From positions 1 through 35,522 of IMG/VR virus record IMGVR_UViG_3300017717_000026: a stretch of 35,522 nt of DNA, one strand, 5' to 3'. Positions 1 through 35,522 of the stretch are shown here, piece after piece (within the stretch, counting starts at the first letter, position 1; every line of letters starts with the position of its first letter). The notes below the pieces were generated by a model that was given only the letters and a program-made list of their open reading frames with translations, had not been told where the DNA came from and searched no databases. A program made the translations under genes and the position numbers. This stretch comes from a virus.

Positions 1-465
1 CTTATCTTCTATAGCTTGCTTGCGTTTATCGTCATCTTTCAAGCCGTTCATTTTATTAACAAAAGCCGTAAATTTGGCTTTAGTCTGAACTTGTTTACCT
101 TGCCTATCAACTTTGCAAAGTTGATTTGCAACTGTGACCGTCAAACCCGCCTTTTCTTTGGAGAATGTTTTCTCCACGTCTTTAGCGGTTAAATTCCACG
201 CATTAAAAGCATTCGCAATTGCTAAATATTTCGTTAGCTGTGATCGCTTTAGATAAACACTCTCTTGGTTATCCATCGCTACTTTTGCCATGTAGGAACT
301 AAATTTCCTTACGGTAATTTTTCCCCATTTTGGATCTTGTAGCTTTTCCATTATTGAAACAATGAGCGTAATTAGAGCGCTATTAATTCCCTTGCCATAA
401 TCTATGGCTAGTTTCTTAATAGCTACTAAATCCGCCACCTGTTCAGTGGTTAAATCAGTAGACAT
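1..465 (-). CDS. Unknown early protein, open at the left edge
   Basis: The minus strand is open for 155 codons from an ATG at 465-463 and has no stop before base 1. A clear Shine-Dalgarno sequence (AAAGGAG at about 472-478) lies just upstream, which fixes the start. The protein begins MSTDLTTEQVADLV and is hydrophilic and lysine-rich, with no domain I recognise. If base 1 joins base 35522, it ends three codons later (LRL, then TGA), giving 158 residues. It would then be the first gene of the leftward early operon, directly downstream of the promoter at 595-624. Function unknown. Confidence 0.8.
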   Translation of the reverse strand, partial: MSTDLTTEQVADLVAIKKLAIDYGKGINSALITLIVSIMEKLQDPKWGKITVRKFSSYMAKVAMDNQESVYLKRSQLTKYLAIANAFNAWNLTAKDVEKTFSKEKAGLTVTVANQLCKVDRQGKQVQTKAKFTAFVNKMNGLKDDDKRKQAIEDK

Positions 466-483
466 TCTGTCTCCTTTAGTCAT

Positions 484-665
484 TGAATAGGCGCTATCAA
501 ATTCGCCTAATCCGTAACGCCTATTCAGTTTTCAAATAACGCCTACCCGTGAGAACTAGACCTGCTAGACCCCGCCTCAATCGGTAGTGATACCATTAGA
601 GACACAGATTAGAAACAATGTCAAGGACCACTAGAGAAACCTAGATTCATAACGGTATACGCCTA
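484..665. repeat. CGCCTA iteron-like repeats with a 10-base inverted repeat
   Basis: TGAATAGGCG at 484-493 is matched by its exact inverse CGCCTATTCA at 518-527. Further CGCCTA copies lie at 504-509, 540-545 and 660-665. Five copies in about 180 bases, in the leader and promoter of the leftward operon, suggest a protein binding array (operator or initiator iterons). Which protein binds is unknown. Confidence 0.5.
595..624 (-). promoter_or_regulatory. Sigma-70-like promoter of the leftward early operon
   Basis: On the minus strand a perfect TTGACA (624-619) is followed by an 18-base spacer and TCTAAT (600-595, five of six consensus bases). It points at the gene starting at 465, leaving a leader of roughly 120 bases that contains the CGCCTA repeats. 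Confidence 0.65.
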
Positions 666-681
666 AATATTTCTAGCCTAT

Positions 682-701
682 CTGACCACCCGAGTGGTCA
701 G
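682..701. promoter_or_regulatory. CTGACCAC dyad, copy 1
   Basis: CTGACCAC, the loop CCGA, then GTGGTCAG form a perfect 8-base dyad upstream of the early promoter. The same arms with a different loop recur at 34739-34758. Conserved arms with a changed loop fit a protein operator or an RNA hairpin. Confidence 0.5.
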
Positions 702-819
702 AATTACTGAACACATGTTCGCCTGCGTTTTGCGTATAGCACAGTTGAACGAAACAATCAAATTTTCAGTTTTTACGAACGCACGTTCGCATCATGCGAG
801 CGCCACCAGGCACAGTGCA

Positions 820-838
820 CCACCCCGAGGGGGGGTGG
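820..838. repeat. G/C-rich hairpin
   Basis: CCACCCC (820-826) pairs with GGGGTGG (832-838) around a 5-base loop, inside a longer G tract. No T run follows on either strand, so it is not a standard intrinsic terminator. It may be a structural element of the control region. Confidence 0.4.
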
Positions 839-975
839 GGGTCGCACACCCACATATGTATAGATATACATTTACAGTGCGGGGGGAAAATAGAACTCGA
901 CCAGTCTGCACTGTAGACTTATACTGTTGTATTAGAGTGTTAGAGTCTACAAGTACCTGTATTAACGTGACTGTT

Positions 976-1021
976 GAATGTGACAGCTTCGGAGCGTTTG
1001 GTCGCTCTCGCTGTCACATTC
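976..1021. promoter_or_regulatory. 46-base two-part hairpin upstream of the late operon
   Basis: GAATGTGACAGC is repeated in inverse as GCTGTCACATTC, a perfect 12-base outer stem. Inside it GAGCG pairs with CGCTC. It lies about 90 bases before the terminase small subunit start, and its right arm overlaps a possible -35 element (CTGTCA). A DNA operator, a cruciform at an origin or an RNA leader structure are all possible. Confidence 0.55.
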
Positions 1022-1024
1022 ACT

Positions 1025-1038
1025 GTTATACTGTATAG
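1025..1038. promoter_or_regulatory. TATAC-T-GTATA dyad, control-region copy
   Basis: The 14-base string GTTATACTGTATAG contains a perfect odd-centred palindrome. The identical 14-mer occurs at 28793-28806, exactly between the -35 and -10 of the replication operon promoter. Related imperfect dyads occur at 855-870 and about 919-932. It is a candidate operator for a phage repressor or activator. Confidence 0.5.
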
Positions 1039-1076
1039 TGTTCACTGTCCCACTTTTGGGCAAAGTTTTTTCTGTT

Positions 1077-1101
1077 GGGACATAATTTGTTATTGTTATA
1101 G
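1077..1101 (+). promoter_or_regulatory. GGGACA...TTATAG element before the terminase operon
   Basis: GGGACA at 1077-1082 and TTATAG at 1096-1101 sit just before the ribosome binding site of the small terminase gene. The same two blocks recur, with variable spacing, in front of other late modules. The variable spacing argues against an ordinary sigma-70 promoter. Confidence 0.35.
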
Positions 1102-1111
1102 GAGGATTTAT

Positions 1112-1555
1112 ATGCCACAGAATGGTGGAGGTAAAGGTTGGAAAACCGATCCTGATACAGGTGAAAAGGTTATGCCTGATACTTGGAAAAAGTATTTGGA
1201 TTGGCTGTTGTCGGAGGATCGTCAGCCGTCTACGTCAAAGGCGTGGGCTGTTGAGAATGGTTTGAATGATCGTACTGTTAGGCGTTGGAAGGCTGATTCT
1301 CGTTTTATTCGTGAATGGGACCGTAGGGCTGCTGAATTAAATGTCCATCCTGAGAGGACACAGGGCGTTGTAGATGCGTTACACGCTGCTGCTATTCAAG
1401 GGGATGTTAAGGCTGCTTCGTTGTACTTGCAGTACATTGAGAAGTTTACGCCTAAGCGTAGAGTTGTTGTTGATGATGACAGGGTGGTGTCTGGTTTGTC
1501 TGATTCTGAGTTGCATGCTGAGTTGGAGTCGTTGATGGAGGGGTTAGATGTCTGA
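1112..1555 (+). CDS. Terminase small subunit (probable)
   Basis: This 147-residue protein probably recognises phage DNA for packaging. Its central part (about residues 25-65) reads as a helix-turn-helix, with an AWAVENGLNDRTVRRW core resembling HTH small-terminase proteins. The tail is acidic and helical. The start at 1112 is chosen because TAGGAGG lies 6 bases upstream. An in-frame ATG at 974 would begin inside the long hairpin and lacks a ribosome binding site. It heads the late operon, followed by three small basic genes and the large terminase. The assignment rests on the HTH pattern and position. Confidence 0.7.
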   Translation: MPQNGGGKGWKTDPDTGEKVMPDTWKKYLDWLLSEDRQPSTSKAWAVENGLNDRTVRRWKADSRFIREWDRRAAELNVHPERTQGVVDALHAAAIQGDVKAASLYLQYIEKFTPKRRVVVDDDRVVSGLSDSELHAELESLMEGLDV

Positions 1556-1649
1556 TCCTAATGATTTTGGTGATGATATTGATTGGGGAGATGATGAGGT
1601 GTTGGAATGTGGTTTAGAAAACCCTGAGATATGTGAAAGTTGTGAGTAA
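1548..1649 (+). CDS. Small acidic protein, 33 residues
   Basis: An ATG at 1548 overlaps the end of the small terminase gene by 8 bases, and the ORF ends at a TAA whose last A starts the next gene. The peptide is very acidic (many Asp and Glu) and ends in a cysteine cluster, CGLENPEICESCE. The tight overlaps on both sides support translation. Function unknown. Confidence 0.5.
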   Translation: MSDPNDFGDDIDWGDDEVLECGLENPEICESCE

Positions 1650-1825
1650 TGGCTAAATCTAGAGTTAATGAGGCTGGTAATTATACGAAACCTGCTATGC
1701 GTAAGCGTTTGTTTAATGAAATTAAACGTAGTAGTAAGGGTGGTAAACCTGGTCAGTGGTCTGCTCGTAAGGCGCAGATGCTTGCTCGACGCTATAAGGC
1801 TGGTGGGGGAGGCTACAAGAACTAA
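1649..1825 (+). CDS. Small basic conserved phage protein, 58 residues
   Basis: The start overlaps the previous stop (TAATG) and its own stop overlaps the next start in the same way. The sequence is strongly basic, with a block SSKGGKPGQWSARKAQML followed by a GGGGY stretch. I recall this block from many small proteins of environmental phages with no known function. It is the first of three consecutive basic genes and could bind DNA or RNA, which is inference. Confidence 0.65.
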   Translation: MAKSRVNEAGNYTKPAMRKRLFNEIKRSSKGGKPGQWSARKAQMLARRYKAGGGGYKN

Positions 1826-2073
1826 TGGCTAAGTCTAAATCGCAACAAAGTTTAGATACTTGGACTAGTCAGCAGTGGCGTACTCCGTCTGGTAAGAAAT
1901 CGTCTAAGACTGGGGAGGTTTATCTTCCTGAGGGGAAGATAAAGCAGTTGAAAGCGACTAAAAAAGGTAGGGCTAAGTTAAGTAAGGCTAATCAGGCTAA
2001 AAAGAAGGCAACTAGGCAGGGTAAGCAGTACTCTTCGCATGGTTTACATAAAGGAATAAATAGAAATGGCTGA
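1825..2073 (+). CDS. Small basic conserved phage protein, 82 residues
   Basis: It is lysine-rich throughout. The core, W(T/S)xQQWRTPSGKKSSKTGEVYLP, resembles short phage proteins of unknown function that I recall only from memory. The start overlaps the previous stop by one base and the end overlaps the next gene by 8 bases. No catalytic motif is visible; a nucleic-acid-binding role is plausible from charge alone. Confidence 0.65.
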   Translation: MAKSKSQQSLDTWTSQQWRTPSGKKSSKTGEVYLPEGKIKQLKATKKGRAKLSKANQAKKKATRQGKQYSSHGLHKGINRNG

Positions 2074-2353
2074 AAAAGACCCAAGATTAAAGAGATTAGG
2101 GTTAGAGGGATTTAATAAACCTAAACGTACTCCCGATCATCCTACAAAGTCGCATGTTGTGTTGGCTAAAGGGGATGGTTGTTCGGGTGGTAAAGTTATT
2201 AGGTTTGGTCAGCAGGGTGTTCGAGGTGCTGGTAAGAATCCTAAGTCTAAAAAAGAGATGGCTCGGCGTAAGTCGTTTAAGGCTAGGCATCGTAGCAACA
2301 TTCAGAAGGGTGTTTGTTCTGCTGCGTATTGGGCTGACAAAGTTAAATGGTAG
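2066..2353 (+). CDS. Conserved basic phage protein, 95 residues
   Basis: The block RFGQQGVRGAGKNP followed by RRKSFKARH and a C-terminal SAAYWADKVKW is a pattern I recall from a widespread small phage protein family of unknown function, often near packaging genes. The charge is strongly positive. The start has an AAAGGA element upstream and overlaps the previous gene by 8 bases. Confidence 0.7.
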   Translation: MAEKDPRLKRLGLEGFNKPKRTPDHPTKSHVVLAKGDGCSGGKVIRFGQQGVRGAGKNPKSKKEMARRKSFKARHRSNIQKGVCSAAYWADKVKW

Positions 2354-2374
2354 AAAGGTTTATAGGGGGATTAA

Positions 2375-2647
2375 TTGTTAGACGATCTAACAGAAGATTT
2401 AGAAGAATTTGCGGAGGCTACATCTAAGGTAAGTCGTTCGTTAACAAAGATAGGCAGGAATATAGCTGGTTTAGTTACTGCTGTATTGTCTGTTTTTATG
2501 TTTGCGCCTGATTGTTCAGGTGAAGAAGATACAGAAGAGGATAGTTGCGTTATGTTTTGGGAATCGCTTGAGGATGTAGATTTAATAACATTGACTGAGT
2601 TACAGTGGGGTTTTTATGAGCGTCAATATAGTGAGTTGGACTGTTAA
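2375..2647 (+). CDS. Small single-span membrane protein (TTG start)
   Basis: This 90-residue protein appears to start at a TTG; AGGGGGA lies 4 bases upstream and no ATG fits. Residues 30-45 (IAGLVTAVLSVFMFAP) form one probable membrane segment, flanked by an acidic N-terminal part and an acidic C-terminal part. Its stop overlaps the stop of the oppositely directed oxygenase gene. Function unknown. Confidence 0.5.
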   Translation: MLDDLTEDLEEFAEATSKVSRSLTKIGRNIAGLVTAVLSVFMFAPDCSGEEDTEEDSCVMFWESLEDVDLITLTELQWGFYERQYSELDC

Positions 2648-3255
2648 GTAATGGGAGGTCCGTTGTACCACATTACTGCGGATTTGCGTGTGCCTTTAAT
2701 TATGGGGCGTATTCTGTGTTCTATGAAGCTTGGGAATATTATTGCTGATCCTTGTGGGGGTGCTTCGAATGAGTGAAATTGGTTTTGGAAACGTAGTTCC
2801 AAAGTTCCACCTTCGTAATCTTTTGGGTCACTCAGGTTTACACTTGCAGATAATTTACGCACATAACCTGCTAGTAGTGGGTTTCGTGTCTTGTTTAGTG
2901 GCATTGGTGTTAAAGGTTCTGAAACAAGTTGCTTTGCTGCATACCTATCTTGATGCCCGTCTATATGCCAGTCGTATTCGTCTGCTTTTTGGTATACCGT
3001 GTATTGGGTTTGTTCGGGTCGTTTCAAAGAAAATAACCATCCTGCTTCAACGTTGGAGTCTTCAATTATGTTGGCTATATATTCGTTTACTAAAGTGTCG
3101 TCAAGCCAAGTTATTTGCGAAGAACGATTTGCTTCTCCATGATGATATGCTTCTAAAGAGTTGATATTTATGAGTGAATCTCCTTCTAAAGTTATGTGGT
3201 TTATTTCTTCTTTGTTTAGTGCGTTTGGTATATACCAGAAATGATTAGTTAACAT
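2644..3255 (-). CDS. 2OG-Fe(II) dioxygenase, PKHD/PiuC-like
   Basis: This 203-residue enzyme belongs to the 2-oxoglutarate and Fe(II)-dependent hydroxylases. The iron ligands are visible as H97-x-D99 and H180, with the oxoglutarate-binding arginine R190 ten residues later. The strand before it, NLSDPKDYEGGTLEL, is the usual PKHD pattern. The substrate is unknown; family members hydroxylate proteins, peptides or modified bases. It is the only minus-strand gene within the late block. Its ATG and the terminase ATG overlap on opposite strands in a single CATG (3253-3256), and I see no Shine-Dalgarno sequence. It looks like an acquired accessory gene. Confidence 0.88.
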   Translation of the reverse strand: MLTNHFWYIPNALNKEEINHITLEGDSLININSLEAYHHGEANRSSQITWLDDTLVNEYIANIIEDSNVEAGWLFSLKRPEQTQYTVYQKADEYDWHIDGHQDRYAAKQLVSEPLTPMPLNKTRNPLLAGYVRKLSASVNLSDPKDYEGGTLELRFQNQFHSFEAPPQGSAIIFPSFIEHRIRPIIKGTRKSAVMWYNGPPIT

Positions 3256-4141
3256 GGTGTATAGTTTAACAGAATTAAAACAAGAAGCTGAGTGGCGTAG
3301 ATGTATAAAAGACGAAGATTATTTTCTTCGTAATTACTGGTATATAGCGCATCCTGCTCATGGGCGTGTTCTGTTTAATTTGCGTCAAGCTCAGGCTACA
3401 GCGTTAAAACATTGGGATGAGCATAGGTATTCTTTGACGTTGAAGGCCAGGCAAATTGGTTGGTCTACGCTTGTAGCTGCTCATCAATTTTGGTTGGCGT
3501 TTTTTCATGCAGATCAGAACATTATTGATTTGTCTAGAACTGAGCGTGAAGCTGTGTTATTGTTAAGGAAAACGAAATATGGTTTTAAGCATTTACCTGA
3601 TTGGATGCTTGATCGTGGTCCTAAGTCGTTAATGGAACATCAACAAAGAATGGGGTTTGAGAATGGGTCGCTTATTACTTCGATGCCATCGGCTTCTGAT
3701 CCAGCTCGTGGCGAATCAGCGAGTCTTATTGTGGTGGATGAATGGGCGTTTCTCCCTAATCCTGAAGAGGCTTGGGCTTCCATTGAACCTGTTGCTGACA
3801 TTGGTGGTCGCATTATTGGTCTTTCCACTGCGAATGGTTCTGGGAACTTTTATCATCAGCTTTGGGTTGGTGCTACTACTGGTGCAAACAAGTTTGCGCC
3901 TATGTTTTTTCCTTGGTCGGCAACTGAAGATAGGGGAGATGCTTGGTATCAAGAGAAGATAGAGAGCATGTTGCCTTGGCAACTAGCTCAAGAATATCCT
4001 ACTACTGCTGAAGAAGCTTTTGTTAAGTCAGGTAATCCTGTGTTTGATTTAGACATTTTGCAAGAAATGGATGTTAGAACAATTCGTGGAACTTTAGGCT
4101 ATATGTGGCGTAACAACAATCATGTGGAGTTTAGACAATGA
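3254..4141 (+). CDS. terL: Terminase large subunit, ATPase part
   Basis: This 295-residue protein is the DNA-packaging motor ATPase. The Walker A-like motif is KARQIGWST (residues 64-72), the Walker B strand and catalytic pair is SLIVVDE (D162, E163), and the coupling motif is IIGLSTAN (187-194). The usual C-terminal nuclease domain is absent; the frame stops at 4141 and the nuclease begins in the next gene through a 4-base ATGA overlap (4138-4141). No Shine-Dalgarno sequence precedes the ATG, and an in-frame stop lies four codons upstream, so the start is firm. Confidence 0.9.
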   Translation: MVYSLTELKQEAEWRRCIKDEDYFLRNYWYIAHPAHGRVLFNLRQAQATALKHWDEHRYSLTLKARQIGWSTLVAAHQFWLAFFHADQNIIDLSRTEREAVLLLRKTKYGFKHLPDWMLDRGPKSLMEHQQRMGFENGSLITSMPSASDPARGESASLIVVDEWAFLPNPEEAWASIEPVADIGGRIIGLSTANGSGNFYHQLWVGATTGANKFAPMFFPWSATEDRGDAWYQEKIESMLPWQLAQEYPTTAEEAFVKSGNPVFDLDILQEMDVRTIRGTLGYMWRNNNHVEFRQ

Positions 4142-4809
4142 GTTTAGAAGTGTGGACAGAACCAGAATCAACATCAGCTTATGTTATGGGGGTAGATACA
4201 GCAGAAGGTTTAGGTCATGGTGACTACTCTTGTATTCAGGTGCTTTGTGTAGGAACAGGTGAACAAGTAGCAATTTGGCATGGTCATATTGCCCCTGATC
4301 TGTTGGCGGAAGAAGTACATGCTGTAGGGTTGTGGTATCGAGATGCGTTGTGTTGTGTAGAGTCTAACAATCATGGTTTGACAACAATTACTGAGCTTCG
4401 CCATTTGGGATACCCTAATATGTTTAGGCGTAGACAATTAAATAATGTGAATAACAGGGTAGGGCAAGAATATGGTTGGAAGACTACAAGAACGTCTAAG
4501 CCTTTAATGATTGATGACTTAAGTTCTGCTTTGCGGAACTGGGAATTACAAATTAATGATAAACATACAGTTGCAGAGTTACGCACGTTTACTAGAAATC
4601 AACGTGGCACTATGTCAGGTTCTCCTTATGATGACCGTGTTATGGCTCTTGCTTTAGCTAATCAAATGAGGAAATATGCACATGAACCTGAGTACGTTAC
4701 GAAAGTGGATGATTATTGGACTGTTGATTGGTTTGCTCGTTTGGGTGATAATACGCCTGAAGGGAACCCTTTACAGATAGGTATCCACACTATTCGTGGG
4801 ACACTGTGA
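4138..4809 (+). CDS. Terminase large subunit, nuclease part
   Basis: This 223-residue protein is the RNase H-fold nuclease half of a large terminase, which cuts concatemeric DNA at packaging. Acidic metal-binding residues fit D20 (YVMGVDTAEGLGHGDY), E75 (CCVESNNHG) and D165/D166 (SPYDDRVMALA). In most phages this domain is fused to the ATPase. Here it has its own ATG overlapping the ATPase stop, so the two parts are probably made by coupled translation and assemble. The last residues (TIRGTL) are encoded by the start of the GGGACA element. Confidence 0.87.
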   Translation: MSLEVWTEPESTSAYVMGVDTAEGLGHGDYSCIQVLCVGTGEQVAIWHGHIAPDLLAEEVHAVGLWYRDALCCVESNNHGLTTITELRHLGYPNMFRRRQLNNVNNRVGQEYGWKTTRTSKPLMIDDLSSALRNWELQINDKHTVAELRTFTRNQRGTMSGSPYDDRVMALALANQMRKYAHEPEYVTKVDDYWTVDWFARLGDNTPEGNPLQIGIHTIRGTL

Positions 4810-4820
4810 TTTACTTATAG
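4796..4820 (+). promoter_or_regulatory. GTGGGACACTGTG-A-TTTACTTATAG element
   Basis: This 25-base element spans the end of the terminase nuclease gene and the short gap after it. It matches the element at 7274-7298 at every position but one. Both precede a structural gene module. It is a candidate promoter or RNA-processing site. Confidence 0.5.
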
Positions 4821-4847
4821 ACATATGTTTAATGGAAGGTGCTTTTA

Positions 4848-5135
4848 ATGGCAAAAAAATTTGTTTCGCACACAAGTGCGTCAGAAACAATAGATGGTAG
4901 CAAAGGACAAAACAACCGCATGGAGCGAGGCTCCAGCGTAGTTGCAAATCCTATTTGGGAACCAGGTGGACCTAACAGCCCTCGTCAACGGTTTGAAACT
5001 CCTAAGTATGCAAGTCAGACAAGTGACGAAGGCGCTATTAGTGTTCGTGAAACTCCTGAAAATCAGCATGGTATGACAGGCAACATTGAACCTGCACACC
5101 ATCAGCCAAATTATTCTGGTTCTGACGCTGGTTAA
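4848..5135 (+). CDS. Unknown hydrophilic protein, 95 residues
   Basis: The start at 4848 is preferred over an upstream GTG (4839) because GGAAGG lies 8 bases before it. The protein is polar, rich in Ser, Gly, Pro and Asn and probably unstructured, with PRQRFETPKYASQTSDEGAIS in the middle. It lies between the terminase and portal genes and ends in a TAATG overlap with the next gene. Function unknown; a minor virion or assembly protein is possible from position. Confidence 0.65.
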   Translation: MAKKFVSHTSASETIDGSKGQNNRMERGSSVVANPIWEPGGPNSPRQRFETPKYASQTSDEGAISVRETPENQHGMTGNIEPAHHQPNYSGSDAG

Positions 5136-5392
5136 TGGCAGTCCTGCATGACGGGGCTACCTATGAAGAGTTTGTAGACTATGTAACCAACCTTCGAGGT
5201 GACGTTCCCAAAGAAGAACTTAAAGAACTTTATGAACGCCATCTTAAGTTAAAAGGTTTAACTTTTGACTTAAAACGTGGTTGGAAATCAGTTGCTTTGG
5301 CTCCTGATGAACAGGATTTAACCAATAGGCAGTTAGAGAACAAAGTAGTATCTGAAGCTAAAGCTCAAGGTAGGAACATAGCGAGGGTTTGA
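5135..5392 (+). CDS. Unknown protein, 85 residues, upstream of portal
   Basis: It begins in a TAATG overlap with the previous gene and ends one base before the portal start. It is charged and mostly helical (EELKELYERHLKLKGL), with no recognised domain. The tight coupling suggests co-translation with the portal gene. Confidence 0.65.
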   Translation: MAVLHDGATYEEFVDYVTNLRGDVPKEELKELYERHLKLKGLTFDLKRGWKSVALAPDEQDLTNRQLENKVVSEAKAQGRNIARV

Positions 5393-5393
5393 T

Positions 5394-7274
5394 ATGGCTA
5401 AAAAAACTCGGCAAGAGTTATTGCAAGAAGCACAAGAAAAAGTTGATAAGTCTCGTGAATGGCGACAAAGCGAACAAATAGATCAAACTTGGCGTAGACT
5501 AAATGACTTGTATCGTGGTAAGCATTGGCCAGGTACAACAGTAAATAATCAAGATTTAATTGCTGTTAATTTAGCTTTTTCAACAGTAAACGTAATAGCA
5601 CCTTCTGTTGCTGTTAACTACCCTAAAGTAGTTGTTCACGCTAATAACCCTGAAGATAAAGACCGAGCTATTTTTGTTGAAGCAGTTATTAACCATCTGT
5701 GGCGACATCACGACTTTCGAGCGCCCTTTAGACGTACTGTAAAAGATTTTTTAATCTTTGGACATGGGTGGATAAAAGTTGGTTGGAAGTTCGTTGAACA
5801 AGAACAAATGATTACTGACGTAGAGCGTGAAGCTCTAGTCAATCAATCAATTCTTGAAGCTGATATGTTTGCTATGGAACAACCTGATTTAGCTGGTGAT
5901 TTGCCTGACAATGAAGAAATAAACGCAAATATACCTAGTACGATTATGCGAGTAGTAGAAGATCAGCCGTTTGTAGAACGAGTTAGCCCTTTTGATGTGT
6001 ATGTTGATCCGCAAGCTACATGTATGGAAGATATAAAATGGATAGCACAAAAAATTGTTGTTCCGTTGGAAATGGCTAAAAAAGATAAACGATACAAACC
6101 ATCTGTTAGGAAACGTTTAACGTCTTCTTCTATGTACAACACTTACGGAGATGGTAGCTATTCAGAAGATAAAGCAGAATACTTAGATGAACAAGTTGTT
6201 ATATGGGAATACTATGACAACATGAATAACACAGTTTGTGTTTATGCAGATAACAGTGATGAGTTTCTTGTAGACCCTATACCAATGCCATATGCGTACG
6301 GACAACCATTTGTTATGTTACGGAACTATGACGTTCCTGATCATTTTTATCCTATAGGCGACCTTGAATCTATTGAGTCTTTGCAATTAGAGCTAGATAA
6401 AACTCGTAGCCAGTTAATGAACGATAGAAAAAGATATGCAAGAAAGTACTTGTACCATGAACGTTCTTTTGGACCTGAAGGTCGTGAAGCATTAGAATCA
6501 GATGAAGATGGTAGGCTTGTGCCTGTTGTTGATGAGAATAAACCTCTTACTGAGGTAGTTATGCCAATGCCTCAAATTCCAGTATCTCCTGAAATTTACA
6601 ACTATTCAAACATAATAGAAAACGATATTAATACAGTTTCGGGTATATCAGAATATGCTCGTGGGGCTATGCCTGAAATACGGCGTACAGCTACAGAAGC
6701 AAGCATTATTGCAGATGCTCAAAATGCTCGTGCTGCTGACAAATTAGCTATTATAGAAATTGGTATTTCGCATGTAGCTCGAAGAGTTTTACAACTAATG
6801 CAACAGTTTATGACTGGAGAACAAGTTGCTCGCATGAATATGCGAGGAGGAGAAACTCTATGGATTCCTTATTCTAGAGAAGAAATAGTAGGGGAATACG
6901 ACTTTAGTGTTCAAGCTGGCTCTACACAGCCTATGAATGAAACTATTAGAAAGCAACAAGCTATTTCTTTAATGAACGCTATTGCACCTCTTGTAGGGCA
7001 AGTTATTGATCCTTCAGCATTAGCTATGCACATTCTTGAAAATGGATTTAATATCAAAGACCCTGAAAGGTTTATGGTTCAACAACAACCTCAACCTGAT
7101 CCTGCTGGTGGTCCTCCTGCTGAGGGTCCACCTGCTGGCGGTCCACCTATGCCACCACCTGGCCCACCTGCTCCTGGCCCTGAAGGTGGAGCATTTGCGC
7201 CTACTGGTGGAGTTCCTCCTGAGTTGTTAGCTCAGTTGCAGGGACAAATGGGATTACAATTACCTTCCCTTTAG
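5394..7274 (+). CDS. Portal protein
   Basis: At 626 residues and placed between the terminase and a scaffold/capsid pair, this is the portal, the dodecameric ring through which DNA enters and leaves the head. The N-terminal half holds the family pattern of an early Trp/Arg-rich helix, then NLAFSTVNVIAPSVAVNYPKV, and later a clip-like region with PFDVYVDP. The long helix region includes SGISEYARGAMPEIRRTATEAS, typical of portals. The last 75 residues or so are very rich in Pro and Gly. AGGG precedes the ATG. Confidence 0.88.
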   Translation: MAKKTRQELLQEAQEKVDKSREWRQSEQIDQTWRRLNDLYRGKHWPGTTVNNQDLIAVNLAFSTVNVIAPSVAVNYPKVVVHANNPEDKDRAIFVEAVINHLWRHHDFRAPFRRTVKDFLIFGHGWIKVGWKFVEQEQMITDVEREALVNQSILEADMFAMEQPDLAGDLPDNEEINANIPSTIMRVVEDQPFVERVSPFDVYVDPQATCMEDIKWIAQKIVVPLEMAKKDKRYKPSVRKRLTSSSMYNTYGDGSYSEDKAEYLDEQVVIWEYYDNMNNTVCVYADNSDEFLVDPIPMPYAYGQPFVMLRNYDVPDHFYPIGDLESIESLQLELDKTRSQLMNDRKRYARKYLYHERSFGPEGREALESDEDGRLVPVVDENKPLTEVVMPMPQIPVSPEIYNYSNIIENDINTVSGISEYARGAMPEIRRTATEASIIADAQNARAADKLAIIEIGISHVARRVLQLMQQFMTGEQVARMNMRGGETLWIPYSREEIVGEYDFSVQAGSTQPMNETIRKQQAISLMNAIAPLVGQVIDPSALAMHILENGFNIKDPERFMVQQQPQPDPAGGPPAEGPPAGGPPMPPPGPPAPGPEGGAFAPTGGVPPELLAQLQGQMGLQLPSL

Positions 7275-7299
7275 TGGGACACTGTGCTTTACTTATAGG
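7274..7299 (+). promoter_or_regulatory. GTGGGACACTGTG-C-TTTACTTATAG element
   Basis: It begins on the last base of the portal stop codon and repeats the 4796-4820 element with one change in 25 bases. The 59-base gap it occupies leads to the scaffold gene. Conservation outside coding sequence supports a regulatory role. Confidence 0.5.
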
Positions 7300-7333
7300 A
7301 ACAACTTATTATCGAGACTCCTAGGAGGACTTT

Positions 7334-8053
7334 GTGTCTGAAACAACAGAAGCTATAGAACCCACTAATACAGAGGATACCCTTGAAACTTCTACAGAAG
7401 TACAACAGGAACCTGCATATACCGTCAAAGTAGATGGTGAGGAACAGCAGGTCACCCTTGAAGAACTTCAAAATGGTTACCAACGGCAAGCGGATTATAC
7501 TCGCAAAACGCAAGAGGTAGCTGCTGAAAAGGAACGCTTGCAACAAGCGGAAGCTATTGTGTCAGCATTAGAATATGATCCGCATGGGACTTTACAGACT
7601 CTTGCTAGGTCATACAATGTAGACTATGGAACACCTCAACAATCTCAAAACAATGACGATTACGAAGAGGCTGATCCTGTTCAGAGTAAAATATCTGAAT
7701 TAGAAAATAAAATAGCCAAACAAGAGCAAGCGCAGAGAGTTCAGCAAGTAGAGCGAGAAGTTAAAACTTTGCAAGAAAAATATGGAGAGTTTGACAGGCA
7801 AGAACTATTAAACCATGCGTTGAAGAACGGTATACCTAACCTTGAGGCTGCGTATACTCATCTTCGATTTAATGAGGTAAAATCTACAGCGGATAAATTA
7901 TCGCAAGAACAAGAGATTACCAATAAAAAACGTGAGGCTGCTGTAGTTACGCCTGGAGGGTCAACCCAACAGGGAACCGAAACTGAACCTACTCCTAAAG
8001 TTACTTCACTTAGAGATGCTTTCGCTTTAGCAAAACAACAGTTAAACAATTAA
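7334..8053 (+). CDS. Capsid scaffolding protein (GTG start)
   Basis: This 239-residue protein is acidic at the N-terminus and has a long predicted coiled coil (SKISELENKIAKQEQAQRVQ region, about residues 115-150). Position between portal and capsid genes plus this composition is the usual mark of a scaffold that guides procapsid assembly. The GTG at 7334 is chosen because AGGAGG lies 5 bases upstream. No protease motif is visible, so removal of the scaffold would need another protein or exit. Confidence 0.8.
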   Translation: MSETTEAIEPTNTEDTLETSTEVQQEPAYTVKVDGEEQQVTLEELQNGYQRQADYTRKTQEVAAEKERLQQAEAIVSALEYDPHGTLQTLARSYNVDYGTPQQSQNNDDYEEADPVQSKISELENKIAKQEQAQRVQQVEREVKTLQEKYGEFDRQELLNHALKNGIPNLEAAYTHLRFNEVKSTADKLSQEQEITNKKREAAVVTPGGSTQQGTETEPTPKVTSLRDAFALAKQQLNN

Positions 8054-8072
8054 CCTCTAAGGAGATAAGAAT

Positions 8073-9035
8073 ATGGCGGGTAACGCTAATTTTGATGAAA
8101 TTCTTACCACGACCTTAAACAACTATGTACCTCGCTTAGTTGACAACATTTTCACAGCTAGACCTTTGTTCTACGCTTTGACAAATGGTCAAACTATTCG
8201 ACGTATTAGTGGTGGTGCTAAGATAGTTGTTCCAGTAATTTATGGAACGAACTCAACTGCTGGTTCATACAGCGGAACAGATACTATATCCACAACTGCT
8301 CAAACAGGCATTTCTGCTGCTGAGTACAACTGGAAACAGTATGCTGCAACTGTAACAATCAACGGTATAGAAGAAGCAAAAAATAATGGTGAGGCACAAA
8401 TCATTGACCTTCTAGAAGGCAAGATTTTCCAAACCCAAGAAACAATAATTGAAAACATGAACTCCATGTTCTATGCAGACGGTTCTGGTAACAGCGCTAA
8501 AGACTGGATGGGCATTGGCGGTATTGTTGGAACAAGCAACGATGGACCTAGCGCTTCAGCTATTGGTGGCATTGACGCATCAGGTTCTAACAACACATGG
8601 TGGAGATCATCAGTTACTAACGTAGGTAGTAATCTAAGTGTGGCTGCTATGGCAACCATGTACAACAATGTTTCTGTAGGTAACGATCAGCCAACGATCA
8701 TCATTACAGATCAAGACGAATACGAAAAGTATGAGTCTCTATTAACAAGCAACATTCGGTACACAGATACTGACATGGCTGACAGCGGGTTCCAGAACCT
8801 TCTGTTCAAAGGTGCGCCTGTTACGTTTGACTCAGATTCAAACCTAGATGGCAAAATGTACTTTTTGAACACGAAGTATCTACAACTTGTTGCTCATAGC
8901 GATGTTTGGTTCAAACCAACACCGTTTGTACGCCCAACTGCACAAGACGCTGTGTTCTCACAGATTCTTTGTTACGGCGAGCTAACAACAAGCAACAGAG
9001 CACGACAAGGTTTGCTCGTTGGTCTAACAGACTAA
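8073..9035 (+). CDS. Major capsid protein
   Basis: This 320-residue protein sits after the scaffold gene with a strong ribosome binding site (AAGGAG). The N-terminal region (ILTTTLNNYVPRLVDNIFTARPLFYAL), followed by a beta-rich stretch and a long helix (AQIIDLLEGKIFQTQETIIENMN), fits HK97-fold capsid proteins of podovirus-like phages. A glycine-rich segment (about residues 135-170) may be a surface loop. Confidence 0.85.
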   Translation: MAGNANFDEILTTTLNNYVPRLVDNIFTARPLFYALTNGQTIRRISGGAKIVVPVIYGTNSTAGSYSGTDTISTTAQTGISAAEYNWKQYAATVTINGIEEAKNNGEAQIIDLLEGKIFQTQETIIENMNSMFYADGSGNSAKDWMGIGGIVGTSNDGPSASAIGGIDASGSNNTWWRSSVTNVGSNLSVAAMATMYNNVSVGNDQPTIIITDQDEYEKYESLLTSNIRYTDTDMADSGFQNLLFKGAPVTFDSDSNLDGKMYFLNTKYLQLVAHSDVWFKPTPFVRPTAQDAVFSQILCYGELTTSNRARQGLLVGLTD

Positions 9036-9042
9036 GTTGCTG

Positions 9043-9306
9043 ATGGGTAGAGGTTACGCTTACGCACATAAAGCTGGTTCACGACCCTATGGTCAACCAA
9101 AGGAAAACTTTCGAGAAAGTACTCCTAGACCTGAAGGAGTTGGACCCTCACGGAATGTCCGACAAGTCATGGACACCAGCGTAATGGAAGCGGAACCTAC
9201 ACCTACAGTTAGCACATGCAAGTCACTAACCCGTAGTGGGGAAGCCTGTAAAGGGCGACCCCCTGCGGGAAGTGATCTTTGCACATTCCATACGAACAGG
9301 GAGTAA
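9043..9306 (+). CDS. Small protein with a C-terminal zinc-knuckle-like motif
   Basis: This protein of 87 residues follows the capsid gene by 7 bases; a TTG at 9037 is an alternative start and neither has a strong ribosome binding site. The end carries C-x9-C-x10-C-x2-H (CKSLTRSGEAC...CTFH), a pattern seen in small treble-clef-like zinc motifs of phage and mobile-element proteins. The N-terminal part is basic and Pro-rich. A capsid-associated or DNA-binding role is possible but not shown. Confidence 0.6.
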   Translation: MGRGYAYAHKAGSRPYGQPKENFRESTPRPEGVGPSRNVRQVMDTSVMEAEPTPTVSTCKSLTRSGEACKGRPPAGSDLCTFHTNRE

Positions 9307-9308
9307 CT

Positions 9309-10022
9309 ATGCAAATTCAAGAAATGCGAGCTTACATTCGAGGTTTGCTTGACATAGACGCTACCGACATTTCAGATGATATACTTAACCGCTTTATAGG
9401 CGAAGGCTACGATCAAGTAGTATATTCTGAAAAAAGATGGGGTTTCTATGAAGCAGAAGATACTTTTTCTACCGTTAATGGTACTTCTGATTATGATTTG
9501 GAATCTTCTTCGTCTGTTCTTGTAACGAACACTGGAGGGTTGCGTGATGTTGCATCTTTAAGAACAGACGATCATGTTGTTACTTATCTTGGTAGAGATG
9601 ATGGTGATTTAGTTTATCCACTTAACTCTAATAGCAATGGTGACGTATATTATTTTTCTAATTGGGCTGAGAAGATACGTTTGTATCCTACTCCCTCCTC
9701 AGCCCAAACTATTTATGTTCGGGGATATAAGAAACCTACTGCGTTTGGTGTAGGTTCTACTGATGGTACTTCGCCAACTGATTTCCCTGAGCCTTTCCAT
9801 ATATTGTTTGCGACCTATGGTGCTGCTCGTGCGTATGAACAGCAAGAAGACCCTGGAATGGCTCAACAGTATTATTCTATATTTGCTAGAGAGCTAGATA
9901 ATTTAAGGGCTAGACATATAGACGTTCCGACTCCACAACCGCTAATTTTGAACAGGCGCAATACTTCTAAGTTGAGATCGCAGTCTTTTATGCCTGACCG
10001 TTTACGTTATAGCTGGGAGTAG
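9309..10022 (+). CDS. Head-tail adaptor, P22 gp4-like
   Basis: This 237-residue protein fits the adaptor ring that binds below the portal. A short N-terminal helix pair (MRAYIRGLLDIDATDISDD) and the C-terminal helices (HILFATYGAARAYEQQEDP, then FARELDNLRARH) match the pattern of podoviral adaptors. GGGAG 5 bases before the ATG at 9309 decides the start; an in-frame GTG at 9279 lies within the previous gene. It is followed at once by the tail-hub gene. Confidence 0.72.
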   Translation: MQIQEMRAYIRGLLDIDATDISDDILNRFIGEGYDQVVYSEKRWGFYEAEDTFSTVNGTSDYDLESSSSVLVTNTGGLRDVASLRTDDHVVTYLGRDDGDLVYPLNSNSNGDVYYFSNWAEKIRLYPTPSSAQTIYVRGYKKPTAFGVGSTDGTSPTDFPEPFHILFATYGAARAYEQQEDPGMAQQYYSIFARELDNLRARHIDVPTPQPLILNRRNTSKLRSQSFMPDRLRYSWE

Positions 10023-10025
10023 CCT

Positions 10026-11615
10026 ATGGCAAAACAAGGCTACAAAACAGAAGTTCTTGAGAGTTTCTCTGGTGGGTTAAATTTTAGAACAGATCAGTTT
10101 AACCTGGCCCCTAATGAATCCCCTGATTTATTAAACGTTGACGTTGACCCTCGTGGTGGGGTTACATTGCGTAATGGTGTAACAGCTATAAATACGAGTG
10201 CTTTAGGAGCTGAAGTAAAAGGTTTGGCTTCGTTTTTTACTGATGGTGGTACTTCGCAAATTATTGCTAATCATGGAACTGCTATTGCTAGAAGTTCAGG
10301 AGCTGCCTTTACTGCTATAACAGGACCGACTGCAAGAACTAATGGTTCTCGACTGTACGGCATGACAATGAATAACGTATTCTATGGTGTGTCAGGTGAC
10401 AAAGTGTCTTTCAAATGGGATGGTTCATCTGCTGCTGATTTAGGCACAACACTTGATGGGAGCGCTGGTAATTTTCCTATTGCTCAGTATGTAACATTTT
10501 GGAACAACTTTGCTTGGGTAGGTAAAACTAACGAAGGTTCTACTTATTACAATTCTAGGTTGCGTTGGTCTAACACCAACCAGCCTGAAAAGTGGACTAA
10601 CACAGATTATGTAGATATAGATGTAGGTGAACGTGGTGACGTTATTACTGCGTTAGTTCCTCTTGCTGATCGTTTGCTCATATTTAAGAACAATAGTGTT
10701 CATGCTATGTATGGGTTTGATTCTGATTCTTTCCAACTAACTGCGCTATCTAGAGATGTAGGTTCGATAGCGTTGTCATCCCCTGTATCAACACCATATG
10801 GTGTGTTCTTTTGGCATGATCGTGCAGGTGTATATCTGTACAATGGCGAAAGTTTTACCAATGTGTTTGAGAAGCTAAGACCTGCTATAGATAATGGCAG
10901 GATTAGCTTTACTACTCCACCACAACTAGCTTGGTTTGAGAATCGTTTATATCTTTCGCTTGACATGTTGGAATACTACAAGTCAGGCACTCAAGTAACG
11001 AAACGTCATGTTATGGTTTTTGATCCTACTATGAAGTCTTGGACTTTAACTGATATTGATGCTACTACGTTGCATGTACATGCTCCTCCAGGTGGAGAGC
11101 CTATTTTGTTGGGAGCTTGCAAGACGACTGCTAACGCAGGTCGTGTTATTAAACTTGAACAATCTAATCCTACTGATGCCTATGATGGCTCTAATGCTAC
11201 TCATGTAGACTCTCATTTTACTACTCCTTGGCTTTCAGGTAAGAATCCTGTAACTAAAAAACGTTGGGGGAGACCTCAGGTTATTATGGATGCTGCGTCT
11301 ACTTTGACTATGGCTGTAGAAGTCTACACAGACTATGACAAGGCTTCTTCTCGCAAGACAGTAGATATTAATATACTTGGTCGAGAGTCTTCTTCTGTGT
11401 GGGATACTGCAACGTGGGCTTATGAGGATGAAAGCGGTGACTCTAATAAAGGTATTTGGGGTGCTGAGTCAGCTAACAAGATAACTGATGTCGTTCGTGT
11501 GCAGAGTCTTGGTAGTGCCAAGTCTGTTGCGTTAAAGATTAATGGTCCAACTGAATCTAGTAGTTGGGAAATTAATGGAATTATGTTTACCTATAAACCA
11601 AGGAGATTACGATAA
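10026..11615 (+). CDS. Podovirus tail hub/stabilisation protein, beta-propeller type
   Basis: At 529 residues, this resembles podoviral proteins that plug or extend the tail below the adaptor (functional counterpart of P22 gp10). The N-terminus FSGGLNFRTDQFNLAPNESP followed by NVDVDPRGGVTLRNG is a pattern I associate with that family. The rest is beta-rich with repeated blade-like segments. It sits between the adaptor and fibre genes and shares one base with the next gene (TAATG). Confidence 0.7.
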   Translation: MAKQGYKTEVLESFSGGLNFRTDQFNLAPNESPDLLNVDVDPRGGVTLRNGVTAINTSALGAEVKGLASFFTDGGTSQIIANHGTAIARSSGAAFTAITGPTARTNGSRLYGMTMNNVFYGVSGDKVSFKWDGSSAADLGTTLDGSAGNFPIAQYVTFWNNFAWVGKTNEGSTYYNSRLRWSNTNQPEKWTNTDYVDIDVGERGDVITALVPLADRLLIFKNNSVHAMYGFDSDSFQLTALSRDVGSIALSSPVSTPYGVFFWHDRAGVYLYNGESFTNVFEKLRPAIDNGRISFTTPPQLAWFENRLYLSLDMLEYYKSGTQVTKRHVMVFDPTMKSWTLTDIDATTLHVHAPPGGEPILLGACKTTANAGRVIKLEQSNPTDAYDGSNATHVDSHFTTPWLSGKNPVTKKRWGRPQVIMDAASTLTMAVEVYTDYDKASSRKTVDINILGRESSSVWDTATWAYEDESGDSNKGIWGAESANKITDVVRVQSLGSAKSVALKINGPTESSSWEINGIMFTYKPRRLR

Positions 11616-12736
11616 TGGCTCTTTCAGTCAATGATTTTACAGCAGGAACGGTTATTACTGCTTCTGCAATGAATGCTAACTTTGCAACTATTGAAAACTA
11701 TGTGAATACTTCACCTGGTTTGGCTACGCTTACTGGTGCTACATTTAGTGGTTTGGTAACTGCTAATGGTGGCATTACTGCAACTGGTACAACAGGGGTG
11801 GCAACGTTTACTGCTTCAGGAACTGCCACTATTGGCGGTGTTGTAGATATTACAGATACTACTGATTCTTCTGACGCTACTGGTGACACTGGCGCTTTGC
11901 GCTGTGAAGGTGGCGCTAGTATCGCTAAGAAGTTATACGTTGGTAGTGATTTAGATGTTAATGGCACAATCACGGTTGGAGTGGATGACACTGGTCATAA
12001 TGTAAAATTCTTTGGTGCAGAAAGTGGAGCTTTCTTGTTATGGGATCAAGCAGAAGATGATCTTGAGTTATGGGGAAATGCAAAAATTAATTTAACTAAT
12101 ACAACAGCAGGATCATCAAACTTTCAAATCAACTTCAAAGAGGGCTATGACATTTATGCTGACAACACTGGAACAGGATCAGATAACACTCGTCTTTGGT
12201 TTAGTGGTCCAGTAGGAGGTACTTTCTATATAGGACCACGAGCTGGCGGAGCAGAACTTCATTCTATAGATTTGCGTGCAGATACTGTTAACGCTACTTC
12301 TGATTTAAGTGTAACTGGCGCTTTATCGAAAGGGTCAGGTTCGTTTGATATTCCTCACCCTACTAAAGGCGGTGATTGGCGTTTGCGTCATTCATTTATT
12401 GAAGGACCAAAAGCAGATAACATTTATAGGGGAACCGTTACTTTGGGTGAAGATTCAACATTGATAGATTTAGATGAAGTTTCAGACATGGTTGATGGGA
12501 CTTGGGAAGCGTTAAATACAAATGCGTGGTCAATGGTAGCAAGTTCTGGTAATGAAATAACGTGGTCACTTTCTGGAAAAACTTTATCTGTTTCTGGTCC
12601 AAATGGTGCTGTTTGTAACTGGATGGTTATAGGAGAACGTAAAGATCAAGTAATAATAGATAGTTCAATTACAGATGATAATGGGAAAATGATTACAGAA
12701 TATGAAAAACCTGTAGTTGTAATTGATGCGAGTTAA
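11615..12736 (+). CDS. Tail fibre or spike protein
   Basis: This 373-residue protein begins with a short attachment-like segment (ALSVNDFTAGTVITASAMNANF), which many fibre proteins share. A Thr/Gly-rich repetitive beta region follows (about residues 35-120), then a C-terminal domain that begins SGSFDIPHPTKGGDWRLRHSF (about residue 244), a motif I recall from marine phage fibre ends. It likely contacts the host surface. It overlaps the hub gene by one base. Confidence 0.7.
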   Translation: MALSVNDFTAGTVITASAMNANFATIENYVNTSPGLATLTGATFSGLVTANGGITATGTTGVATFTASGTATIGGVVDITDTTDSSDATGDTGALRCEGGASIAKKLYVGSDLDVNGTITVGVDDTGHNVKFFGAESGAFLLWDQAEDDLELWGNAKINLTNTTAGSSNFQINFKEGYDIYADNTGTGSDNTRLWFSGPVGGTFYIGPRAGGAELHSIDLRADTVNATSDLSVTGALSKGSGSFDIPHPTKGGDWRLRHSFIEGPKADNIYRGTVTLGEDSTLIDLDEVSDMVDGTWEALNTNAWSMVASSGNEITWSLSGKTLSVSGPNGAVCNWMVIGERKDQVIIDSSITDDNGKMITEYEKPVVVIDAS

Positions 12737-12742
12737 ATATTA

Positions 12743-14311
12743 ATGCCTAGAGATATCCAATACACCAAACTGCTAGGACCACAAGTTGAAATAACAATGA
12801 CTAACGGTCCTGATTATGAAGGAACGTACTCAGCGTCTACAACGTATGCTGCTGGAGATGTTGTAGCCTACAATGGTTCTTCTTATGTTGCTAGACAAGC
12901 AACGACAGGTAACACACCTGGCGACACTTCGTATTGGCAAACATTAGCTTCTAAAGGCAATGATGGTCCATCTGGTCCTTCAGGGCCAGGTGGAAGTACT
13001 GGTCCTGCTGGACCCACTGGACCTGCTGGACCTAACGGTCCAAGTGGACCTACTGGACCTACAGGTCCACAGGGACCACAAGGAGATACTGGACCTACTG
13101 GTCCTACGGGAAGCACTGGACCCGCTGGACCAACTGGACCTGACGGTCCTGACGGTCCAGCAGGTCCCACTGGTCCTGCTGGTCCAACAGGTGGTACTGG
13201 TCCTACTGGACCTACTGGACCCACTGGACCAACAGGAACTGCTGGGAAAACAGTATTAAATGGTTCTGGAGATCCTTCTGGTCCTACAGGTTCAGATGGT
13301 GATTTCTACATTGATACTGGCGATAATGAAATCTTTGGTCCTAAATCAAGTGGTAGCTGGGGTTCTGGAACGTCTTTAGTTGGTCCTACAGGACCTAATG
13401 GACCAACTGGTCCGACAGGTCCGACAGGTCCAACAGGTCCTACTGGACCTAGTGGTACTGGTCCAACTGGTCCTACAGGACCTACTGGACCTAGCGGTTC
13501 TGCTGGTCCTACTGGTCCCGCTGGTCCTGACGGTCCTGACGGACCTAATGGTCCTACTGGTTCTACTGGTCCTGCTGGTCCTACTGGACCCGCAGGAGGC
13601 ACTGGACCCACTGGTCCAACTGGACCAAATGGTCCTGATGGTCCCGATGGTCCTACTGGTTCTACTGGTCCTGCTGGTCCTACTGGACCCGCAGGAGGCA
13701 CTGGTCCAACTGGTCCAACTGGTCCAACTGGTCCTTCTGGTACTGCTGCTGGTTCTGACACTCAAGTGCAGTTTAATAGTAGTAATGCTTTTGCTGGTTC
13801 TTCTAACATGGTGTTTGATGGAACTAATTTAGATGTTGCTGGTTTGAAGTTAGGTGGTACGGCTGTTACAGCTACTGCTGCTGAGTTAAACATTCTTGCT
13901 GGCGGTATAGGGGTCATTACAGACTTTGATCCATCATGGACAAACTTAACAGAAGGAAACGGATCGTATGATTACAAAGCCTTCTTGCAAATAAATAATT
14001 TAATTGTTGTTTCAGTAAGCTTTACTTTTGGTAGTACGAGCGCTATGAGCACTAACCCTAGTTTTACAGTGCCTGTAGCAGTAGCAGAAACAAACCAAAT
14101 AGTAACTGGCGAAGGTTTAGCAGTTGAAGACGGTGGTAGCAATTACCCTTTACTAGTAAACATGACGAGTAGTGAACTAGTTATTTATGACCAAGCCGTT
14201 GTAAGTAACAAAGTCATACGTTCCGCTGTGACTAGTGGAAGCCCATTTACTTGGGGTACAGGTGACAAGATTCAAGTAACAGCGACTTACTTTACTGGCA
14301 CGCCATCATGA
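12743..14311 (+). CDS. Collagen-like tail fibre with a carbohydrate-binding-like N-terminus
   Basis: This 522-residue protein has four parts. Residues 25-70 resemble chitin-binding CBM5/12 modules ([26 protein letters not shown]). Two collagen-like Gly-X-Y blocks, mainly Gly-Pro-Thr, span about 71-167 and 212-336. They are separated by a 45-residue insert containing [16 protein letters not shown], an insert often seen inside phage and bacterial collagen-like proteins. The C-terminal domain (about 340-522) probably drives trimerisation. It is a likely host-recognition fibre. No clear ribosome binding site is visible. Confidence 0.8.
13550..13704 (+). repeat. 56-base perfect direct repeat in the collagen-like region
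   Basis: Bases 13550-13605 and 13649-13704 are identical, offset by 99 bases (33 codons). The offset keeps the Gly-X-Y register. Unequal recombination could change fibre length here. Confidence 0.8.
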
Positions 14312-14355
14312 GTAATGATATTTGTGAGTTTCCTAATAAACCTGAAGGAGCATAA
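14308..14355 (+). CDS. Possible 15-residue coupling peptide
   Basis: ATGA overlaps the fibre stop, and the 15-codon frame ends in a TAATG overlap with the next gene. The reading frame encloses the ribosome binding site of that gene (GAAGGAG). It may exist only to carry translation across the gap, or may not be translated. Confidence 0.3.
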
Positions 14356-14510
14356 TGGAAGTAGCTACAGACGCAATACTGCAAGAAATACAGGCACGTT
14401 ATCCACAGGAATTTCTTATTAGTGTGCAGGCGGTGCGTATAGCAGCGTTGTTAAATCACATGAAAGAGTGTGAATGCACGCATTGTAAAGAATTTACTGG
14501 GACAGAATAG
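14355..14510 (+). CDS. Small cysteine-containing protein, 51 residues
   Basis: GAAGGAG lies 4 bases before the ATG. The protein is largely helical and ends with HMKECECTHCKEF, which could bind a metal through its cysteines and histidines. It sits between the fibre and internal virion protein genes. No known function. Confidence 0.6.
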   Translation: MEVATDAILQEIQARYPQEFLISVQAVRIAALLNHMKECECTHCKEFTGTE

Positions 14511-14524
14511 GCTTTAAGTAGGAG
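14499..14524 (+). promoter_or_regulatory. GGGACA element before the internal virion gene module
   Basis: GGGACA at 14499-14504 lies over the end of the small gene and is followed by AATAGGCTTTAAGTAGGAGG. It is a weaker member of the recurrent late-block element, without a clear TTATAG. Confidence 0.25.
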
Positions 14525-14529
14525 GATAC

Positions 14530-14997
14530 ATGTCAGCAACAGGGTATGGGTTAGATACTTACCAAGATATAGCTTCTGCTTCTTTGGGGGGATTTGCAGG
14601 GAGCGTAGCGCCAACGTATCAACAGGCTGCATTAAATACGCAGAAAGGGTTGATGCAGAACGAGTATCAGCGTGATTTGATGCGTAGGAATAAAGCTCGA
14701 AACGATATTGATATGGGTCTTTCTGAGGAAAGAGCTTATAGGGCTTTACCTGGTCAGTTTAATAGGCGTGGAATGATAGACAGTGGGCAGTATCAGCGTG
14801 GTGGTCGTGAGCTAGCGAGTAACATTATGCGTGCTAGGAACAGGGCAGATGAAGATTTTATGCAGAACATGATGACGAGTAATCTACAAGATGCAATGTC
14901 TATTTCTGATTTAGAGGGTTTGCGTGGCAATTTGACTAGTAATCAGTATCAAGCGTTAGTTGCTTCTATGGTTAGAGGCGCTGGAGGTGCAGCATAA
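14530..14997 (+). CDS. Probable internal virion protein, 155 residues
   Basis: A strong AGGAGG precedes the ATG. The protein is helical, rich in Arg, Gln and Met, with an Ala/Gly-rich C-terminus, like the small internal or ejection proteins of podoviruses. It is the first of three consecutive genes of rising size (155, 411 and 1707 residues), the usual order for DNA-ejection proteins. The call rests on composition and order rather than a motif. Confidence 0.55.
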   Translation: MSATGYGLDTYQDIASASLGGFAGSVAPTYQQAALNTQKGLMQNEYQRDLMRRNKARNDIDMGLSEERAYRALPGQFNRRGMIDSGQYQRGGRELASNIMRARNRADEDFMQNMMTSNLQDAMSISDLEGLRGNLTSNQYQALVASMVRGAGGAA

Positions 14998-16232
14998 TGC
15001 CACATGGTGGACCACATGATGATGATGCAACGTTTGAACAGTTAACGCCAACACCGCTAGAGTTAGCGCAGTTCAGACCTCATTTGCAACTTGAGCAACG
15101 TACTGAAGATAAGCGACTAGACAATCTTACTGGCGGAACTGCAATAAGTCCTGCTTATCAAGATGCGGAATACAATCGTTTCCTTAATCAATACAGTCAA
15201 ATGGTTGATCCTTCTCAAGATCCTATATTTGGTAACTTTGGAGCAAACGCCGACCTCGTAGCTTCAACTCAATCCCCTGAAGAAATAGATTTTAATTTTG
15301 ACAGTGACGACAGTGGTGGTGGCGCTGGCGGTGGTGGAATAGGTGCTGCCTATGAAAACTACTTCGCTAATCAAGAACAAGCTGTTCAAGATAAGTTTGA
15401 TTCTATTACAGGTTACTTAGATGACCTTCAAATAAGTTCTGATCAAGGTTTCGCTGCTGACATAGATCGCATTACTAATATGTATGCTGATCGTACTGAT
15501 GCTCGAAATGATCGTTTTGAAGAAGCACTGAAACGACCTGAGCTTAGACAGGGCGCTGCTGTAGAAACGTTAGCTGAGTTAGGTATTCAAGCTGATCCTA
15601 GTTTATTTGATCCTATTACTGGAGCTACGCAAGATATGTTGTTCTCTCAGCAAATGAGTGGTGCTGACATGTTGAACACGATGAGTTACATTACTGAAAC
15701 CATTTATGACTTTGCTAAGAATCAGCAAGATTTATCTATTGCTGCTGGTATGGAAAATGCACAGCAGAATCTTATTTCTGATATGGCTGCTATTCAAATG
15801 GCTAGAGATGCTCAAGCTATTTCTACTGCTCAAGCTGCTCAAGCATCAGCAGCAGCGCAAGCTGAAAGCGATCAGTTAATGCAATCTTACATCATAATGG
15901 GCGCTGATATTGGTATGAGTCCTGCAGTGGCTATGGCGTATGGTGAGTTGGGAATGTTGGGTGATGCGTATAATACTTACACTGATCCTAATAATCCTAC
16001 GATGACGACTGTGCTTGGTGGTCAGCAAGTTCCTGTTACAGTGGAACAGTATATTGCTGCTCAGAATCTTGGTTTGGATCAAGCTGAGCTTGCTGCTAGT
16101 CAAATGCCTGAAGGTTATGCACTAATGGTAGACGGTCAACCGACCATTATTCCTTTCAATCAACTACAAAGCGTATTGCAAGCCTTTGACCAATACGACA
16201 TTGATTATGGTCCTGTTCCTTTGGGAGAGTAA
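14997..16232 (+). CDS. Probable internal virion protein, 411 residues
   Basis: The start overlaps the previous stop (TAATG), with GGAGGT 8 bases upstream. The N-terminus is His/Asp-rich. A Gly-rich linker (SGGGAGGGGIGAAY, about residue 106) leads into long Ala/Gln-rich helices. The composition suits an ejection protein that unfolds through the tail. No enzymatic motif is visible. Confidence 0.55.
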   Translation: MPHGGPHDDDATFEQLTPTPLELAQFRPHLQLEQRTEDKRLDNLTGGTAISPAYQDAEYNRFLNQYSQMVDPSQDPIFGNFGANADLVASTQSPEEIDFNFDSDDSGGGAGGGGIGAAYENYFANQEQAVQDKFDSITGYLDDLQISSDQGFAADIDRITNMYADRTDARNDRFEEALKRPELRQGAAVETLAELGIQADPSLFDPITGATQDMLFSQQMSGADMLNTMSYITETIYDFAKNQQDLSIAAGMENAQQNLISDMAAIQMARDAQAISTAQAAQASAAAQAESDQLMQSYIIMGADIGMSPAVAMAYGELGMLGDAYNTYTDPNNPTMTTVLGGQQVPVTVEQYIAAQNLGLDQAELAASQMPEGYALMVDGQPTIIPFNQLQSVLQAFDQYDIDYGPVPLGE

Positions 16233-19200
16233 TGGCTATTCCATCGAGGCAAGAAGTAGCTGACAGCGTAAAACTGCAACAACCTGAAAAGCCACCTGTA
16301 CGGAGGGCAAGTCGTCAAAAAGTATTAGACGACATCTTTAGCGGTGGACCTAATAAGAATTTACCATTTGTTGCACCAACTACTTACGAGTTACCTCAAG
16401 CTAATTTTGTTGTTGGACAGAGCATTCAAAAGCCTGGCGGTGGGGGTGGATTCTTTGGTCTACTCGGAGATGTCATCGACATCATAGATACGCCAAGAGC
16501 TATTGTCGTTTCAACTATTAAAGAAACAGGTGATTTGTTTAGTGGTAAAGGATTCAACTTTGGTGAATGGTATAACCAAGTAGACGACAACATTATGATG
16601 GGTGAAGTCTTGCGTGATTGGGGTGTAGACTTACCTGGCCCTTTGGACTTTGCATTGGGGCTAGGGCTTGATATAGCACTAGACCCATTAACGTATGCTT
16701 TTGGTTTAGGTGTAGCTGCTAGAGCTGCTAACCCTGCAAGGTACGCTGCTAAGTTAAGTTCTGCTGCTGATAAAGCTACAGACCCCAGTGTGAGGAAGTT
16801 ACTTAGTGAGGCTGCTGGTCGTGTTGCTGCCAATAAGTCTATTGCTGCGGCAGGACCAGAAGCCTTAGAGATGGTAGGTCTTAAAGCAGGTTTAGGTTTT
16901 ACATTGCCAGGTACAGGTTTATTAGGTCGAACAATTATTGAAAAGCCATTGCGTAAGATTGCTCCTAAACTCGGTGAAAGTTTGGATGCTCGCCGTGTAG
17001 CACAGCTACCTGGCGCTAAGATTCCTAAAAATTCTCCTAACCCTTGGTTATATGGTGATGAAGTTCTTGATTTAGCTGACGAAGCTGTGCGTAGGGATGT
17101 TGTTAATACAATGAAACTTATACGCCAAGGGAAGTCTCTTGAAGGGATAGCTGATCCTATTGTAGCTGCTGCAAGGCAAGCTAAACGTATGCCTGTTGAG
17201 GTAGTGCAGTTTGGCAAAACAGGTAGAGGTATTCAAGTTATTAATAGTGCAGCAGGGAAACTGCTAGGCGCTGCGGTAGCTACTAAGTATGGTGCTACAA
17301 TAGCTAAGAACCTTAGTCCTGAGTATGACATAAATAAAGCGTTTCGTGAGTTAGGTAGACGAGCTGTAAAGGGTGATGCTGACGCTGCTCAGGAGTTACG
17401 AAGTTTAGGGAAGTTAACTGAGTTGCGTGACAGTTGGGCTATTAAGTCTGGTCGTTGGGGGCAGGAAACGTTAACTGAGTTAACTGGGCTTTCTGACAAA
17501 GCTCAGAAGTTAGGTGTTGACCTTGATGAATTGATGATGCGTGTTTCTGCTGAAGAAAAGTTTATTGGAGGGGGGATTGCTCCGCAAGCTAATCCCCTTA
17601 TCTCAGACATAGACCCTCGTTATTACACTGACCCTGATATGTCTAGTTTGTATGATGATGCTAGAAACTTTTGGGATGGTTTAGGAACTAGGGCTAAAGG
17701 AGTTCTTGAAGACTTCCAAGTTATTCGTGATGAATTGTACGTTACAAGATACCTTGCTGATGACGTTTCTTCTGATTTGTTTAATGTAACTAATGACAGT
17801 TTTCAGGTGTTGCGTGGGACTGCTACTAAGGGCAGAAAGTATGTGACCCCTACTGCGTTTGTTCGAGAAGTGACTACAAATAGTCAAGGGCGAGTAAGTC
17901 AAGGAGCAGCAAGAAAACTAGCTAGAGAAAAAGGCATTACATTAGACGAAAATTTCTTCAACAAAGCTGATGAAGAGTGGATTCAAGAATTAGGAAGAAA
18001 GTTAGATGAAGAAGGAGTCAAACTTACAGGAACATCTACCGATGGTAGGAAGATAACTAATGTTTGGTTAGGGACTCCTTTGAAAAATCAGGGACAGGCA
18101 GGTAAGTCTGTTCAACAACAAATGAAAGACATTGGAGAGATAGTCTACGGAAGAGACTATGTTGATATATTTAGTGGTGATTTCTCAGGCGTTATTACTC
18201 GTTACATTAGTCAAGTGCAAGGTCAGTTAAGAGTTCAAGGTATTGTAAGTGACTTGCGTAAAGCAGGTATTTTCTTATCTGGTGATACTAGCAAAAAGCC
18301 AAATGCAAGTGCGTTGTTTGGTAAGTCAGTAGACGATGCAATAAGAGATTTAGATGATATTGCAAAAGATTTTAATCTTGATTATGGAACTAAAGAAGTC
18401 AATGGTAAAGATTTAATAGATATAGAGCTGAAGATTGGTTCTCACGCTAATCGAATGCTTCAGTTGGAAGAACAGCTTACTGCTGCTGGTCTTATCGCTA
18501 GAGGTGAAAGTATAGATAATATACTTACTTCTCCTCAATTAACTGGTGTTGCACGACAGCAGTTGATTGCTTATCAGAAAGCAAGCCTTGAGGTGGCTAG
18601 GCTACAAGGGTTATCGCAGAACATTAAAAGGGTTGTAGCTCAATTACAAATGGGCAACTATGAAGCTGTTAGGGATTTGTCTCCTGAAGCGTTTGCGTTG
18701 CTATCTCCTGCGAAAGCACAGTCAAAGAGAGCTACTCCTAATTTGAAGAACGCAATAAATGATCGTGATGCTGTGTTGAACACGATGGATGAGGCAGTTG
18801 AGTTTATCAACACTGTAGCCTCTAAATTAAATGACATGTACGAGTTGGGTAACGCTATTCGTAGAACAATGGCTGCGGTTGAAGACCCTAATTTAGCAAA
18901 GTTCTATGATGATTTGTTGAATGAGTTGGATGTAGCGCTTGCTGGAAACTTTGAAGATTTGCGTTTAATGAACAAAACGTATCTGAATAATGTGATGGAT
19001 GATCCTACTGTGCGTACAGCGGATTTGTTAAATGATGCTGCTCGTGAGTATGAGAAGATGATGCAAGGTTTGATGGGGCCAGAGATTAGTAAGTTCTTGA
19101 ATGACCTTAAACCTGGCAGTCTTAAAGGTAAAGCTGTTACGTTTACGCCTGCTGAAAAAGAATTGATGGCTATAGCGAAAGCGTCAGGTAGTCCTGAGTT

Positions 19201-21355
19201 CGTCAGATATGTTGAGCGCATATCTGAATATCGTAGGTTAGCTCAACAGTTGCATCCTGATAATCTTTATCAGTCACTAGTTAATGCTACTGATGATTTG
19301 GCTAGGGGTGCAGCGAGTGGTGAAGGCGCTGTGTTGAGAATGTCTGATCTATTAGAGATAGATGAGATAGCGTTTAAGATTGATGCTTTAGAAGTTGCGT
19401 TGTCAACAGGTGACAATGCACAACGAGCGATAGCGTTGAGAAGGTTACTTGAGTTACAGCGTCAACGTCAAGCAGCGTTGAATGTGGCGAGGGATGAGTT
19501 GGATGCTACTACGGATTTTATTCGTAGAACGTATGATGAGATAAATCGCAATACAGAAATCACTAGAGGACTTGAGGCTAGCAGAGATGAAATTAACTTT
19601 AACAATGTTAACCGTGACGCAACTCTTAATAATAAAAGACAGGAGCATCTTGGCAATCTTCAAATGGATATGGACTCAGGTATTCTTCCTAGGCAGTTGG
19701 GTGCTATGGGATTTGAAGAAGCTCTTGAACAAAACACAAAGAGGTTAGATGCGTTTAATGATATTGCTAGGAATCTAGTTAATGATACTCGTGCATTAAA
19801 TGACTTAGCTGACGTAGCAGGGGATACGCTTAATGACTGGCTAGTAGGGTTCACAGGTGAATATATGGGAGGAACGAACAGTCCTTTGTCTCTAAGAACT
19901 CAAAGCGTTTTAGGAAATAACTTGCTTATTACTAATGTTACAGATGATGAGTATGTTCTGTTTTTTGCTGAGGCGTTTCAAAGTGCTGCTAGGCTACAAG
20001 ACCCTGCTAAATTTAATAAATTTGGAAAAGCATATTTGAAGTTTCAAAACTGGTGGAAAGCTACTGCTGTATCAACACCAGGTTTCTTTATGCGTAACGG
20101 CTTTGGTGGCATGTGGATTAATAATCAGATAGCTGGCGTGCCTATGTACATGCACGCTCGTGTGAAACTGATACAACGTGAAGCTGCTAAGAGAGCGTCA
20201 AAGGAAGATGTTGTACGAGGCTTAGATGAACTCATTGAAGACGGCGGTTTCAATTTAGGTGCTAAAGGTAGAGCTGTTGGCGGTCCTACAAGAGTATCTA
20301 AAGAGGAGCTTCAAATTTTCAGAGAGTGGTATTCTGCTGGTATGGCGCAGAGTGGTCAGGTTTCTATGGAAGTTAGAAACATGATGGATTTGCCTACGGC
20401 ACAGCGTGGTCGTTTCGTTGGTAGTAATAACCCTTTAAAGGCTGAGTTTAGATTGTATTCAGCGATTCGTAGCGTAAACCAAGACACTGAGTTTATTCTG
20501 CGTGGCGCTGTAGCGCATCACATGATGACTACAGGAAGCCCAATAGAGGATGCGTATAGAAGTGTTATGAAATATCACTTTGATTACTCTGACCTTACTA
20601 AAGCAGATCAATTTATTAAATTGGCATCTCCGTTTTGGGTTTGGCAGAAGAACATTATTCCTGTGTTGGTTTCTTCTATAGGTAAGAATCCAAAGGCTTG
20701 GAGTCGTTTGAATCAGGTTAAGGGTGAGCTTGAGTTGCAAAGTCCTGCTGATGGCATCATGCCTAACTGGTTCCATGAGAATATGGGTATTCGAATGCCA
20801 TTTAAGATTGGTGGGAGTAGAGCCTACGTCATGCCTGATTTGCCGTTCAGGGATTTGAATAGGTACTTGAAAGAAATGGAGAATCCTGGTGATGTGAAGG
20901 GTCTAGCTAAGGGAACTCTTAGGGCTTTTGGTGAGTCTGCTATGCCTCCGTTTAAGGTTCCTATTGAGATGTGGGCAGGCAAACAAGTGTTTGCTGATAT
21001 TCCTTTGACAGGTAGGTATCAGCAGTTGCCTGCTATATATGATTTCCCTATGGCACGAGAGGCTTTGGGCTTATTGGGATTAGCTGAGAAAGCTGACAAT
21101 GGTAGGTGGGTGGCTAGGGATAGTTCTTTGTATGCAATGGATAGTTTCTTTCCTTTACTTGGAAGGGCTCGACGTTTGTTTCCTAATGAGGAAAGCAAAC
21201 AAGAAGCTTTAATAACTACTTGGTTTAATACTATTGGTGGTACGGGTTTGAGAGCTAACACTCCGAGGCTACGAAGAAATGAAATATACAGAAGAAACCG
21301 TGTGTATGCAGACATGATACAAGAACGGAATGACAAGTTAAGAAGAGAAAGATGA
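16232..21355 (+). CDS. Giant internal virion/DNA-ejection protein, 1707 residues
   Basis: This is the largest gene and probably forms part of the DNA-ejection channel, comparable in place and size to T7 gp16 and its relatives. The N-terminal part has Gly/Ala-rich, possibly membrane-active segments (LGLGLDIALDPLTYAFGLGVAA, residues about 140-161). The middle is long helical coiled coil. The C-terminal region holds TPGFFMRNGFGGMWINNQ and later FDYSDLTKADQFIKLASPFWVWQKNIIP, a pattern I recall from large phage ejection proteins. I could not find a transglycosylase active site. It ends in an ATGA overlap with the amidase gene. Confidence 0.7.
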   Translation: MAIPSRQEVADSVKLQQPEKPPVRRASRQKVLDDIFSGGPNKNLPFVAPTTYELPQANFVVGQSIQKPGGGGGFFGLLGDVIDIIDTPRAIVVSTIKETGDLFSGKGFNFGEWYNQVDDNIMMGEVLRDWGVDLPGPLDFALGLGLDIALDPLTYAFGLGVAARAANPARYAAKLSSAADKATDPSVRKLLSEAAGRVAANKSIAAAGPEALEMVGLKAGLGFTLPGTGLLGRTIIEKPLRKIAPKLGESLDARRVAQLPGAKIPKNSPNPWLYGDEVLDLADEAVRRDVVNTMKLIRQGKSLEGIADPIVAAARQAKRMPVEVVQFGKTGRGIQVINSAAGKLLGAAVATKYGATIAKNLSPEYDINKAFRELGRRAVKGDADAAQELRSLGKLTELRDSWAIKSGRWGQETLTELTGLSDKAQKLGVDLDELMMRVSAEEKFIGGGIAPQANPLISDIDPRYYTDPDMSSLYDDARNFWDGLGTRAKGVLEDFQVIRDELYVTRYLADDVSSDLFNVTNDSFQVLRGTATKGRKYVTPTAFVREVTTNSQGRVSQGAARKLAREKGITLDENFFNKADEEWIQELGRKLDEEGVKLTGTSTDGRKITNVWLGTPLKNQGQAGKSVQQQMKDIGEIVYGRDYVDIFSGDFSGVITRYISQVQGQLRVQGIVSDLRKAGIFLSGDTSKKPNASALFGKSVDDAIRDLDDIAKDFNLDYGTKEVNGKDLIDIELKIGSHANRMLQLEEQLTAAGLIARGESIDNILTSPQLTGVARQQLIAYQKASLEVARLQGLSQNIKRVVAQLQMGNYEAVRDLSPEAFALLSPAKAQSKRATPNLKNAINDRDAVLNTMDEAVEFINTVASKLNDMYELGNAIRRTMAAVEDPNLAKFYDDLLNELDVALAGNFEDLRLMNKTYLNNVMDDPTVRTADLLNDAAREYEKMMQGLMGPEISKFLNDLKPGSLKGKAVTFTPAEKELMAIAKASGSPEFVRYVERISEYRRLAQQLHPDNLYQSLVNATDDLARGAASGEGAVLRMSDLLEIDEIAFKIDALEVALSTGDNAQRAIALRRLLELQRQRQAALNVARDELDATTDFIRRTYDEINRNTEITRGLEASRDEINFNNVNRDATLNNKRQEHLGNLQMDMDSGILPRQLGAMGFEEALEQNTKRLDAFNDIARNLVNDTRALNDLADVAGDTLNDWLVGFTGEYMGGTNSPLSLRTQSVLGNNLLITNVTDDEYVLFFAEAFQSAARLQDPAKFNKFGKAYLKFQNWWKATAVSTPGFFMRNGFGGMWINNQIAGVPMYMHARVKLIQREAAKRASKEDVVRGLDELIEDGGFNLGAKGRAVGGPTRVSKEELQIFREWYSAGMAQSGQVSMEVRNMMDLPTAQRGRFVGSNNPLKAEFRLYSAIRSVNQDTEFILRGAVAHHMMTTGSPIEDAYRSVMKYHFDYSDLTKADQFIKLASPFWVWQKNIIPVLVSSIGKNPKAWSRLNQVKGELELQSPADGIMPNWFHENMGIRMPFKIGGSRAYVMPDLPFRDLNRYLKEMENPGDVKGLAKGTLRAFGESAMPPFKVPIEMWAGKQVFADIPLTGRYQQLPAIYDFPMAREALGLLGLAEKADNGRWVARDSSLYAMDSFFPLLGRARRLFPNEESKQEALITTWFNTIGGTGLRANTPRLRRNEIYRRNRVYADMIQERNDKLRRER

Positions 21356-22122
21356 CGAAAACAATAATAAGTAGAAAAGGTTGGAATGCGACTCCTCCTC
21401 GTAATAAATTTACTTGGCTTAATAAGAAACGAGTCAAGGGTGTAGCCTTACATCATTCAGGAATGAAGAATCCTCCTAAAGGTATTAATGCTGTTCAAGC
21501 CTTTGAACGGCATCATATAGGGCATAATGGTTGGAACGCTATAGCGTACAACTGGCTAGTAGATGAGCAGGGAATAATCTACGAAGGGAGAGGAGCTGGC
21601 GTTGTATCGGCAGCGACACGACCTTGGAATACTAGAACAGAATCTATTTGCTACACAGGTAATGGTGATGCCTTGGTTTCTATGCTTGCATTAGAGTCTA
21701 TACGCTGGTTAGTATCTGATATTCAAAGAAGATACGGTAATAAGTTATGGGTTAAAGGGCATCGTGATCTTGCTCCAACTGCTTGCCCTGGTGCGTTCTT
21801 ACATAACTGGTTACAAGCGGGTATGCCTGTCACTGAGAGTAATCTTAACAACAGGGAACGAGAGAGCGCTAAGACGCATTTAGAGCGACTAGGAGCGTCT
21901 TTAGCTAGGAAGCCTTTGTCTAGACGGCGTAGAAGCCGTGGTGAAGCTGTACGAGCCGTTCAGGGGCGTTTGAAGGACATAGGGTTTGATCCTGGTCCTG
22001 TTGATGGCGTGTTTGGTAAACTCACACAGCGTGCTGTTCGTAGCTATCAACACAGGTACAGGGACTTTCTTATCGTAGATGGGATTGTAGGAGTCAATAC
22101 ATGGAGGATGCTGTTCTCATAA
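21352..22122 (+). CDS. N-acetylmuramoyl-L-alanine amidase endolysin with peptidoglycan-binding domain
   Basis: This 256-residue endolysin cleaves the bond between muramic acid and the stem peptide. The amidase_2/PGRP domain (about residues 28-150) shows the zinc ligands H34 (LHHS), H137 (KGHRD) and C145 (TACPG), with Tyr66 nearby. Residues about 195-256 are a PG_binding_1 domain (VRAVQGRLKDIGFDPGPVDG and RAVRSYQ). No signal peptide is seen, so export relies on the holin downstream. Its ATG overlaps the internal virion stop. Confidence 0.93.
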   Translation: MTKTIISRKGWNATPPRNKFTWLNKKRVKGVALHHSGMKNPPKGINAVQAFERHHIGHNGWNAIAYNWLVDEQGIIYEGRGAGVVSAATRPWNTRTESICYTGNGDALVSMLALESIRWLVSDIQRRYGNKLWVKGHRDLAPTACPGAFLHNWLQAGMPVTESNLNNRERESAKTHLERLGASLARKPLSRRRRSRGEAVRAVQGRLKDIGFDPGPVDGVFGKLTQRAVRSYQHRYRDFLIVDGIVGVNTWRMLFS

Positions 22123-22123
22123 T

Positions 22124-22141
22124 GGGACAGTTTACCTATAG
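22124..22141 (+). promoter_or_regulatory. Short GGGACA...TATAG element
   Basis: GGGACAGTTTACCTATAG lies in the gap after the amidase, followed by a strong ribosome binding site. It keeps both blocks of the recurrent element with a shortened middle. Confidence 0.35.
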
Positions 22142-22155
22142 ATTAGGAGGCAATT

Positions 22156-22344
22156 ATGCCAAAAGGTGAAGGTTACGGAAGCTTTGAGGATACGTTTGGT
22201 GGTCAAGATGATGGTCAACCGTATGATTCTTCTTCTAATATGAATAAAGCGGATATGGAACGTGCTGCTAAAGCTAACGCTGCTTATCTAAGATCAACTA
22301 AATTAGGGAATGCCGTTGAAGGTGGCAGACCCTTCGGAAAGTAG
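22156..22344 (+). CDS. Unknown small protein, 62 residues
   Basis: TTAGGAGG lies upstream of the ATG. The protein is polar: a Gly/Asp-rich first half (GSFEDTFGGQDDGQPYDSS) and a helical Ala-rich second half. It is the first gene after the amidase. No recognised domain. Confidence 0.6.
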   Translation: MPKGEGYGSFEDTFGGQDDGQPYDSSSNMNKADMERAAKANAAYLRSTKLGNAVEGGRPFGK

Positions 22345-22350
22345 GAAAGA

Positions 22351-23070
22351 ATGCCATCAGTAGATACAGCTTATCGTAGAGGTGGGTCCAGTCGAACCAC
22401 GACAAAGAAAAAGTCAAGTGCGGTAGGCACTAAACAATCTGGTGCTCGTAAGAAAACCAGTGGGGTTTCTAAAACTAAAAAAATGAAAACAATTAAGAAA
22501 TCAAAAATGACTGCTACTAAAAACAGAACTAGAACGGTTCCTAAGAGTGGTAAAGGCACTGGCGGTAAAGGCGGTTCTCCACAAGTTAGAGCGCCACGAG
22601 CGCCAAAGAGTAAAGGCAAACCAACCAGAACGGTTCCTAAGAGCGGTAAAGGTACTGGTGGAAAAGGTGGTTACCCACAAGTTAAAGCACGAGGGACAAG
22701 GGGTGGCTCACCTCAAGTTAAAGCCCAAGGCTACAAAGGTGGTTCCCCACAAGTTAAAGCTCAAGGCTATAAAGGTGGTTCTCCTCAAAGTGCAAGAGGT
22801 CAAGGTTCTAAGGGTGGTTATCCTAGAAGCAAACCTCAAGGTACTAAAGGTGGGTATCCACAAGTTAGAGCGCAAGGCTACAAAGGTGGCTCACCTCAAA
22901 ATGCTAGACCTAAAACTGTTACTCGTAACGTGGCACATGGTGGCGTTTACAAAGGTAATCAACCTCGAATCATAGATAAAGATAAATTTATGAGAAATAT
23001 TCGTAAAGCTGCTGCTGCTAAAGTTAGGCAAGGACCATCTAAAGGTCGTTCTACTTATAGGAGAGGTTAG
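22351..23070 (+). CDS. Highly basic repeat protein (KGGSPQVKAQGY repeats)
   Basis: This 239-residue protein has almost no acidic residues. After a Lys/Ser/Thr-rich N-terminus it carries two copies of TRTVPKSGKGTGGKGG (about residues 61-76 and 91-106) and then about seven units of roughly 12 residues of the form KGG(S/Y)PQ(V)KAQG(Y/T). Composition resembles histone-tail-like DNA-condensing or RNA-binding disordered proteins. Binding to packaged DNA is a reasonable guess, not shown. AGGAAAG precedes the ATG. Confidence 0.65.
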   Translation: MPSVDTAYRRGGSSRTTTKKKSSAVGTKQSGARKKTSGVSKTKKMKTIKKSKMTATKNRTRTVPKSGKGTGGKGGSPQVRAPRAPKSKGKPTRTVPKSGKGTGGKGGYPQVKARGTRGGSPQVKAQGYKGGSPQVKAQGYKGGSPQSARGQGSKGGYPRSKPQGTKGGYPQVRAQGYKGGSPQNARPKTVTRNVAHGGVYKGNQPRIIDKDKFMRNIRKAAAAKVRQGPSKGRSTYRRG

Positions 23071-23108
23071 TGCCTAAGAAACGTAAACCTAGAAAGCCTA
23101 GATACTAA
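23070..23108 (+). CDS. 12-residue basic peptide gene (GTG start)
   Basis: A GTG at 23070 overlaps the previous stop, and TAGGAGAGG lies a few bases upstream. The frame encodes MPKKRKPRKPRY and ends in a TAATG overlap with the next gene. Nine of twelve residues are Lys, Arg or Pro. It may be a real peptide or a translational coupler. Confidence 0.4.
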   Translation: MPKKRKPRKPRY

Positions 23109-23539
23109 TGGCTATGTCTATTCAAGACTTGTTAGCTTCTATTTCTGGTGGTCAAGGTATGTCTCCTATTAGTCAGGGGTTTTCTCCTGCTACTAGGATG
23201 CCTCAAGGTAGGGGAAGAAGAAGGGATGCACGTTTAGGTACAGCACCAATGAACCCTATACCACGACTTCCTAGGGAAGCTCAGCCAATGCCTTTACCTA
23301 GTAGGCCAGGTAGTGGACCTACACCTGCTACACCTATGCCATCTAACCCTAATGAAACACCAACAATGGTTCCATTAGGTGGTGGAATCCAAAGTCGATC
23401 TTTTAGGATGGACCCTAATATGCAAGCAATTATTGAGGCTGCAGCACAAGGCAGACAAAGAGGAAATGCACCTCAAGCAAGAGCGCAACGTTTTATGCGC
23501 TCTGATCCAAGTCAAATGTTGGGCATGGTCCAACGGTAA
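23108..23539 (+). CDS. Unknown Pro/Arg/Met-rich protein, 143 residues
   Basis: It starts in a TAATG overlap. The middle (about residues 30-90) is Pro-rich and basic (RLPREAQPMPLPSRPGSG). The end is helical with repeated Arg/Gln/Ala. It looks disordered and lies between the basic repeat gene and the holin. No known family. Confidence 0.55.
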   Translation: MAMSIQDLLASISGGQGMSPISQGFSPATRMPQGRGRRRDARLGTAPMNPIPRLPREAQPMPLPSRPGSGPTPATPMPSNPNETPTMVPLGGGIQSRSFRMDPNMQAIIEAAAQGRQRGNAPQARAQRFMRSDPSQMLGMVQR

Positions 23540-23548
23540 GGAATTATT

Positions 23549-23737
23549 ATGACAGAACAACGTGTACCTTTTAACTTCAAAGATTGGTGTGAACGAGCTT
23601 GTTGGACAGCCGTTCAATCTTTCTTAGCTGTATTCGTAGTCAGTGATTTATCTACTCTTCGTAGTGCTGTTATAGCTGGCGTTGCTGCTGGCGTATCTGC
23701 TGTTAAGTCTTTGGCGAAGGAACGTCTTAAAGGATAA
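23549..23737 (+). CDS. Holin, r1t-like
   Basis: This 62-residue protein has two probable membrane segments (about residues 17-33 and 38-56) with a short turn and a basic C-terminus (KSLAKERLKG), the layout of small r1t-like holins. It would form the inner-membrane lesion that releases the amidase. GGTAAGGA precedes the ATG. Two genes separate it from the basic repeat gene and five from the amidase, all in one block. Confidence 0.75.
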   Translation: MTEQRVPFNFKDWCERACWTAVQSFLAVFVVSDLSTLRSAVIAGVAAGVSAVKSLAKERLKG

Positions 23738-23739
23738 AC

Positions 23740-24060
23740 ATGTCTCACAATAGCCAGTTCGAGCATGAGTGGGCTGAGTGGATGGCTATTGAAGGTCTTG
23801 ATATAGAAGACGAGATACAGCAGGAAATTCAACTCAATCTAACTAGATTAGACATGTTAGACGGCACGCATGGTCAGTGGCATGAAGGCGAACTTGGTGT
23901 GCTTATAGTCTTTGGGGAAGCAGAGGCTAGAGGGATTGTTAAGAATTGGAAAGAGTCAGCTAAAGGCAATTTGATTTCTTTAACATCTATTCTGAATTGG
24001 ATAGAAGGCTTCTCTTATTTCTTGCAGGATTGTATTAACACTAAGGATTTAGAATCCTAG
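23740..24060 (+). CDS. Unknown acidic protein, last late gene, 106 residues
   Basis: AAAGGA precedes the ATG, 2 bases after the holin stop. The protein is acidic and helical (EHEWAEWMAIEGLDIEDEIQQEIQ). Its end overlaps the end of the convergent minus-strand gene by 12 bases, so no terminator separates the two operons. Possibly a lysis accessory protein by position; no motif supports it. Confidence 0.6.
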   Translation: MSHNSQFEHEWAEWMAIEGLDIEDEIQQEIQLNLTRLDMLDGTHGQWHEGELGVLIVFGEAEARGIVKNWKESAKGNLISLTSILNWIEGFSYFLQDCINTKDLES

Positions 24061-24471
24061 TTTGTCTCTGACTACTTCGTGTTCAAGGAGTAGTCTACGC
24101 ATCTTCTCTGCTAAGGCATCTCTGCGCCTTGCGAATGTAGTCTTTGGCATTCCTAATGATCTTGCTACGAAACGCATGGATAGCCCTACATCTACGAGCA
24201 TGTTGTATATCCATTGCTCTTCGTCTGTTAGTTGATTGAACATGTCTTCTACTGCAATGCGTAGCTTCTCATGTTTCTCTTCGTGCAGTTCTGTAGACAT
24301 GTCAGGTTCAAAGCCTGGCCTAGCGTGCATGAGAGCTTCTGCTTCTGTTTCAAAGTAGCGTTGGCTAAGTCCTTGTATTTGGCTTCTTGTTCGGACAGGT
24401 CGTAGCGATGGAAACTTTAATAGTTTCAAACGGTTAAAGAGTTCTTCTCCCTCTACCCCGTCAGTCACCAT
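24049..24471 (-). CDS. Sigma-factor region-4-like HTH protein
   Basis: Residues about 71-131 of this 140-residue protein (AVEDMFNQLTDEEQWIYNMLVDVGLSMRFVARSLGMPKTTFARRRDALAEKMRRLL) read as a sigma-70 region 4 or LuxR-like helix-turn-helix: LTDEEQ entry, a helix, VARSLGMPKTT as the HTH, then a basic recognition helix. No region 2 is present, so it is not a complete sigma factor. It could act as an adaptor or activator for late transcription. It is the last gene of the replication operon and overlaps its upstream gene by 11 bases. The start lacks a clear ribosome binding site. Confidence 0.68.
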   Translation of the reverse strand: MVTDGVEGEELFNRLKLLKFPSLRPVRTRSQIQGLSQRYFETEAEALMHARPGFEPDMSTELHEEKHEKLRIAVEDMFNQLTDEEQWIYNMLVDVGLSMRFVARSLGMPKTTFARRRDALAEKMRRLLLEHEVVRDKLGF

Positions 24472-24916
24472 CCCACGGAAGGAGCTTAGAGCTTATTGAA
24501 AAGTATTTCTTTCCTTCCGCAAAGTTGCCTAGAGGCACATCGTTTTTATTAATGATATTCATTAGTTCTCTAAACTTTACTTGTGCAAAGTTTTGTCGTG
24601 TTGAAGACCACACCCACAAGTACAGTGGTGCTTCTAGACCATCCCACCATTGCATTGCCGCTATCTTTTCCATCTTTATTTTTAGTGGTGTCTTGCCCAT
24701 ACCCATAACTTCTACCAGTCTAGTTGGGTCTGCTTGCACATAGTCTGGTGTGTATCGTATAACGTGAGGTAGATAGTGGAACTTGGTCATTCCTTCTGGT
24801 CTGTTAAATCCAAACCTAGCCCATTGCGTGTTGTGCGCTTCAAATTGTGACTCTGCTTCATCTCCCATAGATAGGAAACGTTCTGCGTATGTTCCTTGAT
24901 GAAAAGGTTTGTTCAT
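24461..24916 (-). CDS. PD-(D/E)XK nuclease-like protein, possibly altered active site
   Basis: In this 151-residue protein the segment YTPDYV (D58) followed by RLVEVMGMG (E69) and LKIKMEKIAAM resembles the PD-(D/E)XK fold of small phage nucleases. The lysine normally two residues after the Glu is Met71, so activity is uncertain; a lysine from the next helix might replace it. It overlaps rusA by 4 bases (ATGA) and lies in the recombination operon, which fits a nuclease or DNA-end-binding role. Confidence 0.5.
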   Translation of the reverse strand: MNKPFHQGTYAERFLSMGDEAESQFEAHNTQWARFGFNRPEGMTKFHYLPHVIRYTPDYVQADPTRLVEVMGMGKTPLKIKMEKIAAMQWWDGLEAPLYLWVWSSTRQNFAQVKFRELMNIINKNDVPLGNFAEGKKYFSISSKLLPWDGD

Positions 24917-25260
24917 TTTTTCTTCCCTACTAGACGGTGTATTTGTCTGTCATCATCATAGGCTAAACCGTTGAGTGCGTCTTCTATACCTTTGACATAA
25001 TTAGAAATGTCGCCCCGTAAGGGCGACATTTCCGTTTCAAGAGGTGAAACCGTTACGGTAACCTTATTACTCCTTAACACAATGCTTAAGGAAACTGGTC
25101 CTTCGAACTTCGGACCTTTATAGTACGATTTCACTACCTCTTCCCAGTCTCTTGTAGCCTTAGGAGTGTAAGCCCATTGCTTACCATTCTTGCTGGTAAC
25201 TCTAGGTCTACCTTTACTCTTAGGTCTATGCGGGATTGAGAACTTGTATGGTTTAATCAA
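24913..25260 (-). CDS. rusA: RusA-type Holliday junction resolvase (TTG start)
   Basis: This 115-residue protein matches RusA, which cuts Holliday junctions formed during phage recombination. PKSKGRPR (residues 13-20) is the basic entry motif, and RGDISNYVKGIEDALNG then YDDDRQI hold the metal-binding acids D84, D94 and D102-104. The second acid of the usual D-x-D pair is Ser86. The frame has no early ATG, so the TTG at 25260 is the likely start, overlapping the primase stop by 8 bases. Three inverted repeats lie within the gene. Confidence 0.85.
   Translation of the reverse strand: MIKPYKFSIPHRPKSKGRPRVTSKNGKQWAYTPKATRDWEEVVKSYYKGPKFEGPVSLSIVLRSNKVTVTVSPLETEMSPLRGDISNYVKGIEDALNGLAYDDDRQIHRLVGKKK
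25004..25032. repeat. 12-base perfect hairpin inside rusA
   Basis: GAAATGTCGCCC (25004-25015) is inverted exactly as GGGCGACATTTC (25021-25032) around a 5-base loop. Two smaller inverted repeats follow directly (GTTTCA...TGAAAC, and GTTACGGTAAC). No T run follows, so a terminator is unlikely. Confidence 0.7.
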
Positions 25261-26149
25261 GGGCTTTCTTTCTAGCAGCGCTGTCTACTAAATCTCGTAT
25301 GCGTTGCTCTCTGTCATCTCTGTCAGTAAACTTTTCTAGTTTGTCGTCTAGTCGTCTCACCCAATCCACTGTAGCGTCTATTGAGTATTCTTGCCATAGC
25401 AGGCTACAAGCAAAGCTAAACAAGGTGGCTGACCTGTCTTCTTTTAGAGTAGGGTTATCCCATATGCGTTGAGCTGAACCATAAAATTGACCTTCTGTCT
25501 TGGTCCCTGCTGAAACTTGTTTGAGTTTCGCAGGTTCAGTGGCTCTGTGTAGTTGCATAAGTTTGCGGTACACACCTGGTGGAGTTCGTTTTACTATAGC
25601 TTCTTTCGTGAACTCTTCTAGTGTGTAGCCCTCTACGACTTGCCTATCCTTGTCTCTGATCTTGGGATACGGTAAGCGTAGGCAGTTGCCTATCTTGCCT
25701 TCCTCTAGTTTGACTTGCTTTGGGTAGACTTCTCGAATGGGTACGTCTACTGTTCTGCACGCCCCTATCATTCCTTTGCGTGCAACTTGAGCTGATAAGG
25801 CTTCTTTGAGGTATACCCATACATGGTAGCCTTTACTGCGTGAAGGTTCTTTCCATGCTTTTATACTCATCTGATCTAACAAGGTGATCAGATTGTCTGC
25901 ATGTACGCTTGATAGTTCGCCTTCGTCTAAGTCTACGGCTACCCAACTTACCATCCAAACGTTGTTCCGTTCCCATAGAGGGTACACGCCCAAAGGAACA
26001 TCGCCTCCAAGATGTTCCGCTATGGCTTCTTGGTAAATTTCGTCTGTGATGTCTTTGGTGTGTGGTCGTACCCTGTCTTTCACTAAGGCTATTGCACCGC
26101 CTTCGTGGAGGCTTGCAAAGTCTTCTAGTACGTCTTTTATTCCAGCCAT
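25253..26149 (-). CDS. Archaeo-eukaryotic-type DNA primase (PrimPol-like)
   Basis: This 298-residue protein carries the AEP primase signature: a catalytic D-x-D on a strand (WVAVDLDEG, D73 and D75) and the nucleotide-binding S-K-G-x-H motif (SRSKGYHVWVY, H109), with a third conserved stretch (GNCLRLPYPK) downstream. It would make primers at phage origins. It resembles the primases found in TOTE-type and phage AEP modules. It overlaps the helicase gene by 13 bases, as expected for a replisome pair. No polymerase gene is present. Confidence 0.82.
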   Translation of the reverse strand: MAGIKDVLEDFASLHEGGAIALVKDRVRPHTKDITDEIYQEAIAEHLGGDVPLGVYPLWERNNVWMVSWVAVDLDEGELSSVHADNLITLLDQMSIKAWKEPSRSKGYHVWVYLKEALSAQVARKGMIGACRTVDVPIREVYPKQVKLEEGKIGNCLRLPYPKIRDKDRQVVEGYTLEEFTKEAIVKRTPPGVYRKLMQLHRATEPAKLKQVSAGTKTEGQFYGSAQRIWDNPTLKEDRSATLFSFACSLLWQEYSIDATVDWVRRLDDKLEKFTDRDDREQRIRDLVDSAARKKALD

Positions 26150-27111
26150 CGCTCATCCTCTGGTATGTCTGACTCATAGTATTCACGAACGAATCCGCAA
26201 GCAGGGTCCATGTAGTAGTCAACAGGTGGAGATGTTATCTGACAGGGTGGGCGCTTGTTCTTGCATAGGTCTAGCGATACGCTGACGCTATGTATGCGCC
26301 GTTCCTCGTCTGATAGCTTAGGGTCTTCACGCTTTCGGAATACGTTTAGTTGTTGTATTGCGTATTCGTCTGCGTTGAACTTGCCTGAGTTCATACCATT
26401 TGAGGTTCCTCGTTGTGACGATTTCCCTGATTGATGTACAAGTCCTACAGGTAGGTTCTGATGTTCTGCCCATTCTTTCAAGCCTTTAAGAACGTTTGAT
26501 ACGCCTTCATAACCTGATGCTTTGGGTAGTTGCTCTAGGAAATCCACCATTACAAAACCTGGTTTGCTTTGCCAGTAGTCTTCACATTCGCTCATTGCTT
26601 CGCTCATGTCTTCAAACGTCATAGCGCTAGGGAATATCTTGACACGATCTAGAAAGCCATCTCTAGCTTCGTTTATCTCTGATACCACATCTCGATCTTC
26701 TATGCGTAGAGCTTCCTCTACTTCAGCTAAGTTACGTTTGAACAGCAAAGCATAGAGCTTAGAGACTACAAGAATCTCAGGTTCATCAGGTGTGTAGATG
26801 ACTCCGTAAAAGTCAGGATTCTCTTGCAAGTTTCTGGCGATACTTGATAGAAGAACAGCGCTCTTGCCTGAGTGCGCTCTGCCTGTAACGACTAAAACAT
26901 CTGAGGGCCAGATGCCTCGCATCTTGGAGTCTATGTCTTGCAATCCGAGGTAGAAGCAGTCATGGCTTCCCTTAGCGTATTGCACCCACTTATCTACAGC
27001 TTCTGATGTTGGCTTAAAAAATTTGTATTTGTCTCCCTCTTGGGAGAGGTCAAGACCATTTATCCTGGCCTTGACCTCTTCCTCAGTGAGGGTTGTTGCA
27101 CCCTCCGACAT
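26137..27111 (-). CDS. DnaB-like replicative helicase (RecA-fold ATPase)
   Basis: This 324-residue protein has a Walker A GRAHSGKS (residues 77-84) and a Walker B strand FVMVDFLEQL (D190), followed by a helicase-like GLVHQSG sensor strand, the order seen in DnaB C-terminal domains. The N-terminal domain of full DnaB is missing; only about 60 residues precede the motor. It probably unwinds DNA with the primase encoded next. It starts in a TAATG overlap with the upstream gene. Confidence 0.82.
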   Translation of the reverse strand: MSEGATTLTEEEVKARINGLDLSQEGDKYKFFKPTSEAVDKWVQYAKGSHDCFYLGLQDIDSKMRGIWPSDVLVVTGRAHSGKSAVLLSSIARNLQENPDFYGVIYTPDEPEILVVSKLYALLFKRNLAEVEEALRIEDRDVVSEINEARDGFLDRVKIFPSAMTFEDMSEAMSECEDYWQSKPGFVMVDFLEQLPKASGYEGVSNVLKGLKEWAEHQNLPVGLVHQSGKSSQRGTSNGMNSGKFNADEYAIQQLNVFRKREDPKLSDEERRIHSVSVSLDLCKNKRPPCQITSPPVDYYMDPACGFVREYYESDIPEDERWLE

Positions 27112-27866
27112 TACTTAGCCTGATAAGCGAATTGTTGTAGCTCTGCCCTGCGAGTTACCCAATCCCATTCAATGGCATCAGCTTCTGTCTGTCCCCCGAC
27201 TTGATCCCAGACCTTTAATGGCACGTTACTATCACCATCGTTGATCCATACACCATAGTCTCGCTCTACCGCAATGCCACAGTGCTTGAGTGCATCTGCT
27301 GTGATAGAGAAGTTAGGATAGTTAGTTCCACGATTCGTGGTGTCTGTTGAACCATCAGCGTGTTCCTTGACTGTGTACACTCGCTGTTCGCCTGTGTCAC
27401 CCATCCATGTAGCTGGTTGGAATGCAAGTATATTGAACGCTGCTTGCTTCTTGTCTGAATCCTTTCCTACACAGGTAAGTGTTCGCTTGTATGTCCTGCC
27501 TGTGATTTTACCACCTGAAGGTGCTGGTCTAGCTGGTGGTGCTGCTATGGATTTAGCCGTTGGACCACTTTGGCTACTATTGGTGGGTGCTTGCGTAGGG
27601 GCGCTTGACGCACTACTTGTAGCTTGGGGAACAGCACTTTTGAGTCGGCGCATCACTACGCCTGTGTCACTCATGTCAAACTCTTGACCTGCTTGTTTCA
27701 ACACTTCTGATTTAGCCATCTCAAATAAGAGCTGTGATTGCTCCATTATTTCGGCTTCTCCTGTGTCGTCAACAGTGCGCTCAATCGTTAGTGAGTAGTC
27801 ACTTGTCTCGTAAGGCTGTTCAGATATTTTCTGCGTAAACATTACACTTATCTTTGCCTGTCCCAT
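27111..27866 (-). CDS. Unknown replication-operon protein, possibly ssDNA-binding
   Basis: This 251-residue protein has an N-terminal beta-rich domain (AKISVMFTQKISEQPYETSDYSL), a Pro/Ser/Ala-rich linker (about residues 80-118) and a C-terminal domain with several Trp residues. Its place between a Cas4-like nuclease and a helicase is where many phages encode a single-strand binding or recombination accessory protein. No diagnostic motif supports this. GGAGAAAGAGAG precedes the ATG. Confidence 0.55.
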   Translation of the reverse strand: MGQAKISVMFTQKISEQPYETSDYSLTIERTVDDTGEAEIMEQSQLLFEMAKSEVLKQAGQEFDMSDTGVVMRRLKSAVPQATSSASSAPTQAPTNSSQSGPTAKSIAAPPARPAPSGGKITGRTYKRTLTCVGKDSDKKQAAFNILAFQPATWMGDTGEQRVYTVKEHADGSTDTTNRGTNYPNFSITADALKHCGIAVERDYGVWINDGDSNVPLKVWDQVGGQTEADAIEWDWVTRRAELQQFAYQAK

Positions 27867-27887
27867 TATTACTCTCTTTCTCCTTGT

Positions 27888-28661
27888 TTACCAAGGCTCT
27901 ATTTCGAGGTGTTCACCTCTGCATTTACCTGCCTGCCATACTGGACACCACTTGGGTGAGCAATGCCACCCTTCCCATCGCATCGGCCAGGTACTGGCTT
28001 CATCAATGGTCAGTAGTGTCGGTACTATGGACCAGCAAAGTTCTATGAACGCTTGCTTCTCAGCTTCGCTTCTATGTATTTCTATCACCTGTAGTTTGCC
28101 TTTTGCAAACACGGCTAAATTAAATTGTTCTTTTTCTAATGCCCAAGTATAGGCGTGAGATTGGATATCCCAACGTTTCTTCTCCCATGCTTGATAATGG
28201 CGTGATGGATTCTTCCAATCCCATAGGACACCGCTCTTGTCTGTCCAGTCAGCGGTCCCTGTTAATGTGAGTTGTATTCCGTGACGCACTCCCATTGATT
28301 TACTAAACGTTTGCTCTACTGCTACTGGATCAAGTGAGGGCCAGAGATCGTTGTACCATGTAGTTACATTAGCTCGGCAAGTATCAACAACGGAATCGTA
28401 TTCTTGCCTCCACACTTCAACGTCATTAGCGTTATCAGCAATGTATGTGTCAGTGACATCTATGATTTCGTCATAGTCTACATCGTGTTGTCCGCCAAGT
28501 GATAACAGTCCTGCGTGTTCTATAGCAGCATGGACAGCGTTTCCACGAAGCAGGTCACTACTTTCCTTTTGTTGGACCAAACCAAGACGCTCTTGGCGTG
28601 CTTGTTCAGGGCATCGAAGGAAAGTGTTTATGAAACTTTGCCTTAATTTTATTTCTTGCAT
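27888..28661 (-). CDS. Cas4/RecB-like PD-(D/E)XK exonuclease with Fe-S cysteines
   Basis: This 257-residue nuclease shows the Cas4 layout: C17 near the N-terminus, H44, D138 in TGTADW, D148-W149-K150 (motif D-x-K), Q167-x3-Y171, and C234-x4-C239-x7-C247 at the end. The four cysteines would bind a 4Fe-4S cluster as in Cas4 and AddB. In phages such proteins process DNA ends for recombination. No Cas1 or Cas2 is present, so a CRISPR role is not supported. It is the first gene of the operon, with AAGGAGAAGC before the ATG and a structured leader. Confidence 0.85.
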   Translation of the reverse strand: MQEIKLRQSFINTFLRCPEQARQERLGLVQQKESSDLLRGNAVHAAIEHAGLLSLGGQHDVDYDEIIDVTDTYIADNANDVEVWRQEYDSVVDTCRANVTTWYNDLWPSLDPVAVEQTFSKSMGVRHGIQLTLTGTADWTDKSGVLWDWKNPSRHYQAWEKKRWDIQSHAYTWALEKEQFNLAVFAKGKLQVIEIHRSEAEKQAFIELCWSIVPTLLTIDEASTWPMRWEGWHCSPKWCPVWQAGKCRGEHLEIEPW

Positions 28662-28663
28662 TT

Positions 28664-28735
28664 GCTTCTCCTTATTGTACAGTTGGAACTGAGCCGAGAG
28701 AGAGGGAGAAGCGCACTTAGCCCAGCCCCAACTGT
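28664..28735 (-). promoter_or_regulatory. Leader RNA: 17-pair stem with a loop complementary to the ribosome binding site
   Basis: In the minus-strand transcript, bases 28735-28719 pair with 28695-28679 over 17 positions, four of them G-U. The 23-base loop (28718-28696) contains GCTTCTCC (28712-28705), the exact reverse complement of GGAGAAGC (28671-28664), which is the Shine-Dalgarno sequence of the Cas4-like gene. Pairing of loop and ribosome binding site would give an H-type pseudoknot that blocks translation. G-U pairs on only this strand support an RNA-level role. Confidence 0.55.
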
Positions 28736-28749
28736 AACGTTACTGTTTA

Positions 28750-28784
28750 GGTATTTAAGAATCTTTATGGGATTCTTAAATACC
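28750..28784. promoter_or_regulatory. 14-base perfect palindrome at the replication operon start
   Basis: GGTATTTAAGAATC (28750-28763) is inverted exactly at 28771-28784 around a 7-base spacer. It begins one base past the -10 of the minus-strand promoter, covering the expected transcript start. This is the position of a classic operator; an RNA hairpin is less likely because one arm would be partly untranscribed. Confidence 0.65.
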
Positions 28785-28812
28785 ATTATACAGTTATACT
28801 GTATAGAGTCTA
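28785..28812 (-). promoter_or_regulatory. Sigma-70-like promoter of the replication operon
   Basis: On the minus strand TAGACT (28812-28807, four of six) is followed by a 16-base spacer and a perfect TATAAT (28790-28785). The spacer is exactly the TATAC-T-GTATA dyad shared with the control region. It reads toward the Cas4-like gene and lies just downstream of the WhiB stop. Confidence 0.7.
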
Positions 28813-28817
28813 CAGGG

Positions 28818-29093
28818 TCAAGCACCTCTTCCTCTTTTCCCTTTGTTCACAGTATGACTGTAGTGCATGGGTAGGACAATTCCTCTACGTCTACGTTCAG
28901 CGTTTAACTGAGTACGATTGTAGCCTCCCCATACCCCGTAGTACACACGGTTGGTTACTGCGTACTCTCTACACTCTTCTAAGACTGGACAGGTTTGACA
29001 TATCATTTGTGCCTGTCTAACTTTGACTCTACTTTTTTCTGCAAAAAAAAGTTTTTGTTGTCCTTTGCACGCAGCGTGTTCTGTGTTAAACAT
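28818..29093 (-). CDS. WhiB-family iron-sulfur transcription regulator
   Basis: This 91-residue protein has the WhiB signature: four cysteines C9-x22-C32-x2-C35-x5-C41 binding a 4Fe-4S cluster, the G-V-W-G-G turn (residues 53-57) and a basic C-terminus. WhiB proteins bind the principal sigma factor and redirect transcription in Actinobacteria; phage copies (such as mycobacteriophage TM4 WhiBTM4) can shut host WhiB functions down. The ATG at 29093 is chosen over 29123 because GGGGAGG lies 5 bases upstream. It overlaps the methyltransferase gene by 8 bases and sits directly before the replication promoter, a good candidate target. Confidence 0.93.
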   Translation of the reverse strand: MFNTEHAACKGQQKLFFAEKSRVKVRQAQMICQTCPVLEECREYAVTNRVYYGVWGGYNRTQLNAERRRRGIVLPMHYSHTVNKGKRGRGA

Positions 29094-29685
29094 TTGTTCC
29101 TCCCCATTGATCTGCCATTGCATCAGCCCAACCTTGAAAGAATTTAGCTCGGCGTTTCTGCCGATCTAAACCACCTTGGTTGTACCAGCTACCTTTAGCG
29201 CCGTGACAATTCTCTTCCTTTTCAACAATGTTTGTTGGTTGTAATAGCGGTAGGTTCCTCAACCATAACCTAGTTCTCTTAGATAAAGGATGCCCATATT
29301 CATAAGGCTGTATCTCTTGAGTGTGCATAGGCATTTCGAACACCTTACTACTTATAGGATTCTCAACACAAACTTTAGGTATGTGCGTTACCTCCCATAG
29401 TTTCATAAAGAAATCTTTTGCTTCCATACCTTTCTCATATCGTTCAACATTTAGTACTCCCTTTTGGGGATACAAATGTTTAGCTCCAGCATTAGATAAG
29501 TAAGTGCATGGTGGGTGTGCAATCATTATGTCCCAGTCATCATATAGAATATCAAAGATGTCGCCTTCATAGTGTGGGCCAGGTATCTCAGTTGGGATGA
29601 TGTCACATGAGATAGCATCGTGACCTTTCTTCCTGAAAGCCTCTCGGACTGTTCCTGAGTATTCACACGCTACTAATACTTTCAT
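29086..29685 (-). CDS. Short phage-type DNA cytosine methyltransferase-like protein
   Basis: This 199-residue protein has a SAM-binding start (KVLVACEYSGTVREAF), a second-strand acid (SCDII), a catalytic-type PPC motif (AHPPCTYLS, C60) and an ENP motif (E108-N109-P110), as in small phage proteins annotated as cytosine methyltransferases. It lacks an obvious target-recognition domain. It probably modifies phage DNA against host restriction. The start overlaps the previous stop (TAATG). Confidence 0.7.
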   Translation of the reverse strand: MKVLVACEYSGTVREAFRKKGHDAISCDIIPTEIPGPHYEGDIFDILYDDWDIMIAHPPCTYLSNAGAKHLYPQKGVLNVERYEKGMEAKDFFMKLWEVTHIPKVCVENPISSKVFEMPMHTQEIQPYEYGHPLSKRTRLWLRNLPLLQPTNIVEKEENCHGAKGSWYNQGGLDRQKRRAKFFQGWADAMADQWGGTNV

Positions 29686-30113
29686 TACTGTATATCTTTC
29701 GCTGTGTATTGTCTGAGGCGTTCTTCCTCAGCTTCCTTGCACAGCATGTGTATACGCTGGCGAGACAAACCTAACCACTTAGCTGTGTGTGCATTACCGC
29801 CGTAGCCATGTAGGTTAACAACGTCATAGATAGTCTGTCTCTTGTGGTATGAGATTACTTTCAGCCATCGCTCTAGCCTGTTCTGCCATCTATGCAGTCT
29901 CTTGAGTCTGACCAAGAGTTTGTTCATGTCCATGCCTATGTCTTGTTTATCTGTCTCTAAAGCCAGGAGAAAGTCGCTGTGCTTCATCGCATCTATGACA
30001 GTTAGTAAACGCATCATGGCTTCTCTGCCTGCCACTCGATCATGTTCCCATTGTTCCATATTCACCTCCTCTTCTTGATATGGTCCTGTTGATAGGTATG
30101 TTAGATTGTGCAT
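29685..30113 (-). CDS. Helix-turn-helix protein with two strong start sites
   Basis: The long form is 142 residues from the ATG at 30113 and the short form 124 residues from the in-frame ATG at 30059. Each ATG has a near-perfect ribosome binding site five bases before it (GAGGAGGATTAA and GAGGAGGTGAAT). The C-terminal third contains NAHTAKWLGLSRQRIHMLCKEAEEE, a typical helix-turn-helix, while the middle is a basic helix. It is probably a DNA-binding regulator. The two starts suggest two isoforms differing by 18 residues. Confidence 0.65.
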   Translation of the reverse strand: MHNLTYLSTGPYQEEEVNMEQWEHDRVAGREAMMRLLTVIDAMKHSDFLLALETDKQDIGMDMNKLLVRLKRLHRWQNRLERWLKVISYHKRQTIYDVVNLHGYGGNAHTAKWLGLSRQRIHMLCKEAEEERLRQYTAKDIQ

Positions 30114-30311
30114 TTAATCCTCCTCTGTGTAATACAAATCTGACTGGTTTCTATTCATGTGTCGCCGTAACTCAACGACATTATCCTCAATGGTTTCAAT
30201 TTCAGGTTCTAGTCCTTCAATGATTTCATCAAGAGCTTGTTGTAACTCAATAACAACTTTGAATAAATCTATTAAGTTGTCTGTGAGTTTGTAGATTTTT
30301 CTTTTATCCAT
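30114..30311 (-). CDS. Small acidic coiled-coil protein, 65 residues
   Basis: CTAGGAG precedes the ATG. The protein is one long amphipathic helix with heptad-like Leu/Ile/Val spacing (DNLIDLFKVVIELQQALDEIIEGLE) and a high acidic content. It probably dimerises. It follows a 136-base structured gap and runs directly into the HTH gene. Function unknown. Confidence 0.6.
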   Translation of the reverse strand: MDKRKIYKLTDNLIDLFKVVIELQQALDEIIEGLEPEIETIEDNVVELRRHMNRNQSDLYYTEED

Positions 30312-30447
30312 AGTTTTCTCCTAGTTGTAGTAGGGGCGGACAGACCTTACAGATGCCATGTTATGTCTAATGTTTCTGTTTGACGCTAGGCGCAGGTTGC
30401 CCTTCTTCGGGAAAGGAGTACCGACTAGCCCCACCTACATGATTTTA
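30312..30447 (-). ncRNA. Possible structured RNA in a gene-free gap
   Basis: This is the largest gap inside the early genes other than promoter regions, and it has higher GC content. On the minus strand GTAG-GGGGC near 30438-30428 can pair with GCCCC-CTAC near 30338-30328 through two mismatches, closing a domain of about 110 bases. Inside it GCTAG/CTAGC and CCC-GAAGAA-GGG pairs can form. I do not recognise the RNA class, and it could act on the coiled-coil gene downstream. Confidence 0.3.
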
Positions 30448-30693
30448 TTATTCTTCCTCTAATTTATTCCAACAGTCATCACATATCGGATGATACATGC
30501 CACCGTTACGTCTACGATGATCCTGTATCAGTATCTCTCTGAATGGTGCTGGATCGTTAGGGAACACATCCATGACACTCTTGTTGCCGTTGATGTATTC
30601 GTTGTATTTAACAGCATTGACTAGTGTGCCAAAGCTCCTGTCACACCTCTTGCAGTAATGCTGTACGAATGTCTCTCTAATCGCTAATTTCAT
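30448..30693 (-). CDS. Small zinc-ribbon-like protein, 81 residues
   Basis: Two cysteine pairs, C14-x2-C17 (HYCKRCDRSF) and C71-x2-C74 (ICDDCWN), flank a 53-residue middle, a plausible zinc ribbon. AAAGGAGGGC precedes the ATG, which overlaps the end of the upstream gene by 17 bases. Role unknown; small zinc ribbons in early phage regions often bind nucleic acid or host polymerase. Confidence 0.6.
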   Translation of the reverse strand: MKLAIRETFVQHYCKRCDRSFGTLVNAVKYNEYINGNKSVMDVFPNDPAPFREILIQDHRRRNGGMYHPICDDCWNKLEEE

Positions 30694-30901
30694 GCTTGCC
30701 CTCCTTTCTTAGTTCTGAGAAGTCCACTTTCGGGTCTTCAACTGTCTCATGCAACTGCAAAGTACCGATGTAACGCATGACTCGTTTGGCTCGCCGTTCG
30801 GCTGCCTCGAATCTACAATCTTCAAGCTCTATTACAAGTTGCTCTAAGTTCTCATACACAATGTGATGTAACCACATCACTGTCTGCTCTTTCAATACCA
30901 T
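30677..30901 (-). CDS. Unknown helical protein, 74 residues
   Basis: TAGGAG precedes the ATG. The protein is helical and charged (YENLEQLVIELEDCRFEAAERRAKRVMRYI), without a known motif. It lies between the larger methyltransferase and the zinc-ribbon gene with tight spacing. Confidence 0.55.
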   Translation of the reverse strand: MVLKEQTVMWLHHIVYENLEQLVIELEDCRFEAAERRAKRVMRYIGTLQLHETVEDPKVDFSELRKEGKHEISD

Positions 30902-30909
30902 TGCTTCTC

Positions 30910-31827
30910 CTATATCTCTAGTAGTCGTTGAAGTAACACGCCAAGGGCTACTGCTCCTTGGAGTGGTACGACAGCGTTACCTAATGTCTTGAGTTCTGCT
31001 GTCATTGACAAGCCTAGGTCCGTCACCCACCCCTTGTCAAATCCCATGATCCACTCTACGAATGCAGGCTCTACACCTCTGTCACAGACAGGGTGTGGTG
31101 GCATCACTCCCGTGATGGCTTCCCATCTTCGTATAGCAGGTTCATAAGGACCGAAGCTACTGAAGGTTGCCGTGTCTCCTTCCGATTCTTCCAGTCTATT
31201 CCTGGCCCGAACACCTTGCAGTCCCCAGCCTGCGGTGTCGGCAATAGAGGCATCCTTGCTATTGCGTTCTCTAAGTTCTGTGGCTTGTCTAATGGTCTCA
31301 ACCACGGCTTCATGTTGCGACCATCTGCCATTGCTGCCCTTGGAGTTGGTAGCAATGCAGAACCATCTATCACGTCTGTGTGGAGTTCCGACTCTAGACG
31401 CTCGTAGAGTATCCCATTCCCATCTGCCGAAACCGTTGTATGCCATTTCTGCACAGACTCTTGCAAGAGCTTCCCCGTTGTTAGCGGTAAGCAATCCTCT
31501 GACGTTTTCAAGGATGAGGAACCTCGCTTGCGCTTCACTCGCAACTCGGCAAACATCCTCAATGAGCCATCGTTTATCATCTATACCTTTCCTTTCCCCA
31601 GCGTATGAAACTGGTTGACAGGGGAACCCTGCCATTACTATGTCCACTTTAGGTGGTTTACTTATCTCTGTTAAGTCACCCAAGTTAGGAACACCGAAGC
31701 GATGCTCTAATACTTGTGATGCACTTGGGTCTGTTTCACTTACCCACAAGAGTTCAGTGGTCAAGACTTGGCGAAGCGCCAATTCGAGACCACCAATGCC
31801 TGTGCATAGTGAACCTACTGTCAGCAT
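30910..31827 (-). CDS. DNA (cytosine-5) methyltransferase
   Basis: This 305-residue enzyme has the C5-methyltransferase motifs in order: SAM-binding GSLCTGIGGLEL (residues 5-16), catalytic FPCQPVS (C70), ENVRG (107-111), HRRDR (150-154), and GNAVVP near the end. The target domain (about 160-255) contains repeated IA(T/D)... elements and the segment EPAIRRWEAITGV, common in actinobacterial and actinophage enzymes. No matching restriction enzyme is present, so the likely role is protection of phage DNA. A second frame on the same strand is open for 158 codons inside this gene. GGAGAGTAAT precedes the ATG. Confidence 0.92.
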   Translation of the reverse strand: MLTVGSLCTGIGGLELALRQVLTTELLWVSETDPSASQVLEHRFGVPNLGDLTEISKPPKVDIVMAGFPCQPVSYAGERKGIDDKRWLIEDVCRVASEAQARFLILENVRGLLTANNGEALARVCAEMAYNGFGRWEWDTLRASRVGTPHRRDRWFCIATNSKGSNGRWSQHEAVVETIRQATELRERNSKDASIADTAGWGLQGVRARNRLEESEGDTATFSSFGPYEPAIRRWEAITGVMPPHPVCDRGVEPAFVEWIMGFDKGWVTDLGLSMTAELKTLGNAVVPLQGAVALGVLLQRLLEI

Positions 31828-31828
31828 A

Positions 31829-32068
31829 TTACTCTCCTTCTATTCTGGAACAGTCACATATCTCTGCGGGTTCTTCATCCCACTCTATGCAATCAAGCCA
31901 ACCTGTGACACCCTCCTCATCTTGCTTGTAAGGATCACTTAGTTGTCTAGCCTTATCCCACAACTCATCACAAGTTGCAAGATTGTAACCGTAATTGTCG
32001 GGCATCTCCACCTCTACAAATTCTACAAATCTGTAGGTGTGCATCAGCTCTACTTGGTATCTTGCCAT
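31829..32068 (-). CDS. Unknown acidic protein, 79 residues
   Basis: AAAGGAGGTGA precedes the ATG and the stop is one base before the methyltransferase start. The first part is beta-like (ARYQVELMHTYRFVEFVEVE) and the rest acidic, with three cysteines. No family recognised. Confidence 0.58.
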   Translation of the reverse strand: MARYQVELMHTYRFVEFVEVEMPDNYGYNLATCDELWDKARQLSDPYKQDEEGVTGWLDCIEWDEEPAEICDCSRIEGE

Positions 32069-32071
32069 ACC

Positions 32072-32230
32072 TCACCTCCTTTCATGTTTAGAGATCATAA
32101 CTTTAGGCGAATTAGGATTAATCGGTGAGTAACCTTTTTCGTGTAATGCGTCTAAAGTTCGGTTTAATTGCTTTTTATCTATGTCAGAGATACACCAACT
32201 AGTGCCTTCTAACCATATTGTGTATTTCAT
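32072..32230 (-). CDS. Unknown small protein, 52 residues
   Basis: TAAGGAGGTGA lies 4 bases before the ATG at 32230, and the frame ends within the next gene's ribosome binding site. It begins MKYTIWLEGTSWCISDIDKK and continues with a helix. The strong start signal and full filling of the gap support a real gene. Function unknown. Confidence 0.55.
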   Translation of the reverse strand: MKYTIWLEGTSWCISDIDKKQLNRTLDALHEKGYSPINPNSPKVMISKHERR

Positions 32231-32241
32231 TGTTCACCTCC

Positions 32242-32454
32242 TTAAAGGTATAAAGGTAGATCATTGATTATGCCAACCAACAGAGCATGTCGCTCCTTAT
32301 GGGGCAGCTCAGAGTACGGTAACTTACACAACTGATCGGCAAGTTCGCCTGCTAGTATTGAGCAGAGCCTTTCAGTGTCCTTGTCTCTGTCATACTCAGG
32401 AATCCTGCGATACTCTTCTGCTATTTGTTCAGCAGTCATATCTTTCGCATTCAT
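32242..32454 (-). CDS. Unknown small helical protein, 70 residues
   Basis: AAGGAGG precedes the ATG, which overlaps the upstream stop by 4 bases (ATGA). The sequence is helical and charged (MTAEQIAEEYRRIPEYDRDKDTERL). No recognised domain. Confidence 0.55.
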   Translation of the reverse strand: MNAKDMTAEQIAEEYRRIPEYDRDKDTERLCSILAGELADQLCKLPYSELPHKERHALLVGIINDLPLYL

Positions 32455-32693
32455 ACTAAGCCTCCTTCCTTGAGTGAGTCTAGGTCTAGCTCAAACTCTG
32501 CCAGCCCTAGATATTGCACATTGTCTATGTAGCCTATTAGCCACCCCATGACTTCTGAGTATTGCTCATGTCCATACCCAGTCTTGGGTGTAGCATTCCA
32601 CATTTCTTGTAGTTGCTCTAATGCACGATGAGCATGGCGTAAAGCCATACACCCATAGTCATTGTCATATTCATATTTATCTTCGTCAGTCAT
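32451..32693 (-). CDS. Unknown small acidic protein, 80 residues
   Basis: The ATG at 32693 is chosen because AAAGGAG lies 5 bases upstream; an in-frame ATG at 32708 lies before that site. The protein is acidic with an early Tyr/Asp-rich stretch (MTDEDKYEYDNDYG), then helices. Function unknown. Confidence 0.55.
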   Translation of the reverse strand: MTDEDKYEYDNDYGCMALRHAHRALEQLQEMWNATPKTGYGHEQYSEVMGWLIGYIDNVQYLGLAEFELDLDSLKEGGLV

Positions 32694-32708
32694 ACTGACT
32701 CCTTTCAT

Positions 32709-32882
32709 TTAATAATTAAGCTCACACCAATGAATCATCTCATCGGCTAGCTCCGTTACTGACAATCCCTGCTTTGACAAATCTATTGTCTCACGCAAGA
32801 ACTCCTCATCTTCAAACAGCATGGAAGCAGGGATATTAGTTTCCCCTACTACCAAACTGATAAATACGCTTGCACTTTTCAT
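32709..32882 (-). CDS. Unknown small protein, 57 residues
   Basis: ATAGGAGGTGA precedes an ATG at 32882 that overlaps the upstream stop (TAATG). It begins MKSASVFISLVVGETNIPAS and ends with an acidic helix. It fills the gap between two other small genes. Function unknown. Confidence 0.55.
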   Translation of the reverse strand: MKSASVFISLVVGETNIPASMLFEDEEFLRETIDLSKQGLSVTELADEMIHWCELNY

Positions 32883-33145
32883 TACTCACCTCCTATCATT
32901 TCATAATGGAATCTCTCAGCCAAGCACATCAAATCCTCAATAGTTTGCTTATCGCTAAAGCTCTCTGTTCCTACGAGGTGTAACCAACCATTGGTGTCAC
33001 TCCACTTGAACACAGAACCCCACCGCATATTCCGCTTTACCGTAGCTTTATATAAGTCGGTACTATCTTGGAATCTGAAGATGGATTCAATAGCTCTACC
33101 ATGTGCTTCCTCCTCAAATAGTATTATCCTTTTTGTTTTCCGCAT
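32882..33145 (-). CDS. Unknown basic-to-mixed protein, 87 residues
   Basis: AAGGAGGTGA precedes the ATG. The N-terminus is basic (MRKTKRIILFEEE), followed by a beta-like middle with three Trp residues. No recognised domain. Its stop overlaps the next start. Confidence 0.55.
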   Translation of the reverse strand: MRKTKRIILFEEEAHGRAIESIFRFQDSTDLYKATVKRNMRWGSVFKWSDTNGWLHLVGTESFSDKQTIEDLMCLAERFHYEMIGGE

Positions 33146-33156
33146 AACTCACCTCC

Positions 33157-33354
33157 TTATTGGAAATTGTCGGGATCATACACACACACATAATCATGGA
33201 TCTCAAGATACCGAACCATCGCCTCAACAGCCATAAACCTGTCAGTACGACACGGAACCCCTGTCTCATTGATGTCACATTCAAGCGACACCTTGATGAC
33301 ATCACCAATTAAGGCAAGCTCGTCAAGCTCTATATCTGTTAATACATTACTCAT
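33157..33354 (-). CDS. Unknown small acidic protein, 65 residues
   Basis: GAGAGGAG precedes the ATG. The protein is acidic with two cysteines and mixed alpha/beta pattern (ELALIGDVIKVSLECDINETG). Function unknown. A palindrome lies 40 bases upstream. Confidence 0.55.
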   Translation of the reverse strand: MSNVLTDIELDELALIGDVIKVSLECDINETGVPCRTDRFMAVEAMVRYLEIHDYVCVYDPDNFQ

Positions 33355-33394
33355 ACTTCTCCTCTCAATGATGCTCTATCTGAACATCGGCAGA

Positions 33395-33418
33395 GAGTGT
33401 CCACTGTGGTGGACACTC
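33395..33418. repeat. 10-base perfect palindrome between early genes
   Basis: GAGTGTCCAC, the loop TGTG, then GTGGACACTC form a perfect dyad in a 70-base gap. No T run follows, so an intrinsic terminator is unlikely. It may be an operator or an RNA-stabilising hairpin. Confidence 0.55.
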
Positions 33419-33425
33419 CAAACCG

Positions 33426-33755
33426 TTAGTCAGACTTAGACCAACTAGCGATAGCTCTCGCTATCGCACTAGCTTGAGAGCCTCTACCACCCATAGATGG
33501 GTAGTCTACATCTAGCTCTTTAGCAAGCCATTGCAAGAATCGAAGGTTATACACTCCCCTCGTACTCTCCATAGGCACACCCTCATTGTCATAGATTGTA
33601 GACTTACCACTTGAGTAGTCAGACTTGTACTCTATTTCCAGGTGCGTAACGTCAAAGTGATCCTCATAAAACGCTGGTGCATAGATTGTATGCCCATCGC
33701 CACGAATCACATCAGCGTCTAGTGCTTCTCGCACTTGTGCTTTAGTGATGCTCAT
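33426..33755 (-). CDS. Unknown protein, 109 residues
   Basis: The ATG at 33755 is chosen: GAGGAGGTGA lies 7-8 bases upstream, while a GTG at 33764 would lie within the ribosome binding site. It starts SITKAQVREALDADVIRG and has a beta-rich middle, then a helix (LRFLQWLAKELDVDYP) and a Ser/Ala-rich end. Possibly a small DNA-associated protein; no family recognised. Confidence 0.6.
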   Translation of the reverse strand: MSITKAQVREALDADVIRGDGHTIYAPAFYEDHFDVTHLEIEYKSDYSSGKSTIYDNEGVPMESTRGVYNLRFLQWLAKELDVDYPSMGGRGSQASAIARAIASWSKSD

Positions 33756-33771
33756 AGCATTCACCTCCTCT

Positions 33772-34155
33772 CTATATGTTTACAGCTTCTATAAATGGTC
33801 TTGTGATTCTGTCTTGACAGCCCCACTCTTCCCAACCTTTACATGCTTCCCATACTCTCGTAGCGTAATACCACGCCACTACCCTACGATCCGCAATAGG
33901 AAATATCTTATGCCAATCGCTCTTATTGTGCGGATACAAGTAATGCTTACAAGTCATATTCACTAAGTGCATAAAGGCTTTATGGGCTAACGGTAATTCA
34001 AACACACCCTTATCGTAGAGCTTTTCTAACTTCATGATAATGGCTTCCTTCTGCCGAAACAGAGGCTCCGTATTATCAACGTGATATGTTACTTCTCGTT
34101 GATCCCATGACAAATCCTCCCATGTGCAAGGTGGGATAACTTTAGGTTTATCCAT
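33772..34155 (-). CDS. Unknown protein, 127 residues
   Basis: GAGAGGAGGTGA lies 6 bases before the ATG and the promoter at 34182-34210 points at it. The protein is Trp-rich (eight Trp) with several Cys and His in the second half (TCKHYLYPHNKSDWH), which could bind metal. No known family. Confidence 0.62.
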   Translation of the reverse strand: MDKPKVIPPCTWEDLSWDQREVTYHVDNTEPLFRQKEAIIMKLEKLYDKGVFELPLAHKAFMHLVNMTCKHYLYPHNKSDWHKIFPIADRRVVAWYYATRVWEACKGWEEWGCQDRITRPFIEAVNI

Positions 34156-34181
34156 GATTCACCTCCTCTCTCAATACTCTT

Positions 34182-34210
34182 AAACTAGCACAGTACTCAA
34201 ACGATGTCAA
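34182..34210 (-). promoter_or_regulatory. Consensus sigma-70-like promoter within the early genes
   Basis: On the minus strand a perfect TTGACA (34210-34205) is followed by a 17-base spacer ending in TGC (an extended -10) and TAGTTT (34187-34182). It fills the gap before the gene at 34155 and would boost the downstream early genes and methyltransferases. Confidence 0.7.
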
Positions 34211-34216
34211 GTATCC

Positions 34217-34435
34217 CTATACATCGGCTTTATGCTCTGCCTCAAACTCCTCTTCACATACATAACAACAGTAACCCGTGTAATACACACCATCACAGTT
34301 CACATCTAATTCACTAACGGGATAGCGATTCACAAACCTCCCACTACCAAAAGCCGTGGACTCCTCACAATGCACACACAAGTCACCTAAGTCTACATAT
34401 TGGGCTACTCCATAGCCCCAATCTTCATCTTCCAT
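34217..34435 (-). CDS. Small zinc-ribbon-like acidic protein, 72 residues
   Basis: Two pairs, C20-x2-C23 (LCVHCEE) and C57-x2-C60 (CYVCEEEF, with an extra C56), suggest a zinc ribbon. The protein is otherwise acidic. GAGAGGAGGTGA lies 10 bases before the ATG, a longer spacing than in neighbouring genes. Role unknown. Confidence 0.6.
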   Translation of the reverse strand: MEDEDWGYGVAQYVDLGDLCVHCEESTAFGSGRFVNRYPVSELDVNCDGVYYTGYCCYVCEEEFEAEHKADV

Positions 34436-34442
34436 TACAACT

Positions 34443-34700
34443 TCACCTCCTCTCTACTAAGTCATGCAACATCACAGGTCTATCATGATGGATATAAAAC
34501 TCACTTCCGTTCAGCCCATACCCACGCTCTAGATCACCATGCAACCCAATAACGTGATCATTAAAATGGCTTATAATATAGAACTCATCAGAGTCCTCAT
34601 ACTTCTTCACCTCATAATTCGGGTTACCATCAAACACACGATACCCATTAGATACGGCTTGCTTAATTAGCCGTATCCATTCACTATTTGTGCGATCCAT
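34443..34700 (-). CDS. Unknown protein, 85 residues
   Basis: The ATG at 34700 is chosen over a GTG two codons earlier because GAGAGGAGGTGA lies before both and gives better spacing to the ATG. The sequence starts MDRTNSEWIRLIKQAVSNGY and has a beta-rich middle with several His. Its stop lies inside the next ribosome binding site. Function unknown. Confidence 0.57.
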   Translation of the reverse strand: MDRTNSEWIRLIKQAVSNGYRVFDGNPNYEVKKYEDSDEFYIISHFNDHVIGLHGDLERGYGLNGSEFYIHHDRPVMLHDLVERR

Positions 34701-34720
34701 ACACACTCACCTCCTCTCTC

Positions 34721-34733
34721 GAATCTAAGATTC
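34721..34733. repeat. GAATC-TAA-GATTC mini-hairpin
   Basis: A 5-base stem with a 3-base loop sits just before the ribosome binding site of the gene at 34700. Similar AATC-NNN-GATT hairpins precede the next two upstream genes (35020-35034 and 35275-35287). Confidence 0.4.
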
Positions 34734-34738
34734 CTGGC

Positions 34739-34758
34739 CTGACCACTCAAGTGGTCAG
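34739..34758. promoter_or_regulatory. CTGACCAC dyad, copy 2
   Basis: CTGACCAC, the loop TCAA, then GTGGTCAG begins one base after the stop of the gene at 34760-34999. The arms are identical to the control-region copy at 682-701. Confidence 0.5.
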
Positions 34759-34759
34759 A

Positions 34760-34999
34760 CTAAGACCATAGAACAGGGATCGTTCCCAATTCCTCATCAC
34801 TTGTCGCCATAGCTCCACCATCATTACCCTCATCATCACGCATAGGTAATATCCATGTGCCATCATCCAAGTGCATTGCTAAAGGTCTACTACTCCAACC
34901 CATACTCTCACACTCTTCTACTGACACATACTCAACGGCTCTAATCATTCTGCCTACTAAAAGGCTTTTAGCTTTGTTAGTCCATTCTTGCTCAGTCAT
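34760..34999 (-). CDS. Unknown protein, 79 residues
   Basis: GGGAGGTGA lies 6 bases before the ATG at 34999, which is preferred over an in-frame ATG at 35017 upstream of it. It begins MTEQEWTNKAKSLLVGRMI and its second half is acidic and Gly-rich (MRDDEGNDGGAMATSDEE). Function unknown. Confidence 0.57.
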   Translation of the reverse strand: MTEQEWTNKAKSLLVGRMIRAVEYVSVEECESMGWSSRPLAMHLDDGTWILPMRDDEGNDGGAMATSDEELGTIPVLWS

Positions 35000-35036
35000 A
35001 CTCTCACCTCCCTCCATTTCAAATCGTGGATTTGAC

Positions 35037-35246
35037 TTATATAAAATCAGTTAGTCTACGACCATTAGGGTCATACACATCCCAGCAGTATTGATACCCG
35101 CTGTATTGGATAGGCAGATGCCTGCCAATAGAACGTTCCCAATCTCTCAAGAACTGCAACGCAGTAGACGCAGAAACGAAACGCCTATTAACTGCGTTCT
35201 CTCCCATACCTCCACCTTGCAAATCTCTAACAATTAACGTGTACAT
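35037..35246 (-). CDS. Unknown protein, 69 residues
   Basis: The ATG at 35246 is chosen; GGGAGGTGA lies before it and an in-frame GTG at 35252 sits too close. The leader bases GAGGTGAGTGTGTATG match those of the gene at 34700 exactly. The protein is basic to neutral (MYTLIVRDLQGGGMGENAVN) with a helix (ALQFLRDWERSIGRHLP). Function unknown. Confidence 0.57.
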   Translation of the reverse strand: MYTLIVRDLQGGGMGENAVNRRFVSASTALQFLRDWERSIGRHLPIQYSGYQYCWDVYDPNGRRLTDFI

Positions 35247-35286
35247 ACACACTCACCTCCCTTCATGTAGATTCGAATCCTAGATT

Positions 35287-35424
35287 CTAGATGTCTTCAT
35301 CTGAATGTAGACCAAAGTAACGCATAACCTCCACGATCCCATATCGCCACACACACCACACAAGAGCTGGCATGCCTACGATACAGGCGGTAAAGAATAC
35401 ATCAATTAAAAATCTCGTAACCAT
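35287..35424 (-). CDS. Small membrane protein, 45 residues
   Basis: AAGAGGAGGTGA precedes two adjacent ATGs (35427 and 35424); the second has better spacing. Residues 5-25 (FLIDVFFTACIVGMPALVWCV) form one membrane segment, followed by a short amphipathic tail. Small early membrane proteins in phages sometimes block superinfection, but nothing here proves that. Confidence 0.55.
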   Translation of the reverse strand: MVTRFLIDVFFTACIVGMPALVWCVWRYGIVEVMRYFGLHSDEDI

Positions 35425-35427
35425 CAT

Positions 35428-35514
35428 TCACCTCCTCTTAAATGTATATATAACTTCTCGCAACTTCTCATTCTCACGCCTAAGCATCTCATTCTCCCGA
35501 CTTAAAGACTTCAT
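35428..35514 (-). CDS. 28-residue coiled-coil peptide gene at the right edge
   Basis: From the ATG at 35514 the frame encodes MKSLSRENEMLRRENEKLRE and eight more residues, a short heptad-repeat helix, stopping at 35428 within the next ribosome binding site. The frame is also open from the ATG to the window edge, so it could be longer if the window is not circular. With the ends joined, the ATG overlaps the stop of the gene from base 465 (ATGA). Confidence 0.5.
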   Translation of the reverse strand: MKSLSRENEMLRRENEKLREVIYTFKRR

Positions 35515-35522
35515 AGCCTCAA

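Follow-up and report, generated by a model that had tools for sequence, protein, structure and literature searches.

Organization of the replication operon

The window, that is, the whole stretch of viral DNA analysed here (35,522 nucleotides; positions 1 to 35,522 of IMG/VR virus record IMGVR_UViG_3300017717_000026), carries on its minus strand a replication operon with the following features.

27888..28661, minus strand: Cas4-like PD-(D/E)XK nuclease, the first gene of the operon (Pfam PF12705, 6.8e-12; PHROG exonuclease)
27882..27896, minus strand: coupling hairpin CCTTG-GTAAA-CAAGG, with a similar small hairpin at this junction in most lineages
27111..27866, minus strand: gene 2, conserved in all relatives, with two domains and a low-complexity linker between them
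26137..27111, minus strand: DnaB-like helicase (Pfam PF03796, 1e-9)
25253..26149, minus strand: archaeo-eukaryotic-type primase (Pfam PF22548, 2.3e-16)
24913..25260, minus strand: RusA-like Holliday-junction resolvase (Pfam PF05866, 8.2e-17)

The order Cas4-like gene, gene 2, DnaB-like helicase, primase and RusA is conserved in relatives up to the ends of their contigs. Gene 2 matched no Pfam, PHROG or NCBIfam profile, and its weak structure model found no match among solved structures; the idea that it encodes a single-strand-binding protein is supported neither by profiles nor by fold. Where the first two genes meet, the stop codon of the Cas4-like gene lies in the loop of the coupling hairpin and the Shine-Dalgarno (SD) sequence of gene 2 in its 3' arm, an arrangement that is kept with changed bases in most lineages (CCCT/AGGG in L003, CCCCT/AGGGG in L010, TCCCT/AGGGA in L014). 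A stop codon in the loop with the next SD in the 3' arm is the usual anatomy of translational coupling. In the window the helicase and primase genes also overlap their predecessors. Because of the coupling hairpin and these overlaps, control exerted at the Cas4-like gene would plausibly reach the genes downstream, and the proposal of the initial annotation that nuclease, helicase and primase are governed together gains plausibility from the same hairpin. Elsewhere in the window, at 13055-13493, repeated GGTCC/GGACC units form many overlapping inverted repeats on both strands, probably as a coding repeat of collagen-like type.

Relatives were collected by IMG/VR scans with the Cas4-like protein and its alignment, together with one scan of genome contigs; they span 99 to about 50% protein identity, and the last scans were near saturation. 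The host is probably a marine actinobacterium, since the window has a gene for a WhiB-type protein, WhiB genes are reported from marine Actinomarinales phages (PMC7771536), and the genome-contig scan returned metagenome-assembled genomes labelled Actinomycetota and Acidimicrobiaceae. The nearest annotated phages are Microbacterium phage Schubert and MW202803; in Schubert the Cas4-like gene overlaps the gene upstream and therefore has no such leader as the one described below.

A leader hairpin carries the complement of the ribosome-binding site

Ahead of the Cas4-like gene, the minus strand holds the following elements.

28785..28812, minus strand: promoter-like hexamers TAGACT and TATAAT, 16 nt apart, for transcription of the leader (10/12 consensus match)
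28750..28784, minus strand: HP1, a perfect 14-bp hairpin directly after the -10 (fold z -9.6)
28731..28746, minus strand: palindrome-like element ACAGTAACGTTACAGT, found as identical copies in two lineages, L001/L002 and L015-L024
28719..28735, minus strand: 5' arm of stem S1, ACAGTTGGGGCTGGGCT, with covariation
28696-28718, minus strand: S1 loop, 23 nt
28705..28712, minus strand: anti-SD segment GCTTCTCC within the loop, covarying with the SD across lineages
28679..28695, minus strand: 3' arm of stem S1, GGCTCAGTTCCAACTGT, with covariation
28672..28678, minus strand: linker of 7 nt from stem to SD (2-3 to about 23 nt in relatives)
28664..28671, minus strand: SD region of the Cas4-like gene, GGAGAAGC, exactly complementary to the loop segment

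The S1 hairpin is the second of the leader and is referred to as HP2; the predicted helix between its loop and the SD is referred to as S2. HP2 occupies 28735-28679 of the minus strand and, in agreement to the base with the initial annotation, has a stem of 17 pairs, four of them G-U pairs present only in the minus transcript, closed by a 23-nt loop. The exact 8-base complementarity claimed between loop and SD was likewise recovered (28712-28705 against 28671-28664, GCTTCTCC being the exact reverse complement of GGAGAAGC, which lies directly before the ATG at 28661), and the distance it put at about 25 bases comes to 24 nt between the end of the loop and the SD. The loop-SD duplex of the window is worth -15.0 kcal/mol, which beats the pairing of the SD with the 16S tail (-8.2), the tail used being a generic actinobacterial one that may not be that of the host. 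Folding of the leader gave a z of -5.2 relative to dinucleotide shuffles, with 0/200 shuffles as low.

We scanned 1.67 Mb of loci, counting both strands, for the pattern of a hairpin, a loop complementary to the SD, and that SD followed by a start codon. The arrangement was essentially confined to leaders of the Cas4-like gene, and HP2 was its sole case in the window; the other matches were one at another gene (L043:234), the recurrent opposite strand of HP1, and a minor one in L123/L124. The same scan on 405 kb of shuffled sequence gave 0 matches. The match at L043:234 lies at the start of a different gene (AGGAGAAAAACATG), with a long hairpin upstream whose loop is partly complementary, and may be a second user of the arrangement. 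Rfam 15 returned no match at the gathering score and, at a permissive threshold, only a chance-level one (E 1.1) on the other strand. An intrinsic terminator, in the form of a G+C-rich hairpin followed by a U run, was sought in 28600-28900; none was found, and a terminator or attenuator of that type was accordingly rejected.

Around 0.5 sites with a promoter match as good as that at 28785..28812 are expected in the region, so the match is weak taken alone; a TTGAC/TATAAT-like pair also stands immediately 5' of HP1 in most close relatives. Judged from this placement, HP1 would lie at the transcript's 5' end or close to it, and transcription would start within the HP1 5' arm. Most lineages, among them some that lack HP2, have a hairpin of unrelated sequence in the HP1 position, and one guess at its role is that of a 5'-end mRNA stabiliser. 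The palindrome-like element (28746-28731, ACAGTAACGTTACAG) occurs once per locus, beside HP2 in the window lineage and over the HP1 -10 in the L015 lineage, and may represent a relocated operator or promoter element. A separate near-perfect inverted repeat, ATACAGTATAACTGTAT (28804-28788, minus strand), overlaps the TATAAT box and is operator-like.

The stem is conserved as an RNA helix

About 19 sequence lineages among the IMG/VR relatives (50-99% protein identity) have the same arrangement ahead of the same operon: promoter-like hexamers, HP1 right after the -10, HP2, a linker and a complementary SD. In these relatives HP2 consists of a 12-18 bp stem and a 9-23 nt loop containing CTCC, followed by 2 to about 23 nt, and the leaders of L039, L040 and L044 have an extra small hairpin (e.g. 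ATCGCGCTAGCGCGAT) between HP2 and the SD. Almost no leader bases are common to the lineages; in stem and loop, the SD-matching CTCC is the only sequence that they share.

The structure is kept nevertheless. Within groups that could be registered without gaps, 97.6% of stem cells form standard pairs in register, as against 36-48% when the arms are slid; 15 stem pairs show compensatory changes on both sides, and 18 have a change on a single side. The arms were registered manually, as MAFFT misaligned them where they had diverged, and the cells counted here are sequences, not evolutionary events. Read as the minus transcript, the stem has 50 G-U cells compared with 3 A-C cells. If the structure lay in DNA or in plus-strand RNA, every G-U would become A-C; the selected structure is therefore minus-strand RNA. 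Comparison of the sequences thus identifies S1 as a conserved RNA helix of the minus transcript.

The loop covaries with its own Shine-Dalgarno sequence

Because a GGAG core is common to the SDs of the lineages, some complementarity to the loops was bound to recur. The deciding test was therefore how well each loop fits its own SD compared with the SDs of other lineages. Across 19 lineages the mean duplex energy was -13.34 kcal/mol with the own SD and -11.25 kcal/mol (sd 0.39) after permutation, and 0/20,000 permutations matched the own-pair value, although the permutation ignores the tree, so that the distance in standard deviations is not to be read as a probability. Shuffled loops gave -8.7 kcal/mol. 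The initial annotation's proposal is thereby supported in part, as regards a conserved RNA element and the potential of the loop to pair with the operon's own SD.

The changes responsible can be seen outside the GGAG core, where loop and SD differ between lineages on both sides: GCTTCTCC/GGAGAAGC in the window, GTTATTCTCCC/GGGAGAATAAC in L012, CCTCTCC/GGAGAGG in L039, TGTCTCCCTG/CAGGGAGATA in L050 and TTTCTCCCTG/CAGGGAGAAA in L067. Set out as core and flank, these pairings read GCTT-CTCC/GGAG-AAGC in the window, GTTATT-CTCC/GGAG-AATAAC in L012, CT-CTCC/GGAG-AG in L003, TGT-CTCC/GGAG-ATA in L050 and TTT-CTCC/GGAG-AAA in L067. In L012 the pairing extends to 12-13 bp with wobble, and in L003, L071, L085 and L091 mispairs occur just beyond the core. 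On this comparative evidence, complementarity between loop and SD is both conserved and covarying.

The own SD is the best partner of the loop in 13/29 loci, and in 16/29 another SD is equal or better; since it comes first in only 13 of them, we make no claim of within-genome specificity for the loop. In the window the own SD ranks tenth among the SDs of the window's genes. One of these genes, at 30901-30677 on the minus strand, has an SD that also reads AGGAGAAGC, and the HP2 loop pairs with it no less well than with the SD of its own leader.

Loss and erosion of the arrangement

Stem and complementarity, whose loss in related phages the initial annotation had named as evidence against its proposal, are both kept in the roughly 19 lineages above. 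The exceptions are L010/L011 and a set of distant lineages. In L010/L011 (81% identical protein) there is a different hairpin with no anti-SD loop, and the SD reads AAGGGAAC. The distant lineages (L098, L100-L104, L114-L128 and L215-L228) usually have a TAnnnT-like element about 8-10 nt before the start and mostly no SD (L117 retains GGGAG), and from its sequence the Cas4-like gene looks leaderless there. Among them, a CTCC-loop hairpin stands without an SD in L098, L100 and L216-L225; the hairpin is altered in L104 and L226, and gone in L103, L120, L121 and L125. Such erosion is the effect that would be expected from loss of the pairing partner, and the surviving CTCC loops without an SD are left unaccounted for by it; the GGAGAG SD of the next gene is one possible partner of these loops.

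Geometry of the predicted pseudoknot

In L012, L050 and L091 a linker of 2-5 nt follows a stem of 14-15 bp, and an intact stem and the full loop-SD helix do not fit together in one molecule. Short linkers therefore point either to a stem that opens partly at its base or to intermolecular pairing. We used a crude pseudoknot model (Turner stacks, a Dirks-Pierce penalty and a linker span limit), according to which S1 with S2 is more stable than S1 on its own, by 2.5-9.6 kcal/mol, in 19/19 leaders, with 0-4 basal pairs open. The window would need zero or one basal pair opened, and leaders with linkers of 2-5 nt would accommodate both helices in one molecule only if 2-4 basal pairs open. Of the pseudoknot put forward in the initial annotation, the potential for loop-SD pairing therefore stands, whereas for linkers of 2-5 nt the classical form, in which the stem stays entirely closed, is strained or impossible. 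On the modelling, masking of the SD in cis is plausible, not proven.

Alternative explanations

The same loop could act in trans, with S1 staying closed and the loop binding SDs of other molecules, be these further copies of the same mRNA (two leaders held as a dimer by two loop-SD pairings, a brake that would sense mRNA number) or the SDs of other phage genes. Stems of 14-15 bp with linkers of 2-5 nt suit this arrangement better than a cis pseudoknot, other SDs of a phage are strong partners for its loop, and some deep lineages retain a CTCC loop where their own SD is gone and the next gene has a GGAGAG SD. Nonetheless we consider it rather unlikely: the loop flanks covary with the leader's own SD, which is nearby in cis and hence favoured (the covariation test covered the own SD only), and the crude energies permit pairing in cis, with modest opening, in each lineage modelled. 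An unlikely outcome, too, is density feedback, in which the loop would mask the SDs of other mRNA copies or genes so that translation of the operon drops as transcripts accumulate.

HP2 could also serve mainly to bind a repressor encoded by the operon, in the manner of T4 genes 43 and 32, with loop-SD pairing secondary or an aid to binding. Operators of this type usually retain specific bases, and apart from the SD-matching CTCC the lineages have no stem or loop sequence in common. Nor could any likeness to known RNA- or ssDNA-binding proteins be detected for gene 2. We hold such an operator to be quite improbable, even though the operon encodes nucleic-acid-binding proteins and T4 replication genes are under control of this kind (PMC3014915). 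There is similarly little probability that the pseudoknot or stem aids translation, by showing the SD to the 30S subunit or keeping it unstructured, as in ColIb-P9 repZ. Translation of repZ requires its pseudoknot (PMC8383071), and the rpsO pseudoknot docks on the 30S subunit before being melted (PMC3858243); but the repZ pseudoknot sits upstream of the ribosome site and that of rpsO sequesters coding sequence, leaving SD/anti-SD pairing possible, whereas here the pairing consumes the SD itself, to the extent of the 12-13 bp seen in L012. By far the least probable reading is that of a DNA element (operator, origin or cruciform) or of chance inverted repeats with no RNA device, for which one may cite the start of the repeat beside a palindrome and promoter-like sequence and the start of HP1 at the -10. 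The excess of G-U over A-C in the minus transcript, the loop-SD swap test and the lack of matches in shuffled sequence speak against this reading. Given the G-U asymmetry, the covariation and the shuffles, a chance or DNA-only repeat was rejected, and the arrangement is not due to chance.

Proposed mechanism

We have high confidence that the HP2 leader is a real, conserved and previously unlisted RNA element. As the pairing is kept while its letters change, it is probably a real translation brake, and we have moderate confidence that it works by masking the SD in cis. The reading that we favour, and think somewhat more probable than all others combined, is that the leader is a cis-acting RNA attenuator of translation of the replication operon, whose loop masks the SD by forming a pseudoknot. 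During transcription the long stem S1 would form first, because it is made before the SD, and would display the anti-SD loop. Once the SD has been made, a few dozen nt later, the loop could pair with it to form S2, of 6-12 bp. The resulting pseudoknot may require, in leaders with a short linker, that the first few pairs at the base of S1 open. The loop would then be the nearest rival of the 30S subunit for the SD, and translation of the Cas4-like gene would be lowered or delayed, an effect that could be passed on to helicase and primase via the coupling hairpin and the overlapping genes. We infer in this way the formation of S2 in cis, its repressive effect, and the spread of repression by coupling; as for release, our guess is that the 30S subunit itself or a product of the operon might bring it about.

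Relation to known RNA devices and significance

We know of no device that combines a long sequence-free stem with a loop conserved only in its complementarity to its own SD, and no description of such an element was found in the open-access papers searched. The initial annotation's statement that no RNA of this form is known to have been described in phages of this type agrees with the absence of an Rfam match and with a 2010 review of T4, in which the T4 gene 32 pseudoknot is possibly the sole viral case used in translational autoregulation (PMC3014915); as a kind of device, however, the SD-masking pseudoknot is known. In preQ1 riboswitches of class I type III and class II, a pseudoknot takes up the SD and the ribosome is blocked (PMC11625349). 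The likeness lies in this SD-sequestering pairing, but preQ1 riboswitches are compact aptamers with conserved ligand-binding bases, whereas the stem here has 12-18 bp and nothing is conserved outside the SD match. The T4 gene 32 leader is alike in being a phage pseudoknot for translational control of a replication gene (PMC3014915); it differs in lying about 67 nt upstream of the start and nucleating gp32 along an unstructured A+U-rich ribosome site, whereas here the loop pairs with the SD directly and no A+U-rich site is evident.

Further parallels come from outside phages. Escherichia coli rpsO (S15) has a ribosome-site pseudoknot that the 30S subunit, with ribosomal protein S1, must unfold (PMC3858243), but there the pairing involves coding sequence and a dedicated repressor traps the 30S subunit, whereas here the SD is the partner and there is no known repressor. 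ColIb-P9 repZ likewise uses a leader pseudoknot as the switch of a replication gene (PMC8383071); translation there depends on the pseudoknot, which an antisense RNA blocks, while in the leader described here the pairing would hide the SD. In Helicobacter pylori aapA3, one of the type I toxin mRNAs, an upstream anti-SD pairs with the SD and translation is delayed (PMC6733600). The aapA3 structure is a simple, transient, local anti-SD/SD hairpin, in contrast to the anti-SD held here in the loop of a separate and very stable hairpin.

The short linkers raise a structural question of their own, between partial stem opening and pairing in trans. Since complementarity to the own SD is the sole sequence constraint, searches for conserved motifs miss such elements, and a search based on complementarity could reveal more of them. 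If the reading proposed here is true, these leaders would constitute a widespread class of RNA control elements, so far undescribed, in phages whose marine actinobacterial hosts are abundant and for the most part uncultured. From their position at the start of the replication operon, such elements could govern nuclease, helicase and primase together.
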